The notes beneath the pieces were generated by a model, which worked only from the letters and a program-made list of their open reading frames with translations, was not told the DNA's origin and ran no database searches. 64,000 nt of DNA from Clostridia bacterium (GTDB taxonomy: Bacteria > Bacillota > Clostridia > Oscillospirales > CAG-382): NCBI GenBank assembly GCA_017549365.1, contig JAFYUZ010000016.1:1-64000 (forward strand), in the 5' to 3' direction. A program made the translations under genes and the position numbers. Shown here in pieces: positions 1 through 64,000 of this stretch (position 1 is the first letter of the stretch; the number at the start of each line of letters is the position of its first letter).

Positions 1-115
1 AATGATGTGTGGCTTCGCCACATATTATTGCAAACATCGCATCATTGTGAACGAAGTGAGCAACATCACTATGCGAAGCATAATTTCATTTGGCGTAGCC
101 AAACTTCACTAAACC
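1..115. repeat. Array of short palindromes, gaagtg/ttcat-spaced type
   Basis: Several small inverted repeats follow one another with only a few bases between them. Examples are TGTGGC-ttc-GCCACA, ATGC-gaa-GCAT and TTTGGC-gta-GCCAAA. Spacers resemble ttcat or catcac. The array lies upstream of the first gene and carries no reading frame. The organisation resembles the cgatat-spaced arrays elsewhere in this window, but the spacer differs, so it is probably a second sub-family. Function is unknown; transcript-end protection or a non-autonomous repeat are possibilities. Confidence 0.55.
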
Positions 116-119
116 TTTA

Positions 120-175
120 AGGCCCTTGATTTCGGGGGCTTTTCGTGTTTTTAGGGGTAAAAAACACACCCCTTT
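120..175. terminator. Two weak terminator-like hairpins
   Basis: AGGCCC pairs imperfectly with the GGGGGCT that follows, then tttt. Just after it AGGGGT (153-158) pairs with ACCCCT (168-173), followed by a T-rich stretch near 187. These could end a transcript from the gene left of the window. The first stem is imperfect. Confidence 0.35.
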
Positions 176-241
176 CACCATTGCACCTTTTTTTCGACCT
201 TATGGACTTGAACCTGTGACTTAACTATAGGTTGAATGTCG

Positions 242-270
242 TTGACTGCTTGGTGTTTTTGAGATATAAT
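242..270 (+). promoter_or_regulatory. Sigma-A-type promoter of the methyltransferase gene
   Basis: TTGACT (242-247) and TATAAT (265-270) are separated by exactly 17 bases, 25 bases upstream of the ATG chosen for the next gene. This is a near-consensus housekeeping promoter. Confidence 0.8.
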
Positions 271-295
271 AAAATAAAGAAAGGCGGTGTTTAAG

Positions 296-1036
296 ATGAA
301 TGAACCATATTACAAGGCTTACGAGAAACGTTATCAGGCAGCTTTTTCCGCGGGTGCTGAACGTTGGGGGCATTCTCCCGATGATGAGGTATTATATAAT
401 ACCCTCAAATCGTGGGTAGAAGAAAATAATCTACAAGGAAAAAGGATAATTGAATATGCTTGCGGCGAGGGGGCTTGCGGGGTTATCCTGTCTGAACTTG
501 GGTGTATCTATCACGGCGTGGACATTTCACCGTCTGCTATTGAGAAAACCAAAAAATTGTTAGAAAAATATCCGAATGCTACGGTTGAGGTTCTGGATAT
601 GGTTAAGGAAAGCGTCAAGGAAAAATACGATGCGGCTCTTGACTGTATGGGATTTCATATGTTGGTTACTGATAAAGACAGAGAGTTGTATTTGAAAAAT
701 GCGTATAACTCGTTAAAAGAAAATTCGCCAATGCTATTCTTTAGGGAGTCGTATCGTAAGGATGGAACTCATAACGGCATTGTCAATTCTGTTGAGGAAT
801 GGGCGCAGATAACGGGTGAGGATTATAATACACCGCAATTACGTCAGGTTAGAAATGCTGATAATGGCAGTATAATGGAGATATTTGTTCCTCTTCTTCC
901 CGCGAGGGCAAAAGATAAAAATCAATATGTTGATGAATTGAATAAAATCGGATTTTATATAGAAAAATTTATTGAAATGAATGTATCTAACGCCATTCCG
1001 TATTCTGCCAGTATTTACGTAAGAAAAGGAAAATAA
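296..1036 (+). CDS. Class I SAM-dependent methyltransferase
   Basis: A 246-residue cytosolic protein with a Rossmann-type methyltransferase fold. The SAM-binding motif I is visible as EYACGEGACG near residues 53-62, followed by the acidic strand end GVDIS around residue 75 (motif II) and VLDM (motif III). This places it with the methyltransferase type 11/12/25 group. The substrate cannot be read from the sequence. The start was set at the ATG at 296, not the GTG at 287, because AAGGCGG (281-287) is then 8 bases upstream. The gene stands alone between its own promoter and a strong terminator at 1080, so it is probably monocistronic. Confidence 0.8.
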   Translation: MNEPYYKAYEKRYQAAFSAGAERWGHSPDDEVLYNTLKSWVEENNLQGKRIIEYACGEGACGVILSELGCIYHGVDISPSAIEKTKKLLEKYPNATVEVLDMVKESVKEKYDAALDCMGFHMLVTDKDRELYLKNAYNSLKENSPMLFFRESYRKDGTHNGIVNSVEEWAQITGEDYNTPQLRQVRNADNGSIMEIFVPLLPARAKDKNQYVDELNKIGFYIEKFIEMNVSNAIPYSASIYVRKGK

Positions 1037-1075
1037 TTGGATATAGATAGAGGGTTCGAAATTGTTGGGATAAGC

Positions 1076-1201
1076 CATGAAAAAAGCGTACTGAAAAATT
1101 CAGTACGCTTTTTTCAGCGATATAAATTCCTGACGGAATTTGCTATATGTACTTCGTACACGATATATCTTCGATGCGATATGTTGCCTTGCGGCAACGC
1201 G
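1076..1201. repeat. Terminator plus cgatat palindrome array, copy A
   Basis: A 126-bp segment that recurs at 3268-3393 with one mismatch (base 1142 against 3334). After the terminator come four mini-palindromes, each introduced by a version of cgatat: AAATTCC-tga-CGGAATTT, TGTAC-ttc-GTACA, ATC-tt-CGAT and GTTGCC-ttg-CGGCAAC. No coding potential was found in the rest of the 1037-1343 gap. Confidence 0.8.
1080..1114. terminator. Intrinsic terminator (copy A)
   Basis: Perfect stem AAAAAAGCGTACTGAA / TTCAGTACGCTTTTTT with an AAA loop, ending in a T-run. It works in either direction and directly follows the methyltransferase gene. The same hairpin occurs at 3272-3306. Confidence 0.85.
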
Positions 1202-1275
1202 ACCAAAGGTTTCAACCTTTTATTCTTTGTGCATAAGCGAGAAAATATACCAAACATCAGTTTTTGTTATAAATA

Positions 1276-1304
1276 TTGTAATTTTCCTTTATGCATGCTA
1301 TAAT
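1276..1304 (+). promoter_or_regulatory. Promoter of the membrane-anchored unknown gene
   Basis: TTGTAA (1276-1281) and TATAAT (1299-1304) are separated by 17 bases, 39 bases upstream of the GTG start of the next gene. Confidence 0.7.
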
Positions 1305-1343
1305 ATGAGTGTATATATGTACTTAAAAGAATGAGGTGTAATT

Positions 1344-1859
1344 GTGAAAAAGGCTTTATTTATTTTTCTGATTTTTATTGCCGTCATATTAGCTTTTGGA
1401 GTATACTCTTACTTTACAATTCCCGACGGCTCTACGATTGAAAGCCGTGAAGAGCTACTGCAAGAAAAGTTGAAAGGAAAACCATGGTCAATTTCTGTTG
1501 AACAGAAAATTGATAACTATATGGTAAGCGGCATATATTCCGGCTATGATGAAAGCGGACTTGCAGTTTTTGAGCCAAAAGGAAATGGAAAATATAAGTT
1601 GCAAACTCATGTTACCCGTGATAATGACAGAATAATAATCACAAATTCATATATTGGTGGTCAATGGTATGACATCGTTTGGTTTAATGGGGCAAAAACA
1701 GATTATGCAGAGATAACATATACTCTTGACGGAATAAAACAAGAAACGATTATACATGATGCAAAAAATATGGAAATCTTTATAAATCCGGCTCCAACCA
1801 ACGACGAGTACAAAATAGATGTTTCTTACTATGACAACGAGGGAAATAAATACGAGTGA
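1344..1859 (+). CDS. Membrane-anchored extracytoplasmic protein of unknown function
   Basis: A 171-residue protein that I do not recognise. Residues about 4-24 form one hydrophobic segment behind a short Lys-rich N terminus, without a lipobox or clear signal-peptidase site, so it is probably a single-pass anchored protein. The remaining ~145 residues are rich in beta-prone, aromatic and charged residues and look like a small extracellular beta domain. GTG is taken as the start because GAGGTG lies 5 bases upstream. It has its own promoter, and the next gene starts 109 bases downstream behind its own AAGGAGAGGG site, so linkage is uncertain. Confidence 0.65.
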   Translation: MKKALFIFLIFIAVILAFGVYSYFTIPDGSTIESREELLQEKLKGKPWSISVEQKIDNYMVSGIYSGYDESGLAVFEPKGNGKYKLQTHVTRDNDRIIITNSYIGGQWYDIVWFNGAKTDYAEITYTLDGIKQETIIHDAKNMEIFINPAPTNDEYKIDVSYYDNEGNKYE

Positions 1860-1968
1860 GGTACATTCATGAATTTTCCTACTTGACTTACAATCATTGT
1901 TCCGTTAGCAAGCAAACGATGGACATGAAGTTGTTGAGGAGAAATATGAATAAGGAGAGGGAATAAAT

Positions 1969-3063
1969 ATGATTGGAAAAGTAATTTGTGATTTAGTTCC
2001 AAACAAGGAGAATAACAGGAATAGTGAAGGTGCGTTTATAAAATTAAAGAACGGGGATTTGATGTTCGCTTATACTCATTACCGCAGCGAAGGCTACAAG
2101 GACCACTCTACTGCTGACCTGTACGCTATGCTGTCTAATGATGAAGGTGAGAGCTTTGATGCCCCGTTTTTGCTCTTTTCCTGCGAGGATGTGGAGGCAG
2201 ACAACATTATGTCCGTTTCGCTTATGCGAATGAAAAATGGTGATTTGGGACTTTTCTATCTTAAAAAACATAATAAAGTGCACAACTGTATTCCATATTT
2301 AGCCAGATCCTCGGACGAAGGAAAAACATGGTATACGCATATTCGCTGCATAAATGAGGACGGTTATTATGTTTTAAATAATGATAGAGTTATTCGACTG
2401 CGCAACGACAGACTTTTGATGCCGGTTGCAAGACATGAATATAAAGACGACACTTATTTGCCGGGGAGTGTTTGGATGTATGCTTCAGATGATGATGGTA
2501 GGACGTGGAATAAAATTTCGGATGAAATCAAGTTGGATTTATGCAATGTAAATCGTGAAGAATCTAATCCTCTGCGTAGTTGCATGGAGCCGGGTGTTGT
2601 TGAACTTGAAAACGGCAATATTTGGTGCTTTATACGCACAACACTTGGCAGGCAGTATGAAACCTTCTCAGAAGATTTTGGTGCGAGTTGGAGTTCGGTT
2701 CAACCATCTCCGTTTACAAGTCCAGAGTCGCCGATGTGCGTAAAAAAATTAGAAAACGGTAACTTATTTACTGTATGGAATCCTGTTCCATTATATAATG
2801 GAAGAAGTCAACACTTTGAAGGGGTATGGACAGGTGCAAGAACTCCGCTTGTTTTTGCTCTTTTAAATAAAGAGGGAGACTTTGTTTCGGAATATAAAGA
2901 AATTGAAACTGATGAAAAAGCCGGTTTTTGCTATTGTGCCATTCACGAAACGGAAAACGGAGATATTTTACTTGGATATTGTGCAGGTGGCGTAAGTGAC
3001 GGGGCTTGCTTAAACAAAATCAGAATACGCAAAATTTATAAATCAGATTTTAACGAAATATAA
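1969..3063 (+). CDS. BNR/Asp-box sialidase-fold protein (GH33-like)
   Basis: A 364-residue protein with four Asp-box motifs (S-x-D-x-G-x-[ST]-[WF]): SNDEGESF at 56-63, SSDEGKTW at 114-121, SDDDGRTW at 173-180 and SEDFGASW at 234-241. These repeat at the blade spacing expected of a six-bladed sialidase propeller. A Glu in MEPGVVELENG (about 207) and several conserved-looking Arg residues (for example FIRTTLGR, 221-228) fit the fold. There is no signal peptide, so it should act in the cytosol, unlike most secreted neuraminidases. Substrate could be an imported sialic-acid glycan or another sugar; many BNR proteins of this size are not true sialidases. A strong Shine-Dalgarno site precedes the ATG. 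Confidence 0.75.
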   Translation: MIGKVICDLVPNKENNRNSEGAFIKLKNGDLMFAYTHYRSEGYKDHSTADLYAMLSNDEGESFDAPFLLFSCEDVEADNIMSVSLMRMKNGDLGLFYLKKHNKVHNCIPYLARSSDEGKTWYTHIRCINEDGYYVLNNDRVIRLRNDRLLMPVARHEYKDDTYLPGSVWMYASDDDGRTWNKISDEIKLDLCNVNREESNPLRSCMEPGVVELENGNIWCFIRTTLGRQYETFSEDFGASWSSVQPSPFTSPESPMCVKKLENGNLFTVWNPVPLYNGRSQHFEGVWTGARTPLVFALLNKEGDFVSEYKEIETDEKAGFCYCAIHETENGDILLGYCAGGVSDGACLNKIRIRKIYKSDFNEI

Positions 3064-3106
3064 TTATAGGTGCCATTTTCGGGTTGCATCTATATTGTTT
3101 TGTATT

Positions 3107-3190
3107 ATTCATTTTTCATTATTCAACAGGATTTTTAAATGAGTAATGAATGATGAAGTCGCTTTGCTGATGAATGATTAATAATTAAGG
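3107..3190. repeat. Degenerate AT-rich inverted repeat
   Basis: The tract attattcatttttcatt pairs imperfectly with aatgaatgatt near 3170-3185. Between them is aagtcgctttgctga, which resembles the units of the 1-115 array. It is probably a decayed repeat copy in the 418-bp gap between the sialidase-fold gene and the AraC gene. Confidence 0.35.
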
Positions 3191-3267
3191 TAGTTTAGCT
3201 GTGCAAAACAATAAAATTTATTTTAATGTCGGAGTTTTTAAGTGGCATCTAAACCATTCGGCACTTT

Positions 3268-3393
3268 CATGAAAAAAGCGTACTGAAAAATTCAGTACGC
3301 TTTTTTCAGCGATATAAATTCCTGACGGAATTTACTATATGTACTTCGTACACGATATATCTTCGATGCGATATGTTGCCTTGCGGCAACGCG
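3268..3393. repeat. Terminator plus cgatat palindrome array, copy B
   Basis: The second copy of the 126-bp cassette seen at 1076-1201, differing at one base. It has the same order of four mini-palindromes. The bases on either side of the two copies are unrelated, so the cassette itself is the duplicated unit. Confidence 0.8.
3272..3306. terminator. Intrinsic terminator (copy B)
   Basis: Sequence identical to the hairpin at 1080-1114, with a 16-bp A/T-flanked stem and T-run on both strands. It can end both the rightward transcript from the sialidase-fold gene and the leftward transcript from the AraC gene. Confidence 0.8.
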
Positions 3394-3481
3394 GAAAGGG
3401 AATTTATAAACAGGCTATATAATCTGTATATTGCTTGGAGTTGTATTGGTCCCGATTGCCTTTATAATGGTTTCTGCGTTG

Positions 3482-4318
3482 CTATGGAGATTTTTGCTGT
3501 TTACGATAAACAAAGGGCGTTATACCATAAAGCTTTTTAAAGGCGCGGATGAAATATGTTTCACTGTTAAATCCGCAGGAAAGGGCGATATCTACGTTGC
3601 TTTCGGTGGTGTTGCGGAGTTTTTCTTTGGCAATTTCCAGCCGATATTGTATGATATATTCTGTCGGAGTCAAATTTGTGTATCGCTTAAAAAGATTTAT
3701 GATATATGTTTGGCTGTAAAAAGAAACCGACGACAGAGTGCAGAGAGATATTTTTTCGGCAAAGTGTTCGTGTACATAATTCATCAGATTTTTCATTTCG
3801 TCAGGAAGTCTGGAAGCGTTTTTTTGAACGTAAGTGAAGCTTTGGCTTTCTATAAAAAGAGAAAAAAGCTCTAAAAATTTTGCTTTTATCAAAAAACCGT
3901 AACCGAATTTCTTGTCATCATATATCTCTGTTATCTGGTCGAGAATTTCTATAACACAATGACCCAAGGGGGTGTTATACGAAAAAACAGATGAAAATTT
4001 TATCGGCTCCTTGAATATGGAGCCGAACATTTCGTCCTCCCACATGGTTGACGATACCACTATAGCTATGATCTTCGCGCCACTGCAGCTTTGGATCGAA
4101 TGAAGTTCTCCGCTATGTACAAGAAGCGCCTTGTTTTCTGTCAGATCAAAGGCTTTGCCGTTTATCACACACGAAACACTTCCATTTTTTACCATTATAA
4201 ATTCGTATTCTTCGTGCCAATGAAGGTTTACGCCGCTTGTATGATATATTTTCATCGGCAGATTTTCGCTTTTGTGACAGACCTGTTCATACAGGCTTTC
4301 TCGATTTGCGTTTTTCAT
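3482..4318 (-). CDS. AraC-family transcriptional regulator
   Basis: A 278-residue protein. The N-terminal ~150 residues form a cupin-type sensor (LHWHEEYEFIMV at 32-43 is the usual HxHxxxE pattern). The C-terminal ~100 residues carry the two helix-turn-helix motifs of AraC/XylS regulators, ending in the signature GFNSETYFIRAFKK and GITPFVYR. It is divergent from the GH28-like gene. The 129-bp space between them holds repeated ATTGTG boxes that are likely operator half-sites. It probably senses a sugar released from a pectin-like or host glycan and activates the neighbour; the ligand is not deducible. Confidence 0.88.
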   Translation of the reverse strand: MKNANRESLYEQVCHKSENLPMKIYHTSGVNLHWHEEYEFIMVKNGSVSCVINGKAFDLTENKALLVHSGELHSIQSCSGAKIIAIVVSSTMWEDEMFGSIFKEPIKFSSVFSYNTPLGHCVIEILDQITEIYDDKKFGYGFLIKAKFLELFSLFIESQSFTYVQKNASRLPDEMKNLMNYVHEHFAEKISLCTLSSVSFYSQTYIINLFKRYTNLTPTEYIIQYRLEIAKEKLRNTTESNVDIALSCGFNSETYFIRAFKKLYGITPFVYRKQQKSP

Positions 4319-4331
4319 ATTGTACCCCGAC

Positions 4332-4405
4332 GATTGTGTAATATAGTTCTATTTTTACAGCAATATTGTGAAATTATTTACAGATATTGTGTGACATAAT
4401 ATGAT
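4332..4405 (+). promoter_or_regulatory. Promoter with ATATTGTG direct repeats (candidate AraC operator)
   Basis: ATATTGTG occurs at 4363-4370 and 4384-4391, exactly 21 bp (two helical turns) apart. A third ATTGTG lies at 4332-4337. TTTACA (4377-4382), 17 bases and TATGAT (4400-4405) form the promoter of the GH28-like gene, so the second box overlaps the spacer. Two half-sites on one face of the DNA next to a weak promoter is the usual layout of AraC-activated promoters. Confidence 0.6.
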
Positions 4406-4447
4406 TATACCAGAAAATTTGATGAAATGCAATGGAGGAATCAAAAA

Positions 4448-5827
4448 ATGAAAAATACCGTATCCATATGCGATTTTGGCGCAAAAGCGGACGGGAAGTT
4501 GCAGACTGCCAACATTCAGGCGGCAATAGACCACGTTTTTTTGCAAGGCGGAGGGGTGGTTGTTGTTCCGACAGGTGTTTACCTTACGGGTGGAATCAGA
4601 CTTCGCTCGAATATAACTTTGTACATTGAAAAAAACGCCGTGCTGAAAGGTGTGCGTGACCCCGAAGAATATTTTGGATATTTGCACGATGATGTGGAGC
4701 CTTTAGGTGCGCATCAAATTACCGATGCCGACTACGTGGGCCTTTGGACTATTCACGGAGAGACAGAATATGACGAAACCGACAGTCGTTACCGCTTTAA
4801 GCGTATTCCCGGAAGCAGATGGAACAATGCCATCATCCGTGCCATCGATGCCGAAAATGTAAAAATCATAGGCGAAGAGGGCTCGGTTATTGACGGAGAC
4901 AATTGTTACGACGAAATCGGAGAAGAGGGTTATCGCGGTCCCCACGCAATTTGCTTTTTCGGTGTAAAAAATGTGGATCTTTGTGGTTACACAGTTAAAA
5001 ACAGCGCCAATTGGGCACATAACATGCTTTTTTGCAAAAATATTACGGCAAAAAACATAAAGGTAGAGGCGGGGCACGACGGATTTGATGCCGCTGTTTG
5101 CAAAAACGTGTCTATCACAGACAGCGAATTTTACACGGGCGACGATTGTATTGCGGGATTTGGCAACACAAACGTCCTTGTAGACCGCTGTATATTAAAC
5201 AGTGCGTGTTCCGCCTTTCGTTTTGGCGGTACAAACGTGTTGATAAAGCGCTGCCGTGCCTTTGCTCCCGGAAAATATTCTTTCAGAGGATCTCTCAGCA
5301 AAGAAGAAAAAATCGCCGGAGTTGTGGCAGAAAGCACGCGAAATAATATGTTGAGCTTTTTCACCTATTACGCCGATTTTTCGGTTCCGATTCCCGACGA
5401 GCCCGGCAACATCGTCATCGAAGATTGTGAGATTTGCGGCGCCGATCGTTTTTTACATTATAATTTTTCGGGAAACGAAATATGGCAACGTTACCGTCCT
5501 TTGAAAAATATCACCTTCAAAAATATTCATGCCGAAGGTATTGCCATGCCGATGACGCTTTACGGAACCGAGTCAAACAAGATTGAACTGACTATGGAAA
5601 ATGTTTTTATTAACATGAGACAGGGCAGTGCGGCAAAAGAATTGATCCGAGGTTGTCATTATTCGCGCATTACAATTGATCGTGTGCAGATCGACGCATT
5701 TGAGGGAGAATGTTTGATCAGATCCAAGGCCGGCGAGGATATTGATATTAAAAACGTTGTTTGCGATTTGCCGCAGGAATCGTATATTTCGCATACAACC
5801 GAAGATTTTGTTATCAAAGTAATATAA
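4448..5827 (+). CDS. GH28-like parallel beta-helix glycosidase
   Basis: A 459-residue protein with the N-terminal fold entry of polygalacturonase-related enzymes (DFGAKADGK at 9-17, then IQAAIDH and a GGGVVVVPTGVYLTG stretch). The beta-helix body contains HDGFD (210-214) and GDDCI (231-235), matching the Asp positions of GH28. The usual GHG and RIK signatures are not obvious, so this is a divergent member and its exact specificity is open (galacturonide, rhamnogalacturonan or another uronide). No signal peptide is present, so it probably acts on imported oligosaccharides. The start is the ATG at 4448, with GGAGG 9 bases upstream. It is likely controlled by the divergent AraC protein. Confidence 0.8.
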   Translation: MKNTVSICDFGAKADGKLQTANIQAAIDHVFLQGGGVVVVPTGVYLTGGIRLRSNITLYIEKNAVLKGVRDPEEYFGYLHDDVEPLGAHQITDADYVGLWTIHGETEYDETDSRYRFKRIPGSRWNNAIIRAIDAENVKIIGEEGSVIDGDNCYDEIGEEGYRGPHAICFFGVKNVDLCGYTVKNSANWAHNMLFCKNITAKNIKVEAGHDGFDAAVCKNVSITDSEFYTGDDCIAGFGNTNVLVDRCILNSACSAFRFGGTNVLIKRCRAFAPGKYSFRGSLSKEEKIAGVVAESTRNNMLSFFTYYADFSVPIPDEPGNIVIEDCEICGADRFLHYNFSGNEIWQRYRPLKNITFKNIHAEGIAMPMTLYGTESNKIELTMENVFINMRQGSAAKELIRGCHYSRITIDRVQIDAFEGECLIRSKAGEDIDIKNVVCDLPQESYISHTTEDFVIKVI

Positions 5828-5867
5828 GGTACGTTTTTGCCACGCGATACAAAAATCCAAAGCTTTG

Positions 5868-5981
5868 GCATTGTGTCCTTTGGGACACAATGCGGCGATA
5901 TAAATCCCTGACGGGATTTACGATATACGCCTACGGCGTACGATATATCTTCGATGCGATATGTTGCCTTGCGGCAACGCG
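5868..5981. repeat. cgatat palindrome array, copy C
   Basis: Starts with an 11-bp stem hairpin GCATTGTGTCC / GGACACAATGC (5868-5893). Four mini-palindromes follow, each led by cgatat: AAATCCC-tga-GGGATTT, ACGCC-ta-GGCGT, ATC-tt-CGAT and GTTGCC-ttg-CGGCAAC. The last two units are the same as in copies A and B. The first two differ in sequence but keep their palindromy, so the units look exchangeable or co-varying. A further atatcgcattgcagagcaatatat unit lies near 6021. Confidence 0.75.
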
Positions 5982-6055
5982 AAAAGGAATTTTTATCGTA
6001 TCACTTTACCATCAGGCAAATATATCGCATTGCAGAGCAATATATTACAAAAAAC

Positions 6056-6104
6056 AACTACCCGAAAAAGAGTTTTCAGATCCTCTTGTTCGGGTAGTTT
6101 TGTC
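6056..6104. terminator. Intrinsic terminator between GH28-like gene and AraC gene
   Basis: AACTACCCGAA (6056-6066) pairs with TTCGGGTAGTT (6089-6099), followed by ttgtctt. An inner AAGAG/CTCTT stem extends it. It sits between two convergent genes and can serve both. Confidence 0.7.
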
Positions 6105-6190
6105 TTATTCTGTCACAAGCGGGGGATTTTGTGTGCCAAATTTAAAGGCAACTATCCTTATTAAGCCTGCTCATTTTGTTTCGGATTTTT

Positions 6191-7096
6191 TTATTTTCCC
6201 GCATCTTTGCGGTATTCGGACGGGGATTTGCCGTAGGTTTTTACAAAAGCGCGGTAAAAATCCGATTCTGCCGCATATCCTATTCGCCCTGCGATCTCTG
6301 ATACGGGCAGGCGTGTGCGCAACAGAAGCTCTGCGGCGATCTTGCTGCGCAGATCATTTCTGTATGCTACCGGCGGCATACCGTAAACGGCGATAAAACG
6401 TCGGCGCAGCTGGCTTTCGCTGAGATGACATTTTGATGCCAGCTCCTGCACAGTATCGGTGCTGTTGTAATGCAACGACAGATATTCGGAAATTTTGGTT
6501 ACGGCGTCGTCTGTGTTGTAGGTGACGGGGGCGGATGTTGTATTTCCAAAGTATTTTTCCGCATCAAGGATAAAAGCCGCAAGTCTCAATGCCGCGGTTG
6601 CGCCGCAATTCGGCTCTTCCAGACTGCACGAGTTCATTATTTCGGAAATTATTGCCACCGCCTGCGGATGCTCGGAGGCATGGATGACGGGTGGCACGCA
6701 TTTTGCCGCATTTTTCAACGCCGCTATGCCGTCGGTTTTACTGTTGGAAATAACGTCCAGCAGACGGGCAACTGCTTGAGCACGTACAAAAGCAAAACGG
6801 CACACACACATATCTTCCTTATCGAGCGAGCGCGAATAATGACAACGGTCGGGTGAAACAAAGATGACATCGCCTGTTGATACCGATGAAAAAACACCCT
6901 CTGCCAAAAAAAGACCTCCGCCTTTTTCGCAAATGCCTATCTCGTATCTGTCGTGATAGTGCAGCATGGGAAAATCCTCGGAATAGGGGAGCTGAATAGG
7001 CTTTTTGTCAAAAAACAGGGTTCCGTCTACGGGATCGGGCAGAGGATCAAAAAGCTTTTGATAATGTTTTGATAAAGAATTTGCGTGTTTTAGCAT
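6191..7096 (-). CDS. AraC-family transcriptional regulator
   Basis: A 301-residue protein. The cupin-type sensor half includes MLHYHDRYEIGICEKG near residues 44-59. The C-terminal AraC/XylS DNA-binding half begins near residue 195; its helices include ELASKCHLSESQLRRRF and VSEIAGRIGYAAESDFYRAF, then the closing GKSPSEYRK. It is transcribed divergently from the large DUF6259-like gene with a 101-bp shared control region, so it is the likely activator of that gene. The inducing sugar is unknown. Confidence 0.88.
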   Translation of the reverse strand: MLKHANSLSKHYQKLFDPLPDPVDGTLFFDKKPIQLPYSEDFPMLHYHDRYEIGICEKGGGLFLAEGVFSSVSTGDVIFVSPDRCHYSRSLDKEDMCVCRFAFVRAQAVARLLDVISNSKTDGIAALKNAAKCVPPVIHASEHPQAVAIISEIMNSCSLEEPNCGATAALRLAAFILDAEKYFGNTTSAPVTYNTDDAVTKISEYLSLHYNSTDTVQELASKCHLSESQLRRRFIAVYGMPPVAYRNDLRSKIAAELLLRTRLPVSEIAGRIGYAAESDFYRAFVKTYGKSPSEYRKDAGK

Positions 7097-7140
7097 TATT
7101 TATGCGCGCCTTTCCTATGGATTATGAGCAAAAAGTTTGA

Positions 7141-7162
7141 TATAATCATAATAGCATATAAT
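7141..7162 (+). promoter_or_regulatory. Candidate -10 boxes upstream of the DUF6259-like gene
   Basis: Two TATAAT hexamers (7141-7146 and 7157-7162) lie 36-57 bases before the start codon, but neither has a good -35 box. Such promoters usually depend on an activator, here presumably the divergent AraC protein. Confidence 0.4.
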
Positions 7163-7197
7163 GTCAAAAAAATCAACATAAAACGGAGTATATTTTT

Positions 7198-9273
7198 ATG
7201 AAGCTTGAACTTAAGAACCTTTTGCTTACGGTTGATTTTGAAAAAAGAAGTATAACTTCCCTTGTCCTTGGCGGATGTGAAAGAATAAATGCTCTTCTGC
7301 CGCTTTTCCGTATGCGCTTACGAGATGTTGATGCAAAAGAATACCTTCTTTCGGCATACGATGCAAAAAAGTGCGAGCTTGCCTGTGACGGGGCTGTTTA
7401 TTCTGATTTTCCGATCGACGGTGTTGCTGTGCGCGTTTCTGTTTCCGACAAAAACGGCGAGGCGGAGTGGCACGTTTTGGTTGATCCCGGAAGCGACAAA
7501 TTTTTTGTGGAATGGGTGGATTTTCCTCTTGTCAACCTGCCTGCTCTTGAAAAAAACAACACCAAAGGGGACGGCGGAAAGATACTTTATCCTTACAACG
7601 AAGGCGTGCTGGTTTCTGATATTGATCTGCGAGACAAGCTGGTATTTCCGCATATGTATCCCGAATATCCGTCGCGCGGAATCTATCCCGTTTTTCCGAA
7701 CATGGTCTGTTCGCAGATGCTTTCGTATCTTTGGGAGGATGTGGGACTTTACATTGGCGCTCACGATGAAAAACGCGGTGTCAAGGGAATAGAATTTGTT
7801 AAGGAAGAAGACGGTGTTTCAATCATTTTCCGTCTTTTCTGCGGCACAGAATTCGGCAAGCCTTATGAAAACGCATATCCCCTGGTTTTTGCCGCCATCG
7901 ACTGCAAATGGGAATCGGCGGCAGAGCGATACCGCGTGTGGTTTGAAGAAAATTTGCCCCCGAGAGTAAAAAAAGTTGCCGAAAACGCAGATATTCCCGA
8001 ATGGTATGCCGATTCACCCCTTGTTGTTTCATATCCCGTTCGCGGTGTGCACGACATGGACGAGATGAAGCCCAACAAATTGCATCCATACACCAACGCG
8101 TTGCCGCTTCTTGACGATATCCGCAAGGCGTGCGACAGCCGACTTCTTGTGCTTTTGATGCATTGGGAGGGTACTGCCCCCTGGGCGCCGCCCTACGTTT
8201 GGCCTCCTTTTGGCGGCGAGGAAAATTTCAAGGAATTTCTTGATGCTCTTCACGCAAAGGGCGATATGCTCGGTGTTTATTGCTCGGGCTTCGGATATAG
8301 CATGCAGAGCAATCTTATTGCTGATTACAACAAAGAAGAAGATTATAAAAAAGGCGAACTTTGGCGCGGAATGTGCGTATCTCCCGAGGGCAAGGTTGAA
8401 ATCAGTGCCATCTGCCCTGCCCAGCGCTCGGGATATGACATTTGCCCCGCATCAAAGGTTGGCAGAAGCATACTTAAAGAAGCATACACACCTCTTTTTG
8501 AAAGCGGAGTGGACTATGCCCAGATACTCGACCAAAACCACGGCGGAGGACAGTATTTCTGTTACAGCCGCGACCACGGACATCCTCCCGCACCCGGAGA
8601 ATGGATGACAACGAGTATGCAGGATATGCTTGGCGATTGGAACGATTCGGCAAAAAATATGCTTTTTGGTTGCGAATCTTCGGCGGCAGAGCCGTTTATC
8701 GGCAATCTTGCCTTCAGCGACAACAGATACGAGGTAAACTACCGCGTGGGAATTTCTGTTCCGCTTTATGCATATATCTACCACGAATATCTGCGTAACT
8801 TCATGGGAAATCAGGTTGCCTGTCCCTTTGACACTCACACCGACACTCTGAGATACAGACTTGCATATTCTTTTGCGGCAGGCGACTGCATGACGCTGGT
8901 GCTCACCCCCGACGGCGAGCTTATGGCAAACTGGGGAATGAGAGATTTTTCGGTGCTTCCCGATAAGGAAAAGACCTTCCGCTTTGTTGCAAATCTTTCG
9001 CGCTTTTATAAAGAACAGGCAAAGCCGTATCTTTACGCAGGCAGAATGACCGCATCCCCCGAAATATGCTGTGGCACAACGACCTACGATATTCGTGTTG
9101 AAGGTTATGAGTGCACGGCAGATCTTCCTTGTGTGCTTTGTTCGGCATGGGAGGCAGAGGATGGAAAACGTGCGCTGATACTTGTAAATCCCGAAGAGAC
9201 CGATGCACAGTGCACCGTTGACGGCGAAAAGGTCACGGTTCCTGCCATGAATGCGATACTTTTGAAAAAATAA
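7198..9273 (+). CDS. DUF6259-like putative glycoside hydrolase
   Basis: A 691-residue protein without signal peptide. The N-terminal ~250 residues are beta-rich, like the supersandwich domain before many glycosidase barrels. The central region (about 275-560) looks like a TIM barrel, with LLMHWEGTAPWAPPYVWPP near 317-335, a GVYCSGFG strand, and YAQILDQNHGGG near residue 440, where an Asp could be catalytic. The last ~90 residues are a small beta domain. This layout matches proteins annotated as DUF6259, thought to be related to GH36/GH101-type enzymes. The family assignment is from memory and the substrate is unknown. It is divergent from, and probably activated by, the AraC protein at 6191-7096. 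Confidence 0.65.
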   Translation: MKLELKNLLLTVDFEKRSITSLVLGGCERINALLPLFRMRLRDVDAKEYLLSAYDAKKCELACDGAVYSDFPIDGVAVRVSVSDKNGEAEWHVLVDPGSDKFFVEWVDFPLVNLPALEKNNTKGDGGKILYPYNEGVLVSDIDLRDKLVFPHMYPEYPSRGIYPVFPNMVCSQMLSYLWEDVGLYIGAHDEKRGVKGIEFVKEEDGVSIIFRLFCGTEFGKPYENAYPLVFAAIDCKWESAAERYRVWFEENLPPRVKKVAENADIPEWYADSPLVVSYPVRGVHDMDEMKPNKLHPYTNALPLLDDIRKACDSRLLVLLMHWEGTAPWAPPYVWPPFGGEENFKEFLDALHAKGDMLGVYCSGFGYSMQSNLIADYNKEEDYKKGELWRGMCVSPEGKVEISAICPAQRSGYDICPASKVGRSILKEAYTPLFESGVDYAQILDQNHGGGQYFCYSRDHGHPPAPGEWMTTSMQDMLGDWNDSAKNMLFGCESSAAEPFIGNLAFSDNRYEVNYRVGISVPLYAYIYHEYLRNFMGNQVACPFDTHTDTLRYRLAYSFAAGDCMTLVLTPDGELMANWGMRDFSVLPDKEKTFRFVANLSRFYKEQAKPYLYAGRMTASPEICCGTTTYDIRVEGYECTADLPCVLCSAWEAEDGKRALILVNPEETDAQCTVDGEKVTVPAMNAILLKK

Positions 9274-9285
9274 AATACCCCAAAA

Positions 9286-9311
9286 GCGCCTGTGTATTGC
9301 AGGCGCATTTT
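9286..9311 (+). terminator. Intrinsic terminator after the DUF6259-like gene
   Basis: GCGCCTG (9286-9292) pairs with CAGGCGC (9300-9306) over a 7-base loop, followed by atttt, 12 bases after the stop codon. Confidence 0.7.
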
Positions 9312-9496
9312 GTACAAAAAGTGTATAACGTGTTAATATATATATTGATAAATTTCTTGAATTTTGTGACTGAAAAAGACAAAAACAACATTTGAAACAA
9401 AAAAAATACCCCGTTTTCGATGACGAAAAAAGAGCCTTATTCAATTATTTTCCGAAGCAAATGTTGCGTCAAAAAGTGTCAATTTCAAAAAAACAC

Positions 9497-9632
9497 GACA
9501 CGCAAAATCATGCGCCATCTTAACTCTTAAGCGTTGAAAACGACAAAAGAGTATTTGCGTGTCAATAACAAATATTTCATTTCAAAAGGCGAATTTCCCT
9601 TGAAAAACAAGGAAATCGCCTTTTGTTTTTTT
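9497..9632 (+). ncRNA. Candidate structured RNA ending in an intrinsic terminator
   Basis: The 748-bp gap before the polysaccharide operon has no gene, but it holds a perfect 10-bp long-range stem, GACACGCAAA (9497-9506) with TTTGCGTGTC (9554-9563). Inside the stem is a small CTTAA-ctc-TTAAG hairpin. It is followed by a strong terminator (AAAAGGCGA... / ...TCGCCTTTT, 9584-9624, then a T-run to 9632). This terminator lies before the operon promoter, so it must end some other transcript. Read-through from the upstream gene or a small RNA are both possible. No convincing promoter was found just upstream. Confidence 0.35.
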
Positions 9633-9753
9633 GACTTTGTGCCGAAGAAAACAAAAAACAAAATATAAACGAGACGGGTTGGGTAAAAATGAATTATATT
9701 TTTTAAAAAAATGAACTTTTTTCCGAAAAAAGTCAGAAAATATCCTAAAACTA

Positions 9754-9782
9754 TTGAAACAAGTCGGAACATGTGATATAAT
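9754..9782 (+). promoter_or_regulatory. Main promoter of the polysaccharide operon
   Basis: TTGAAA (9754-9759) and TATAAT (9777-9782), 17 bases apart. Transcription would start near 9789, about 230 bases before the first gene. Confidence 0.75.
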
Positions 9783-9788
9783 AATACG

Positions 9789-10021
9789 AACGTGTATTTG
9801 CATTATTTTTGTGATGTGATATAAGCGGTGTGTTTTTTTGATTTTGACAAAAATGTGAACAACCGCCTTTTTGGTCATTGTAACAGATTTTTCTTCGATT
9901 ACCGCCTTTGCGGGAGATAGGAGCAATACACATATACGATCACAATGTGCGATACGGGAGGCTCGTGCCTTTCAAAACCGCACATACAAAGCGAACGGCG
10001 TAATTCAAGGAGCGGAAACTT
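9789..10021 (+). promoter_or_regulatory. Long structured 5' leader of the polysaccharide operon
   Basis: The leader contains several potential stems: GCGGT near 9829 with ACCGC near 9866; CCGC-cttt-GCGG (9902-9913); and a nested hairpin in which TGTGCG (9946-9951) pairs with CGCACA (9979-9984) around an inner AGGC-tcgt-GCCT stem (9959-9970). A leader of this kind before a >25-kb exopolysaccharide operon suggests attenuation or processive antitermination (LoaP/NusG-like or another mechanism). It matches no riboswitch consensus that I recognise. AAGGAGCGG precedes the start codon of the first gene. Confidence 0.45.
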
Positions 10022-10822
10022 ATGGAAAGACAAGAAAAAAACAATGTTGATTACTATGTAATCGACGTAATGCACATTTTAAAGTCGTTGTGGAGACGTG
10101 TGTGGATTTTGATCCTTTGCGGAATCCTTTCGGGCGCTATCGGTTTTTCGATATCCACCTTTCTCATCAAGCCGACTTATTCTTCTTACATCAAACTTTA
10201 CGTAAACAATATCGAATATAACCAGCGGGACGACGAAAACCTCAGTATCAGCTCGTCCGAGCTTACTGCCGCGCAGAGCCTTGTAAAGACCTACGGAGAT
10301 ATCCTTGAAAGCCGCAGTACTCTTCAGAACGTTATCGATCAGATGGGTCTTGACTATACCTGGAAGGACCTTGCAAAGATGGTGAAATGCGCTTCGTCCA
10401 ACGAAACCGAAATCATCAAGATAACCGTTACAAGCATCGACCCGTACGAAGCCTGCGATATCGCAAACACCATTGCTGTCGTTCTTCCCATGCGCATATC
10501 CCAGATCATCAACGGCGCATCGGTTGAAATAGTTGACCTTGCCGTGCCCGAGCTTAACAAGGTTGCTCCCAACAGAACCCTTTATACGGCTCTTGGCATT
10601 TTTATCGGTGTTCTTATCCCCGCTATTTTTGTCGTTGTGTTTGCTCTTCTTGACGACACCATCCACGACGAAGACTATGTGCTTAAAAACTACGATTATC
10701 CGATACTCGGCAAGATTCCCGATCTTCTGAATATGGGCGGCAGATCGTATTCTTACAGGTCATACCGTTCGTATCGGGCATATCGGTCTCACAATCATCA
10801 CGACGATACCAACAAAGCATGA
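10022..10822 (+). CDS. cpsC: Wzz/CpsC-type chain-length and kinase-adaptor protein
   Basis: A 266-residue polysaccharide co-polymerase. Two membrane segments (about 27-50 and 184-208) flank an extracellular loop of ~130 residues, as in the Gram-positive CpsC/CapA/EpsA family. After the second segment comes the usual LDDTIHDEDYV...YPILGKIP stretch that contacts the tyrosine kinase. The last ~30 residues are unusual: a cytosolic tail of repeated S-Y-R triplets rich in Tyr and Arg, a composition normally seen on the kinase and not on the adaptor. It is the first gene of the operon, 20 bases before cpsD. Role: membrane partner and activator of CpsD and regulator of polymer length. Confidence 0.88.
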   Translation: MERQEKNNVDYYVIDVMHILKSLWRRVWILILCGILSGAIGFSISTFLIKPTYSSYIKLYVNNIEYNQRDDENLSISSSELTAAQSLVKTYGDILESRSTLQNVIDQMGLDYTWKDLAKMVKCASSNETEIIKITVTSIDPYEACDIANTIAVVLPMRISQIINGASVEIVDLAVPELNKVAPNRTLYTALGIFIGVLIPAIFVVVFALLDDTIHDEDYVLKNYDYPILGKIPDLLNMGGRSYSYRSYRSYRAYRSHNHHDDTNKA

Positions 10823-10842
10823 GGAAAGGGTGGTTTTGAGTC

Positions 10843-11622
10843 ATGGGAATTTTTAACAGTAAAAAGAAAAATCAGTTTCTGGCAGGAAACGGCGAAATAC
10901 AGAAGACTTTGCACAAAAATCTTGAATTTACCGCCACCGAGCAGTACAAGCTTATTCGTACCAACCTCGATTTCACCCTGCCCGAAGACGAAAAATGCCC
11001 TGTTATCGGTATAACAAGTGCTATGAGAGGCGGCGGAAAGAGTACCACTGCGGTAAATCTTTCGTACGTTCTTGCCGAAAAAGGAAGCAAAGTTCTTCTT
11101 GTCGATGCGGACCTTAGAATCCCTTCCATCGCAAAGAAACTTGAAATAGAAAGCACCCCCGGTCTTGCCGACCTTTTAAGAGGTAAGGGTGCTGCGCTTT
11201 CCGAATTCAGATCGCATCTTCTTGACAATTGGTATGTTCTCCCCTCGGGCGACATTCCGCCCAACCCCTCCGAACTTCTCGGTTCTGTCAGGATGAAGAG
11301 CATACTTGAACAGCTGAAAGAAATGTTTGATTATATCATCGTTGACCTTCCGCCCGTCAACCTTGTTTCAGACGCCATATCCATATCCAAGTACATCACC
11401 GGCATGATAGTTGTTGTCCGCGAGGATCACACCGAAAAAAAGGAGCTTGACCGTTGTTTCAGACAGCTTCGTATGTCTAACGTCAATATCATCGGCTGTG
11501 TTATCAACGACGCAAAGACCGGCAAGGGTTCTTATGGCAGATACAGAAGATACAGATATTACAAATACTACAAGTACTATCAGACTTATCAGAGCTCGAC
11601 CCAAAAGGGTGATAAAAAGTAA
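10843..11622 (+). CDS. cpsD: CpsD-type bacterial tyrosine kinase
   Basis: A 259-residue BY-kinase. Walker A is GGGKST at 63-68 (most homologues have GEGKST), Walker A' is LLVDAD at 85-90 and Walker B is IIVDLP at 165-170. The C terminus (about 228-253) is a tyrosine cluster with about ten Tyr mixed with Arg and Lys, the standard autophosphorylation tail. It is the cytosolic half of a split Wzc system and works with CpsC. Its phosphorylation state is presumably reset by CpsB, encoded next with a 1-base stop/start overlap (taATG). It controls polymer assembly and export. Confidence 0.92.
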   Translation: MGIFNSKKKNQFLAGNGEIQKTLHKNLEFTATEQYKLIRTNLDFTLPEDEKCPVIGITSAMRGGGKSTTAVNLSYVLAEKGSKVLLVDADLRIPSIAKKLEIESTPGLADLLRGKGAALSEFRSHLLDNWYVLPSGDIPPNPSELLGSVRMKSILEQLKEMFDYIIVDLPPVNLVSDAISISKYITGMIVVVREDHTEKKELDRCFRQLRMSNVNIIGCVINDAKTGKGSYGRYRRYRYYKYYKYYQTYQSSTQKGDKK

Positions 11623-12317
11623 TGATTGACTGGCACTGTCATATTCTGCCGAATATGGATGATGGAAGCCGAGATGTGGCGGAAAGCATTTCGCTTATCA
11701 ATATGCAACGCGAACAAGGCATTGGAACGATTGTTGCAACACCGCATTTTTATGCCAACGATGAATCGTGTGAAGACTTTCTTTTGCGAAGACAAAGGTC
11801 GTTTGAACTTTTGAAAAATCAACTGCCCGACGAATGCCCGCGCATTCTTTTGGGCGCCGAGGTGCGCTATTATCAGGGCATATCAAGATTGTCGAACCTC
11901 AAAGATCTGAGGGTGGAAAACAGCAAGATACTTCTTCTTGAGATGCCGGATACAAAATGGACCGAGAGTATGGTCCGAGAACTTATTGAGATCAGCTCTT
12001 TTGGCGGAATACGGCTTGTTCTTGCCCATGTGGAAAGGTATATGCCCATTCAGGATGCCAAGATCAGAAGAAGATTGCTTGAAAGCGGAATACTTATGCA
12101 GGTGAATGCAAGCTTTTTCACAGAGTTTTTTACACGCCACAAGGCGCTGTCGCACTTGAAAAACGGACACATTCATTTTCTTGGCTCGGATTGTCACAAC
12201 ACCACCTCCCGTCCGCCGAATATCGGAAAAGCGTATGAGATAATTCGCAAAAAACAGGGCGAGATATATCTTTCGCAGATGAATGATTTTGGCCACTCAA
12301 AGCTTTTTACCGTATAA
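11622..12317 (+). CDS. cpsB: CpsB-type PHP-family protein-tyrosine phosphatase
   Basis: A 231-residue metal-dependent phosphatase of the PHP superfamily. Metal-binding motifs are in the expected order: DWHCHILPNMDDGS at 3-16, TPHF near 46, GAEVRYY near 79, LAHVERY near 134 and GSDCHN near 185. The length is close to that of pneumococcal CpsB/Wzh and B. subtilis YwqE. It should dephosphorylate the CpsD tyrosine tail and so tune polysaccharide output. The start ATG overlaps the cpsD stop by one base, indicating translational coupling. Confidence 0.9.
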   Translation: MIDWHCHILPNMDDGSRDVAESISLINMQREQGIGTIVATPHFYANDESCEDFLLRRQRSFELLKNQLPDECPRILLGAEVRYYQGISRLSNLKDLRVENSKILLLEMPDTKWTESMVRELIEISSFGGIRLVLAHVERYMPIQDAKIRRRLLESGILMQVNASFFTEFFTRHKALSHLKNGHIHFLGSDCHNTTSRPPNIGKAYEIIRKKQGEIYLSQMNDFGHSKLFTV

Positions 12318-12410
12318 ACAGACACAGAATATGGGTAGTTGCCCGAAATCCCGCAATTTAAGAAATTTTTAAATATTGCCGCACGGCATACCGAAAGGTG
12401 CATCTTGCGT

Positions 12411-13634
12411 ATGGAAAAACAACCTTTTAAAAACAAAATATGGCTGTCATCTCCAACCATGCACGGACCGGAGCTTGACTACATAAACGATGCCTACAAC
12501 AAGAACTGGATGTCCACTGTCGGTGAAAATATAACCGAGGCAGAGCGGCTTGTCTGCGAAAAGGTGGGCTGTAAATATGCAGTTGCACTATCCTGTGGAA
12601 CGTCTGCGCTTCACCTTGCAATAAAGCTTGCCGGTGTGAAGCCGGGGGATACGGTTTTTTGCTCCGACATGACCTTTTGCGCCACCCTTAATCCTGTGGT
12701 ATACGAAGGCGGAGTTCCTGTTTTTATCGATACCGAATACGACACGTGGAATATGGATCCAAAAGCCCTTGAAAAAGCTTTTGAGCTTTATCCCGACACC
12801 AAGGTCGTGGTGATAGTAAATCTTTACGGAACACCCGCAAAGCTTGATGAAATATGCGACATTGCCCATCGCCATGGTGCAATCGTTATTGAAGACGCCG
12901 CCGAATCTTTGGGCGCTACTTACAAGGGTGTGCAGACAGGCACTTTCGGAAAATACAACGCCATCTCTTTTAACGGCAACAAGATAATCACAGGTTCGTC
13001 GGGCGGAATGCTTTTGACCGACGATGAAAAGGCGGCGGCAAGGGCGCGGAAGTGGTCGACCCAAAGCCGCGAAAACGCACCGTGGTATCAGCACGAGGAG
13101 ATCGGATATAACTATCGCATGAGCAATGTCATCGCGGGGGTTGTCCGCGGACAGATGCCATATCTTCAAGAGCATATAGCTCAGAAAAAAGCAATATACG
13201 AAAGATACAAAGAAGGATTTCGCGATCTTCCCGTTTCGATGAATCCTTTTGATGAAAAAAACAGCGAGCCGAATTTTTGGTTGAGTTGTCTTTTGATAGA
13301 CAAGGCTGCTATGTGTAAGCACAAAAGATCGGAAACACAGGCGTTTTATACCACCGAAAAAGGAAAAAGCTGTCCCGATGAGATTCTTGCCGCCGTTGCG
13401 GCTGTAAACGCAGAGGGCAGACCCATCTGGAAACCGATGCACATGCAACCGATATACAAAAACCATGCTTTCGTTACCAAAAACGGTGACGGAAGAGCAC
13501 AAAGTATAAACGGCGATGCTATTGATGTCGGCGCAGATATTTTTGACAGAGGACTTTGTCTGCCGAGTGATAACAAAATGACGGCAGAACAGCAAGAGGT
13601 CATTATTGAGGTTGTAAAAAGTTGTTTTGAGTGA
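12411..13634 (+). CDS. PglE/EpsN-like DegT/DnrJ/EryC1 aminotransferase
   Basis: A 407-residue PLP enzyme of the sugar aminotransferase family. EDAAES (151-156) provides the cofactor-ring Asp, and SFNGNK ends at Lys181, the expected Schiff-base lysine. CGTSALHLA near 62-70 is the phosphate-binding loop. The C-terminal WKPMHMQPIY stretch is typical of enzymes that make UDP-4-amino-4,6-dideoxy-GlcNAc. The start at 12411 was preferred to an upstream TTG because GAAAGGTG lies just before it and family alignment begins there. With the PglC- and PglD-like genes that follow, it suggests a bacillosamine-type sugar. No PglF-type dehydratase is adjacent. Confidence 0.85.
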   Translation: MEKQPFKNKIWLSSPTMHGPELDYINDAYNKNWMSTVGENITEAERLVCEKVGCKYAVALSCGTSALHLAIKLAGVKPGDTVFCSDMTFCATLNPVVYEGGVPVFIDTEYDTWNMDPKALEKAFELYPDTKVVVIVNLYGTPAKLDEICDIAHRHGAIVIEDAAESLGATYKGVQTGTFGKYNAISFNGNKIITGSSGGMLLTDDEKAAARARKWSTQSRENAPWYQHEEIGYNYRMSNVIAGVVRGQMPYLQEHIAQKKAIYERYKEGFRDLPVSMNPFDEKNSEPNFWLSCLLIDKAAMCKHKRSETQAFYTTEKGKSCPDEILAAVAAVNAEGRPIWKPMHMQPIYKNHAFVTKNGDGRAQSINGDAIDVGADIFDRGLCLPSDNKMTAEQQEVIIEVVKSCFE

Positions 13635-13642
13635 GGAAACAA

Positions 13643-14293
13643 ATGACTGAAAAGGGTAAAAAAGGATTTTATCAAAGATTTATAAAAGTCCCGCAGGATG
13701 TTTTTATAGCTCTTTTGGCACTTGTCGTGCTGAGTCCTGTTATACTTGTGGTGGCTGTCCTTGTCAGAACAAAGCTGGGCTCGCCGATCATTTTTAAGCA
13801 GGAGCGGGCAGGTAAAGACGGAAAACCTTTCTATATGTACAAATTCCGCACCATGTCGGACGGTAGGGACGAAGAAGGTAACCTTCTTCCCGACGAGCAA
13901 AGGCTTGGTAAATTCGGAAAGCTTTTAAGAAGTACTTCGCTTGACGAATTACCGTCGCTTTGGAACGTGGTTTGTGCCAAATGTTCTTTGTGCGGACCGA
14001 GAGCTTTGTATATGAAATACATACCAAGATATTCCGAGCACCAGGCAAGAAGACTTGAGGTTCGCCCGGGCATTACAGGTCTTGCCCAGATCAACGGCAG
14101 AAACGCCATAAGCTGGGAAAAAAGATTTGATTATGACGTTCGGTACGTGGATAATATAACCTTCCGCGGAGATTGGAAGATAATGTTTTTGACGGTTGCA
14201 AAGGTGTTTAAGCGTGAAGGTATCACGTCTGAAACATCGGTTACCATGGAAGAATTTATGGGAAATGAATTGGAGATGGCAAATCATGAATAA
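13643..14293 (+). CDS. PglC/EpsL-like initiating phosphoglycosyl transferase
   Basis: A 216-residue monotopic phosphoglycosyl transferase. One hydrophobic re-entrant segment (about 17-41) is followed by KQERAGKDGKPFYMYKFRTM-type sequence, the catalytic Asp-Glu dyad in TSLDELPSLWN (Asp101-Glu102), a GPRAL motif and RPGITGLAQINGRN. It transfers a sugar-1-phosphate from a UDP-sugar to undecaprenyl phosphate and starts each repeat unit. The ATG at 13643 has GAGG 6 bases upstream; a GTG at 13631 is the alternative start. It lacks the large N-terminal domains of WbaP, matching PglC size. Confidence 0.9.
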   Translation: MTEKGKKGFYQRFIKVPQDVFIALLALVVLSPVILVVAVLVRTKLGSPIIFKQERAGKDGKPFYMYKFRTMSDGRDEEGNLLPDEQRLGKFGKLLRSTSLDELPSLWNVVCAKCSLCGPRALYMKYIPRYSEHQARRLEVRPGITGLAQINGRNAISWEKRFDYDVRYVDNITFRGDWKIMFLTVAKVFKREGITSETSVTMEEFMGNELEMANHE

Positions 14294-14894
14294 TCGTTTG
14301 ATTATTGTTGGCGCAGGCGGACACGGCAGAGTTGTTGCAGATAACGCTGTGAAAAACGGATATAAAAACATCGCCTTTGTTGATGATGCCGCAGTAGGGG
14401 AGTGCGAGGGTTTTCCGATAATCGGAACAACCGGGATCCTTAAATCGCTTGACGACGGAAAAACCGATTTTGTCATTGCCATAGGAAGCAATGATAATCG
14501 CGAGGAATTGGCGCAAAAACACGATGTGAATTGGGTGGTGCTGATCCATCCTTCGGCACAGATAGGTATAAGCGCAAGGATCGGCGCAGGTACCGTTGTT
14601 ATGGCGTGCGCCGTGGTAAATGCAGGTGCCAGTGTCGGAAAACACTGTATTGTCAATACCGGCGCGGTTGTGGAGCATGATAATATCATCGAAGATTTTG
14701 CGCATATATCCCCCAAAGCCGCCCTCGGCGGAACGGTAAGTGTCGGCAAAAAAACTCAGATCGGCCTTGGCGCTGTTGTTAAAAATAATATAAAAATATG
14801 TGATAATTGTACCATCGGCGCAGGCTCTGTGGTGGTTAAAAATATCGAAACCAGCGGAACTTACGTTGGTGTGCCGGCGAAGGAAGTATTATGA
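14286..14894 (+). CDS. PglD/EpsM-like sugar O/N-acetyltransferase
   Basis: A 202-residue left-handed beta-helix acyltransferase. The N-terminal Rossmann-like half starts with IIVGAGGHGRVV. The C-terminal half shows hexapeptide repeats (for example IGAGTVVMACAVVNAGASVG), and the catalytic His is probably that in VVEHDNIIEDFAHISP. It acetylates the 4-amino group of UDP-4-amino-sugars to give a bacillosamine-type product (family knowledge). The ATG at 14286 overlaps the sugar transferase gene by 8 bases, so these two and the aminotransferase form a tight functional trio. Confidence 0.87.
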   Translation: MNNRLIIVGAGGHGRVVADNAVKNGYKNIAFVDDAAVGECEGFPIIGTTGILKSLDDGKTDFVIAIGSNDNREELAQKHDVNWVVLIHPSAQIGISARIGAGTVVMACAVVNAGASVGKHCIVNTGAVVEHDNIIEDFAHISPKAALGGTVSVGKKTQIGLGAVVKNNIKICDNCTIGAGSVVVKNIETSGTYVGVPAKEVL

Positions 14895-16012
14895 GGATTT
14901 TATATGTCACAACCATTTCGCTCACGATGAATACTTTTTTTAAGCCTCATGTGGAAATGCTTGTGAACGAAGGAAATATTGTCGATATCGCGTGTAATTG
15001 CAACGGATTGGAATTGGACAGTTTTTACCAAGAACTCGGATGTGAAGAGTTTCAGATAGATTTTTCGCGGTCTCCGTTGTCAGGAAAAAATATAAATGCA
15101 TATAAGCAATTGAAACATGTGGTTGAAAATGGAAACTACGATATCGTGCATTGCCATACACCGAATGCGTCGGTGATAACGCGACTTGTCTGTCGCAAAC
15201 TGAGAAAAAAGAATGGGCTGAAAGTTTTTTACACAGCCCACGGATTTCATTTTTATAAAGGGGCGCCGAAGCTCAATTGGCTTGTGTATTACCCAATAGA
15301 AAAATACTGCTCGCGCTTTACAGATAAATTGATAACGATAAACGGGGAAGATTATGAGCGAGCAAAGAAAAAGTTTAAAGCAAAAGAGATACATTATGTT
15401 CCCGGAGTGGGAATAGATGTTAAAAAGTTTGAAAATATCAAAGTCGACAGATATGCAAAAAGAAGGGAAATAGGTGTGCCTGAAGACGCTTTTTTGCTCT
15501 TTTCTGTCGGCGAACTTAATGAAAATAAAAATCATCAGATCATCATAAAAGCTATGGCTGAACTGAACAACGCTAACGTACACTATGCTATAGCAGGCGA
15601 TGGCGTAAAAAAAGAGTATCTGCTCGATCTTGCAAAAAGACTTGGTATCTCCGACAGGGTTCATTTGCTGGGATACAGAACAGATGTAGCTGAGCTTGAT
15701 CACGTTGCTGACGTCTTTTGTTTTCCCTCGCTGCGAGAAGGTCTTGGATTAGCGGCGGTTGAAGCTATGGCGTGCGGAGTGCCTGTTGTCGCTGCAGACA
15801 ACAGAGGGACAAGGTCTTTTATGGCAGATGGTCAAAACGGATATGTTTGCAAAAGCGATGATACTTTTGGGTTTGTTAACGTTTTATGCAAATTGGTTGC
15901 AGATCCTGTGCTGAAAAATGAAATGTCAGATATCGGACGCATTCGCGCCAAGGACTATTTGATTGAAAACGTGCTGGAAAGAATGAAGGGCGTGTATCAG
16001 ACGTCTTGTTGA
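14891..16012 (+). CDS. GT4-family glycosyltransferase, EpsD-like
   Basis: A 373-residue GT-B glycosyltransferase. The N-terminal acceptor domain has DIVHCHTPN and FYTAHGFHFYKGAP, the latter common in EpsD/CapM-type enzymes. The C-terminal nucleotide-sugar domain has LFSVGELNENKNH, then the EX7E catalytic segment in SLREGLGLAAVEAMACG. It starts with an ATGA overlap with the acetyltransferase gene. It is cytosolic or membrane-associated and probably adds the second sugar to the lipid-linked intermediate. Donor and acceptor are not predictable from sequence. Base composition becomes clearly more AT-rich from here on. Confidence 0.87.
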   Translation: MRILYVTTISLTMNTFFKPHVEMLVNEGNIVDIACNCNGLELDSFYQELGCEEFQIDFSRSPLSGKNINAYKQLKHVVENGNYDIVHCHTPNASVITRLVCRKLRKKNGLKVFYTAHGFHFYKGAPKLNWLVYYPIEKYCSRFTDKLITINGEDYERAKKKFKAKEIHYVPGVGIDVKKFENIKVDRYAKRREIGVPEDAFLLFSVGELNENKNHQIIIKAMAELNNANVHYAIAGDGVKKEYLLDLAKRLGISDRVHLLGYRTDVAELDHVADVFCFPSLREGLGLAAVEAMACGVPVVAADNRGTRSFMADGQNGYVCKSDDTFGFVNVLCKLVADPVLKNEMSDIGRIRAKDYLIENVLERMKGVYQTSC

Positions 16013-16025
16013 TTCGGGAGTTGTA

Positions 16026-17015
16026 ATGAAAAAAGAACACTACCATGTATATTGTAATGGAATCTTGGGGGTAAAGACCGATATTTCCGGGTTTAAATGG
16101 ATATACGGTTCTACGGCACCCGAAACCGATTTTGATAAATACAATGAATGTTGTGTCAGATTTGAAGTATACTTAAAACTCGAAAAGGATTTGGGTGATG
16201 CCGTTTTTCCTGATTGTAAATTCCAGTCTTTTGCATGGGATGATACAGAAAAAACCATTTTTTACAGGAGAACTTTATTCAAAAATATAAATATAGGCTA
16301 TAACATAAGGATACTTGGCAACACAGTGGTTGCGGAGATTGGAAATAGATATTGGAAGTACGTTAAAAACAGAGTGATGAACCTGCATGGAATTTATTAT
16401 CTTCTGTCGGATTTGGCGAATCTTATTTTGTTAAAAAACGGATATTTGACGTTTTACTCCTCGTCGGTGCGCTATGAGCCGAAATCCAGGGGCTTGGTGT
16501 TTTTTGCTGCATCTGGCGCAGGAAAAACATTGACAGCAACGAACTTGTGTAAGAAACCCGGATACAAGCTTGTAAGCGAAGATGTGACGATTACAGACGG
16601 AAAACGGCTGTTTTCGTGCCCTTGGACCAACTCATACCGCGGGAAAGGCGGCGGAATGGATAGTGCCGGTTCTCTCAAAAGGATACAAAAATCGAACGAA
16701 TACGATTTTTGCGAAGTATGTGAAGTTACCGACCTTCTCGTTTTGACAATAGGAAAAGAAAAGATAGATTTATCAAAAGAGGAGTTGCTTCGGCAGATAT
16801 GTGTTTTTAACGGATATCTTTTTAATTATTTTTCGTCTCCGATAGTGAAAGTGTTAGAGCTATTTGACAAGGACTATTGCAAGCCTTGGCAATCAATTTC
16901 CGAAAAAATTATTTCCGATATGTTGTCTGGGTCTGAAGGTGTTTTGATCTACACGGCGTCCCCTACAGATTTTTGTACAATTGTGCACAACTACGTTACG
17001 GGTAAAGAAAAATGA
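16026..17015 (+). CDS. HPr-kinase-like P-loop protein of unknown role
   Basis: A 329-residue protein. The first ~140 residues have no recognised domain. A P-loop (AASGAGKTLT, 161-170) follows the beta hairpin GYLTFYSSSVRY, and KLVSEDVTI at 181-189 resembles the metal-binding Asp segment after the P-loop in HPr kinase/phosphorylase C-terminal domains. This is the HprK-like fold seen in some orphan proteins of polysaccharide and peptide loci, not the carbon-catabolite kinase itself, because the N-terminal domain differs. Substrate is unknown: a sugar, a small protein or a polyprenyl intermediate. It overlaps the next glycosyltransferase gene by 4 bases (ATGA), so it belongs to the assembly operon. 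Confidence 0.6.
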   Translation: MKKEHYHVYCNGILGVKTDISGFKWIYGSTAPETDFDKYNECCVRFEVYLKLEKDLGDAVFPDCKFQSFAWDDTEKTIFYRRTLFKNINIGYNIRILGNTVVAEIGNRYWKYVKNRVMNLHGIYYLLSDLANLILLKNGYLTFYSSSVRYEPKSRGLVFFAASGAGKTLTATNLCKKPGYKLVSEDVTITDGKRLFSCPWTNSYRGKGGGMDSAGSLKRIQKSNEYDFCEVCEVTDLLVLTIGKEKIDLSKEELLRQICVFNGYLFNYFSSPIVKVLELFDKDYCKPWQSISEKIISDMLSGSEGVLIYTASPTDFCTIVHNYVTGKEK

Positions 17016-18286
17016 AAGTTTTGGTTATAACAAGAAATGCATGGGATGATTCAAATTCTATCGGAAACACCTTCTCCAATTTTTTCGAAGGATTTGATGA
17101 CGTTGAATTTGCGAATATATATTTTAGATCTGCACGTCCTAACAACAAAATCTGCAAGAATTATTACCATGTTACCGAGACAGAAATTTTGAAAAAATGG
17201 TTTTTCCCAAAACAAATCGGAAAACAGTTTGTATATAACGGAGAAACAGTCTCAAAAAAGCAATTTCCTGTTGAAAACAAAGAAAAGGTGCTGGTAAATT
17301 TTGTTCGTGGAAAAAATATCAAATTAGCGTATAGATTGTCTAATTATATATGGTATCAAAAAAAGTGGATAAATAGCAATTTGAAAAGCTTTGTTGAATC
17401 GTTTTCTCCTGACATTGCAATCACTTTTGCCAAATCTGCGCCTCAGTATTTTTTGACTGTAAAGTATCTGAGAGAAAATTTCAACATTCCGTTGTTTACG
17501 TGGATTGCGGATGACGAATATACCGGATTATTGAAAACAAAATCAAAAAAAGAAATAGAAAATTTAAGATATATTCTCACGGAGTCGGCGACAGTTTGCG
17601 GATGCTCTGAGGAAATGTGCAAATATTACAATTCAGTTTTTGGCTGCAAAGCTTTTCCTTTGTATAAGGGATGTGAAATAAAAGAACGAAAAAAAGAATC
17701 CTGTTGCAATCTATTGAAAATGGTGTATGCCGGAAATTTATTGTACGGTCGCGTGGATGTAATAAAAACGATCGCAGAGGCTCTCGATAACATATCGGAC
17801 AGTAAGACCCAAGTGTCTTTTGAAATTTACAGTAATACTCAGTTATCATCATCACAACTTGATGCTTTTAATAAAATAAAGTGCTTGAAGTATATGGGAC
17901 AAAAGGATTACGAAACTATAAAAGAGTGTATGTCTATGGCAGACGTCGTGATTCATGCGGAATCATTTGAAGAAGACCAGATAATCAAAACGAAATATTC
18001 GTTTTCGACAAAGATTATCGATTGTCTGCAGAGTGGTAGTGTACTGTTAGCGGTGGGGCCTTGCGGTATATCGTCGATTGACTATGTACGCAAGATACCG
18101 GGCGCTTGCGTTATTACCGATATTTCACGTGTTCAGCAGGACCTTGAAGCGTTTGTAAACGATCGCGATAGTTTCCGAAGTCGCGCAGAGCAAATACATG
18201 ATTTTGCAAAGAAATATCATGATCGTGAAAGAAATGCGGCAATGATAAAAAAAGCCTTCAGGAATATTATGGAGCGGAGGGTATAA
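17012..18286 (+). CDS. Putative GT-B glycosyltransferase
   Basis: A 424-residue protein with a GT-B-like layout. The N-terminal half holds SPDIAITFAKSAPQYF and PLFTWIADDEY. The C-terminal half has LKMVYAGNLLYGR, a strand followed by MADVVIHAESFEED, and STKIIDCLQSGSVLLAVGP, which are the usual landmarks of the donor domain in GT4-like enzymes. Similarity to any one named enzyme is weak. It is coupled to the HPr-kinase-like gene (4-base overlap) and to the polymerase gene (1-base gap). Likely role: adds one sugar to the repeat unit; linkage unknown. Confidence 0.75.
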   Translation: MKVLVITRNAWDDSNSIGNTFSNFFEGFDDVEFANIYFRSARPNNKICKNYYHVTETEILKKWFFPKQIGKQFVYNGETVSKKQFPVENKEKVLVNFVRGKNIKLAYRLSNYIWYQKKWINSNLKSFVESFSPDIAITFAKSAPQYFLTVKYLRENFNIPLFTWIADDEYTGLLKTKSKKEIENLRYILTESATVCGCSEEMCKYYNSVFGCKAFPLYKGCEIKERKKESCCNLLKMVYAGNLLYGRVDVIKTIAEALDNISDSKTQVSFEIYSNTQLSSSQLDAFNKIKCLKYMGQKDYETIKECMSMADVVIHAESFEEDQIIKTKYSFSTKIIDCLQSGSVLLAVGPCGISSIDYVRKIPGACVITDISRVQQDLEAFVNDRDSFRSRAEQIHDFAKKYHDRERNAAMIKKAFRNIMERRV

Positions 18287-18287
18287 A

Positions 18288-19379
18288 ATGTGGCAGTATG
18301 TTCTATTGATTATACTTCCGTTGATAGTTCATCACTTTAAAGTCAAGCAAACGGTGACATACGCTTGCGGCATTGATAATGTAAATAACAGGAATAGAAA
18401 TGCCATGGCCCTTTTTTGGGGAATGCTGACTGTGCTGTTGTTATTGAGACACGAATCCGTTGGTCGCGACTTGCCGACCTATAGGTATATATTTAACTTT
18501 ATATCGAGAAGCAGTTGGAGCAGGTCGATATGGCGCAGTGCTGAGATAGGGTTCAACTTTTTGATCAAAAGTATTGCTTCATTGACGGGAAGTTTTAGGC
18601 TATTGATAATTGTTTCAACAATTCTTGGAGTATATCCCATAGCAAAAGCTTATGTTAAGTATTCCGAGGACGCATCGCTGACGATAGCGGTTTTCCTCAT
18701 AATGTCAAATTTTGTTTTGTTTTTCTCAGGTTTGAAACAAACAATAGCTATCTCTATAGGATTTATTGCCTTTGAGTTTGTAAAAAAGAAAAAACTTGTT
18801 CAGTTTGAAATTACGGTGTGCATAGCTATGATGTTCCACGCAAGTGCTTTTATGATTGCTTTTATGTATCCGTTATATCACGTAAGAATAACCAAAAAGT
18901 GGTTGTGGGGTATAGTTCCTGCGTTAGTTTTGGTGTTTGCGTTCAATGAACAAATCTTTGAAGTCCTAACTGCGTTTCTGATGCTATTCACAGATTACTA
19001 CGGAACGGTTTCAAACACGGGCGCATATACCATGCTGATACTTTTTGCTGGCTTTGCTGTTTTTTCATACATAGTTCCTGACGAAACCACAATCGACGGT
19101 GATACCATTGGAATGCGCAATTTTTTACTTATGGCGATAGTGATTCAGATGTTTGCACCATTGCATACGCTCGCCATGAGAATGAACTATTATTATATTG
19201 CTTTTATTCCGCTTCTGTTGCCAAAGGTAATAAAAAATCGCAGCGAACGATGGGATCAGGTGGCGGTGATATTTCGACACATCATGGTTGTGTTTTTTGT
19301 TATGTATTTTTTCGCTACTGCACCAAACGATAACGTGTTAGATACATTTCCGTATCGTTTTGTTTGGGATAGTATATGA
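18288..19379 (+). CDS. EpsG-family (Wzy-like) polysaccharide polymerase
   Basis: A 363-residue integral membrane protein with about ten hydrophobic segments. RHESVGRDLPTYRYIF near residues 55-70 matches the first extracytoplasmic stretch of EpsG/Wzy proteins (typical R-x-x-x-GxDx-x-Y), and the FFSGLKQTIAISIGFIAF segment near residue 145 matches the central conserved helix. It should join lipid-linked repeat units on the outer face of the membrane. Being the only polymerase-like gene here, it supports a Wzx/Wzy-dependent route together with the flippase at 27058. Confidence 0.85.
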   Translation: MWQYVLLIILPLIVHHFKVKQTVTYACGIDNVNNRNRNAMALFWGMLTVLLLLRHESVGRDLPTYRYIFNFISRSSWSRSIWRSAEIGFNFLIKSIASLTGSFRLLIIVSTILGVYPIAKAYVKYSEDASLTIAVFLIMSNFVLFFSGLKQTIAISIGFIAFEFVKKKKLVQFEITVCIAMMFHASAFMIAFMYPLYHVRITKKWLWGIVPALVLVFAFNEQIFEVLTAFLMLFTDYYGTVSNTGAYTMLILFAGFAVFSYIVPDETTIDGDTIGMRNFLLMAIVIQMFAPLHTLAMRMNYYYIAFIPLLLPKVIKNRSERWDQVAVIFRHIMVVFFVMYFFATAPNDNVLDTFPYRFVWDSI

Positions 19380-19491
19380 CAATATGGCGCCCTCAAATTG
19401 TTCTGTTTCTTCACGAAGCCTGAACACAAATAATTTTAGTATATCTCGCATATATGCGTAATGATATAAATAATAAAAAGGAGAGACAAAA

Positions 19492-22400
19492 ATGACTCAA
19501 AAAACAACAAAACGTGTAATAGCCGTGTTGATGTCTATTGCAATGCTTATGAGTGTTGTTTCGATTTCCGCATTTGCATCTATTCCCGATTGGGAAGATA
19601 CAAACGTGGTTTTTGAAGGCACGGATTTTGGAACAAACGGTTATTACAAGGTAATCTCAAAAAAAGATTACGTGCTTGTTCCTGGAGCTGCTATTGAATC
19701 TGAAATGGTTATCAATAATGCAACCGGAACTCGCAGACAGGTCCTTCATATTATCGAGGTTGATCCGTCCAACCCTGATGTGTCTGTTGTCCCCGGATAT
19801 TATCAGATCGATAAAGATCTTGATAACGAGGCGAACTGGTCTCATAAGGAACTTACCGAAATGGCCAAGTATTACGAGAATAATCTTGGATACAATATTG
19901 TAGGCGGTATGAATACAGACCTTTATTACAACAGTTATTCTCCCAGAGTTCTTGTTTACAATGGTAAGAGCATTGGTAATTTTGGAGAAAACGTTGCAAC
20001 CGGTGGTGCAGTTCTTAATCCTACATCTTCGATACTGTATGTATTTAAAGATGCTGATGGCAACGTTTCCTGCGAAGTCAAGGCGTTTAACAAAGCAGAA
20101 CTTGATGCTTATCTTGAGGAAGGTATCCTTCTCCATGCAGTCGGCGTCTCTTTTGGCATGGTGGTAAAAGACGGCGAACTTGTTAACAAAACCGAAAAGC
20201 GTGGCAACGATGATGCTGCTCGTTCGATGGTTGGCGTTAAAGAAGACGGCACTCTTGTTATCTGTATGAATGATGGTCGTGGCGCTAATAACTCGGTTGG
20301 CTTCAGTAGCTACGAAGAAGGCGAAGCGATGCTTGCTCTCGGATGTAAGTGGGCTGCCAACTGTGATGGCGGTGGATCTTCAACTTTTATTACAAAGCGT
20401 GTAGGAGAAGAAACTTTCACAATGCGTTCGGTACCTTGCGACGGCGCGCAACGTCCCACCGCACATGGTATTTTTGTTGCATCAAATGTTGCCCCTACCG
20501 GAATTCTTGATGTAGCAAATGTTATTTCCGGTTATGACATTTTTGCCCCTGATACAACATATACTTTTGGCGCAGAAGCGATTGATACTCACGGATATGC
20601 CATGGACTTGCCTGCAGATATTGCATGGTCTCTTTCTGATGAATCTTTTGGTACAATTGTTGATGGAAAGTTTGTTTCTAACGGAACGGTAGGAACTGTA
20701 GATGTTCAGATTCTTTCTGGTGGTAGTGTTGTTGGCACAAAGACAATTACTGTTGCAACTCCGGAAGTATTCCAACTTTCTGCAACTTCTACTGTGGTTC
20801 CCTATTCAACTGCAGATAAGGTTCGTACCATCCCGCTTCCTATCATTGCGATGACGGGTGAATCAAATGTTTATGTTGACATAAACGCGGTGTCGGTTAC
20901 ACTTTCCGACGAAACTGCAGGTGTTCTTGACGGATTCTATTTCACCGCAACAGAAGACACTTCTATTTCCGGCGTAACTGTTATTGTTGAATATATTGCG
21001 ACAGGTGCAAAACTTGAATATGCAATAGAATTCGGTCAGGGTTCCGAAATAATCTACGACTTTGAAGATGGTAACAAGGCGGGTTTTGCAGGATTTGAGG
21101 AAGCCAAAAATTGGAGTATAGACAATGGTGTCAGCAACACCCTTGTTGGAAGTTCTCCTCTTGGTGGTCAGTTCAACGAATATTTGAGTAGCACAACCAG
21201 CGTTGTAACAGAAGAAGATGGCGGCAAGGTAAGAAATGGTGAATATGCGCTTGCATGGAGTCTTGATAACACAGACGCTTCTTTTGCAAACTGGTCTTAC
21301 AATGTTCTCTTTAACATAGGCGAGACAATTGTTCTGCGCGATGTTGCAAATGGCAAAAAAGCAACAGCTTTAGGTATGTGGCTGTATATTCCCGAGGATG
21401 CATTCTCTTCGGCAGGAAAGGGTCTTGCTTTCCAGTCGCAGTTCTATACTAAGACCGCGGATGGCGAATATGCACACAAGCAGGATCATTTTACTTTCAA
21501 ATCTGCGGCGACAGGTAAAATGACAAACCTGAACTCTGCAACGAATGCAGACATTCCGGAATCCCGTTGGGTGTATGCATCGATCAATATTTCTCAATAT
21601 GATTATCTTTGCACATCCGTCGCGTCGGATGAAGGGAATGCACGTTCCCCCTCATTCCTTCGTACTTATGTAAAGCCTGATACAGCTGACATTGTAACAT
21701 TCTATATTGATGATATTACTCTTGATTACAGCTCGGCTGTTGATGACAGAATTCTTCCTGATATAACAGCTCCCACTTATTCAACTGCTGACACAGCAGT
21801 TGCGCTTGAAAACGGAACAAGCATTAGTGGCAACAATATTGCATTTACTGCCACAGTTTCCGATAATGCAGAGCTCGACCTTGATTCCGGCAGGATTTTT
21901 GTGGATGGTATCGAATTTGATTCAGCGATTGCCGGAAACACTCTTTACTCTGACGGAGATGTTACCCTCCTAGCAGGTGAACATACTGTGGCTTTTGAAG
22001 TAAAGGATGCGCTTGGAAATCCCGCAAGACTCACCAGAACATTTACGGTTGAGGGTGATGCAGCGATCAAACTTTCCGGTCATAATGATTCCGGCGAGGC
22101 ACCAAAGGCACAGTCCGTTTATTATATAGATATCAATGTGGCTGATCTTTCAAATGTTGATACCCTTGTGGCAGAACTCAAGCTTAACGATGCAGTCACG
22201 TGGGAAACAGAGGGTGCATATGTTGCAAGTGGTTTCGCGGCAGAATTTGACTATAATGAAGTGTCTGGAACACTGACAGTAATTGCCAATATGACCGATG
22301 CTTCGAAAGCAAGGGCTGTTGACAAGACTCTTGTAAGCATTCCTGTGCGTATGTGGACATTTGATCGTTATAGCTATATTACTAACACTTATTTCGATCC

Positions 22401-24642
22401 TTCTACTCTTGTTAACAAGCCCGTTGTAAATATCGACTGTGAAGTTGTTTGTGGCGAAGTCGATTTTGTCGATGAGGCTTCTGCGCCTTTTGGTGGCAAC
22501 ATAAACGTTGCAACAGAACTCACCGGAATTTCGGCACCTTATCATATCCATGATGAGGATCTCGCAATACTCGATAAAGAACCCACTTCCACCGAATACG
22601 GATACGAAAATCGTACATACTGCGAGACTTGTAAATCGGTTGTTGATTGGGGAACAGCGCTTGAACCTACGGGACATAATTATGTAATCGTGGGAACGCA
22701 GTTTGTTTGCTCTGATGAGGGCTGCGGACATGTTTATGAATCCGGCACTGGTGTATTTGAGATGAACGGCGATCTTTACTATTCAATCGCCGGAAACTTG
22801 CTCAAAGGATGGCAGACTGTTGATATTGGTCAGTATTGCTACGCGTATTCCAACTACAAACTTGCAGTCGGACAAGCTACCATAAATAAGATCACATATG
22901 ATTTCGGCGATAATGGTATCACAGAAGGTGCTTGGGTAGTTGATGAAAACGGTGCTAGATTTAGCTATGGCGCCGACTACTATCGTTGTGGTGCGGGTAA
23001 CACTTATGCAAATGTGGTATGGGCGGTGATCGGTGGAAAAACATACGCGTTTGATCGCAAGGGTTATCGACATGAAGGAATTCGTGTTATTAAAGAAAGT
23101 AACAATCCTGCCAAACTCTACGAATTCACCAACGAAGGTGTTCTTATCGGAGAATACGATACTGACAAGACTGGCATTTTTGTGTGCAATGGAATGACCA
23201 CTTATCTTAAGAATGGAGTGCCCTTTGCTGCTGGTCTTGTAAGAGAAGGCGCAGATTATTATTATATTAATAGTGGCTGTATAGCTGTCACTGGTAGTTA
23301 CAGAGTAACTCGTCCCAACGGCCTGCTTCCTGTTGCTGTATACGAATTCGACGAGGCTGGTAAGATGATCAATCCTCCCGATCTTGAAAATGGCCCTCAA
23401 GACGACGGTTTCTTCTACATTGATGGAATCAAGCAGCTTGCATACCAGCTTGTTTCGTATGATGGAAATTATTACTTTATTAACGACGGCCACAAGATAG
23501 CAAAAAATGCTAGAATATACCTCAGCGCGAAATTTATAGAAGGAACAGATCTCAAGGCTGGTTACTACGAATTTGATGCCGAAGGCAAGATGATCCTTAA
23601 GAATGGTCCTCAGGAAGATGGTTTCTTCTACATTAACGGAATCAAGCAGCTTGCATATCAGCTCGTTGAATATGACGGATATTACTACTTCATCAACGAT
23701 GCTCATAAGTTGGCAAAGAATGCCCGTATTTACCTGAGCGGAAAGTTTATAGAAGGAACAGATCTCAAGGCTGGTTACTACGAATTTGATGCCGAAGGCA
23801 AGATGATCCTTAAGAATGGCCCTCAGGAAGATGGTTTCTTCTACATTAACGGAATCAAGCAGCTTGCATATCAGCTCGTTGAATATGACGGATATTACTA
23901 CTTCATTGATGATTGCCATGAATATGCAAAGAACAAAAAGATGCACCTCAATCCTGAGTACTTAGAGGGAACATATTTTCAAACAGGTTACTATGAATTT
24001 GGCCCCGATGGCAAAATGATGGGCGGTTTGAATGGTCTTCATAATGGAAGAGATATAGGTACAATTCCGTATCTTGTTACAGAAGATGGCTACGATATAA
24101 AAGAAGGCCTTCTTCTTCGTGGCGGCGAAACGGATGGCGCGGTTAAAGATATTACAAACGACCAAAAGAAGTTGGGCGTTGAAATAGTTAAGAACTTTGC
24201 ACCAAAAACCGAAATGGATCTTCGTTCATCTAATGTAGCGAAGGAACATCTTTTTGGTGAGGAAGTACTTCACAAATGCTACGACATGGTTATGTATGAA
24301 GAGGTATTTACAGATGCTGGTAAGGCGAAAATAAAGGAAATCTTTTCAGATCTTGCAAACCCCGATAATTATCCCGTCTATCTCCATTGTACATATGGCG
24401 CAGACAGAGCCGGAACGGTTTGTTATATTTTGGAAGCTCTTCTTGGGGTAACTGAGCCTTATGCGCGCCGTGAGTATTTGCTGAGTGTTGGCTCCTATGG
24501 TAATGCTATTCTTAGAGTCAGAGATGGCCTTGCAGTTTACGAAGGTAATTCTTTCAAAGATCAAGCAGAAGCTTATTTGCTTGATTGCGGCGTGACCCAG
24601 GAACAGATTGATTCTATCAGAGAAATCTTTATAGAAGACTAA
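19492..24642 (+). CDS. Giant secreted NAGPA phosphodiester glycosidase / wall-binding repeat / Cys-X5-Arg phosphatase fusion
   Basis: A 1716-residue secreted protein with a signal peptide at 1-30 (cleavage after AFA). Residues about 60-330 form an NAGPA (DUF2233) domain, with VGGMNTDLYY at 137-146, CDGGGSSTF at 291-299 and RPTAHGIFVA at 321-330. The mammalian homologue removes GlcNAc from GlcNAc-1-phosphodiesters. A beta-rich, carbohydrate-binding-like region follows (about 519-755), then an Ig-like domain (755-860), a possible cohesin-like fold (860-1010), a CxxC-rich stretch (about 1030-1080), and aromatic YYF-type repeats (1090-1512) including three near-identical 71-residue units. The C terminus (about 1520-1716) is a phosphatase of Y_phosphatase3 type: GLLLRGGETDG, MDLRSS and HCTYGADRAG, with catalytic Cys1633 and Arg1639. 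Likely role: two-step cleavage at phosphodiester-linked sugars of the surface polymer (inference). A good Shine-Dalgarno site precedes the ATG. Confidence 0.82.
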   Translation: MTQKTTKRVIAVLMSIAMLMSVVSISAFASIPDWEDTNVVFEGTDFGTNGYYKVISKKDYVLVPGAAIESEMVINNATGTRRQVLHIIEVDPSNPDVSVVPGYYQIDKDLDNEANWSHKELTEMAKYYENNLGYNIVGGMNTDLYYNSYSPRVLVYNGKSIGNFGENVATGGAVLNPTSSILYVFKDADGNVSCEVKAFNKAELDAYLEEGILLHAVGVSFGMVVKDGELVNKTEKRGNDDAARSMVGVKEDGTLVICMNDGRGANNSVGFSSYEEGEAMLALGCKWAANCDGGGSSTFITKRVGEETFTMRSVPCDGAQRPTAHGIFVASNVAPTGILDVANVISGYDIFAPDTTYTFGAEAIDTHGYAMDLPADIAWSLSDESFGTIVDGKFVSNGTVGTVDVQILSGGSVVGTKTITVATPEVFQLSATSTVVPYSTADKVRTIPLPIIAMTGESNVYVDINAVSVTLSDETAGVLDGFYFTATEDTSISGVTVIVEYIATGAKLEYAIEFGQGSEIIYDFEDGNKAGFAGFEEAKNWSIDNGVSNTLVGSSPLGGQFNEYLSSTTSVVTEEDGGKVRNGEYALAWSLDNTDASFANWSYNVLFNIGETIVLRDVANGKKATALGMWLYIPEDAFSSAGKGLAFQSQFYTKTADGEYAHKQDHFTFKSAATGKMTNLNSATNADIPESRWVYASINISQYDYLCTSVASDEGNARSPSFLRTYVKPDTADIVTFYIDDITLDYSSAVDDRILPDITAPTYSTADTAVALENGTSISGNNIAFTATVSDNAELDLDSGRIFVDGIEFDSAIAGNTLYSDGDVTLLAGEHTVAFEVKDALGNPARLTRTFTVEGDAAIKLSGHNDSGEAPKAQSVYYIDINVADLSNVDTLVAELKLNDAVTWETEGAYVASGFAAEFDYNEVSGTLTVIANMTDASKARAVDKTLVSIPVRMWTFDRYSYITNTYFDPSTLVNKPVVNIDCEVVCGEVDFVDEASAPFGGNINVATELTGISAPYHIHDEDLAILDKEPTSTEYGYENRTYCETCKSVVDWGTALEPTGHNYVIVGTQFVCSDEGCGHVYESGTGVFEMNGDLYYSIAGNLLKGWQTVDIGQYCYAYSNYKLAVGQATINKITYDFGDNGITEGAWVVDENGARFSYGADYYRCGAGNTYANVVWAVIGGKTYAFDRKGYRHEGIRVIKESNNPAKLYEFTNEGVLIGEYDTDKTGIFVCNGMTTYLKNGVPFAAGLVREGADYYYINSGCIAVTGSYRVTRPNGLLPVAVYEFDEAGKMINPPDLENGPQDDGFFYIDGIKQLAYQLVSYDGNYYFINDGHKIAKNARIYLSAKFIEGTDLKAGYYEFDAEGKMILKNGPQEDGFFYINGIKQLAYQLVEYDGYYYFINDAHKLAKNARIYLSGKFIEGTDLKAGYYEFDAEGKMILKNGPQEDGFFYINGIKQLAYQLVEYDGYYYFIDDCHEYAKNKKMHLNPEYLEGTYFQTGYYEFGPDGKMMGGLNGLHNGRDIGTIPYLVTEDGYDIKEGLLLRGGETDGAVKDITNDQKKLGVEIVKNFAPKTEMDLRSSNVAKEHLFGEEVLHKCYDMVMYEEVFTDAGKAKIKEIFSDLANPDNYPVYLHCTYGADRAGTVCYILEALLGVTEPYARREYLLSVGSYGNAILRVRDGLAVYEGNSFKDQAEAYLLDCGVTQEQIDSIREIFIED
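23389..24027 (+). repeat. Three tandem 213-bp coding repeats
   Basis: Units begin at 23389, 23602 and 23815, exactly 213 bp (71 codons) apart, each starting at NGPQ. Long stretches of units two and three are identical at DNA level, so they arose recently or are kept uniform by recombination. Each encodes aromatic YYF and GYYEFDAEGKM motifs similar to choline/cell-wall-binding repeats. Copy number could vary between strains. Confidence 0.85.
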
Positions 24643-24680
24643 TCTGCATCCAAACATACTATATTAGCAAAGCATTCAGC

Positions 24681-24708
24681 CTATCCCTCCAGCTATGGAG
24701 GGATAGGT
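24681..24708 (+). terminator. Strong hairpin between giant gene and next glycosyltransferase
   Basis: CCTATCCCTCC pairs perfectly with GGAGGGATAGG over a 6-base loop, about 40 bases after the stop codon. No T-run follows. A second possible stem (GTCGCAC near 24710 with GTGCGAC near 24738) lies just downstream. It could be a partial terminator, an RNA-stability element or an attenuator setting the expression ratio inside the operon. Confidence 0.45.
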
Positions 24709-24802
24709 TGTCGCACATAATCAGTGCCTCCACGCGGCGTGCGACGGGCAACGAAGTTTTTGTCGGCGAAACTGATAATACTGAATCTGGAGGATATATC
24801 GC

Positions 24803-25984
24803 ATGAAAATAGTGCAGATCAACAGTGTCTGCGGGAGTGGAAGCACAGGTAAAATATGTGTTGCTATAAGCGAAATGCTCACGAAGCGTGGTATAGAAAA
24901 TTACATTTTCTACGCGTCAGGGAATAGCGACTATCCTTTGGGTAAGCAATATATGTCTTCGTTGGAAATAAAAATACAGGCGTTAAAATCAAGATTGCTT
25001 GGGAATTATGGATTCCAGTCAAAACGAGCCACAAAACGCTTGATAAAAGAATTGGAGAAGATTTCTCCAGATATTGTACATTTGCACAACCTGCACGGGC
25101 ACAACGTTCATCTTGGACTTTTGTTCACATTCTTAAAAGAAAACAAAATAAAAGTTTTTTGGACGTTTCATGATTGTTGGGCGTTTACAGCATATTGCCC
25201 ACATTATGACATGATTGGGTGCAATCAGTGGAAAACTGGCGGTTGCCACGCTTGTCCTCAAAAGAATCATTATAGTTGGTTTTTTGATCGTAGCAAGCAG
25301 TTGTTTTCTCAGAAAAAAGAGCTTTTTTGCGGTCTTGCTCTGACTATAATCACCCCGTCTCAGTGGTTGGCAGATCAAGTGAAAGCTTCTTTTTTGAAAG
25401 AGTGCAGAGTGAAAGTAATTAATAATGGCATAGATTTGTCGGTTTTCCGCCCAAGAAAAAGCAATTTTAGAAAGAAATACAATTTGGAAGATAAAATTGT
25501 GTTGCTTGGAGTTGCTTTTGATTGGGGTATACGAAAAGGCCTAGATGCTTTTATAGAATTATCAAAGAGTCTCGATGACAGATTTAAAATGGTGTTAGTT
25601 GGAACTAACGAGATTGTTGATAAACAGCTACCAGGCAATATTATTTCGATACATCGAACTCGAAATCAGATAGAGTTAGCAGAAATATATTCTTCCGCCG
25701 ATTTGTTTGTAAATCTCACAAGAGAGGAAACATATCCAACTGTAAATATGGAAGCTATTGCTTGTGGAACGCCGGTGATGACATTCCGTGCCGGCGGAAG
25801 TCCGGAGATGATTGACGACACTTGCGGAGTTGTTGTGGAAAAGGATAATATAAAAGTGATGATAGATACAATAACCAAGGTTTGCAGTGATGGAACTTTT
25901 GATCGCTCTGATTGTGTAAAAATCGCAGGAAAGTACGATAACAATCAGAGACTTTTAGAATATATAGAAACATATGTATGTTAA
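24803..25984 (+). CDS. GT4-family glycosyltransferase
   Basis: A 393-residue GT-B enzyme. The N-terminal SVCGSGSTGKI loop, DIVHLHNLHGH and FWTFHDCWAFTAYC (with a Cys-rich segment around GGCHACPQ) are typical of colanic-acid WcaC-like glycosyltransferases. The C-terminal donor domain has LLGVAFDWGIRKGLDAF and the EX7E segment LTREETYPTVNMEAIACG, then FRAGGSPEMI. It is the first of a second block of glycosyltransferase genes after the giant secreted protein. Sugar specificity cannot be assigned. Confidence 0.87.
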   Translation: MKIVQINSVCGSGSTGKICVAISEMLTKRGIENYIFYASGNSDYPLGKQYMSSLEIKIQALKSRLLGNYGFQSKRATKRLIKELEKISPDIVHLHNLHGHNVHLGLLFTFLKENKIKVFWTFHDCWAFTAYCPHYDMIGCNQWKTGGCHACPQKNHYSWFFDRSKQLFSQKKELFCGLALTIITPSQWLADQVKASFLKECRVKVINNGIDLSVFRPRKSNFRKKYNLEDKIVLLGVAFDWGIRKGLDAFIELSKSLDDRFKMVLVGTNEIVDKQLPGNIISIHRTRNQIELAEIYSSADLFVNLTREETYPTVNMEAIACGTPVMTFRAGGSPEMIDDTCGVVVEKDNIKVMIDTITKVCSDGTFDRSDCVKIAGKYDNNQRLLEYIETYVC

Positions 25985-26036
25985 TGGTTAAAATTGAGTA
26001 ATCCTATCAAAACTTGAGAGGTGGTTAGATGTTATC

Positions 26037-27017
26037 GTGTGCAGTGGGTTGGTCAGTGTAATTATTCCAGTTTTTATGGTTGAGAAATATTTGGCAAAAT
26101 GTATTGAATCTGTACTCAATCAAACATATAGAAATATTGAGATCATTCTAGTTGATGATGGTTCACCAGATCGTTGCTATAAAGTATGCGACATGTATGC
26201 GCAAAGGGATTCTCGAATTGTGGTTATACATCAGGAGAACAAAGGAGTGTCAGGGGCTCGAAACACAGGAATTTTGCAAGCAAAAGGCGAATTTGTTCTC
26301 TTTGTGGATGGAGATGACGAGTTGTATCTTGATGCGGTAGATGTTTTGATGCAGAAAGCCCGCGAATATGACGCAGATGTTGTCTCTGGGGTAAAAAATG
26401 TTGTTGGTCAAAACGGTAGCAAAAGTTCTCCGGAAAATGGAGAGTGCGAATTTTATAGCAATGACGAACCGTTGTTGCTCTCATTGGCCGGAGACAAGAA
26501 CACCAACTCAGCATGTGCCAAACTATTCAAACGTGCGTTTATTGACGAGATTTTTTTTGAAGAAGGAAAAAATATTAACGAAGATGGTTTTTTTGTTTTT
26601 CGGTGTTACGAAAAAAAACCAAGACTAGTACAGTACAATGCGTTTGTTTATCAGTACAATGTCCGAGAAAATTCCGCTTCCAGACAATCTTTTTCGGACA
26701 AACATTTGTCGATATTGTATTTTTGTGAGCGAAAAAAGAGTATTATAGAACAATCTCACCCTGAGTATATTGCCGAGGCAAAAAACATGGAAGTTAGAGC
26801 TAATATACAAATGCTGGACGTTTTGTGTAGTTCAAATGACAGGAAGTATAAAAGCCTTCAAAATAAATGCATAAGAATCGTCAAAAAGTATCACAAGTAC
26901 CATAAGCCTATAAATTATCATCACAGAAGAATGGAATGGGTAGTTATTCTAGGTTTATATCCGCTTTACAAACTCGTTTTTCACATGAAATATTGCAAAA
27001 GCAAGCGAACTTTATAG
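26037..27017 (+). CDS. GT2-family glycosyltransferase
   Basis: A 326-residue GT-A enzyme with the classic N terminus SVIIPVF, EIILVDDGSPD, GVSGARNTG and the metal-binding FVDGDDE. The C-terminal ~120 residues are a variable, basic tail with LYPLYKLVFHMKY at the end, possibly membrane-associating. The start is uncertain. The in-frame codon is GTG at 26037, but the Shine-Dalgarno-like GAGAGGTGG is 13 bases away and better placed for an ATG at 26029 in another frame, which ends after ten codons. Either a short leader peptide or a small frameshift near the start is possible. Confidence 0.85.
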   Translation: MCSGLVSVIIPVFMVEKYLAKCIESVLNQTYRNIEIILVDDGSPDRCYKVCDMYAQRDSRIVVIHQENKGVSGARNTGILQAKGEFVLFVDGDDELYLDAVDVLMQKAREYDADVVSGVKNVVGQNGSKSSPENGECEFYSNDEPLLLSLAGDKNTNSACAKLFKRAFIDEIFFEEGKNINEDGFFVFRCYEKKPRLVQYNAFVYQYNVRENSASRQSFSDKHLSILYFCERKKSIIEQSHPEYIAEAKNMEVRANIQMLDVLCSSNDRKYKSLQNKCIRIVKKYHKYHKPINYHHRRMEWVVILGLYPLYKLVFHMKYCKSKRTL

Positions 27018-27057
27018 GCAACAAAAACATTTATTAACGTATTGAAAAGAGGATTCT

Positions 27058-28353
27058 TTGAAGAATAGTGCTTTTAAGAATGCAGGATGGATTATCGGTT
27101 GCAAAATAGTGCAATCGTTATTGAATCTTGCTGTTGGACTTATAACAGCCCGTTATTTGGGTCCATCTAATTATGGAGTTATCAGTTATGTTGCTTCAGT
27201 TGTTGCATTTGCCCTTCCGATAATGCAATTGGGGCTCAATCATACATTGGTAAAGGAATTTGTCAGTTTTCCTGAACATGAAGGGAAGATACTAGGAACC
27301 GCTATTATAATCAATGTTATATCAAGTGTTTTTTGCATGATAGGCTCTGTGGTGTTTGTAATAGCAAGCAACGAGGGAAAAATAGAAACGATTATTGTGT
27401 GCGCGCTGTATAGTTTAACTTTGTTGTTTCAAGCGACCGAAATGACACAATATTGGTTTCAGTCCAAATTGCTATCCAAGTTTCCATCCATTGCTTCTCT
27501 TTGCGCCTATGTTGTTGTGGCTATGTATAAAATTTATTTGCTTGTAGCCCGAAAAAGTATTGCATGGTTTGCTTTTTCTAATGTTCTTGATTATTTTTTG
27601 ATTTCTGTTATTTTGATGATCGTATACAATAGAATCGGAACTCAAAAATTAGCAATAGACTGGTCTGTTGGCAAAAAAATGTTATCCCGAAGCAAATATT
27701 ATATTATTCCGAGCATAATGGTTATGGTTTTTCAGCACACAGACCGAATTATGATAAAACTCATGCTGGGTGAGGCGGAAACCGGCTTCTATTCGGCCGC
27801 CATAACATGTATAGGAATTAGTGGATTTGTGTATGCCGCAATAGTTGAATCAGCAAGACCGGTTATATTGGAAGCCAAGAAAAAAGACAATGTTTTATAT
27901 GAAAAAAGAATCATTCAGCTTTACAGTATTTTAACATATATGTCTATAGCGCAAAGTGTTGTAACAACAATTCTCGCAAAACCGCTAGTTTTAGTGTTGT
28001 ACGGGGCAGAGTATTCGAAAACGGCAGGTATTCTGGCGGTTGCGGTGTGGTACATAGCATTTGGGCACTATGGGTCTGCCCGTAACATATGGGTTTTGGC
28101 AGAAGGAAAACAAAAGTATTTGACAGCAATAAATGTAACTGGAGCTAGTGCCAACGTGTTATTAAACTTATGCTTAATTCCTGTATTTGGAGCGATTGGA
28201 GCGGCAATGGCCTCGGTAATTACACAGCTCTTTACAAATGTTATTGTAGGCTTTATTATTAAGCCCATTCGAGATAACAATCGCATGATGGTAAAGGGGT
28301 TAAATCCCAAATTTTTGATTGAGATCATTAGCGAGTTACTTTGTCATCGCTGA
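27058..28353 (+). CDS. Wzx-type polysaccharide flippase (MATE/MOP superfamily)
   Basis: A 431-residue multi-spanning membrane protein. The N terminus (SAFKNAGWIIGCKIVQSLL, then ITARYLGPSNYGVISY) is the standard first-helix signature of Wzx/RfbX flippases. About 12 hydrophobic segments follow, including HTDRIMIKLMLGEAETGFYSAA near residue 225. It moves undecaprenyl-linked repeat units to the outer face for the EpsG-like polymerase. A TTG start is used, with AAGAGGA just upstream; no better start is available. Confidence 0.88.
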   Translation: MKNSAFKNAGWIIGCKIVQSLLNLAVGLITARYLGPSNYGVISYVASVVAFALPIMQLGLNHTLVKEFVSFPEHEGKILGTAIIINVISSVFCMIGSVVFVIASNEGKIETIIVCALYSLTLLFQATEMTQYWFQSKLLSKFPSIASLCAYVVVAMYKIYLLVARKSIAWFAFSNVLDYFLISVILMIVYNRIGTQKLAIDWSVGKKMLSRSKYYIIPSIMVMVFQHTDRIMIKLMLGEAETGFYSAAITCIGISGFVYAAIVESARPVILEAKKKDNVLYEKRIIQLYSILTYMSIAQSVVTTILAKPLVLVLYGAEYSKTAGILAVAVWYIAFGHYGSARNIWVLAEGKQKYLTAINVTGASANVLLNLCLIPVFGAIGAAMASVITQLFTNVIVGFIIKPIRDNNRMMVKGLNPKFLIEIISELLCHR

Positions 28354-28481
28354 ACAATTAAATATATATGCTCGATTTAACACACAAACAAGGCTGTTTT
28401 GAGAAACATGAGGGCACACTGTAAGTTTTGGGTTTTGTAACCATTGTTTTTCTTGTGGCAAATAGAAAGGATACGCGATAA

Positions 28482-29309
28482 ATGGAACCAACAAAAGAGC
28501 AATTAGAACAACTGAAATCTATCGAGCTCGAGATGCTAAAAGCATTTATTAAAGCGTGTGACATGCTAAATGTTAAATATTTTCTCTTGGGGGGCACTTT
28601 GCTTGGTGCGGTACGCCACAAAGGCTTTATCCCTTGGGATGATGATATAGATGTTGGTATGTTGCGAGAAGACTATGAAATTTTTATAGCAAAAGGAGCA
28701 TCGTATCTGCCTGATAATCTTTTTATACAAAATGTTTATTCTGACGAGAATTATACGATGTGTTTCTCGAAAATAAGAAATAATAATACTACATTTATTG
28801 AAAGCACTGTAAGTCATTTGAAAATGAATCACGGCGTTTTTATCGATATTTTTCCCTTGGATTATTATCCTGATGAAGCAAAAAAACAAAGAGAACTTGA
28901 TTTTAAAAAGAAAATATATGATATCAGAATAGCTCATACATATAATATTTTAGCTCGTCCAATGAAAGTTCGGCTTTTAGAGTTTTTTTTGAGTATAATA
29001 TATCCATCTGTACGAACAGTTTCAAGAAAAAGAGATTTCTTATACAAAGAAGTCGCTCCCAGCAAACGCATAGCCAATTATGGTGGAGCATGGGGTAAAA
29101 AAGAGATTGTGCCGAAAGATTGGTATGGCGAGGGAGTTTTTGGAGAGTTTGAAGGAGTTACAGTCAGAATCCCGGCTCAATATGATAAATGGTTATCGCA
29201 AGTGTACGGGGATTATATGAAACTTCCACCAATTGAAAAGAGAGTAGGCCATCATTATGTAGATGTTATTGACTTAAACAGATCATATATCGAATATGGA
29301 GAAGTGTAA
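28482..29309 (+). CDS. LicD-family phosphotransferase
   Basis: A 275-residue LicD protein. The nucleotidyltransferase-like core is seen as [13 protein letters not shown] (37-49) and PWDDDIDVG (51-59), the metal-binding Asp cluster. A second conserved stretch, [14 protein letters not shown], lies near 115-130, and HHYVDVIDL near the C terminus. LicD enzymes transfer phosphocholine, ribitol- or glycerol-phosphate type groups from a CDP-activated donor to sugars. The TagD-like gene that follows overlaps its stop (gtgtaATGa), so CDP-glycerol is the probable donor (inference). It likely places a phosphodiester substituent on the polymer. Confidence 0.85.
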
Positions 29310-29707
29310 TGAAACGAGTAATAACTTATGGAACATTTGACCTACTGCACTATGGTCATATAAATCTGTTGAAGCGAGCCAAGGCTCTGGGCGACTATTT
29401 AATAGTTGTTGTTTCTACAGACGAGTTCAACGCGAAAGAAAAACAAAAAAAGAGTTATTTTTCATATGAAGCAAGAAAGGCTTTGGTTGAGGCGATCAGA
29501 TATGTGGATTTGGTTATACCAGAGACTTGTTGGGAACAAAAACGAACTGATATTCACGAATATCATATAGATACCTTTGTTATGGGGGATGACTGGACCG
29601 GAAAATTTGATTTTCTTAAAGAAGAGGGATGCGAGGTTGTCTACTTGCCTCGTACTCCTGAAGTCAGTTCCAGCCAAATAAAAGAGGATTTGCAGGAGAA
29701 AAAATAA
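29309..29707 (+). CDS. tagD: Glycerol-3-phosphate cytidylyltransferase (TagD-like)
   Basis: A 132-residue cytidylyltransferase. TFDLLHYGHINLL contains the HxGH catalytic motif (His14, His17), and RTPEVSSSQIK (115-125) carries the second nucleotide-binding signature typical of TagD/TarD. The length equals that of B. subtilis TagD (129). It makes CDP-glycerol from CTP and sn-glycerol-3-phosphate. It overlaps licD by one base and is followed one base later by capE, a tight translational unit. The donor is presumably used by LicD, because no TagB/TagF-type polymerase is present in the cluster. Cytosolic. Confidence 0.9.
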   Translation: MKRVITYGTFDLLHYGHINLLKRAKALGDYLIVVVSTDEFNAKEKQKKSYFSYEARKALVEAIRYVDLVIPETCWEQKRTDIHEYHIDTFVMGDDWTGKFDFLKEEGCEVVYLPRTPEVSSSQIKEDLQEKK

Positions 29708-29708
29708 C

Positions 29709-30746
29709 ATGTCTCTTTTCACAAACAAAACCCTCCTCATCACGGGAGGTACAGGTTCATTTGGCAATGCGGTTTTGAATCGTTTTCTTGCCACGGATAT
29801 TGGAGAAATCCGCATATTCTCCCGCGACGAGAAGAAGCAGGATGATATGCGTCACGAGTTTCAGGCAAAAATGCCTGAGGTTGCAGACAAAATCAAATTT
29901 TACATTGGCGACGTACGCGACATTCAGTCTGTGCGTAACGCTATGCACGGGGTGGATTATATTTTCCACGCGGCGGCGTTGAAGCAAGTACCTTCCTGCG
30001 AGTTTTTCCCCATTGAGGCGGTAAAGACCAATGTTTTGGGAACCGAAAACGTGCTCACAGCAGCAATTGAAGCAGGCGTTAAAAATGTGGTTTGTCTGTC
30101 CACCGATAAGGCGGCATATCCTGTGAACGCCATGGGCACCTCAAAAGCCATGATGGAAAAGGTGGTTGTTGCAAAATCGAGAACGGTTGATCCTTCGAAA
30201 ACAAAGATCTGCTGTACCCGTTACGGAAACGTTATGTGTTCACGCGGTTCGGTTATTCCTCTTTGGATCGATCAGATCCGTTCGGGAAACCCTATAACTA
30301 TTACTGACGGCAACATGACACGTTTTATCATGTCTCTTGACGAGGCAGTTGATCTCGTATTGTTTGCATTTGAACACGGTGATTCGGGTGACATTCTTGT
30401 TCAGAAAGCACCTGCATGTACCATACAGACTCAGGCTGAGGCGGTGTGCGAACTTTTTGGCGGCAACAAAAATGATATCAAAGTTATTGGCATTCGCCAT
30501 GGCGAAAAAATGTATGAAACCCTTCTCACCAACGAGGAATGTGCAAACGCTGTTGATATGGGCGATTTTTACCGTGTTCCTTGCGACAATCGCGGACTGA
30601 ACTACGACAAATATTTCAACAAAGGCGACACGGAGCGAAATACGTTGACGGAATTCAACTCGAACAACACAAAGCTTTTGACCGTTGAAGAAACAAAAGC
30701 CAAGATAGCATCGCTTAAATATATACAGGACGAGCTATTAAAATAA
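29709..30746 (+). CDS. capE: UDP-GlcNAc 4,6-dehydratase/5-epimerase (CapE/FnlA type)
   Basis: A 345-residue extended SDR protein. NAD(P)-binding TGGTGSFGN is at 12-20. The active site STDKAAYPVN-AMGTSK (131-146) has Met142 in place of the usual Tyr, with Lys146, as in the inverting CapE/FlaA1 branch. It converts UDP-GlcNAc to a UDP-2-acetamido-2,6-dideoxy-4-hexulose, the first step to UDP-L-FucNAc. CapF and CapG genes follow after one inserted gene, which completes the pathway and favours CapE over PseB. It could in principle also feed the bacillosamine-type enzymes upstream, but stereochemistry argues against that. Confidence 0.9.
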   Translation: MSLFTNKTLLITGGTGSFGNAVLNRFLATDIGEIRIFSRDEKKQDDMRHEFQAKMPEVADKIKFYIGDVRDIQSVRNAMHGVDYIFHAAALKQVPSCEFFPIEAVKTNVLGTENVLTAAIEAGVKNVVCLSTDKAAYPVNAMGTSKAMMEKVVVAKSRTVDPSKTKICCTRYGNVMCSRGSVIPLWIDQIRSGNPITITDGNMTRFIMSLDEAVDLVLFAFEHGDSGDILVQKAPACTIQTQAEAVCELFGGNKNDIKVIGIRHGEKMYETLLTNEECANAVDMGDFYRVPCDNRGLNYDKYFNKGDTERNTLTEFNSNNTKLLTVEETKAKIASLKYIQDELLK

Positions 30747-30800
30747 CCCGGGTGCAGACATTTTTGCAAGCGTGCTGCACACTGATCGGAGGACAAAGCG

Positions 30801-32903
30801 ATGAAACAAAGATTTATGAAACTAATAATGATGATAGTGTTGCTGTCGCTTTTTTCGACGGTATCCTGCAGTGCCGGCAACGTGGCGTCTGTTTCGTCAT
30901 TTTCTGATGTTCCCACCGAGCATTGGGGTTATCAGACCATTATGAATATGACGCAATCGGGCCTTTTTAAGGGCACTACCGAGCCTATAAACGGTATTGG
31001 CACTTTTTCTCCCGACAACGTTATGACAAGGGCAGAATTTGTTACGGTTTCGCTTCGTGCAATTTTACCCGAACAAGCCAAAAACATTGGCAACGATTCG
31101 GGAAAATGGTGGAAAGGATATTACGAGCTTGCCCTTGCAAACAGTATTCTTTTGCCTGCAGAATTTGAAAACGGAGATCTTGACAAGCCGATCAGCCGTC
31201 AAGAAATGGCGATGATTATGGTAAGATGTGTTGAAAAGAACGGAGAAAGCCTTTCAAAGCGCGTTGCCACCACTCAAATTGCAGATTATACCACCATCAA
31301 CGAATACTACAAGAATTACGTGCGTGACTGTTTTAGTTTTGGTCTTATAAATGGCGTTGATCTTCTTGGAACTTTTGCGCCGTCACAGTCTTTAACACGC
31401 GCTCAAGCAGCAACCGTTTTGAACCGTCTTGTTGACAAGAGCGTGCGAATTAAGGTTGAGTTTCCGCAGGAAAATGCACCTTCATCAGGCGGATCCGTTT
31501 CTCCCGGCTCCACAAAGCCTTCGGGAGGTAGCGGAAAGCCATCGGGTGGAGGAATCAACAAACCGACAGGAGGAATTGTGACTCCGCCGTCGTCCGAGAA
31601 TAATGAAAAACCTGCGGCAAAATATCCTTGGGAAGAGAAAAATGCCAAAAAACCTTCCGAGTATACTTTTGATGAATATATGGAATTGTCTGATGACCAC
31701 AAGGAAGCGTTTTTTATAACTTTTGATTCTGCAGAAGCTTATGACAACTGGATGGATGATGCGAAGAACAAGGTTAGCGTTCCTTGGAAAAACGGAGGTA
31801 AACAGCCTGCCGAATACACAACAGAAGAATATAACGCACTCACCACTGCTCAAAAAATAATCTTTATGGAAAGCTTTGGAAGCATAGAGGCTTTTGAAAA
31901 TTGGGTTGTTCAAGCTCAGGACAAAGAAAATGCAAAAGAACTTCCGTGGGAAAAAGAAGGCAGACAACCTTCTGATTACACGTGGGAAGAGTACGAAGCG
32001 TTGAGCGCCGAGCATCAGATGGCTTTTCAGAACAGTTTTGAAAATATCGCGGCGTTTGACAAGTGGAAAGAACGTGTTAATCCCGAACAACCCGTGACAA
32101 AATTGCCGTGGGAAGAAGAGGGCGCGACACAACCGTATAACTATACATGGGAAGAGTTTGAAAAATTGACCGATGCTCAGCAGATTGCGTTTCAAAACAC
32201 TTTTGAAAGTATCGAGGCTTTTGAGGAGTGGAGAATGTCTGCACAGGGCGATGAAAACAAAACCGAAGCGATACCATGGGAAAACGGCGGAAAGCAACCT
32301 TGTGAGTATAGCTTGGAAGAGTACAACGCCCTTTCGGAATATTTGCAGATGAAGTTTCAAACCTCGTTTGAAAACGCGGAAGCTTTTGATGAATGGTTGC
32401 GCAAAGCGCAGGGCGGTTCAGAAGAAGAGTCAAATATTCCTTGGGAAAACGGCGGGAAACAGCCTTCTGAATACACATGGGAAGAGTTTGAAGCATTATC
32501 TGCAGAGTTGCAAATGAAATTTCAGAATTCTTTTGGCGGCATAGAAGCTTTTGACGAATGGTTGCGCAAAGCGCAGGGCGGAACAGAAAGCAAGGTGCCA
32601 TGGGAAGCGGATGACGCAAAGAAGCCTTCTGAGTACACTTGGGCGGAGTTTGAAGCCCTGTCAAGCGAATTGCAAATGAAATTTCAAAACAGTTTTGCAA
32701 GCATTGAAGAATTTGATGAATGGTTGCAAAAAGCACAGGACATTGAGGCTGATAAGCCTTGGGAAAACGGCGGCAAACAGCCCGCCGAATATACATGGGA
32801 AGAGTTTGAGGCGCTAACACCTGCATTGCAGATGGCATTTCAGAATAGCTTTGCAAGCATAGACGATTTTGATGCATGGCTTGTCGCCAATAAACCGGAA
32901 TAA
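30801..32903 (+). CDS. SLH-domain surface protein with eight ~50-residue repeats
   Basis: A 700-residue exported protein. The hydrophobic signal segment (8-22) is followed by TVSCSAG, a borderline lipobox. Three SLH modules cover about 30-215 (SFSDVPTEHWGYQTI, then PISRQEMAMI, then LTRAQAATVLNRLV); these bind the secondary cell-wall polymer. A Pro/Gly/Ser-rich linker follows (about 220-270), then eight repeats to the C terminus, each close to P-W-E-x-G-G-K-Q-P-x-E-Y-T-W-E-E-F-x-A-L, ...FQNSF, then a-F-D-x-W. I do not recognise the repeat family. It lies between capE and capF, five bases before capF, so it is co-expressed with UDP-FucNAc synthesis and may bind or organise that polymer at the surface (inference). 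Confidence 0.8.
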   Translation: MKQRFMKLIMMIVLLSLFSTVSCSAGNVASVSSFSDVPTEHWGYQTIMNMTQSGLFKGTTEPINGIGTFSPDNVMTRAEFVTVSLRAILPEQAKNIGNDSGKWWKGYYELALANSILLPAEFENGDLDKPISRQEMAMIMVRCVEKNGESLSKRVATTQIADYTTINEYYKNYVRDCFSFGLINGVDLLGTFAPSQSLTRAQAATVLNRLVDKSVRIKVEFPQENAPSSGGSVSPGSTKPSGGSGKPSGGGINKPTGGIVTPPSSENNEKPAAKYPWEEKNAKKPSEYTFDEYMELSDDHKEAFFITFDSAEAYDNWMDDAKNKVSVPWKNGGKQPAEYTTEEYNALTTAQKIIFMESFGSIEAFENWVVQAQDKENAKELPWEKEGRQPSDYTWEEYEALSAEHQMAFQNSFENIAAFDKWKERVNPEQPVTKLPWEEEGATQPYNYTWEEFEKLTDAQQIAFQNTFESIEAFEEWRMSAQGDENKTEAIPWENGGKQPCEYSLEEYNALSEYLQMKFQTSFENAEAFDEWLRKAQGGSEEESNIPWENGGKQPSEYTWEEFEALSAELQMKFQNSFGGIEAFDEWLRKAQGGTESKVPWEADDAKKPSEYTWAEFEALSSELQMKFQNSFASIEEFDEWLQKAQDIEADKPWENGGKQPAEYTWEEFEALTPALQMAFQNSFASIDDFDAWLVANKPE
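31626..32900 (+). repeat. Eight tandem ~50-codon repeats in the SLH protein gene
   Basis: Each unit begins with Pro-Trp and contains Tyr-Thr-x-x-Glu-[FY], a helical Gln/Phe-rich stretch and a closing Phe-[DE]-x-Trp. The first units are more diverged and the later ones nearly uniform, suggesting expansion at the 3' end. Unit length varies from about 48 to 56 codons because the acidic linkers between units differ. Confidence 0.8.
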
Positions 32904-32907
32904 AAAT

Positions 32908-34104
32908 ATGAAAATACTGATAACAGGCTCTGCGGGATTTGTTGGAAAAAATCTTACAGCTGCATTACAAAACATCAAAAACGGCAAAGACAGAACAAGA
33001 CCTGATCTTTCGATTTCAAACATTTACGAATATGATGTCGAAACAGATCCGGCACTTTTTGACGAATACTGCAAAAATGCCGATTTTGTGTTCCATCTTG
33101 CAGGTGTGAACCGTCCGCAGGATCCCAAAGAGTTTATGACAGGCAATTTCGGGTTTACTTCCGAGTTGCTTGAAACGCTGAAAAAGCACAAAAACACCTG
33201 CCCTGTTATGATATCGTCGTCAATTCAGGCGACTTGTATCGGACGTTATGACGGAGATTATGGTAGAAGCAAGAAGGCGGGGGAGGAGATTGTCTTTTCC
33301 TACAGCAAGGAAACCGGCGCGAAAGTGCTTGTTTACCGCTTCCCCAATCTTTTTGGAAAATGGTGCAGGCCAAACTACAATTCTGCGGTAGCAACGTTTT
33401 GCAACAACACGGCAAACGATCTGCCCATTACGGTGAACGACAGGAACACCGTTCTCGAACTGCTTTATATCGATGATCTTGTTTGCGAAATGCTCGATGC
33501 GCTCGAGGGAAAAGAACATCACTGCTCTTTTGATGGCATAGAAACGGTGCTTTGCGACAACGGCGCTTACTGTGCCGCACCGGTTACACACAAGGTAACT
33601 TTGGGAGAGATATCGGATTTGCTGGAACAGTTTTCGGCACAGCCCAAAAGTCTCGTTATGCCCGAAATATGCGAAGGATCTTTTGCAAAAAAGCTCTATT
33701 CCACTTATCTTTCCTATCTCCCAAAAGAAAAGATTGCATTTCCGTTAAAAATGAACGAGGACGCAAGAGGAAGCTTTACAGAACTTTTGAAGACCGAAAA
33801 ATGCGGTCAGTTTTCTGTCAATATTTCAAAACCCGGCATAACAAAAGGACAACACTGGCACCACACAAAATGGGAATTTTTCATTGTGGTCAGCGGTCGC
33901 GGGTTGATACAGATGCGAAAGATCGGAAGCGATGAGGTGTTGAATTTTGAGGTTTCGGGTGACAGAATCGAAGCGATACACATGCTCCCCGGCTACACTC
34001 ACAATATCATCAATTTATCCGACAGCGAAAATTTGGTGACGGTAATGTGGGCAAACGAGCAGTTTGACCCCAACCACCCCGACACTTTTTTTGAAGAGGT
34101 GTGA
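32908..34104 (+). CDS. capF: UDP-FucNAc pathway epimerase-reductase (CapF/FnlB type)
   Basis: A 398-residue bifunctional enzyme. The N-terminal SDR domain starts with ILITGSAGFVGKN and contains DFVFHLAGVNRPQDP. The Y-x-x-x-K equivalent lies in GDYGRSKKAGEE near 125. The C-terminal ~120 residues are a cupin (GQHWHHTKWEFFIV, then GYTHNIINLSD), the metal-dependent domain that sets CapF apart from ordinary SDRs. It carries out the C3 epimerisation and NADPH-dependent reduction leading to UDP-2-acetamido-2,6-dideoxy-L-talose. The ATG at 32908 is five bases after the SLH gene. It precedes capG, whose start lies right at its stop. Confidence 0.9.
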   Translation: MKILITGSAGFVGKNLTAALQNIKNGKDRTRPDLSISNIYEYDVETDPALFDEYCKNADFVFHLAGVNRPQDPKEFMTGNFGFTSELLETLKKHKNTCPVMISSSIQATCIGRYDGDYGRSKKAGEEIVFSYSKETGAKVLVYRFPNLFGKWCRPNYNSAVATFCNNTANDLPITVNDRNTVLELLYIDDLVCEMLDALEGKEHHCSFDGIETVLCDNGAYCAAPVTHKVTLGEISDLLEQFSAQPKSLVMPEICEGSFAKKLYSTYLSYLPKEKIAFPLKMNEDARGSFTELLKTEKCGQFSVNISKPGITKGQHWHHTKWEFFIVVSGRGLIQMRKIGSDEVLNFEVSGDRIEAIHMLPGYTHNIINLSDSENLVTVMWANEQFDPNHPDTFFEEV

Positions 34105-34106
34105 GA

Positions 34107-35303
34107 ATGAAACAGAATACGGATCTCAACAACGTATCTTTTAAAAATGACGGAAGACTCAAGCTTTTGATAATTGTCGGTACCCGTCCCGAAATAATCC
34201 GTCTTTCGGCGGTTATCACAAAATGCCGCAAGTATTTTGATACTATCCTTGCCCATACGGGTCAGAACTACGATTATAATCTTAACGGTATATTCTTCCG
34301 CGATCTTTCTCTTGAAGATCCCGAAGTATATCTTGATGCCGTGGGCAACGACCTTGGCGAAACCATGGGAAATATTATTGCAAAATCGTATAGCCTCATG
34401 GAAAAGATAAAGCCCGATGCGGTGCTTGTTCTCGGAGATACAAATTCATGCCTTTCGGTTATCGGTGCCAAGCGACTTCATATTCCGATTTTCCACATGG
34501 AAGCGGGCAACCGATGCAAAGACGAATGTCTGCCCGAGGAAACAAATCGCCGTATCGTTGATATTATTTCTGACGTAAACATGGCATATTCCGAGCATGC
34601 GCGCAGATATCTTGCAGATTGTGGTCTGCCCAAGGAGCGCACATACGTTACAGGTTCGCCTATGGCAGAGGTTTTGCACAACAATCTTGAAAAGATAAAG
34701 GCAAGCGATGTCCATGAACGCCTGGGACTTGAAAAGGGGAAATACATTCTTCTTTCGGCTCACCGCGAGGAAAACATTGATACCGAGAAAAATTTTGTTT
34801 CGCTTTTTACCGCTATCAATGAAATGGCGCAAAAATACGATCTTCCGATCCTTTATTCCTGCCATCCACGCAGTCGCAACAGACTTGAGTCAAGCGGATT
34901 TGTGCTTGACAAAAGGGTTATTCGCCACGAACCTTTGGGATTTCACGATTACAACTGCCTTCAGATGAATGCTTTTGCGGTGGTTTCGGACAGTGGAACT
35001 CTTCCCGAAGAAAGCAGTTTTTTCACAAGCATAGGAAATCCTTTCCCTGCGGTATGCATACGCACCTCGACCGAGCGCCCCGAGGCGCTTGACAAGGCGT
35101 GCTTCTTTCTCGCGGGCATAGACAAAGACAGTCTTTTGCAAGCGGTGGATACGGCTGTTCTGATGAACAAAAATGGCGATCACGGCATTCCTGTGCCTGA
35201 TTATATCGAAGAAAACGTGTCGACAAAAGTAGTCAAAATCATCCAGTCGTACACCGGCGTTGTGAACAGAATGGTTTGGCGCAAAACGTCAGGACTGGAA
35301 TGA
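34107..35303 (+). CDS. capG: UDP-sugar 2-epimerase (CapG/FnlC type)
   Basis: A 398-residue WecB-family epimerase. It shows VGTRPEIIRLSAV, HTGQNYDYN, LGDTNSCL, HMEAGNRCKDECLPEETNR and SAHREENID in family order, and SDSGTLPEES near the C terminus. The HMEAGNRC and DEC variants (against HxEAGLRT in WecB) are typical of the CapG/FnlC branch that makes UDP-L-FucNAc from the talose epimer. The ATG at 34107 was chosen because GAGGTG lies 5-10 bases before it; GTG at 34101 is the alternative. It is the last gene of the polysaccharide operon, with a terminator 30 bases downstream. Confidence 0.9.
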   Translation: MKQNTDLNNVSFKNDGRLKLLIIVGTRPEIIRLSAVITKCRKYFDTILAHTGQNYDYNLNGIFFRDLSLEDPEVYLDAVGNDLGETMGNIIAKSYSLMEKIKPDAVLVLGDTNSCLSVIGAKRLHIPIFHMEAGNRCKDECLPEETNRRIVDIISDVNMAYSEHARRYLADCGLPKERTYVTGSPMAEVLHNNLEKIKASDVHERLGLEKGKYILLSAHREENIDTEKNFVSLFTAINEMAQKYDLPILYSCHPRSRNRLESSGFVLDKRVIRHEPLGFHDYNCLQMNAFAVVSDSGTLPEESSFFTSIGNPFPAVCIRTSTERPEALDKACFFLAGIDKDSLLQAVDTAVLMNKNGDHGIPVPDYIEENVSTKVVKIIQSYTGVVNRMVWRKTSGLE

Positions 35304-35332
35304 CAGCTGTTTTTTTGTAGACAATATAACCA

Positions 35333-35364
35333 AAAAAGCTCCGAAAATATTCGGAGCTTTTATA
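35333..35364 (+). terminator. Terminator of the polysaccharide operon
   Basis: AAAAGCTCCGAA (from about 35334) pairs with TTCGGAGCTTTT (ends near 35361) over a 5-base loop, followed by a T-rich tail. It marks the right end of the cluster that began at 9754. Confidence 0.85.
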
Positions 35365-35417
35365 TTTGTGCTGTTTTGGCTATGCCAAAAAACGAAAATT
35401 TTTCGGTGATCGAAAGG

Positions 35418-35446
35418 TTGACAATGTCTTTGTTTGATGTTACAAT
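35418..35446 (+). promoter_or_regulatory. Promoter of the GH39-like gene
   Basis: TTGACA (35418-35423), 17 bases, TACAAT (35441-35446), 28 bases before the ATG. AAAGGAGAA serves as ribosome-binding site. Confidence 0.75.
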
Positions 35447-35473
35447 CTAGTAGATACGAAAGGAGAATACGAT

Positions 35474-36784
35474 ATGGCGAATATAAACATTTCAACCGAC
35501 AGGAAAGTCAAAAAAATGAAGCCTATGCACGGTGGCGGTCAGCCTCCCATTGGCGGATACAACCTTGTCGAGTTTTTTCATTATATGACAGATGCAGGCA
35601 TTCCTTTTTCCCGTTTACACGATGTTGGCGGACCCTTTGGCAGCAATCGTTTTGTTGACATCCCCAACATTTTTCGAAATTTTGATGCCGATGAAAACGA
35701 CCCCGACAATTACGATTTTGTCTTTACCGATTATCTTATAAAGGCGATAATCGATGCGGGCGTAGAGCCCTATTTCCGTCTTGGCATCACTATCGAAAAC
35801 CACGCATACATAAAAGCATACAATACGCATCCTCCAAAAGATCCCGAAAAATGGGCACGCATCTGCGAGCATATTATCCGCCATTACACAGAAGGCTGGG
35901 CGAACGGACACAGATATACCATCCGTTATTGGGAAATATGGAACGAGCCCGAGGTTCAAAATGAAATGATGTGGTGCGGCACACCCGAGGAATATTACAA
36001 CCTCTACGACGTCACCGCAAAGCATCTGAAAGCTTGTTTCCCGCATCTTATGATCGGCGGATATGCCAGCTGCGGTTTTTATGCCATTGCGCCGGAAAAT
36101 GGGCTTGATCCCGAAACAAATCTTCCCGGCACTATTCCTCCGTCAGATCACGAAAAACTGCTGATGGATTTCTTCTACGGCTTTTTTGCATATATAAAAG
36201 AGCATTCTTCGCCCATAGATTTCTTCTCGTGGCACACCTACACCGACGTTACTCGGGCAAAGGTTATGGATAAATGGTTGCACCACGAGCTTGAAAAGCT
36301 TGGGTATGGCGGAATTGAGACTCATCTTAACGAATGGAACCCCTACTGCACCGAATACGGCACGGCGCATCACAGCGCAGAGGTTGCCGCCATGATGATT
36401 GAAATGCAAAAGGGTTATGCCGACGTGCTTTGCATTTACGACATGGCAATGAACTCGGCGCCCTATTGTCCGCTTTTTGATATCCGCACCAAAAAGCCGA
36501 TACATGCATACTATTCCATGGTTGCTTTCAATCAGCTTTACAAGTTGAAAGATCAGGTGTATGCAGAAAGCGATGCGGAACGTCTGCACGTTCTTGCGGC
36601 ATCCGACGGAAATCACAACGCGTGTATAGTTGTTAATCTTACGGGAAAAAAACATGAGCTTTCGATAAACGGAGCAGATCTTTCGTCGGCTCGTTTTTAC
36701 GTTCTTGACAACGAAAGGCTTCTTTCGTGGGCGCCAAACGCAAACAAAATTGAAAACAACGCCCTTATACTTATCGAATGGTAA
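35474..36784 (+). CDS. GH39-like glycoside hydrolase
   Basis: A 436-residue (alpha/beta)8 glycosidase of clan GH-A. WEIWNEPE (153-160) supplies the acid/base Glu158, and THLNEWNPY (283-291) the nucleophile Glu287. FSWHTYTD (251-258) matches the conserved His-x-Tyr strand. This pattern fits GH39 (beta-xylosidase or alpha-L-iduronidase type), although the N terminus is short and the C-terminal beta domain small. No signal peptide, so it acts on imported oligosaccharides. It has its own promoter and a strong bidirectional terminator behind it, so it is a single-gene unit. Exact substrate is open. Confidence 0.82.
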   Translation: MANINISTDRKVKKMKPMHGGGQPPIGGYNLVEFFHYMTDAGIPFSRLHDVGGPFGSNRFVDIPNIFRNFDADENDPDNYDFVFTDYLIKAIIDAGVEPYFRLGITIENHAYIKAYNTHPPKDPEKWARICEHIIRHYTEGWANGHRYTIRYWEIWNEPEVQNEMMWCGTPEEYYNLYDVTAKHLKACFPHLMIGGYASCGFYAIAPENGLDPETNLPGTIPPSDHEKLLMDFFYGFFAYIKEHSSPIDFFSWHTYTDVTRAKVMDKWLHHELEKLGYGGIETHLNEWNPYCTEYGTAHHSAEVAAMMIEMQKGYADVLCIYDMAMNSAPYCPLFDIRTKKPIHAYYSMVAFNQLYKLKDQVYAESDAERLHVLAASDGNHNACIVVNLTGKKHELSINGADLSSARFYVLDNERLLSWAPNANKIENNALILIEW

Positions 36785-36802
36785 CGAAAAAACCGATATG
36801 AC

Positions 36803-36842
36803 AAAAAATCAGTCCCGAGTGTGACACCCGGGACTGATTTTT
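36803..36842. terminator. Bidirectional terminator
   Basis: AAAAAATCAGTCCCG pairs with CGGGACTGATTTTT. It is flanked by A-run and T-run and lies between the convergent GH39-like and SstT genes. Confidence 0.9.
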
Positions 36843-36856
36843 GTATTTTTTATATC

Positions 36857-38089
36857 TTATTTCTTGTCAAAGGGGAGCTTTTTGCCCTGCTTGATCCATT
36901 CGCGATATTCTGCGGTGGCGCAGAAGATAACGTCGCCCGAAGAGTTGATGGCGGTCTCAAGAGAATCCTGAACAACGCCGATAACAAAACCAACGGCAAC
37001 CATCTGCATTGCAACATCCTGACCAACGCCAAGCAACGAGCAAGCCATGGGGATAAGAAGCAACGAGCCGCCTGCAACACCCGAAGCACCGCAAGCACCA
37101 AGAGTTGCAACAAAGCTTAAGAGAATAGCGATAACGATATTAACGCTGATGCCCTGCGAGAAAGCGGCGGCAAGAGCCATAACCGTGATGGTGATAGCCG
37201 CGCCGTCCATGTTGATGGTGGCACCGAGGGGGATGGAAACGCTGTAATGTTCGCGGTCAAGACCAAGCTTTTCGCAAAGGCTCATGTTCACGGGGATATT
37301 TGCCGCAGAGCTTCTGGTGAAGAATGCGGTAATGCCCGACTCTCTGAAGCATCTGAATACGAGGGGATAGGGGTTTCTCTTAAGCGCAACTGCTACGATA
37401 AGAGGATCGATGATGAGTGCAACGAGAAGCATACATCCCACAAGAACCGCAAGAAGCTTGCCGTAGTCTGTGAAGATCTCGATGCCGTATTCGCTGACAG
37501 AAGAGTAAACAAGACCCATGATTCCGAAGGGAGCAAGCTGGATCACCCAAGCAACCGCTTTGGAAACCGCGTTGGAGATATCTGTGAGAACGCCCTTTGT
37601 TGTATCACTTGCGGCAGAGCGAAGAGTGAGACCGAGAATAACCGACCAGAAGAGGATGCCAACGTAATTTGCGTTGATAAGAGCCGAAACGGGGTTCATT
37701 ACCATGTTCGAAAGAAGGGTTCTGAAAACTTCGCCAAGTCCTGTGGGGGCTGTTTTGTCTGCCATTTCGCTGAGCGGAATGGTTACCTTGAAAATGTAGG
37801 ACATGATAACCGCAACAACAGCGGCAAGGAAGGTGCTGAGCATGTAGAAAATGATGACTGTACGGAATCGTTTTCCGATACCCTGGCCTGCGCATGCCAG
37901 CGAGGCAATGACAAGAACAAAAACAAGAACGGGAGCAATAGCCTTGAGTGCACCGACAAAAACGTCGCCGAATACTGTCACAAAGCCTGCCTGCGGAACC
38001 CAAAGACCAAGGCAAATGCCGATGACAAGGCCGATGAGAATACGAAGCATAAGGGGTGTCTTGGTGTAAAACCCAAAAATCTTTTTCAT
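36857..38089 (-). CDS. sstT: SstT-type Na+/serine-threonine symporter
   Basis: A 410-residue dicarboxylate/amino-acid:cation symporter with eight to ten hydrophobic segments. The family landmarks are the serine-rich hairpin FFTRSSAANIPVNM near 260 and LGATINMDGAAI near 290, plus a second re-entrant loop GACGASGVAGGSLLL near 336. The spelling SSAANIPVN and the final EYREWIKQGKK fit SstT better than glutamate or dicarboxylate carriers. It imports serine and threonine with sodium. It is the last gene of a leftward series, 38 bases after the metallophosphoesterase, so it may be co-transcribed. Confidence 0.9.
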   Translation of the reverse strand: MKKIFGFYTKTPLMLRILIGLVIGICLGLWVPQAGFVTVFGDVFVGALKAIAPVLVFVLVIASLACAGQGIGKRFRTVIIFYMLSTFLAAVVAVIMSYIFKVTIPLSEMADKTAPTGLGEVFRTLLSNMVMNPVSALINANYVGILFWSVILGLTLRSAASDTTKGVLTDISNAVSKAVAWVIQLAPFGIMGLVYSSVSEYGIEIFTDYGKLLAVLVGCMLLVALIIDPLIVAVALKRNPYPLVFRCFRESGITAFFTRSSAANIPVNMSLCEKLGLDREHYSVSIPLGATINMDGAAITITVMALAAAFSQGISVNIVIAILLSFVATLGACGASGVAGGSLLLIPMACSLLGVGQDVAMQMVAVGFVIGVVQDSLETAINSSGDVIFCATAEYREWIKQGKKLPFDKK

Positions 38090-38127
38090 GAAAAACTCCT
38101 TAAAATTTATGTATTTTTATTTTTGAT

Positions 38128-39333
38128 TTACTGATTGTCGGGAAAAACGATGCAATCCGATATGTTTTCCCAAAAACCGCAGGCATAAACCTTGATGACG
38201 GGCATAAAATCGTACGCCCAATCAAACTCCGCGCTTACGGTATCTGCTTGTTTATAGAACATAAAATCGGAATATATGTTTTTTTGCCCCATGGCCACGC
38301 CGTTTTGGTCAAAAAAGCGGATGTCGTATTCTTTCACCCGTTCGCCCTCGGAAAAAGCTCTGGGGAATGAAATTTTTAACTTTCGGTCACAAATTTGTGC
38401 CGTCACGCGGGCTTGCTTGTCAAAATACGGCGGTGTGGCATCAAGCGCTCTTCTTGAGGTGTACTTGTGCTTTGATTTGTCGTGGCAATCGGATATAAAA
38501 GCGTCGTTTTCAAAGAAATTTCCGCTTATGGCATCGACGCCGCGAATACGGACGTTTCCGCTGTCGTCTGCTTCGACAACTCTGAAATGGGCACATCCTC
38601 TGCCGAGCCGTCTGTTTTCTATATGAAAATCAGACCATCCGCCCGAGCAGATATAAGACATTGAGCCAGTGCCTATGGTGGTGATGTTTTTCTGGTTTAT
38701 CTCGCGCGGGTCGTTTACGGGATTGTGGCTGTGCCCCGAAAAGTCAATGACCTGGGGATATTCGGAAAGTATAGGATAAACGTCGGTGTTTCCGCCCACT
38801 CCGCCGAGTATCGTTTCGGGGATTCCCGGGTGGCGGAAAACGAATATCGGCTTGTTTTTTGTGTCGGCACGCGCTTTTTCAAGCTCTTTTTTCAAAAAAG
38901 CCCTTTTTTCATCGTTGAACGAATCATCCCACGGCCCTTTGTCGCGGATGGTGGAGAGCGAAATGAAGTGGTAGCCTTTGATAATCTCGTGCCTGTCGGG
39001 AGCCATGTTGAATATTTCTTTGAAGTCAGAAAGAGCTTTGTTATAGTCGGGCATATAGTGAAGCTCGTGGTTGGCAAGGGTTATTGCCACAAGAGTTTCG
39101 CTTTTCACGTATGCTTTGCAATCGTCGCAGAACATCTGCATTTCTTCGGTGGTTCCGCGTTCGGTGAAATCGCCCACTACGTAGAGCGCATCGAGAAAAG
39201 GATAGCTTTCGGATTTTGAATATTTGTACAAAGCTTCCATCGCTTTTGCAAAGCGTTCTCTGTATTCGGGGTTGTCCTTTGAATAATGAAAGTCACTCAT
39301 TACCGCAAAGCGTAGAGTTGGGGTAAAATTCAT
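38128..39333 (-). CDS. Calcineurin-type metallophosphoesterase
   Basis: A 401-residue phosphoesterase. The metal-site motifs are SDFHY (Asp14, His16), VVGDFTERG (Asp55), ANHE at 87-90 (usually GNHE; the metal-binding Asn and His are kept), FRHPGIP and GHSHNP. The C-terminal ~100 residues form a small beta domain. No signal peptide. The start was set at 39333, where GAGG lies 8 bases upstream, not at an upstream Met in an AT-rich stretch. Substrate unknown; many such proteins act on nucleotides, phosphodiesters or sugar phosphates. It lies between a beta-helix glycosidase-like gene and the SstT gene, possibly a shared transcript. Confidence 0.82.
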   Translation of the reverse strand: MNFTPTLRFAVMSDFHYSKDNPEYRERFAKAMEALYKYSKSESYPFLDALYVVGDFTERGTTEEMQMFCDDCKAYVKSETLVAITLANHELHYMPDYNKALSDFKEIFNMAPDRHEIIKGYHFISLSTIRDKGPWDDSFNDEKRAFLKKELEKARADTKNKPIFVFRHPGIPETILGGVGGNTDVYPILSEYPQVIDFSGHSHNPVNDPREINQKNITTIGTGSMSYICSGGWSDFHIENRRLGRGCAHFRVVEADDSGNVRIRGVDAISGNFFENDAFISDCHDKSKHKYTSRRALDATPPYFDKQARVTAQICDRKLKISFPRAFSEGERVKEYDIRFFDQNGVAMGQKNIYSDFMFYKQADTVSAEFDWAYDFMPVIKVYACGFWENISDCIVFPDNQ

Positions 39334-39438
39334 TCTTATGATCCTCGAAAACCGTTTGAATTTGTTGCACAATACAAAAATATTATACCACATTTATGCT
39401 ATTTTGTAAAGCTTAAATTGGTAAATAACCGACAACAA

Positions 39439-41172
39439 TTACCGTTTGTCTAAGTTTTTGCAGTTTGTAGCCGAAATTTTCGGTTCATTAGTTTCAAAAC
39501 CTATAAATTCGTTGTTCTTCAGCACAACGTCAGAGCAGAAGGATAAAACGAACAGATCTTCGTTTTTTCGGCCGAAGGCGGGATCTTTGTGGATGCGATT
39601 TTCGGAGAAAACAAGGTTTTGGCACGAAAAACCGTACAAAGCCGCTTTTTGGGACAGGTCGAAAACGTTTCTTGTGATGCTGATGTTTTTGTGGTACGGT
39701 TTTGAAAGCTCGGGCTTTGGTACCACAGGACAGATACTTATAACCCCTTCGCAAAACTCATATTCCGACGAATTGCACTTTGATGTGAAAATATTGTCGC
39801 ATATGAGAACATCTCGGCATTCGCCCGATTCAAACCAATAGTTTGAGTCGCCTGCCACAAGTATGGCGGAACCGGACGATTCAAAATAGTTGTTGCGTAT
39901 AACCACTTTTTTGGGGGTGGATACGAGTATTCCGCGGGCGCGGCAGCTACCGAAGCGATTTTTTTCACACAAAAATTCGGCAGTGTTCGTCAGATTGTCA
40001 AGGGCAAGACTTTCGCCGCGGCGGGCAAGAGCAAGTATTTCATTGGGGAGGGGTGACGAAAATTTCAGAAGAAATGTATTGTCGTCCTCAAGGGTGTACG
40101 AGAGAGCCTGCGCCGTACCGATGCGGTTCATGGCACCGCGCTCGATAAAGGCGATCTCGTCGCCGTATTCTGCCCAATACTTAAATCCGCACGCTTGCGG
40201 ATGGCGATAGTTACAGCGCAGTGTGTATTCATCCACCACTTCGTTACTCGTTACGCAACAACCGTGGATGTTTATCGGATCGTCCATCAATGCATGAAAG
40301 GAGCAACCGGATACCGTTACCTTGCCCGAGCAGCAGGTGATATGCATTCCGTCATCGCGGCCGCTCGAAACGTGCCTGCCGGAGCTTGTATCCGGCAGAA
40401 AGTTTACGCCGCGAAAGGAGATATCTCGACAGAACTGCGCCAGGCATCCCAGGCCGCCGCACGAATGAAAGGTTATGTTTTCTACCACAGTATTTGTGCT
40501 TTTTTCGGCAAAAACGCCGGCATGGATGCGCGAGTTATGGCGGATGTTAAGAAGATCGCCAACCCGTATGCCGCAGGGATAATTCGTTTCAAATCTGTAA
40601 AGATCTTTTTCAATCTCATGCACTTTTGTGACAAAAAAATCCCCAGTGGAACGCCTGACGCACATGTTCTCGTCAAAGGCAATGAGTCCGCGGTTTGCCC
40701 GATACCATTCGTCGGCACCTGTGTCAAATTCCAGAACGCCGTCGCAAAATCTGTGGGGGAAAACCCTGCCGTCGATACAAACGTCAAGATATCGGTCGGC
40801 GCAGGCAGAAACCTTTCCTTCTGCCACAAGCGGCTTTTTCCAATTTACGGTAAAATCGCAAAGAGTAATGTTTTCACACTCGTCGATTGTGAATACCTGC
40901 ATCTGCCCTTCAAGAAAAAGGCGAGCACCGTTGCCGCGAAGAATGCAGTTTTTCATTTTCTTCATACACACCGCAAGAACGCGCCACGGCACGATATCGG
41001 AATTTGACAGGCGATAATCGAAACGCATTTCTTCATGAGGGGAAAAATAATAATCGGCATTTTCAAAAACAAATTCGGTGTCGTATGGATTTTCCTTGAA
41101 AAGCTTATAAAGGGCAAGGGTTATATCCGTGCCCGGCAGTATGCCGACGTCTGAAAGATAAATCTTTTTCAT
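39439..41172 (-). CDS. GH110-like right-handed beta-helix protein
   Basis: A 577-residue beta-helix protein without a signal peptide. In the helix body GRDDGMHITC (271-280) and MDDPINIHG (296-304) show paired acidic residues close to the pattern in GH110 alpha-1,3-galactosidases. An insertion domain of ~75 residues follows (about 315-395), then more coils with NNYFESSGSAILV. The GH110 call is from motif memory and is moderately secure; a mannuronan-epimerase-like or unclassified beta-helix enzyme is the alternative. It is 15 bases downstream of the GpsA-like gene and so in one transcript with it. A cytosolic location implies imported galactosides or other small glycans as substrate. Confidence 0.65.
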   Translation of the reverse strand: MKKIYLSDVGILPGTDITLALYKLFKENPYDTEFVFENADYYFSPHEEMRFDYRLSNSDIVPWRVLAVCMKKMKNCILRGNGARLFLEGQMQVFTIDECENITLCDFTVNWKKPLVAEGKVSACADRYLDVCIDGRVFPHRFCDGVLEFDTGADEWYRANRGLIAFDENMCVRRSTGDFFVTKVHEIEKDLYRFETNYPCGIRVGDLLNIRHNSRIHAGVFAEKSTNTVVENITFHSCGGLGCLAQFCRDISFRGVNFLPDTSSGRHVSSGRDDGMHITCCSGKVTVSGCSFHALMDDPINIHGCCVTSNEVVDEYTLRCNYRHPQACGFKYWAEYGDEIAFIERGAMNRIGTAQALSYTLEDDNTFLLKFSSPLPNEILALARRGESLALDNLTNTAEFLCEKNRFGSCRARGILVSTPKKVVIRNNYFESSGSAILVAGDSNYWFESGECRDVLICDNIFTSKCNSSEYEFCEGVISICPVVPKPELSKPYHKNISITRNVFDLSQKAALYGFSCQNLVFSENRIHKDPAFGRKNEDLFVLSFCSDVVLKNNEFIGFETNEPKISATNCKNLDKR

Positions 41173-41187
41173 ATTCGCTCCGGTTTT

Positions 41188-42234
41188 TTATTTTTCGGTG
41201 TAGGTGAAGCTTTCCCACGGGATATTTACGGGTTTCTTTTCGCCGATTATCTCGTCGATGTGCAGAAGAAGGGGAAAATCTTCTGCGCAAAGTATGCCGT
41301 CTGCAATATTCTTCTTTACGGCGCGTGCCACTCTTTCGGCAACAACGAGCGATTCAAGAGTGACACCGTTAAGCTGCGCCTTTGCCTCGTCAATGTCAAG
41401 CCCCTTGCCGAGAAGAATACCCACGAGTCGGGTTCTTCCGCCGTAAACCGTGACGTAAAGATCGCCCATTCCCACGCAAAGGTTGTTGAGCGAAAGGGCG
41501 TTTTGAAAATCGAGAAGGCGGTACATTTCCTTTGATGCCTGGCCAAAGACCGCCGCCTGAGAATTGAAATGCAGGGTGTCGTCTCCGAAATTTTTCTGAT
41601 TGAGTCCTATGGTGAGAGCAATGCCGAGGGCATAGCCGTTTTTCAGCGCCACGGCAGATTCGATGCCCGTGACATCGGTGGTGATGCTGATGTGATAATA
41701 ATCTGTCTGCATTATCTTGCGAAGTTTTTCAAGAATTTTGATATCCTTGCCGCAGAACGAAACCTCGGTCTGATCGTGCGCCACAAGCTCATAACTTGTG
41801 CAAGGACCGCCGATGGCGTTGAGCGAAAGTTTTTTGCCTATCGAGTCAAGCTTTTTTTGCCAAAGGTCGGGATATGTCAAAAGCTTGCCGTCGGGAGTAT
41901 CAAAAAGTCCTTTTGTTACCGTGAGAACAGGCAGATTTTCGGGGATTACGGGGAGAATCTCGTCTGCAAACCAGTTTACGCCAAAACTGCTGACACCGCC
42001 GATAACAAGATCTGCTCCGTCAAGAGCAGACGAAAGCTCTTCGATCTGATAAAAAACAACGCCGTCGGGAAAATCTTTTTCAAATTTGGGATGTCTGTTG
42101 TATTTTTTGCAATTTTCTATTATTTCGCGGTCGAGATGTGTGCCGACAAGTCTTACTTCGTTTCCGTTTTCACGGGCGGGAAAAGCAAGAGCGCTACCCA
42201 TCATGCCCGATCCCACTATCGTTACTATTGCCAT
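41188..42234 (-). CDS. Divergent GpsA-like NAD(P)-dependent glycerol-3-phosphate dehydrogenase
   Basis: A 348-residue dehydrogenase. The N-terminal dinucleotide-binding motif is VGSGMMGSALAFP (7-19). The substrate-domain helix has AVALKNGYALGIALTIGLN with the catalytic Lys, and GMGDLYVTVYGGRTR matches the GLGDL signature of GpsA. Differences from housekeeping GpsA (GGPCTSYEL for GPSFAxE, and a longer C terminus) suggest a paralogue. Possible roles: sn-glycerol-3-phosphate supply or oxidation of a related polyol phosphate made by its catabolic neighbours. It lies between a terminator on its 5' side and the GH110-like gene 15 bases on. Confidence 0.78.
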   Translation of the reverse strand: MAIVTIVGSGMMGSALAFPARENGNEVRLVGTHLDREIIENCKKYNRHPKFEKDFPDGVVFYQIEELSSALDGADLVIGGVSSFGVNWFADEILPVIPENLPVLTVTKGLFDTPDGKLLTYPDLWQKKLDSIGKKLSLNAIGGPCTSYELVAHDQTEVSFCGKDIKILEKLRKIMQTDYYHISITTDVTGIESAVALKNGYALGIALTIGLNQKNFGDDTLHFNSQAAVFGQASKEMYRLLDFQNALSLNNLCVGMGDLYVTVYGGRTRLVGILLGKGLDIDEAKAQLNGVTLESLVVAERVARAVKKNIADGILCAEDFPLLLHIDEIIGEKKPVNIPWESFTYTEK

Positions 42235-42337
42235 TGTTTTGCTCCTTTGGAAAATTCATTTTTAATAATTATACGGTATACAATGCCACAAGTCAAGGGC
42301 AAATCCCCGCGTGCTCTTGCGCACAGGCAGATACAAA

Positions 42338-42374
42338 AAGGGCCGTGAAGATGCTTCACAGCCTTTTTTCAAAA
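42338..42374 (-). terminator. Terminator after the isomerase/VOC pair
   Basis: On the minus strand GGCTGTGAAG pairs with CTTCACGGCC over a short loop, flanked by AAAAAA and TTTTT. It separates the isomerase gene from the GpsA-like gene. Confidence 0.8.
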
Positions 42375-42377
42375 TAG

Positions 42378-43223
42378 TCAGACAGTGTAATCAAAGCTTC
42401 TCATAAGCTTACTGTATACAACGAGAAGGTCGTTTCTGATAGCTTCGGGAATGCCGTGGCTGATGCTTGTTTCACTGGAAATGCAACCGTCAAACCCAAT
42501 GTCGCAAAGTCCCTGTTTAAAGCTCTTCCAGTTGATCTTGCCGTAATAGGGGGGCAGATGCTGGTCGCGTTCACCGTTGTTGTCGTGGATGTGCAGAACT
42601 TTGAGAAGATTTCCGCACAGTCTTACCATTTCTCCGCTGTCGTCACCTGAAACACAGCAATGACCGGTGTCAAGGCAGATGAAGAAATTGTCGTAGTTAA
42701 GCTCTTTTACAAAATCAACGATGGCGGGGATCCCTGCAAGCTTGTGTCTTTTTGTGGGCATATTTTCGATGCAGATATTTACGTTGTAATCCTTTGCATA
42801 TTCGCAAAGAGCGCTGAAAAATCTTCTGTTTTCTTCGCGGGCAAAGGCGGGGTCAGTCTCTTCGCCCCAAGCATAGGGCATTTGGGGATGTACCACGAGG
42901 TTTCTGCCGTCGCCGAGGATGTCGGTGGCTCTGACACAGCGCTTCAACCATTCGAGATTGCGGTCGGTGTCTCGCCAATCGTCGCCTGCGGGCCAGGTGC
43001 CGTGCACCTGCGAGAAGGTGATGCCTGCTTTGTTTGCCTTTTCTTTGATGGGAAGAAGAGCCGCTTTAAGCTCGTCGTCGTTCATCGAGTAGTAGGGGTG
43101 GTCGGGGCGGGATATTCCGCCAAAATCCGCACAGGTAAATCCGTGGGAAGCCATTTTTTCATAATCTGCGTCTGTTGTGCCGGGGGCATAATATGCGCTG
43201 TCGCACATTCCTATATTAAGCAT
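42378..43223 (-). CDS. Sugar phosphate isomerase/epimerase (AP endonuclease 2-like TIM barrel)
   Basis: A 281-residue TIM-barrel protein of the xylose-isomerase-like superfamily. The metal ligands are visible at strand ends: CIENMP (Glu near 151), CLDTGHC (Asp and His near 185-188), LHIHDN (His near 212) and SSETS (Glu near 257). VHGTWP near 74 is a typical second-strand motif. It probably interconverts a ketose or inositol derivative. It is 12 bases downstream of a VOC gene, a frequent partnership in sugar catabolism. The substrate is not deducible. Confidence 0.85.
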   Translation of the reverse strand: MLNIGMCDSAYYAPGTTDADYEKMASHGFTCADFGGISRPDHPYYSMNDDELKAALLPIKEKANKAGITFSQVHGTWPAGDDWRDTDRNLEWLKRCVRATDILGDGRNLVVHPQMPYAWGEETDPAFAREENRRFFSALCEYAKDYNVNICIENMPTKRHKLAGIPAIVDFVKELNYDNFFICLDTGHCCVSGDDSGEMVRLCGNLLKVLHIHDNNGERDQHLPPYYGKINWKSFKQGLCDIGFDGCISSETSISHGIPEAIRNDLLVVYSKLMRSFDYTV

Positions 43224-43235
43224 TTTTGTCTCCTT

Positions 43236-43640
43236 TCAGACCTGTTTGAAAAATTCGAGCTGTTCGCCCGAAGGACCGAGAACGAAAGCGATGCGGATCG
43301 CTATCTTTTCGGGGTAAGAATCGAGCGGAACGGTTTTGGGTTCCTTGAAAGGTGTGGCGCCTGCCTTAAGGGCGATTTCGTATGCCGCGTCAACATCGTC
43401 ACAGCACATGGCAAAGTGCATATATTTTCCCTCTGCCTGATATTCGTCCGAGCCACCTGCAAAAAGCTCGAGTCTTCCGCCGTCGCCAAGGTCGAACATC
43501 AAAACGCTTTTCTCGCCCTCGCCCCATCCGACTATTTCCTTAAGACCGAGAGCTTTGTAAAATTCCTTTGACTTTTCAAAATCGTTTGCTTTGAGGGCGA
43601 TGTGGTGAAAACCGAGCCCTTTTATGATATCGTTTGCCAT
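43236..43640 (-). CDS. VOC-superfamily (glyoxalase-like) protein
   Basis: A 134-residue single-domain VOC protein with paired beta-alpha-beta-beta-beta units. FHHIALKANDFEKSKEFY opens the first half, RLELFAGG carries a probable metal Glu, MHFAMCCDDVDAAYE opens the second half and GPSGEQLEFF carries the last Glu. This is the lactoylglutathione-lyase/epimerase pattern. The start is the ATG at 43640, with GGAGG 9 bases before it; the longer reading begins upstream of that site and is unlikely. It is the first gene of the leftward VOC-isomerase pair and shares a divergent control region with the MBL hydrolase gene. Confidence 0.83.
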   Translation of the reverse strand: MANDIIKGLGFHHIALKANDFEKSKEFYKALGLKEIVGWGEGEKSVLMFDLGDGGRLELFAGGSDEYQAEGKYMHFAMCCDDVDAAYEIALKAGATPFKEPKTVPLDSYPEKIAIRIAFVLGPSGEQLEFFKQV

Positions 43641-43750
43641 AGCAAAAACCTCCATTGATTATTATTTACATTATATACTTAAAAACCCCTTTTTTCAAGG
43701 CTTTTTTTGAGTATAATAATAATTAATACAAAAACAAAAGGAGATTATAG

Positions 43751-44530
43751 ATGAAATTTCATATGTATGGCACCTGCGCCGGAACAGAGCCTTTGCGCGG
43801 ATGGCGCCACCTTTCTTTTTCGATAGAGCGAAACGGACTTCAGTATTTTTTTGATGCCGGCGAAAGCTGTGCCTACAACGCATATATAAACGGCATTGAC
43901 GTTGCAAAAACCAGAAGAGTGGTTATTTCCCACACACACATGGACCACGTGGGCGGGCTTGCAAATCTTCTTTGGTACATAAGAAAGCTCGACTGGCACA
44001 AATACAGCGAACCCTGTCCGCACATTGACGTTCACATTCCAAATCTCGAAACCTACGAAGGTATCATGAAGATACTTAAAAACACCGAGGGCAATTTTGT
44101 CTGCAATTTTGAGATCGAGCCGCATCAGGTGTATGACGGACTTGTTTTCGAGGACGAAAACCTTCGCGTTACTGCTTTTCACAACACTCATCTGCCCCAT
44201 GCCGACGGGGAGGATTGGAGATCGTTCGGCTATCTTATCGAGGGGGACGGCAAGAAGGTGTTTTTCACAGGGGATTACGGCAAGGTTTCGGATTTTGCCG
44301 AAATTCTCAAAGAAAACGAGATAGATCTGCTGCTTATTGAAACGGGACATCATTCGAGCGAAAAGACGGCAAATACATTGAAAGAAGCGGGAGTTTGCCC
44401 GAAGATGCTCGGATATATCCACAACGGCGAGGATGTTCGAAACAATCCCGAAAACGCCATCCGTGTTACCGAAGAGATCCTTGGCACAAAGGTGGTTGTT
44501 TTCACCGACAACATGGATTTTGAACTGTAA
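43751..44530 (+). CDS. MBL-fold metallo-hydrolase
   Basis: A 259-residue metallo-beta-lactamase-fold protein. SHTHMDHVGG (60-69) is the HxHxDH zinc motif. HNTHLPHADG near 140, FTGDYGK near 176 and LIETGHHSSE near 200 give the remaining ligands in RNase Z/PhnP-like order. Two further His residues near the C terminus (LGYIHNGED) fit a phosphodiesterase or hydrolase of the Lactamase_B_2 group. Cytosolic. A TATAAT at 43712-43717 is the likely -10 box, though no good -35 box is seen. Substrate unknown. Confidence 0.82.
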   Translation: MKFHMYGTCAGTEPLRGWRHLSFSIERNGLQYFFDAGESCAYNAYINGIDVAKTRRVVISHTHMDHVGGLANLLWYIRKLDWHKYSEPCPHIDVHIPNLETYEGIMKILKNTEGNFVCNFEIEPHQVYDGLVFEDENLRVTAFHNTHLPHADGEDWRSFGYLIEGDGKKVFFTGDYGKVSDFAEILKENEIDLLLIETGHHSSEKTANTLKEAGVCPKMLGYIHNGEDVRNNPENAIRVTEEILGTKVVVFTDNMDFEL

Positions 44531-44612
44531 AAAAGAGTAAGTCAAAAAGAAAGGGAACCCGACATGGTGCTTGCGGTAGAGCAGTATGAAATTGAAAATA
44601 CCTACCGACAGG

Positions 44613-44652
44613 AAAAGGACGAGAAATTGCTGAAATTTCTCGTCCTTTTTTC
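44613..44652 (+). terminator. Intrinsic terminator downstream of MBL gene
   Basis: AAAAGGACGAGAAATT pairs with AATTTCTCGTCCTTTT over a short loop (44613-44648), then ttc. It is strong in both directions. Confidence 0.85.
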
Positions 44653-44684
44653 TTGACAAGCACTGCTTCTGTGTCCACAGAAGC

Positions 44685-44905
44685 TATTTTGTCGATATGC
44701 CGTCGCTTTGCTCGGCTCGATATATTTGCCTTGCAGCAAATTCGATATGTTTTCGCTATGTTCAAACTCGATATGATATAAATCCGCGCTCACGCAGTGA
44801 GCATATCGAGTGCGACAGCGCATATCAAACGCGTTAGCGTATATCGAAAATCCGCATTAGCGGATTTATATCGATGCGTACCTGCTCTATGGCAGGTACG
44901 CTACG
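44685..44905. repeat. Large mosaic cgatat palindrome array (copy D)
   Basis: At least eight mini-palindromes in a row. Left units are led by tcgatat (arms such as GCCG/CGGC, ATTTGC/GCAAAT, GTTT/AAAC). In the right half the same spacer appears inverted as atatcga (GCTCAC/GTGAGC, TGCG/CGCA, ACGC/GCGT, AAATCCGC/GCGGATTT, GCGTACC/GGTACGC). The array as a whole therefore has a switch in spacer orientation near 44805. It fills most of the 394-bp gap between the MBL gene and the ABC operon. No reading frame is supported. Confidence 0.75.
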
Positions 44906-44924
44906 GGGTTCCCTTGTTTTTTGT

Positions 44925-47141
44925 TTATTGCTGCTTCAAAAGCGCTTCTTGCTGGGCGGTGACAAGGTGGTAATAGATGCCCTTCTTGTCAATAAGCTCG
45001 CGGTGTGTGCCGAATTCCGCAAGTCTGCCGTGGTCAAGAACCACCAGCTTGTCGGCGTTGCGCAGGGTAGAAAGTCTGTGGGCGATGGCAAAGGTGGTGC
45101 GATTTTTGACGACCTTATTAATGGCGTCCTGAATAAGCTTTTCGGTTTCGGTGTCAAGAGCCGCTGTTGCCTCGTCAAGAATGAGTATGCGCGGATCGTG
45201 AATAAGTGCACGGGCAATGGCGATTCTCTGGCGTTCTCCGCCTGACAGAGAAAATCCCTTTTCTCCGACCATGGTGTTGTAGCCCTCGGGGAGATTGAGG
45301 ATAAATTCATGCGCGTTGGCAAGCTTTGCGGCGTTTATGATCTCTTCGTTTGTGGCATAGGGGTTGGCATAGCGGATGTTGTCGCGCACAGAGCCCGAGA
45401 AAAGGTGGGTCTCCTGCAACACAACGCCCATCTGCGAACGCAGAGCGTTTTGCGAAATATCCTTTATGTTTACGCCGTCAATTCTTATCTCGCCCGAGCT
45501 TACGTCATAAAGACGCATGATTAGGTTGATAAGAGTGGTTTTTCCACAGCCCGAATGACCGACGATGCCGATCATTTCGCCCTGCTTGATCTCGATGTTG
45601 ATGTTTTCAAGAACGGGGTTGTAGGAATCGTAGCCAAAGGTCACGTTTTTGATGCTGACGTCGCCTTCAATGCGGATATCGATGGGAAGTCCGATGTCGG
45701 AAACCTCGGGTTCTTCCTCGAGGATCTCAAAAATCTTGCTTAACGAGGTGGTGAAAAGCGAGATATTGTTGGGAATGGTGGTTATCTGCATCAGAGGCTC
45801 GTAGATGATCTGCGAGTAACTTGTGAACTGATTGAGGGTACCTACCTGCATGGTGCCGCCGAAAAGCAAAATGTTTCCGTAGAGGATTATGAGATAGTTA
45901 CCAAAACCGATGACCCAACCGACGATGGGGAAGAAGGTATCGTAAAATTTAGAGTTGGATTCGTCCTGATTTGCCTGATTGTCGGTGCATTCGTTAAATT
46001 CGCCGACGGCGGCTTTTTCGTTGCCGTAGGATTTGACAACGCGCATACCGTCAAGAATGTCCTGAAGCTTGCGGTTTGTGCGCTGACCAAGCACCCATGC
46101 GCGCACGTTGCGGCGGCGCATCACTTTGCGGAAAAGGGTTATTGCCGTAACGGCTATCGGCACGGGTACAAGCACAAAAAGGCTCATAAAAGGATCCATC
46201 ATCAAAAGAAGCACAAGGGCAAGAACAAACGAGAAGAGCTGGGCGAAATATGTGGGCAAGAGGTTTGTCATAAAGTTTTGCACCACGTTTACGTCGTTGT
46301 TTATTCTTCCCATAAGGTCGCCGGTGGATTTTTTCTGGATCGAGGACATCGAAAGAGTCTGGATCTTTTCAAAAAGCACAGTGCGCAGCATCTGGGTGAA
46401 TTTGTTACCCGAGATGGAGGCAATTCTGTTGCGCACAACAACGGTGGCTCGGTGGAAAATGTCGAGCGTGACGATGCACAGGATTATTGTGATAAAGTGT
46501 ACGAGAGTTTCGCTGTTTCCGATGTCAACAGACGGATTCTGGATGAAGTTGTTGATGGCGATCTTTTGTATTACCGGCAGAATAAATCTGAAGGCAACCG
46601 AGATCATAACCGTGATAAGGGGCACGAGCATCATCAGACGCAGACCCTTGGTCATTGCCCAAAGCTTTTTGTAAACCACCTTTTTGTCCTGACAGTAGGG
46701 GCAGAAATGGGTGTTTGAAATAAAAGGTCTGTTGCATTTGGGACAGAATTTTTCGGGTTCGCTGTTGGTTATGGGCTCGTTTGATGCGCGCTCTGCCAAA
46801 AGCTCGCACGCTTTTACCATAACGGTGTATCTGGGCATATGTCGCGCCGTGACAAAGCGGCAAAGCAGAGTTGTGTCGCCGTCCACCTTGGCATAAAAAC
46901 CGCAGGAGCCATAGAGTATTTCTGTGGAAAAATCTGAGCATCTGGAAAGATCGAACTTGTCATCGAGCTTTTCGCCGCGGATCTTATAGATATATTTGTC
47001 GGTAAAGACCATATATCCGTCGTTTATAAAGCTGTCGCCCTCGATGTTGAAGGGCAGACAGTACATAAGCTTTTCGTCGTTTGAGCGCGCCTTTTCAAAA
47101 ACTTCTTTTTGCTTTTTCGGCAGCTCATATAAAAGTTTCAT
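44925..47141 (-). CDS. ABC exporter with N-terminal sensor-like domain and zinc ribbon
   Basis: A 738-residue ABC half-transporter. Residues 1-125 are a soluble domain I do not recognise. A zinc ribbon follows with Cys133, Cys136, Cys147 and Cys150, then six membrane helices (about 165-450). The ATPase has Walker A GHSGCGKTT, the Q-loop VVLQETHL, the signature LSGGERQR, Walker B ILILDEAT and switch His in AHRLST. It is the third gene of a leftward operon with the DUF1854 gene and a related ABC gene. NCBI names this pair cyanophycin-associated in other species, but no cyanophycin gene is seen here. It probably forms a heterodimer with the other exporter. Substrate unknown. Confidence 0.88.
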   Translation of the reverse strand: MKLLYELPKKQKEVFEKARSNDEKLMYCLPFNIEGDSFINDGYMVFTDKYIYKIRGEKLDDKFDLSRCSDFSTEILYGSCGFYAKVDGDTTLLCRFVTARHMPRYTVMVKACELLAERASNEPITNSEPEKFCPKCNRPFISNTHFCPYCQDKKVVYKKLWAMTKGLRLMMLVPLITVMISVAFRFILPVIQKIAINNFIQNPSVDIGNSETLVHFITIILCIVTLDIFHRATVVVRNRIASISGNKFTQMLRTVLFEKIQTLSMSSIQKKSTGDLMGRINNDVNVVQNFMTNLLPTYFAQLFSFVLALVLLLMMDPFMSLFVLVPVPIAVTAITLFRKVMRRRNVRAWVLGQRTNRKLQDILDGMRVVKSYGNEKAAVGEFNECTDNQANQDESNSKFYDTFFPIVGWVIGFGNYLIILYGNILLFGGTMQVGTLNQFTSYSQIIYEPLMQITTIPNNISLFTTSLSKIFEILEEEPEVSDIGLPIDIRIEGDVSIKNVTFGYDSYNPVLENINIEIKQGEMIGIVGHSGCGKTTLINLIMRLYDVSSGEIRIDGVNIKDISQNALRSQMGVVLQETHLFSGSVRDNIRYANPYATNEEIINAAKLANAHEFILNLPEGYNTMVGEKGFSLSGGERQRIAIARALIHDPRILILDEATAALDTETEKLIQDAINKVVKNRTTFAIAHRLSTLRNADKLVVLDHGRLAEFGTHRELIDKKGIYYHLVTAQQEALLKQQ

Positions 47142-47177
47142 ACCGTCACCATGCCTTTCGGGTAGGTCTTTTTGTTA

Positions 47178-47789
47178 TCAGAGATAGATCTCGATCTTCT
47201 TAAAGCTTGCTTTGTCAAGCGCCTCGGGCGAGGGAATTATAAAGCAGTTGCCGTCCATATCCGAAATAAGGACACTACCGTTTTCAAGCTTGCGGAAGTT
47301 GGAGTAAGGATTGTTGAGGACAAAGGTGGTCTTTCCCGCACTGGTCATGGCTTCGCAATAGGAATAGCCGAATTTTTCCTTCATGGAATAGATCTTTGTT
47401 ATCTCGGGGGTAAAATATCTCCTGTCAAGCTCGGTGTTCAAAAGCTCCACCGTGGCTTTGTCGAAATCCGCAAGATTTTTTATCATGCCGATCTCGGCGC
47501 CGTTTCCGCGGCGCTTGGTGTTGGGCTCGCGGATGGATATGTATTCGTCGGGGTTCGAAACGGGGAACGAGCGGATTATGACAACGCGCTCAAAGGTTTC
47601 GGTCTCGCCGTTTTCGTTTTTCAGTTCAAGCGAAACAAGTCCGCCGGAAGACAGGAAAAATCTGGCGTTTTCCATGGTCAGCGGCACGCTTTCGCGCTTG
47701 TTGAACATCGCCTCTATTTCTTCGTCGGTGTAATCTTCGGTCACCTTCGGCTTTGTGTCGGCCTTTTTTGTTTCTGTTGCTGTCGGCAT
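47178..47789 (-). CDS. DUF1854 protein
   Basis: A 203-residue soluble protein. The core (about 75-200) contains DEYISIREPN, GAEIGMIKNL, ELDRRYFTPEITKI, KEKFGYSYCEAMTSAGKTTF and SVLISDMDGNCFIIP, which match DUF1854 proteins encoded between ABC exporter genes. The first ~70 residues are a low-complexity Lys/Thr/Glu-rich extension that is not typical. It sits between the two ABC genes with gaps of 27 and 36 bases, so the three are made together. It is presumably an accessory subunit or substrate-handling factor (inference). Confidence 0.8.
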   Translation of the reverse strand: MPTATETKKADTKPKVTEDYTDEEIEAMFNKRESVPLTMENARFFLSSGGLVSLELKNENGETETFERVVIIRSFPVSNPDEYISIREPNTKRRGNGAEIGMIKNLADFDKATVELLNTELDRRYFTPEITKIYSMKEKFGYSYCEAMTSAGKTTFVLNNPYSNFRKLENGSVLISDMDGNCFIIPSPEALDKASFKKIEIYL

Positions 47790-47816
47790 TAAAATTCTCT
47801 CCTTTCGGTCGGGAAC

Positions 47817-50393
47817 TTAAAGTCCCTGCATTACCCTGTTCATCTGTTCGTTTTGCAGGGTGTAAAGGTTGTAATACACGCCTTTTCTTTCGAGCAGTTC
47901 TTCGGCTGTGCCCATTTCCACAAGCTCGCCGTGCTCTATTGCCATGATGTAATTGCAGTTTTTCAGGGTTGAAAGTCTGTGGGCAATGGAAATTGTGGTT
48001 CTGCCTTCGATAAGCTTGTCGATGGCGGCAGAGATCTGCTTTTCGGTTTCGTTGTCCATGGCGGCGGTTGCCTCGTCAAGAATAAGGATAGACGGCGACA
48101 TCAAAAGCGCACGGGCAATCGAAATTCTTTGTCTTTCTCCGCCCGAAAGCGAACGCGAACCGATACCTACCATTGTTTCGTATCCCTCGGGCAGACGCAT
48201 GATAAAATCGTGGGCGTTGGCGGCGGTTGCCGCGGCAATAACCTCCTCCATGGTCGCCTCGGGCTTGGCATAGCGGATGTTGTCAGCTATCGTTCCGCCG
48301 AAGATAAATACCTCCTGCGATACAATCGAAACGTTTTTGCGCAGAACGTCAAGGCTTATGTCCTTTACGTTCACTCCGTCTATCGAAACGGTACCCGATA
48401 TTACGTCATACATACGGGTGATGAGGTTTGCAACGGTTGATTTTCCCGAGCCGGTGTGTCCCACAAGACCAACGTGGTCGCCTTTTTTGATATCAAAGGT
48501 GATGTTGTTAAGAATGGGGCGGTTGGGGGTGTAATGGAAGCAAACTCTGTCAAACGAGATGTTGCCCTCGATCTTTTCGGGCTTGTGGGGGTCTTTTGCA
48601 TCGGTGATATCGGGAACTGTGTCGAGCACCTCAAACATTCTTTGCGCCGAGTTTATGGTGTCGGTGATAAGGTTGGTGAAGGTCGAGAAAAAGTCGAGCG
48701 GACCAAAGATCATTCCGAGATATCCGATGTACGTGGCGAGCTGACCATAGGTCATTTTTCCGCCCATAACGGTGATACCGCCAAATCCCCATATCGCCTG
48801 CGAGGTGATGCCGATGAGAAGACCGACAACCGGGAAGAGCAGCACCGTGATAAGGTTTGTGCGAAGGTTTGCCTTACAAAGTTTTTCGTTGTAGTTGATG
48901 AAACGGTTGGTTTCGTCGGCTTCTTTTGCAAAAGCTTTTACAACGCGCGCGCCACCCAAAACGTCGCCGAGCATGGCGTTGAGCGAGGAGGATCTTCTCC
49001 ACTGGCGGGAATAAGAGCTCCACAGTTTCGGAAGCATGAATCTGAAAAGGCAGATGATGATGGGGATGGGGATGAAAACGATAAGGGTAAGTCTTACGTT
49101 GATCGAGAAAAGGAATATCGTAAGACCGACGAAATTGAGAACGTTTACGATAAGGTAAGGAATACCGCCGGTGTAGAAGTTTTTGATCTTAACGGCGTCG
49201 TAGTTTACTCGTGTAACAAGGCGTCCCGTCGGGTGCTTGTTGAAATATGCTATTGAAAGATCCGACATTGCCTTGAAAATATCGGTCTTCATGTTTTGGG
49301 TGACGCGGGTGGACATGTGCGCGTTGGCGCGGTTAGAGGTGATGCTGACACACAGCGAGACGATTGCCAAAAGCACGATCACGGCGACGACGGCGTAGAC
49401 GTTTGAAATGTCGCGGAGTCTGCCGGTAACCTGCACAGCCTTTGGCGAATCCTTTTTGTTGCCGGTTATCACAAGGTCGTATCTTTGTTCATCGTCGGGG
49501 GTGGTATCGTCGGCATAAACGTAGCTTGCCGTGCCGTCCGAGTCTTGTGACAAGACGAATTTTCCGTTTTCCGCCTCGTCGTAGTAGTAATATTTTCTGT
49601 TTGTCAGAACCGTCAGAAAATCGCCGATTTTGCCGAAGAAGCCGTCGCTTTCAAGTTTAAGCTCTTGGTGCTCGGCAAAAACGTTGGGATCGGTGGTTGA
49701 AACGACCTGGTCGTACATCAGCTGACCTGTAAGTATCGGTGACATCAGCGAGATCATTGATGACAGCACAAGACAGATGACAAGGGTGAGAAGCTGCAAT
49801 TTGAAAGGCTTGAAATAGGTCAAAAGGCGGACAAGAAGACCTTTGCGGTTTACGCAGTTTGTACAGATCCTGCGGGTCTGGTCTTCGTAAACGGTGCCGC
49901 ACTTGGGGCACTTTGCGTGGAACTGCTCGAAGATCGGGTCGTCCTCGGTGACTGTCTCGCCCACGTTCAGACGTTCCCAGATGTGTACAAAAGCAAAAAG
50001 CCTGCCCTTACACGCGTTCGTACAAAAACCGATAATCTCTGTTTTTCCCTCTTTTGCGGCGCTTTCGCATTCTCTTTCAAACTCTTTTTCGCTTGTTCCT
50101 TCCGAAAAAAGGATAGGTTCTTTTACCGCGTATGCAAGCAAGGCATTCGAGGTGCAGTAGTTATCTATGTACGGATTTACGAGCATGGCAAGCTCAAATT
50201 CATCGTATTTTTGTTTTCCTGTGTCGTATCTGCAAAGGCGTTTTCGCTTTTTGTCGATCGCAAGGATTGTTTCGCCAAAATTTCCGTCGGTGTCAAGGTC
50301 AAAGCGGATGGCGGCGAGGATATCGTCCTTTTCAACACCGTGTCCGGCAAAAATTCCGCTTTGTTCTTCGGTCAGAAAATATACAGGCAACAT
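47817..50393 (-). CDS. ABC exporter with N-terminal domain, zinc ribbon and large extracellular insertion
   Basis: An 858-residue ABC half-transporter, first gene of its operon. A soluble N-terminal domain (1-155) precedes a zinc ribbon (Cys162, Cys165, Cys177, Cys180). Between the first two membrane helices there is an unusual insertion of ~110 residues (about 215-325), rich in Asp, Tyr and Glu and presumably extracellular. The ATPase is complete: GHTGSGKST, QEVFIFGG, LSGGERQR, ILILDEAT, AHRLST. Pairing with the 738-residue exporter is likely. It is larger than standard exporters (~580 residues) because of the two extra parts. Confidence 0.88.
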   Translation of the reverse strand: MLPVYFLTEEQSGIFAGHGVEKDDILAAIRFDLDTDGNFGETILAIDKKRKRLCRYDTGKQKYDEFELAMLVNPYIDNYCTSNALLAYAVKEPILFSEGTSEKEFERECESAAKEGKTEIIGFCTNACKGRLFAFVHIWERLNVGETVTEDDPIFEQFHAKCPKCGTVYEDQTRRICTNCVNRKGLLVRLLTYFKPFKLQLLTLVICLVLSSMISLMSPILTGQLMYDQVVSTTDPNVFAEHQELKLESDGFFGKIGDFLTVLTNRKYYYYDEAENGKFVLSQDSDGTASYVYADDTTPDDEQRYDLVITGNKKDSPKAVQVTGRLRDISNVYAVVAVIVLLAIVSLCVSITSNRANAHMSTRVTQNMKTDIFKAMSDLSIAYFNKHPTGRLVTRVNYDAVKIKNFYTGGIPYLIVNVLNFVGLTIFLFSINVRLTLIVFIPIPIIICLFRFMLPKLWSSYSRQWRRSSSLNAMLGDVLGGARVVKAFAKEADETNRFINYNEKLCKANLRTNLITVLLFPVVGLLIGITSQAIWGFGGITVMGGKMTYGQLATYIGYLGMIFGPLDFFSTFTNLITDTINSAQRMFEVLDTVPDITDAKDPHKPEKIEGNISFDRVCFHYTPNRPILNNITFDIKKGDHVGLVGHTGSGKSTVANLITRMYDVISGTVSIDGVNVKDISLDVLRKNVSIVSQEVFIFGGTIADNIRYAKPEATMEEVIAAATAANAHDFIMRLPEGYETMVGIGSRSLSGGERQRISIARALLMSPSILILDEATAAMDNETEKQISAAIDKLIEGRTTISIAHRLSTLKNCNYIMAIEHGELVEMGTAEELLERKGVYYNLYTLQNEQMNRVMQGL

Positions 50394-50448
50394 TTAAGGA
50401 TCACTCCTTTTTCTGTCGAATACGGAAAAAATCTTTTCCGTTTCGGGC

Positions 50449-50477
50449 ATTATAACATTATGATGAAAAAAATTCAA
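50449..50477 (-). promoter_or_regulatory. Promoter of the ABC-DUF1854-ABC operon
   Basis: On the minus strand TTGAAT (50477-50472), 17 bases, TATAAT (50454-50449), 56 bases before the ATG. AAAGGAG lies before the start. The 326-bp gap up to the AraC gene is otherwise without features except the divergent promoter at 50660. Confidence 0.65.
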
Positions 50478-50659
50478 CTGTCAAAACAGACAAAATATAT
50501 TTTTTTATTTATCTATTTTGACATATATTTCAAAAGGGGCGTTTTTTTGTTGCAAGGCGTGTTTTTTTGCAGAACGGAAGGAATGTCGGAAAATGACAGT
50601 TTTTTTATAAAAAATTGTCATTTTAAGATGTCAAAAAGCGATTTTTGTGAAAAAAACGC

Positions 50660-50688
50660 TTGACCACGGCACATTTGGTTGCTATAAT
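50660..50688 (+). promoter_or_regulatory. Promoter of the AraC gene
   Basis: TTGACC (50660-50665), 17 bases, TATAAT (50683-50688), 32 bases before the ATG. Confidence 0.75.
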
Positions 50689-50719
50689 CATAGGGTGATA
50701 AAAAACAAAGAGGAAATCT

Positions 50720-51589
50720 ATGATAAACGAAAAAATGGAGATCTTTCGCGATAATCAGCTGGCGGTTTCGGTGCAACACAGCATCAACGTAAACCAGTTC
50801 ATCACTGTGCCCCATCTGCATTATCATTATGAGATATACTACAACATCAACGGCGGAAAAAGCTTCCTTATAGAAAACGAGTTTTACGAATGCGGTCCGC
50901 GCGATCTTTTTGTTATCCCCAAAACCCACATTCACAAGGTGGTGGCAGAAAAAAATCTGCCCTACGAAAGATGCGTTATCCACATTGACGACGAGATCAT
51001 CTCGTCGGTCAATTCCATGCCTCAGATGAATTCCTGCCTGTCGTGGCTTGACGAGGTGGGAACAAAATATCCCCGAAAGGTCCGCCTTTCGCAGTCGCGC
51101 CACGAAAAATTTATGATGCACATACGCGAGTACGACCGTCTTGACGAGGCGGGCAACGAGCTGATGCTTTATTCAAAACTTCTCGAGATACTTGCCTTTG
51201 CCCGCGCGGAATTTGGCGGCAGTCCCTGTGATGACAAAAGCGCCGTCCCCGAAAGCTGGTCGGACAAGGCGCTGGGATATATTGAAAAAAATTTCAGAAA
51301 GATCAGCGTTTTGGGCATTGCCGCAAGCCTTTACGTAAACGAGGACTACCTGAACAAGGTTTTCAAGGCGGAAACGGGCATTACCCTTAACAACTACATA
51401 ATCCTTCGCAAGATCGCCGAGGCAAAAAAGCTTTTGTATCTCGGTCATTCGGTGAAAGAGACCTGTGTTTTATCGGGTTTCAACGATTATGCAAACTTTA
51501 TCCGCACCTTCAAGCGCATTGAGGGTTGTTCGCCCGGAAGTTTTGAGATCCGAAAAGCGACCTCAGAGGTTTTTAATTCGAAAAAATGA
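50720..51589 (+). CDS. AraC-family transcriptional regulator
   Basis: A 289-residue regulator. The N-terminal cupin half has PHLHYHYEIYYNI near 31-43 and DLFVIPKTHIHKV near 62-74. The C-terminal AraC/XylS half starts near 178 with KALGYIEKNFRK and contains ISVLGIAASLYVNEDYLNKVF, VKETCVLSGFNDYANFIRTFKR and GCSPGSFEIRK. It has its own promoter and terminator and lies directly upstream of the three SLH/beta-helix genes, which makes them its likely targets. Ligand unknown. Confidence 0.88.
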   Translation: MINEKMEIFRDNQLAVSVQHSINVNQFITVPHLHYHYEIYYNINGGKSFLIENEFYECGPRDLFVIPKTHIHKVVAEKNLPYERCVIHIDDEIISSVNSMPQMNSCLSWLDEVGTKYPRKVRLSQSRHEKFMMHIREYDRLDEAGNELMLYSKLLEILAFARAEFGGSPCDDKSAVPESWSDKALGYIEKNFRKISVLGIAASLYVNEDYLNKVFKAETGITLNNYIILRKIAEAKKLLYLGHSVKETCVLSGFNDYANFIRTFKRIEGCSPGSFEIRKATSEVFNSKK

Positions 51590-51592
51590 CAT

Positions 51593-51631
51593 AAAAGAGA
51601 TGTAAAAACGGGTTTTGCATCTCTTTTTTTC
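51593..51631 (+). terminator. Terminator after the AraC gene
   Basis: AAAAGAGATGTAAAA pairs with TTTTGCATCTCTTTT (one G-T pair) and runs into a T-tract. Confidence 0.8.
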
Positions 51632-51678
51632 TTTTGTCGCAGGGCTCAAAATATAGACAGACTTTTTTGAAAAAGTTG

Positions 51679-51707
51679 TTTACAGACACGCGATTATATG
51701 TTATAAT
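51679..51707 (+). promoter_or_regulatory. Promoter of the three-paralogue SLH/beta-helix operon
   Basis: TTTACA (51679-51684), 17 bases, TATAAT (51702-51707), with a ~95-nt leader before the ATG at 51810. No direct repeats as clear as those at 4363/4384 were found. Confidence 0.6.
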
Positions 51708-51809
51708 TACTATAAATTATCTTTCTGCATCGGAAAAGGTGATGTTTTTGCCCAAAAATCGCCTTTGTTTCCGATCAAAACAAAACCTTATCCCGAAAAG
51801 GAGAAATTT

Positions 51810-54749
51810 ATGAAAAAGAGCTTATCTTTTCTTCTGACGGTGTGCCTGCTTTTGGCGAGCATTCCCTTGGCACTTACGGCAGGAGCCGCAAATCTCAACA
51901 GTTTTGGTCAACAGACTGTTGAATTTTCCGAGCTTAACCCGTCGTCGGATGTCAGCGCTTACAACGGCGCTGTCAAGACCTTCAAGGGCGAAAGAGTCCG
52001 TGCCATCACCCGTGCAAACGACAGTGTGGGCACCGCCTTTAACCTTTACAAGCTTTCGCGTATCAACGACAAGAACGGCGAATGTGTTCCGATCGAAACG
52101 GCAAACTACATCGTTGTCAAATATTACTATGAGTCATCTGCACAAGAACCCTCTCTTGTGGGCAACCGCATGAGCTGGCTTCAGGAAAATGTCGTTCCCG
52201 AAAACGCCCTGACCGCCACCGAAAACGCAGGTCAGACCGCAAGAGTTTATTCGACCGACGGCATGGTTGCAAACAAGTGGGCAACAGTTACCATTCCGCT
52301 TATCACAGATGCAGGCTATGCCGCGGCGCAGCAGGCGTTTAATGCCCGCGGAAGATTTTTCCTCCATCAGCTCAAGCTTTATCCCTTTGAGCGCGATATG
52401 GCAAAGGGCGAAACTCTTTACATAAAAGAGATCACCATCCAAAGCTGGGACCCCGAAAACAAAAACGCTTTTTCGGAAAGAACCGTAAGATATTATGACT
52501 CTTACGAGTCTGCGGCAAACGGCGCAGAACCTTTGCACACCGTAGCCTCCGAAGACATGAAGAAAATAAAGGTAGCCGATTACATGGGCACTGTTCCCGC
52601 AAATGCCGAATTTATGGCATGGAAATGTACCCATGACGGAAAGCTTGTTAATCCCGGCGAGTTTTACACTCTGCTTGCGGGCAAGGATATTGCTTTCGTT
52701 CCCCTCTTTAAATATACCTATGATTTCTCGGGTGTTTCTTCGGCGTACATAAACGGCTATGAGGACGGAACCTTTAAGCCGCAGAACAATGTGACGCGTG
52801 CCGAAGCGTGCAAGATCATTGCGTCCCTCATCAACCCCCAGGGACTTTTTATGGGCGACACCGCTTTTTCTGACGTAACGAGCGCAAATTGGTATTACAA
52901 CGCAGTAACCACCCTTGAAAACGCAGGTGCGCTCACCATCTGGAACGGTAATTTTGAAGCGCAGACCCCCATCAAGCGCCATGAGCTTGTGGAGATAATC
53001 TACGCCCTTGTTGACGATGGCGAAAAGAGCCTTAAGATCACCACCCTCAACGACATCGACAAAAAGGACAGATTTTTTGACGCCGTAATTTACGGCGTTG
53101 CCAACGGAATCATCACGGGCTACGAAGACAAGACCTTCAGACCCGACGGCAACATCACCCGTGCCGAAACAGTTACTGTTATCAACCGCCTTATCGGCAG
53201 AATCTACAACGAAAATACGACAGCGGCATCCAAGTTTTCGGACGTTGATGGTCATTGGGCAAAGGGACAGATCCTTGCCTCCTCCGCATCTGCCGCCGAC
53301 GGAGTATGGACCGCGAAGGGAGCAGAGACAGAATACGTTCTGACAGGAACAAGAGCTTCCGAATCCATCCCCGCTCTGCAACAACAGGCAAAAAATCTTT
53401 CGGGCGATGCCATCCGCCGCGGAGTTGACGCAATCTCCGAGCAGATGAAGAAAAACGTCATGTCAACCGGCAACACCGAAGAATACTATGCCGACAAGAT
53501 GACGGGTCAGAGATGGTACGTTTCCGAAAAGAACGGCAACGACGAAAACGACGGTAAATCTCCCGAAAAGCCTTTTAAGACTATTGCGGCGCTCAACGCA
53601 AAAGCAAAGCTTGCAAAGGGAGATGCGGTGCTCTTTGAACGCGGCGGACTTTACCGCGGAAGCATCACGGTGACCCAGGGCGTTATCTACGGTTCGTACG
53701 GCGAGGGCGAAAAGCCCGTGCTTTCGGGTTCTGTCAAGAACTATGCCGACCCCGACCTTTGGGAAGAAACCGACAAGGCAGGCGTTTACAAGCTTAAGGA
53801 GACCATCGTCAACGTAGGTATCATGGCGCTTGACCACGGGCTTCACGATTACGGCAACTACGACGCCCTTTACGGCAAAAACAGAGTAAGAAACATCAGC
53901 AGTTATCAGAGCCTTAACGGCGATTTGCAGTTCTTCTCTAACGCCGACACCCTCTATTTCATGAGCACCGAGGGCAACCCCGGCGAAAGATTCAAGTCGA
54001 TCGAGATCGGCACCAAGGAAAGAGTTTTTGGCGGTTACGGAAAAAACAACATTTTCGATAACCTCAGCATCAGAAACTGCGGCTCGCACGGCATCGGTCT
54101 TCAGAGCTCGACGGATATCACCGTTACAAACTGTATCTTATCGTGGCTTGGCGGCTCGCTTCTCGGAAACTACGGCGAAACCACCACACAGTACGGCAAC
54201 GCCGTCGAGATCTTCGGCAGCTCCAACAGATACAACGTAAAGAACAACTGGATATATCAGATTTACGACACCGCCATCACCCACCAGGGAAATCAGGCTT
54301 CGATGATGAATATCAATTATTCCGAAAACCTCATGGAATACTGCCACTGGGGTATTGAATGTTGGGTTAAGAAAGCAGGCGGAAACGCCCTTATCAACAA
54401 CGTCAAGGCAGAATACAACGTGATGCGTATGGGCGGTTACGGTTGGGGTTCCATCGTTTCCACCAGAACAACGGGCGCTGTCCTTTACACCTATGGCATC
54501 ATGGAAGGAACAAACAAGAACCTTCAGTGCAACTATTCGATCTTCGACCGCTGTGCAGGAAGCATTATCGGCATTGTTGCACCATCGACAGAAACCTACA
54601 ACGGCAATATCTACATCCAGCACAACGGTAATTCGCTGGGCAACCTTAAGGGTATAAGCAAGAGTGCCACCAAGAACGGAGCACAGGATCTTTACGACAA
54701 CCTCGGTGACGAAAACCTTGTCTTTGTACTTGCCCCGGCAGAAAAATAA
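51810..54749 (+). CDS. Secreted SLH / right-handed beta-helix protein, paralogue 1
   Basis: A 979-residue exported protein. A signal peptide (about 1-27, ending LTAGA) is followed by a conserved N-terminal domain (about 30-220) containing ETANYIVVKYYY, GNRMSWLQE, FLHQLKLYPFERDM and YIKEITIQSWDPE. SLH modules occupy about 300-495 (INGYEDGTFKPQNNVTRAE, then IKRHELVEIIY, then ITGYEDKTFRPDGNITRAE), which is in the middle and not at an end. The C-terminal ~400 residues form a right-handed beta-helix starting at NGNDENDGKSPEKPFKTI. A block shared by all three paralogues (SWLGGSLLGNYGETTTQYGNA, TAITHQG, LMEYCHWGIECW, GGYGWGSIV) probably includes the active site. It is likely a wall-anchored polysaccharide lyase or hydrolase of unassigned family. 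The start was set by AAAGGAG. Confidence 0.8.
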   Translation: MKKSLSFLLTVCLLLASIPLALTAGAANLNSFGQQTVEFSELNPSSDVSAYNGAVKTFKGERVRAITRANDSVGTAFNLYKLSRINDKNGECVPIETANYIVVKYYYESSAQEPSLVGNRMSWLQENVVPENALTATENAGQTARVYSTDGMVANKWATVTIPLITDAGYAAAQQAFNARGRFFLHQLKLYPFERDMAKGETLYIKEITIQSWDPENKNAFSERTVRYYDSYESAANGAEPLHTVASEDMKKIKVADYMGTVPANAEFMAWKCTHDGKLVNPGEFYTLLAGKDIAFVPLFKYTYDFSGVSSAYINGYEDGTFKPQNNVTRAEACKIIASLINPQGLFMGDTAFSDVTSANWYYNAVTTLENAGALTIWNGNFEAQTPIKRHELVEIIYALVDDGEKSLKITTLNDIDKKDRFFDAVIYGVANGIITGYEDKTFRPDGNITRAETVTVINRLIGRIYNENTTAASKFSDVDGHWAKGQILASSASAADGVWTAKGAETEYVLTGTRASESIPALQQQAKNLSGDAIRRGVDAISEQMKKNVMSTGNTEEYYADKMTGQRWYVSEKNGNDENDGKSPEKPFKTIAALNAKAKLAKGDAVLFERGGLYRGSITVTQGVIYGSYGEGEKPVLSGSVKNYADPDLWEETDKAGVYKLKETIVNVGIMALDHGLHDYGNYDALYGKNRVRNISSYQSLNGDLQFFSNADTLYFMSTEGNPGERFKSIEIGTKERVFGGYGKNNIFDNLSIRNCGSHGIGLQSSTDITVTNCILSWLGGSLLGNYGETTTQYGNAVEIFGSSNRYNVKNNWIYQIYDTAITHQGNQASMMNINYSENLMEYCHWGIECWVKKAGGNALINNVKAEYNVMRMGGYGWGSIVSTRTTGAVLYTYGIMEGTNKNLQCNYSIFDRCAGSIIGIVAPSTETYNGNIYIQHNGNSLGNLKGISKSATKNGAQDLYDNLGDENLVFVLAPAEK

Positions 54750-54827
54750 AACGCAAATATTTTTTGTGACATCCGCAATTTCGCAATAGCGCCTTTTCGG
54801 ATGTCACAGCTATATAAGGAGGAAAAT

Positions 54828-57782
54828 ATGAAAAAACTGATATCTTGCCTCATCGTTTTCACAATTCTCGTATCCTGCATGTGCTTTGTCCGCGCCGATG
54901 AATACGAGTATATTCCCAACACAGTCGGAAAAAGCGACGTTTCCTATTCGCTTCTCAGCGCTTTTGAAAATGACTATTCGGGTTATGAAAGCACTCTTGA
55001 CGTTTACGAGGGCAAAAACGTCCGCGTTATAAAGCGCAACGGTGAACCCACTGCAAGTACCGATTTTTGCCTTTACAAATGGGGACACATGGTGGACGTT
55101 GACGGAAACTACATTCCCCTTGAAACTTCAAACTACATTGTCATTGAATACTACTATGACACCCCCGACAAAAACCCCGCCCTCGAGGGCAACCGCATGT
55201 ATTGGATGCAGGGCAGAATCACTCCCGCAGACAATCTGGGCGAAATAATAGAATTCGGTTGGGGACACAAGATATATTCCAACCCCATGGTCGCCAACGA
55301 GTGGAGCACCCTTGTTTTCCCTCTTATTGAAGACAAAAATTATTCCGACGGTCAGGTAAAATATAGCTTGCAGGGCCTTCACTATCTCCATCAGATAAAG
55401 CTTTTCCCGCTTGAAAAGCACATGGGCCCCGACGATGCCCTTTATATAGGCGACATCACCATCCAGAGCTGGGATCCTGCCGACGGAATGCCCGATACCA
55501 CAAGAACACTCAGCTTTTTCAATTCCGAAAGCGACTACGAGTCGGGGGCAAAACCTATTTCCGAAATAAAGGCAAAAGACCTTGAAGAGGTTACCATCCC
55601 CGCTTTTTCGGGCACAGCTCCCGAAAACACAGAATTTGTTTGCTGGGTAAACACCTTTAACGGCAAAGAAATGAAGGTTGGCTCGACTTATAAGATCAAC
55701 AGCGGCGACGACGTTGAATTTTTCCCTGTTTTCGGATTTAAGTTCAAACCCGGAAGTGTCACAAGCGCATTTATAAACGGCTATCCCGACGGCACTTTCC
55801 GTCCTCAGAACAACGTCACCCGTGCCGAAGCCTGCAAGATCATCGCGTCTATCATCAATCCCGACGGCAAGGCGATGGAAAAAACGGCTTTCTCCGACGT
55901 TTCGGAATCGGATTGGTACTACGGCGCAGTAACAACCCTTGAAAGCTTTGGCGCTCTTGATATTTTCGAAGATAAATTTTCTGCCGACACTCCCATAACA
56001 AGAGGAGAGCTTGTGCAGATAATATACAACATTTCCGCAAGAGGCGGACAGAACAAAAAAATCACCGTTTTCAACGACGTTGACACAAAAGAAGCGTGCT
56101 TTGACGCAGTTATGCATTCGGCGGCGTACGGTATAATCACAGGCTACGAGGACAAGACCTTTAAGCCCGATGCAAATATTACAAGAGCCGAAACAGTAAC
56201 AGTCATCAACCGCCTTATCGGCAGAGTTTTCAACGAAAAGGCAGAGAGTGCATCGAAGTTTTCGGATATCGAAGGTCATTGGGCAAAGGGACAGGTAATT
56301 GCCTCGGCATCGGTTGAGGCTGACGGATTTTTTGGCGCGGCAAGTGCTGATGTAAAAGAATACGTTCTTTCGGGCACAAGCGCCAAAGATTATATCATGG
56401 GTCTGCACGATCAGTCGGCGCACCTCTCGGGCGATGCTATCCGCCGCGGAATCGACACTGTTTCCGAGCAGATGAAAAAAGACATCCTCTCGACAAGCAA
56501 CACCGAAGAATACTATGGCGACAAGATGACAGGCATCAAATGGTACGTTTCCGAAAAGAACGGCGATGATGCCAACGACGGAAGAAGTCCCGAAACTGCG
56601 GTTAAAACCATTGCGGGACTCAACGCAAAGATCCGTTTTGGCGGCAAGGGAACCGCAATTCTGTTTGAGCGCGGCGGACTTTACCGCGGCCAGATCATGA
56701 TGAGCTCGGGCTACATCTATGGCGCATACGGCGAGGGCGAAAAGCCGATTATCACCACAGCAAAGAAAAACTATGCCGATCCTGCCCTTTGGGAAGAAAC
56801 CGATGTGCCCAACGTATACAAGCTTACCGAAAGCACCTACAACATCGGCATTATATGCTTTGACCACGGACTTTTTGACCACGGCAACTATGATGCACTT
56901 TACGGCAAAAACAGAATTTACGGCTCCAACATCAGCAGCTACGATGCGCTTCTTGAAGACCTCGAATTTTTCTCGTGCGACAGAGTGCTTTATCTCAGAA
57001 GCGACAAGGGCAACCCCGGCGAAAGATTCAAGTCGATCGAAATGGGCGACAGAACCGACATTTTCGACGGAAACGGCAATGACGTTATCATTGACAACAT
57101 CAGCATGAAATACACCGGCGCCCATGCTGTCGGCAGCGGCAGTTGCAAGAATCTCACCGTTACAAACTGCGAATTTTCGTGGCTTGGAGGCTCTCTTCTC
57201 GGTAACTACGGCGAAACCACGACCCAGTATGGCAATGCGGTTGAAATATACGGCGACTGCAACGGCTATTATGTAAAGAACAACTGGATGTATCAGATTT
57301 ATGATACAGCCATCACTCACCAGGGCATCAACTATCAGATGCATCACATCGAATACGAAGAAAACCTTATGGAATACTGCCACTGGGGTATCGAATGTTG
57401 GACACGCGCCGAGGGAGGATCGCCTGCCATGAGCGATTACAACTCAAGATTCAACCTTCTGCGCAACGGCGGATACGGCTGGGGCTCGATCGTAACAAAG
57501 CGTCAGGATTCGGCGCGCCTTTATTCCTTCTCGACGGTCGAGGGCAAAAACTCGGATATGTACTGCGAATACACTGTCATCGACAGATGCTCGGGATATC
57601 TTCTTGACATTGCCAAGACATCCAGCGAACAGTTCTATTCCAACATCTACGTTCAGGACGAGGGACATGTTCTCGGCGGACTTAAGGGCGTCCACACCAA
57701 CGCGGCAGAATCGGGCGCAAAGCTGATTGCCGAAAAGCTTGGCGACGACAACTGCGTATTCGTACTTATTGAAAACGACTGA
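54828..57782 (+). CDS. Secreted SLH / right-handed beta-helix protein, paralogue 2
   Basis: A 984-residue exported protein with the same plan as paralogue 1. A short signal peptide (1-22, MCFVRA) is followed by the conserved N-terminal domain to about 230 (SNYIVIEYYY, GNRMYWMQG, YLHQIKLFPLEKHM). SLH modules cover about 305-500 (INGYPDGTFRPQNNVTRAE and ITGYEDKTFKPDANITRAE), with a partial extra module FSDIEGHWAKGQVIASA. The beta-helix runs from about 580 (NGDDANDGRSPETAVKTI) and shares SWLGGSLLGNYGETTTQYGNA, TAITHQG and LMEYCHWGIECW. The shared block begins near 57178 on the DNA. It lies 78 bases behind paralogue 1 with an AAGGAGG site. Protein identity to its neighbours is high, so tandem duplication is clear. 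Confidence 0.8.
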   Translation: MKKLISCLIVFTILVSCMCFVRADEYEYIPNTVGKSDVSYSLLSAFENDYSGYESTLDVYEGKNVRVIKRNGEPTASTDFCLYKWGHMVDVDGNYIPLETSNYIVIEYYYDTPDKNPALEGNRMYWMQGRITPADNLGEIIEFGWGHKIYSNPMVANEWSTLVFPLIEDKNYSDGQVKYSLQGLHYLHQIKLFPLEKHMGPDDALYIGDITIQSWDPADGMPDTTRTLSFFNSESDYESGAKPISEIKAKDLEEVTIPAFSGTAPENTEFVCWVNTFNGKEMKVGSTYKINSGDDVEFFPVFGFKFKPGSVTSAFINGYPDGTFRPQNNVTRAEACKIIASIINPDGKAMEKTAFSDVSESDWYYGAVTTLESFGALDIFEDKFSADTPITRGELVQIIYNISARGGQNKKITVFNDVDTKEACFDAVMHSAAYGIITGYEDKTFKPDANITRAETVTVINRLIGRVFNEKAESASKFSDIEGHWAKGQVIASASVEADGFFGAASADVKEYVLSGTSAKDYIMGLHDQSAHLSGDAIRRGIDTVSEQMKKDILSTSNTEEYYGDKMTGIKWYVSEKNGDDANDGRSPETAVKTIAGLNAKIRFGGKGTAILFERGGLYRGQIMMSSGYIYGAYGEGEKPIITTAKKNYADPALWEETDVPNVYKLTESTYNIGIICFDHGLFDHGNYDALYGKNRIYGSNISSYDALLEDLEFFSCDRVLYLRSDKGNPGERFKSIEMGDRTDIFDGNGNDVIIDNISMKYTGAHAVGSGSCKNLTVTNCEFSWLGGSLLGNYGETTTQYGNAVEIYGDCNGYYVKNNWMYQIYDTAITHQGINYQMHHIEYEENLMEYCHWGIECWTRAEGGSPAMSDYNSRFNLLRNGGYGWGSIVTKRQDSARLYSFSTVEGKNSDMYCEYTVIDRCSGYLLDIAKTSSEQFYSNIYVQDEGHVLGGLKGVHTNAAESGAKLIAEKLGDDNCVFVLIEND

Positions 57783-57815
57783 CCTTAAAGCGTATTTGTT
57801 CGAAAGGAAAAGATT

Positions 57816-60746
57816 ATGAAAAAAATAATCGTCGCCCTTGCGGCTCTTATGATATTTGCGACGCTTGCTACGGCAAGTGCCAAAGAAGCAGAAAATCTGA
57901 ACATTTTCGGTCACAACACCGTTCCATGTACAAATATATACGGCTTTGAAGAAAAATACGACGGTTACGAGACCGGCTTCGATTATTTTGACGGAAAATT
58001 GGTGCGTGTGATAAACCGCAACGGCTCGGATGAAACGGCAACCGGATTCAATATGTATTCGTGGGAGCGGATAAAAGATTCTCAGGGAAATTTTGTACCC
58101 GTAGAAACGGCAAATTACATCGTTGTGGATTATTATTATCATTCTCCCGACGAAACGCCGGCCCTTGTGGGGAACCGTATGGGCTGGGTGCAGGGAAAGG
58201 TTGTCCCGCGCGATAATCTTTCCAAAAAGCTTGCCTTTGCATGGAACACCAAGGTAATGTCCACCCCAATGGTGGCAAACAAATGGGACAAGCTTGTGAT
58301 ATCGCTGAAAGATGACAAGACGGCCTTTGCCACTCTTGAAAAATACAGAAAAAAGGGAGCTCATTTCCTTCATCAGTTCAAATTTTATCCGATCGAACGG
58401 GATATGGGGAAAAACGATGTCCTTTATATCGGGGACGTCACCTTCCAAAGCTGGGACCCGCATGAAAAAATGCCCGATGCCGAAAGAAAGCTGACCTTTT
58501 TGACCTGTGGCAAGGATGAAAGCTTTGTTATTTCAGCAAAGGATCTTGAATATGTTACACTTCCCGAATACAAGGGCGAGCTTCCCCAAAATGCCAGACT
58601 TTCGGGCTGGGAAAACAGTTACGACGGCAGAATATATCATCCCGGCGAAAGCTATCGTCTGCTTGCGGGGTGTGACGTTAGCTTTGTGCCGAAACTGCGC
58701 TATTCGTTTGACTTTTCGGCGCTTGACGGCGCATATATAAACGGCTACGAGGACGGAAGCTTCCGCCCGCAAAACAGCATTACAAGAGCAGAGGCGTGCA
58801 AGATCATCGCGTCTTTGATAAACCCCGAGTCAAAAGCTTTTTCATCGGCAAGTTTTTCCGACGTTTTGCCCGATGCGTGGTATTACAATTCGGTGGCAAC
58901 ACTTGATAACATCGGCGCTTTCGAGGATGTCTGGAAGGGAACGTTAAATCCTAACGAGCCAATAACCAGAGCCGAATTTATTCAGCTTGTCTATTCGGTG
59001 TGCGACGGCAAAGGACAGAACGAAAAGTATACGGTGGTAAGCGACCTTATTCCTGCGGATTTTTGCTACGATGCGGTTATGTACGCCATGAACGAGGGAA
59101 TCATCACAGGCTACGAGGACGGCAGTTTCAAACCGCTGAACAAGATAACAAGAGCGGAAGCCGTAACGATAATCAACCGCCTTATCGGCAGAGTATTCAA
59201 CGAAAACGCCCTTGCGGCACAAAAATTTTCGGATATCGAAGGTCATTGGGCAAAGGGACAGATAATTGCCTCGGCATCAAAAACTTCCGACGGAAATTTT
59301 GAAAAAAACAATACGAAAAAGGAATATGTCCTTTCGGGAAGTTCGGCAAAGGATTATATCACCGCCCTTTATGAACAGTCAGATGTCCTTTGTGCCGATG
59401 CCATCCGCCGAGGAATAGACACCGTTTCCGAACAGATGAAAAAGGATATCCTTTCGACGGGCAACACCGAAGAGTATTATGCCGATCGAATGACGGGACA
59501 GAAATGGTACGTTTCGGAAAAACACGGCGATGACGCAAACGACGGAAAAACTCCGCAGACTGCCGTCAAGACCATAACGGGGCTTACGGGCAAAATGCGT
59601 TTTCCCGTCAAGGGAACGTCGATTCTGTTTGAGCGCGGAGGGGTATATCGCGGTCAGACAAATGTGACCCCCGGTATGATCTACGGCGCATACGGCGAGG
59701 GCGAAAAGCCGGTGCTCACAGGTTCGCTCAAAAACTATGCCGACCCGTCGCTGTGGGAAAAGACCGATGTCGAAAACGTGTACGTTCTTAAAGAAAAGCT
59801 GACGAACGTCGGCATCATATGCTTTGACCACGGACTTTACGATTACGGCAACTACGATGCCCTTTATGGCAAAAACAGGATCTATGGCAAAAACATCAGC
59901 AAATATTCGTCTCTGCTTGAGGATCTTGAGTTTTATTGTGATGTCGACACCCTTTATGTCAGAAGCGACGGGGGCAATCCCGGTGAAAGATTCCAATCGA
60001 TAGAGATAGGCAACACAGTCAGAATTTTTGACGGAGCTGCCGCAGACGGCGTGGTGTTTGACAATCTTTCGATGAGAAACACGGGAACGCATGCCATAGG
60101 TCTTCGCTCGTGCACCAATATCACCGTTACCAACTGCGTTTTCTCGTGGCTTGGCGGATCACTTTTGGGAAAGCACGGCGAGACCACCACTCAATACGGC
60201 AACGCCATCGAAAACTATGGCAACACTGACGGTTTTTATGTAAACAACAACTGGATGTATCAGATATACGACACTGCCGTTACCCATCAAGGGTCGGATT
60301 CTGCCATGGAAAACATTGAATATTCCGAAAATCTTATGGAGTACTGCCATTGGGGTATTGAATGTTGGCAGACGGGCGAGAACACCTGCCGCCAGAAAAA
60401 CTATCGCTCGCGCTACAACCTTTTGCGCAACGGCGGATATGGCTGGGGCTCGATCGTTACTGACAGACAGGAGCTGGCTAGGCTTTATTCTTTTTCCAGA
60501 GTCAATGGAAAAAACGAGGATATGCTTTGTGAATACACCATCATCGACAGATGCTCGGGATTTCTTATTGACGTAGACGCGAATTCAAAAGAAAAATTCA
60601 GCCACAACATCTACGTTCAGGACGAGGACAAAACGGTTGGCGGATTGAAGGGCGACGGAGCATCCGCCTGCCGAGACAGCGCATATCAGATAAAAAAGAA
60701 GCTCGGCGACGAAGACTGTGTTTTTGTACTGATACCGAGAAAATAA
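57816..60746 (+). CDS. Secreted SLH / right-handed beta-helix protein, paralogue 3
   Basis: A 976-residue exported protein and third member of the family. Signal peptide 1-23 (ATASA). The N-terminal domain has ETANYIVVDYYY, GNRMGWVQG, FLHQFKFYPIERDM and YIGDVTFQSWDPHE. The central SLH modules include INGYEDGSFRPQNSITRAE and ITGYEDGSFKPLNKITRAE. The beta-helix starts near 570 (HGDDANDGKTPQTAVKTI). In the shared block one segment reads LLGKHGETTTQYGNAIENYGNT, with Lys-His replacing Asn-Tyr, a change that could alter specificity. It is 33 bases after paralogue 2 and is followed by a hairpin. Wall-anchored extracellular glycan processing is the likely role. Confidence 0.8.
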   Translation: MKKIIVALAALMIFATLATASAKEAENLNIFGHNTVPCTNIYGFEEKYDGYETGFDYFDGKLVRVINRNGSDETATGFNMYSWERIKDSQGNFVPVETANYIVVDYYYHSPDETPALVGNRMGWVQGKVVPRDNLSKKLAFAWNTKVMSTPMVANKWDKLVISLKDDKTAFATLEKYRKKGAHFLHQFKFYPIERDMGKNDVLYIGDVTFQSWDPHEKMPDAERKLTFLTCGKDESFVISAKDLEYVTLPEYKGELPQNARLSGWENSYDGRIYHPGESYRLLAGCDVSFVPKLRYSFDFSALDGAYINGYEDGSFRPQNSITRAEACKIIASLINPESKAFSSASFSDVLPDAWYYNSVATLDNIGAFEDVWKGTLNPNEPITRAEFIQLVYSVCDGKGQNEKYTVVSDLIPADFCYDAVMYAMNEGIITGYEDGSFKPLNKITRAEAVTIINRLIGRVFNENALAAQKFSDIEGHWAKGQIIASASKTSDGNFEKNNTKKEYVLSGSSAKDYITALYEQSDVLCADAIRRGIDTVSEQMKKDILSTGNTEEYYADRMTGQKWYVSEKHGDDANDGKTPQTAVKTITGLTGKMRFPVKGTSILFERGGVYRGQTNVTPGMIYGAYGEGEKPVLTGSLKNYADPSLWEKTDVENVYVLKEKLTNVGIICFDHGLYDYGNYDALYGKNRIYGKNISKYSSLLEDLEFYCDVDTLYVRSDGGNPGERFQSIEIGNTVRIFDGAAADGVVFDNLSMRNTGTHAIGLRSCTNITVTNCVFSWLGGSLLGKHGETTTQYGNAIENYGNTDGFYVNNNWMYQIYDTAVTHQGSDSAMENIEYSENLMEYCHWGIECWQTGENTCRQKNYRSRYNLLRNGGYGWGSIVTDRQELARLYSFSRVNGKNEDMLCEYTIIDRCSGFLIDVDANSKEKFSHNIYVQDEDKTVGGLKGDGASACRDSAYQIKKKLGDEDCVFVLIPRK

Positions 60747-60753
60747 CATACCT

Positions 60754-60779
60754 GACCCATGGCTATCCTGCCATGGGTC
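60754..60779 (+). terminator. Hairpin at the end of the SLH/beta-helix operon
   Basis: GACCCATGG (60754-60762) pairs with CCATGGGTC (60771-60779) over an 8-base loop, 7 bases after the stop codon. No T-run follows, so termination efficiency may be low or it may protect the 3' end. It also abuts the stop of the convergent gene. Confidence 0.5.
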
Positions 60780-60780
60780 T

Positions 60781-61230
60781 TCATGTTGTTGCGTCCAAAA
60801 CAGACAGTGTGAAAAGAAATATGCCCGTCAGAATATTAGGCAGCATCAGAAAACCCCTTGTTTTTTTGTCGTCCGAAGTCAAAAGAAGCACCGTCGAAAC
60901 AAACAGTCGGACGGCGCAAAAAGCCGCCGCAAAAAAGCCCGCTCGGTTTTCAAAAAGAAGCACGTGGACGATGAGAAAAAGCGCGTTTGAAAATCCGAAA
61001 AAATATAGGTAGACAAATCGGTTTTTTTCACAGATCAGGGCACAATATATCCCGAAAAACAGCTGTGACAACCGCGAGACACCGAAAAACGCCGTTTTTA
61101 TCGCATTTGCACCTGCCGAAAATTTCTGCAAAAAGAAAGCGTCCGCCCCCGCTTCTGTCAAATATTGCGACAGCAGGCAGACCGACAGAGATATTGACGA
61201 GAATGTTAAGAAAGATACGGGATTTTTCAT
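60781..61230 (-). CDS. Small integral membrane protein of unknown function
   Basis: A 149-residue protein with about four to five hydrophobic segments covering most of its length (roughly 5-23, 48-68, 70-92, 97-117, 127-146) and short charged loops (CEKNR, TSDDKKTRG). The size and helix number resemble TspO/MBR proteins, but the Trp- and Pro-rich motifs of that family are absent, so I do not assign it. The start ATG has AAGGA upstream. It lies convergent to the SLH operon and divergent to the site-2 protease gene. No function can be given. Confidence 0.6.
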   Translation of the reverse strand: MKNPVSFLTFSSISLSVCLLSQYLTEAGADAFFLQKFSAGANAIKTAFFGVSRLSQLFFGIYCALICEKNRFVYLYFFGFSNALFLIVHVLLFENRAGFFAAAFCAVRLFVSTVLLLTSDDKKTRGFLMLPNILTGIFLFTLSVLDATT

Positions 61231-61283
61231 AGTTAATTTTCCTTGTCGTTATATTAAAAAGCTTAAAAATGGGGTGTTGTTTA

Positions 61284-61312
61284 TTGACTTTGGTACAAAA
61301 ATAATATATAAT
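61284..61312 (+). promoter_or_regulatory. Promoter of the protease-scpAB cluster
   Basis: TTGACT (61284-61289), 17 bases, TATAAT (61307-61312). The leader to the ATG at 61408 is ~90 bases, with no obvious structure. Confidence 0.8.
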
Positions 61313-61407
61313 ATAAAATGTATAGGAATTGCCGCGCACAAGATTGCAAAAAAGCTTTTGCGGCGGCAAAACACATTGCTTTTATTTTTAACGGAAAGAG
61401 TGAAATT

Positions 61408-62142
61408 ATGCTTCTTGATCTGATACAATCGGGCTTTGAAACAAGCCTTCTCATCGACGTTTTGCTTTCTATCCCCATTATCCTGCTTTCTCTTTCGGTG
61501 CACGAAAGCGTGCACGCAATTGCCGCGAACGCCCTCGGCGATCCAACGGCACGAAATCTTGGCAGAATAACCCTTAACCCTGTAAAGCATTTTGACCTTT
61601 ACGGTTTTCTTTGTATGCTCGTTTTCGGTTTTGGTTGGGCAAAACCCGTGCCGATAAGCACGAGATATATGAAAAACGGAAAATGGGGCTTTGTGGTGTC
61701 GGCGCTTGCGGGACCTTTTTCCAACTTTTTGCTTGCCTTTGTTATGGCGATCGTTTACGTCATCGCTTTCATCGTTATGTCGCACCTTGCGGTGGCGGTT
61801 GCTGTTTCGGGCACTCTTTTCAATCTGATCCTGCGCTTTTTTGAGATCGGCATTTTCATGAACGTTTCGCTTGCCGTTTTCAATATGCTTCCCGTTCCGC
61901 CCCTTGACGGTTCGCGCCTTCTCACCGCTCTTATCCCCAGAAGATGGGCAATGTTCGTTTTCAAATACGAGCAGATATTCATGATGGCGCTTCTGGCTCT
62001 TCTTTATTTTGGCGCATTTTCGGGCATTCTTTCTTCGGCAACGGGCGCCGTTGCGGGCTTTATTCTTGATACGGTAAACCTTATTCCTTTTGAAAACCTT
62101 GTTAGCGAAGAAGGACTTTACAAAATCTTCATGAGTATGTAA
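61408..62142 (+). CDS. Site-2 protease family (M50) membrane metalloprotease
   Basis: A 244-residue intramembrane zinc protease of the short M50 group. SVHESVHA (about 28-35) is the HExxH site, and NMLPVPPLDGSR near 153-164 supplies the third zinc ligand (Asp). Four to six hydrophobic segments; no PDZ domain. NPVKHFDLYGFL and FGFGWAKPVPI are typical of the YwhC-like clade commonly encoded beside scpAB in Firmicutes. Its target is unknown in most species. The start at 61408 has GGAAAGAG upstream; an earlier in-frame ATG at 61318 lies only six bases after the -10 box and would leave no room for a ribosome site. Confidence 0.88.
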   Translation: MLLDLIQSGFETSLLIDVLLSIPIILLSLSVHESVHAIAANALGDPTARNLGRITLNPVKHFDLYGFLCMLVFGFGWAKPVPISTRYMKNGKWGFVVSALAGPFSNFLLAFVMAIVYVIAFIVMSHLAVAVAVSGTLFNLILRFFEIGIFMNVSLAVFNMLPVPPLDGSRLLTALIPRRWAMFVFKYEQIFMMALLALLYFGAFSGILSSATGAVAGFILDTVNLIPFENLVSEEGLYKIFMSM

Positions 62143-62162
62143 GAAATGTGAGATCATACGGT

Positions 62163-63029
62163 ATGACAGACATAGAAACACTTGACAGCGAAATCGAATA
62201 CACCGCGAAAAACGACGGAGAAATATCGCTTTTTGACACCGAAGAGGACGATTCGCCGAAATTCAAGCTTGAAATTTTCGAAGGCCCTCTCGATCTTCTT
62301 CTGTCGCTTATTGCAAAGAACAAGGTCAATATATACGACATTCCCATTGCGGTGATACTTGACCAGTACATGGAATATATCCACGAGATGGAAATGTTCA
62401 ACATGGATGTTGCCTCTTCGTTTATCGTCATGGCGGCTCGGCTTATGCTGATAAAATCCCGTATGCTTCTGCCCGTGCAGAAGGACGAGGAAGACCCAAG
62501 ACAAGAGCTTGTTGATATGCTTTTGGAATATCAGCGCGCAAAGAAGACGGCAGAGGTTTTGCACGACCGCGAATTTACCTATTGGGGACGCTACGAAAAA
62601 CCCGCCGAGGATATCGGCGTAGATCCCGAATACAAGCTTACCCACGACATAGAGATATTGAAAGAGGCGCTTCACCGCATTCTTGCCCGAAACGACGAGC
62701 TGGAAGAAAACACCTTTGAAATGGAGCAGAACATTGGCAAGCATCTCACCGCCACCCGTCAGGTCAGCGTTGGAGAAAAGATCGTGAGCGTTCTGAAAAG
62801 TCTTGCAAAAAAAGACAAGCAGAGGCTTGACAGCTTTTTTGACAAGGTGCAGAGCCGAGGCGAGGTCGTGGCAACCTTTCTTGCCCTGCTCGAGCTGATA
62901 AAGGGCAAGCGCATCAGCATCACCTATTACAGCGACAACTATTCCGATTGCGATATCACCCTGAACCGCGAGGTAGAGGACGAATATCAGCCGCTCGGAG
63001 AAAACGGAGATATGGAAAACAATGAATAA
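62163..63029 (+). CDS. scpA: Segregation and condensation protein A
   Basis: A 288-residue kleisin. FEGPLDLLLSLIAKNKVNIYDIPIAVI (about 38-64) is the conserved N-terminal SMC-neck-binding segment. ASSFIVMAARLMLIKSRMLLP follows near 85-105, and the winged-helix C terminus includes VVATFLALLELIKGKRI. It forms the bacterial condensin with SMC and ScpB and organises the chromosome. An upstream GTG at 62148 is the alternative start; the Shine-Dalgarno signal is weak for both. It overlaps scpB by 8 bases. Confidence 0.93.
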   Translation: MTDIETLDSEIEYTAKNDGEISLFDTEEDDSPKFKLEIFEGPLDLLLSLIAKNKVNIYDIPIAVILDQYMEYIHEMEMFNMDVASSFIVMAARLMLIKSRMLLPVQKDEEDPRQELVDMLLEYQRAKKTAEVLHDREFTYWGRYEKPAEDIGVDPEYKLTHDIEILKEALHRILARNDELEENTFEMEQNIGKHLTATRQVSVGEKIVSVLKSLAKKDKQRLDSFFDKVQSRGEVVATFLALLELIKGKRISITYYSDNYSDCDITLNREVEDEYQPLGENGDMENNE

Positions 63030-63759
63030 TCAACAGGTGTTCGACGGCATCGTCGATCTTGAATATATAATAAAAGCCTCGGAGGCGGTGCTTTTTGCCT
63101 GCGGCAGTGCTGTGGGATTTGACAAGCTTGCCTTTGCGGTGGGAGCGGCACAGAGCGATATTTTGCCCGCCCTTGAAAAACTGCAAAAAAAATACAAAGA
63201 TAACGAGTCGGCAATAGAGCTTGTTATTTACGACGGATATGCCCAGCTGATAACAAAAAGCGAGTACGGCGACATTGTCCGCACGGCGCTGGAATTGAGA
63301 AAAAACCAGCCTCTTTCGCGCGCGGCGCTGGAGGTGCTTGCCATCATTGCCTACAATCAGCCGGTAACGCGAGCGTTCATTGACCGCGTGCGCGGTGTTG
63401 AATCGCCGTCGGTCACAGCCGCCCTTGCCGAAAAGGGACTTATCGAAGAAGTCGGAAGACTTGACGCTCCCGGTCACCCGATCCTTTACGGCACAACGCC
63501 TGTGTTCCTTCGCACTTTCGGACTTGAATCAACCGCAGAGCTTGAAAATCTGCCCGAGCTTGAGGAGATCCGAAAAGCCTTTGCGGCAGGCGAGGAACAG
63601 CAAAAAATGGATATCGGCGACGGAAAGCTTAACGAGGACAACGATCCCGAGGGCGAGATAGACGTTCCCGATATCATCCCCGAAGAGGGAGTTATCGAAG
63701 ACCTTTCGGACGAGGGAATACAGATTTCCATTGACGATACAGAAGACACCGAAGAATAA
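63022..63759 (+). CDS. scpB: Segregation and condensation protein B
   Basis: A 245-residue winged-helix protein. ASEAVLFACGSAVGFDKLA opens the first winged helix. LSRAALEVLAIIAYNQPVTRAFIDRVRGV (within 95-125) and LEEVGRxxxPGHPxLYGTTPxFLRTFGL-type sequence follow, all hallmarks of ScpB. The final ~50 residues are a highly acidic tail (many Asp/Glu) longer than in most homologues. It dimerises and binds the ScpA middle region. Translationally coupled to scpA. Confidence 0.93.
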   Translation: MNNQQVFDGIVDLEYIIKASEAVLFACGSAVGFDKLAFAVGAAQSDILPALEKLQKKYKDNESAIELVIYDGYAQLITKSEYGDIVRTALELRKNQPLSRAALEVLAIIAYNQPVTRAFIDRVRGVESPSVTAALAEKGLIEEVGRLDAPGHPILYGTTPVFLRTFGLESTAELENLPELEEIRKAFAAGEEQQKMDIGDGKLNEDNDPEGEIDVPDIIPEEGVIEDLSDEGIQISIDDTEDTEE

Positions 63760-63779
63760 TTTTTAAAGGAGATAAAACT

Positions 63780-64000
63780 ATGAAACTTTATATCGCCTGC
63801 GACCACGCAGCCATTGAAATGAAAGACGAGATCACCGCATACCTTCGCGAAAAGGGACATGATGTTGAGGACCTTGGCATAAATATCGGTGAAAAGATCG
63901 ATTATCCCGTTGCCGCCGAAAAGGTTGCCCGCAAGGTCGTTTCGGACGGTGCATCCCGCGGAATCCTTATTTGCGGAACAGGTATCGGCATGTCTATTGC
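63780..64000 (+). CDS. rpiB: Ribose 5-phosphate isomerase B (5' part only)
   Basis: The reading frame starts with ATG at 63780, behind AAAGGAG, and runs off the window end after 73 codons. The visible N terminus has ACDHAAIEMK (the Asp-His substrate-binding loop), DLGINIGEKIDYPVAAEKVA and ICGTGIGMSI, where Cys is the catalytic residue of RpiB/LacAB enzymes. It interconverts ribose-5-phosphate and ribulose-5-phosphate. About half of the usual ~145 residues is missing at the window edge. Confidence 0.9.
   Translation, partial: MKLYIACDHAAIEMKDEITAYLREKGHDVEDLGINIGEKIDYPVAAEKVARKVVSDGASRGILICGTGIGMSI

Follow-up and report, generated by a model that had tools for sequence, protein, structure and literature searches.

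A single gene within a Wzy-type capsule cluster of a Clostridia bacterium from the gut encodes a 1,716-aa secreted protein in which a phosphodiester glycosidase (NAGPA) domain, a conserved accessory region, wall repeats and a CX5R phosphatase domain follow one another, and this fusion brings known enzymes together in a new way that may serve capsule release. In the window, the whole 64,000-nt stretch of contig JAFYUZ010000016.1 that was analysed, the complete fusion gene occupies positions 19492–24642 of the + strand, on which all features described below also lie. It consists of one uninterrupted open reading frame of 1,716 codons with zero internal stops, and an AAAGGAG sequence 5′ of its ATG provides a good ribosome-binding site. 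The hydrophobicity of the protein peaks at approximately residues 8–30, giving it a signal-peptide-like N terminus (residues 1–30; 19492–19581), in line with the export claimed by an earlier note that was made from the DNA letters.

The NAGPA domain (residues 31–335; 19582–20496) belongs to PF09992, as established by profile, fold and conserved motif residues. A Pfam profile search matched residues 187–329 (E 2e-18, 67.6 bits against a cut-off of 25), the AlphaFold2 model of residues 31–335 had a pLDDT of 79.7, and the closest structures to this model in a Foldseek search were 3ohg (DUF2233; TM 0.68) and vertebrate NAGPA (TM 0.54–0.59). The motifs GGMNTDLYY, DGGGSS and AHGIF, from which the earlier note had recognized an NAGPA-type domain near the N terminus, were all found. 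N141, R244, D261-G-R263 and N290-C-DGGGS296 were invariant in 11 of 11 aligned relatives, except for C291, and an alignment to 3ohg and guinea-pig NAGPA likewise supported the motif residues. Judged by this conservation, they are candidate catalytic residues, and the domain is predicted to hydrolyse sugar-1-phosphodiesters.

At the other end of the protein, the CX5R phosphatase domain (residues 1503–1716; 23998–24639) is a member of PF13350 (Y_phosphatase3; IphP/PtpB/LipA-like) by both profile and motifs. The Pfam match covers residues 1513–1666 (E 7.7e-18, 65.8 bits against a cut-off of 22.2) and the domain carries NGRDIG, MDLR and the full C-terminal signature HCTYGADRAG noted earlier, the NxRDxG, DLR and HCx5R columns being invariant in an alignment of 22 sequences. 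The AlphaFold2 model (pLDDT 88.8) had its best PDB matches in the Clostridioides difficile PTP 8dhj and Mycobacterium tuberculosis PtpB 1ywf. Both ends thus exceeded their curated cut-offs and yielded models that match solved homologues, which upholds the two domain assignments of the earlier note, and the C-terminal domain is predicted to be a phosphomonoesterase. A cytoplasmic tyrosine phosphatase of a capsule kinase (Wzb/CpsB type) was considered and ruled out by the signal peptide or type II anchor and by the separate CpsB/CapC gene in the locus.

Between the two enzymatic domains lie the accessory region (residues 336–1070, 735 aa; 20497–22701), which is kept in relatives, where it is Ig-like or carbohydrate-binding-like and accompanies NAGPA in capsule loci, and the repeats (residues 1071–1500; 22702–23991). 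The last three repeat units (23383–23991) are 213-nt tandem copies of a 71-aa unit, with 72–85% DNA identity. The wall-binding repeats reported earlier are therefore real as repeats, but all Pfam repeat models, choline-binding repeats included, fell below cut-off in the fusion protein; the sole NCBIfam match was a weak one to PspA, and a marginal Choline_bind_3 match occurred in the relative L098. The middle repeats are choline-binding-like and are not members of the choline-binding repeat family. No Pfam match was obtained between the NAGPA and phosphatase domains, a search that divergent lipocone (TelC) domains could escape, and a sequence search of the PDB gave no homologue for either the middle region or the repeats.

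The setting of the gene is a Wzy-type capsule cluster. It includes the regulatory genes for Wzz, a CpsD-like kinase and the CpsB/CapC phosphatase (10022–12317), followed by an aminotransferase, a priming phosphoglycosyl transferase (PF02397; 13631–14293), an acetyltransferase, glycosyltransferases and an EpsG/Wzy-type polymerase (18288–19379) directly upstream of the fusion. Downstream are glycosyltransferases, Wzx, a LicD-family phosphotransferase (28482–29309), which we do not propose as the source of the NAGPA substrate, a glycerol-3-phosphate cytidylyltransferase (29309–29707; TIGR01518 over cut-off), FnlA, an SLH-domain protein (30801–32903), FnlB and a WecB-type epimerase, so that the gene does sit between the polymerase and later glycosyltransferases, as the earlier note had placed it. 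A gene related to the SLH gene (L041:6268–7689) adjoins the separate phosphatase gene of G002, which belongs to the same genus, and the SLH protein may reside in the wall and bind the locus-made polymer. Elsewhere, the genome of the window, an incomplete MAG (80% complete), has two additional genes for NAGPA, one more PF13350 gene and a pair of LCP genes; the latter sit on other contigs, and the window locus itself has none.

Relatives were sought by scanning approximately 85,000 species genomes with an alignment of the phosphatase, and the 80 loci kept are all from Clostridia, chiefly ruminant and gut MAGs. The same full architecture was found in a goat-omasum MAG (L100; 2,023 aa, PF09992 E 6e-22, PF13350 E 9e-22). 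In the MAG UBA3220, the fusion is split by a contig break, its N-terminal half ending one contig and its C-terminal half starting another, and the two contigs overlap by 25 identical bases. The fusion is accordingly more than a one-off, being present in three lineages, and three further loci (L095–L097), in which repeats plus phosphatase are interrupted by contig starts, are probably fused as well. Chance or an assembly artefact as the source of the fusion was ruled out by the intact reading frame and by the same fusion in two other assemblies. A phage or plasmid origin was also discarded, there being just one weak phage match and no fused homologue on plasmids.

The commonest form among the relatives is a type II membrane phosphatase of approximately 460 aa, in which a cytosolic tail, frequently rich in His, is followed by a single helix, an FnIII-like domain and a phosphatase domain on the outer side. 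An intermediate arrangement is seen in L099, where adjoining genes encode an NAGPA–accessory–repeats protein, LicD and then a secreted repeat–phosphatase protein. Whether in the type II membrane form, the secreted repeat form or the fusion, the phosphatase is in every case predicted to lie outside the cell. Because the fused and secreted-repeat phosphatases form one clade (SH-aLRT 98), their phylogeny points to a single move from the membrane to the wall, after which fusion took place. Eight other long PF13350 proteins (G103, G245, G357, G224, G250, G444, G251 and G340) all lack the DGGG signature, and G103 gave no PF09992 match, so that the NAGPA–phosphatase fusion seems confined to one clade. 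This history bears on the rather improbable alternative that the two domains have separate substrates and were fused for a shared location, the phosphatase dephosphorylating a lipid or protein (for example, a polyprenyl carrier) at the surface of the membrane and NAGPA trimming the wall. That the majority of phosphatase relatives are anchored in the membrane near its outer leaflet, that the PtpB/LipA-type fold takes in phosphoinositide phosphatases and that some genomes have the phosphatase with no NAGPA nearby would agree with such a division of labour; in the secreted clade, however, the phosphatase exchanged the membrane for wall repeats and later became joined to NAGPA, a course that a wall-located substrate fits better.

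The survey also turned up unusual relatives of the phosphatase. L035, L036, L038 and L039 (G107, G065, G089 and G124) have tandem arrays that encode as many as five secreted PF13350 proteins (800–1,300 aa) per locus, and two array proteins scanned with Pfam also contain CBM4/9, dockerin type I and Big_3 domains; tandem CX5R phosphatases bearing dockerin are unusual. In a subgroup of membrane phosphatases (L142, L137, L141, L157, L134, L151 and approximately 11 more), one choline-binding-like repeat lies N-terminal to the helix, where it is apparently cytosolic and so may not bind the wall. Very His-rich cytosolic tails, possibly metal-binding, precede the helix in L041:7741–9144, L043:7874–9328, L044:6858–8246 and L114:9293–10645. 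The membrane phosphatase relative L145:6517–7899 lacks HCxxGxDR and is possibly inactive.

Many relatives keep the two enzymes as separate genes of the same capsule locus (G002, G049, G144, G035, L114, L117, L139, L149 and others). In G002, for example, an NAGPA–accessory–repeats protein (1,711 aa), Wzx and a membrane phosphatase are encoded by consecutive genes. When NAGPA was sought in 28 whole genomes, with contigs verified by sequence identity, it shared a contig with the phosphatase, at a distance of no more than approximately 25 kb, in 10 of the 19 loci in which its position was not known beforehand, against 0.8 expected (P ~4e-10; nine loci and P ~1e-8 when one short NAGPA is dropped), but the null takes account of genome size and copy number and is uncorrected for capsule-gene clustering and shared ancestry, so that the count shows capsule-locus membership of both enzymes rather than their interaction. 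The contigs found for G534 and G549 lacked the phosphatase and were left out of the pair count, and 8–10 of the 28 genomes had a phosphatase with no NAGPA on the same contig, some of these contigs being short. Because so many relatives keep both enzymes as separate genes of one cluster, this gene association suggests that NAGPA and the phosphatase work one after the other, and we consider it probable that a surface polymer of the cell itself is acted on first by one domain and then by the other.

The same genomic setting bears on two readings in which that polymer is not the target. A weapon against other bacteria, in which the secreted pair strips the wall polymers of competitors, would have a parallel in NAGPA–TelC fusions, since NAGPA occurs in large modular wall-repeat proteins of spore-forming Bacillota that have been read as conflict systems (PMC12419801). 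We regard this as very unlikely: in many species the genes lie inside the cell's own capsule cluster beside polymerase and flippase, the phosphatases are mostly anchored in the producer's own membrane, and no toxin or immunity genes were recognized among the scanned neighbours. Scavenging of phosphorylated sugars or phosphate from the environment, with the own polymer not involved, seems still more improbable; that both enzyme types are predicted extracellular hydrolases would agree with it, but their genes are found within capsule biosynthesis operons of diverse genomes and no phosphate-regulation genes were recognized beside the pair.

We next consider which phosphodiester the NAGPA domain might cleave. 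The earlier note had proposed that the two domains strip a phospho-sugar substituent or end group from the cell's own polymer outside the cell, and had suggested surveying whether proteins with both domains co-occur with LicD and TagD. The gene association gives good support to a functional pair that acts outside the cell on the cell's own polymer, and the survey did find both domains together in other genomes, but it did not support the LicD/TagD link to a substituent. LicD shares a contig with NAGPA and the phosphatase in approximately 12 of 18 pairs (about two thirds), yet it was absent from the whole assemblies of four genomes in which both enzymes share a contig (G537, G542, G544 and G545, the last being G002). 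In the fully annotated G002 locus, only two phosphate-transferring genes were recognized, one for the priming transferase and one for an LCP (PF03816, E 8e-26), with neither LicD nor a further sugar-1-phosphate transferase beyond the priming enzyme. In G537, G542, G545 and approximately ten others, the same contig also carries an LCP gene, and in UBA3220 the LCP gene lies ~5 kb upstream of the point at which the fusion starts. LicD together with TagD (TIGR01518) and CDP-glycerol should esterify a ring hydroxyl with glycerol phosphate, a product that has no glycosyl-phosphate bond for NAGPA to cut. Because four genomes have both enzymes but no LicD, and because LicD/TagD chemistry gives no anomeric phosphodiester, a LicD-type substituent is probably wrong as the substrate. 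Vertebrate NAGPA, by comparison, cleaves α-GlcNAc-1-P-6-Man, and LCP anchors contain a bond of this type, for which reason, by analogy, the LCP-made anchor α-HexNAc-1-P-6-MurNAc would be a better substrate candidate than the LicD product. The LCP-type murein linkage unit is α-GlcNAc-1-P on the C6 hydroxyl of MurNAc (PMC7831098). The end group of the earlier proposal, as a reducing-end sugar-1-phosphate link to peptidoglycan, comes closer to this candidate than the substituent does.

On these grounds of gene context, we suggest that the protein may be a wall-bound two-step capsule-release enzyme, to which we give slightly less than an even chance. In this mechanism, the Wzy pathway would polymerize a capsule or secondary wall polymer, which an LCP enzyme would couple to peptidoglycan through a phosphodiester between α-HexNAc-1-phosphate and the MurNAc C6 hydroxyl. 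The NAGPA domain would then cleave the sugar-phosphate bond of the anchor, freeing the polymer and leaving MurNAc-6-phosphate on the wall, and the CX5R domain would take the phosphate off to clear the site, while the repeats and the accessory region would tether the protein to the wall or polymer. Catalysis on this putative anchor, in this presumed order, could serve polymer shedding, trimming or turnover. More generally, and more tentatively, a dedicated clostridial system of NAGPA and extracellular CX5R phosphatase, sometimes fused, could reverse LCP attachment and erase its phosphate scar.

Several observations weigh against anchor release. The window locus has no LCP gene. LicD is often found close to these NAGPA genes, so that its product may be the substrate in those loci, and in several genomes the phosphatase has no NAGPA nearby. 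The PF13350 enzymes of known substrate act on phosphotyrosine or phosphoinositides. Anchoring can also be phosphate-free, as in the direct glycosidic wall anchor of Streptococcus pneumoniae CP2 (PMC7831098). The prevalence of LicD recommends another reading, in which a phosphodiester within the polymer or its side chains is edited, with NAGPA stripping a sugar-1-phosphate substituent or backbone link and CX5R taking the leftover phosphate. LicD lies approximately 4 kb from the fusion in the window and stands between the NAGPA and phosphatase genes in L099, and phosphodiester-linked repeat units are known in other wall polymers (PMC7831098). Such editing is nevertheless unlikely in view of the four genomes that have both enzymes and no LicD, the type of ester that LicD and the cytidylyltransferase yield, and the G002 locus, in which the priming enzyme is the one recognized sugar-1-phosphate transferase.

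If NAGPA cuts the LCP-made anchor, capsule release gains an enzyme for the reverse reaction, the presence of NAGPA in so many such capsule clusters is explained and an orphan class, the extracellular CX5R phosphatases, is given a role; capsule attachment could be undone if the two-enzyme system reverses it. According to a 2025 review, the factors that aid covalent capsule release in Gram-positive bacteria are still poorly understood (PMC12220298), and we found neither an NAGPA–phosphatase fusion nor a capsule-release role of NAGPA in the open-licence literature. Culturable strains with NAGPA-bearing EPS clusters, such as Pseudobutyrivibrio xylanivorans, make the NAGPA half directly testable. 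In this cultured rumen bacterium, a plasmid-borne polysaccharide cluster (L202; NZ_CP043029.1, plasmid pNP95) encodes a 2,070-aa NAGPA protein (19980–26192), with pyruvyl transferase genes close by and no annotated phosphatase partner.

A functional precedent for the proposed anchor release is WhyD, an S. pneumoniae hydrolase of wall teichoic acid, which severs the phosphate link that joins the wall polymer to peptidoglycan (PMC9208761), the same kind of link that we propose to be cut here; WhyD, however, is a membrane protein with a GlpQ phosphodiesterase domain, and the parts of that report drawn on here describe no phosphatase partner (PMC9208761). The NAGPA–TelC wall proteins of Bacillota are likewise large, secreted and modular, with Ig-like and wall-binding repeats, but there NAGPA is partnered by TelC (sometimes NlpC/P60) and the proteins are read as agents of inter-bacterial conflict (PMC12419801), whereas the fusion described here, encoded in a capsule operon, pairs NAGPA with a CX5R phosphatase. 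With the secreted PF13350 phosphatases (IphP/LipA/PtpB and the C. difficile PTP 8dhi/8dhj), the C-terminal domain shares its fold and the NxRDxG, DLR and HCxxGxDR motifs; the fusion and its relatives differ in being exported, anchored to wall or membrane and encoded beside capsule genes, and in the variant HC(T/S)(Y/H)GxDR(T/A)G. Vertebrate NAGPA and the bacterial DUF2233 protein (6pku and 3ohg) share with the N-terminal domain the domain match, the fold and the Asn, Arg, DGR and NxDGGGS residues, and an α-HexNAc-1-phosphodiester would be the substrate here as in vertebrates; the vertebrate enzyme works on lysosomal protein glycans, whereas the domain of the fusion comes from a capsule operon, is bound to the wall and shares its polypeptide with a phosphatase.
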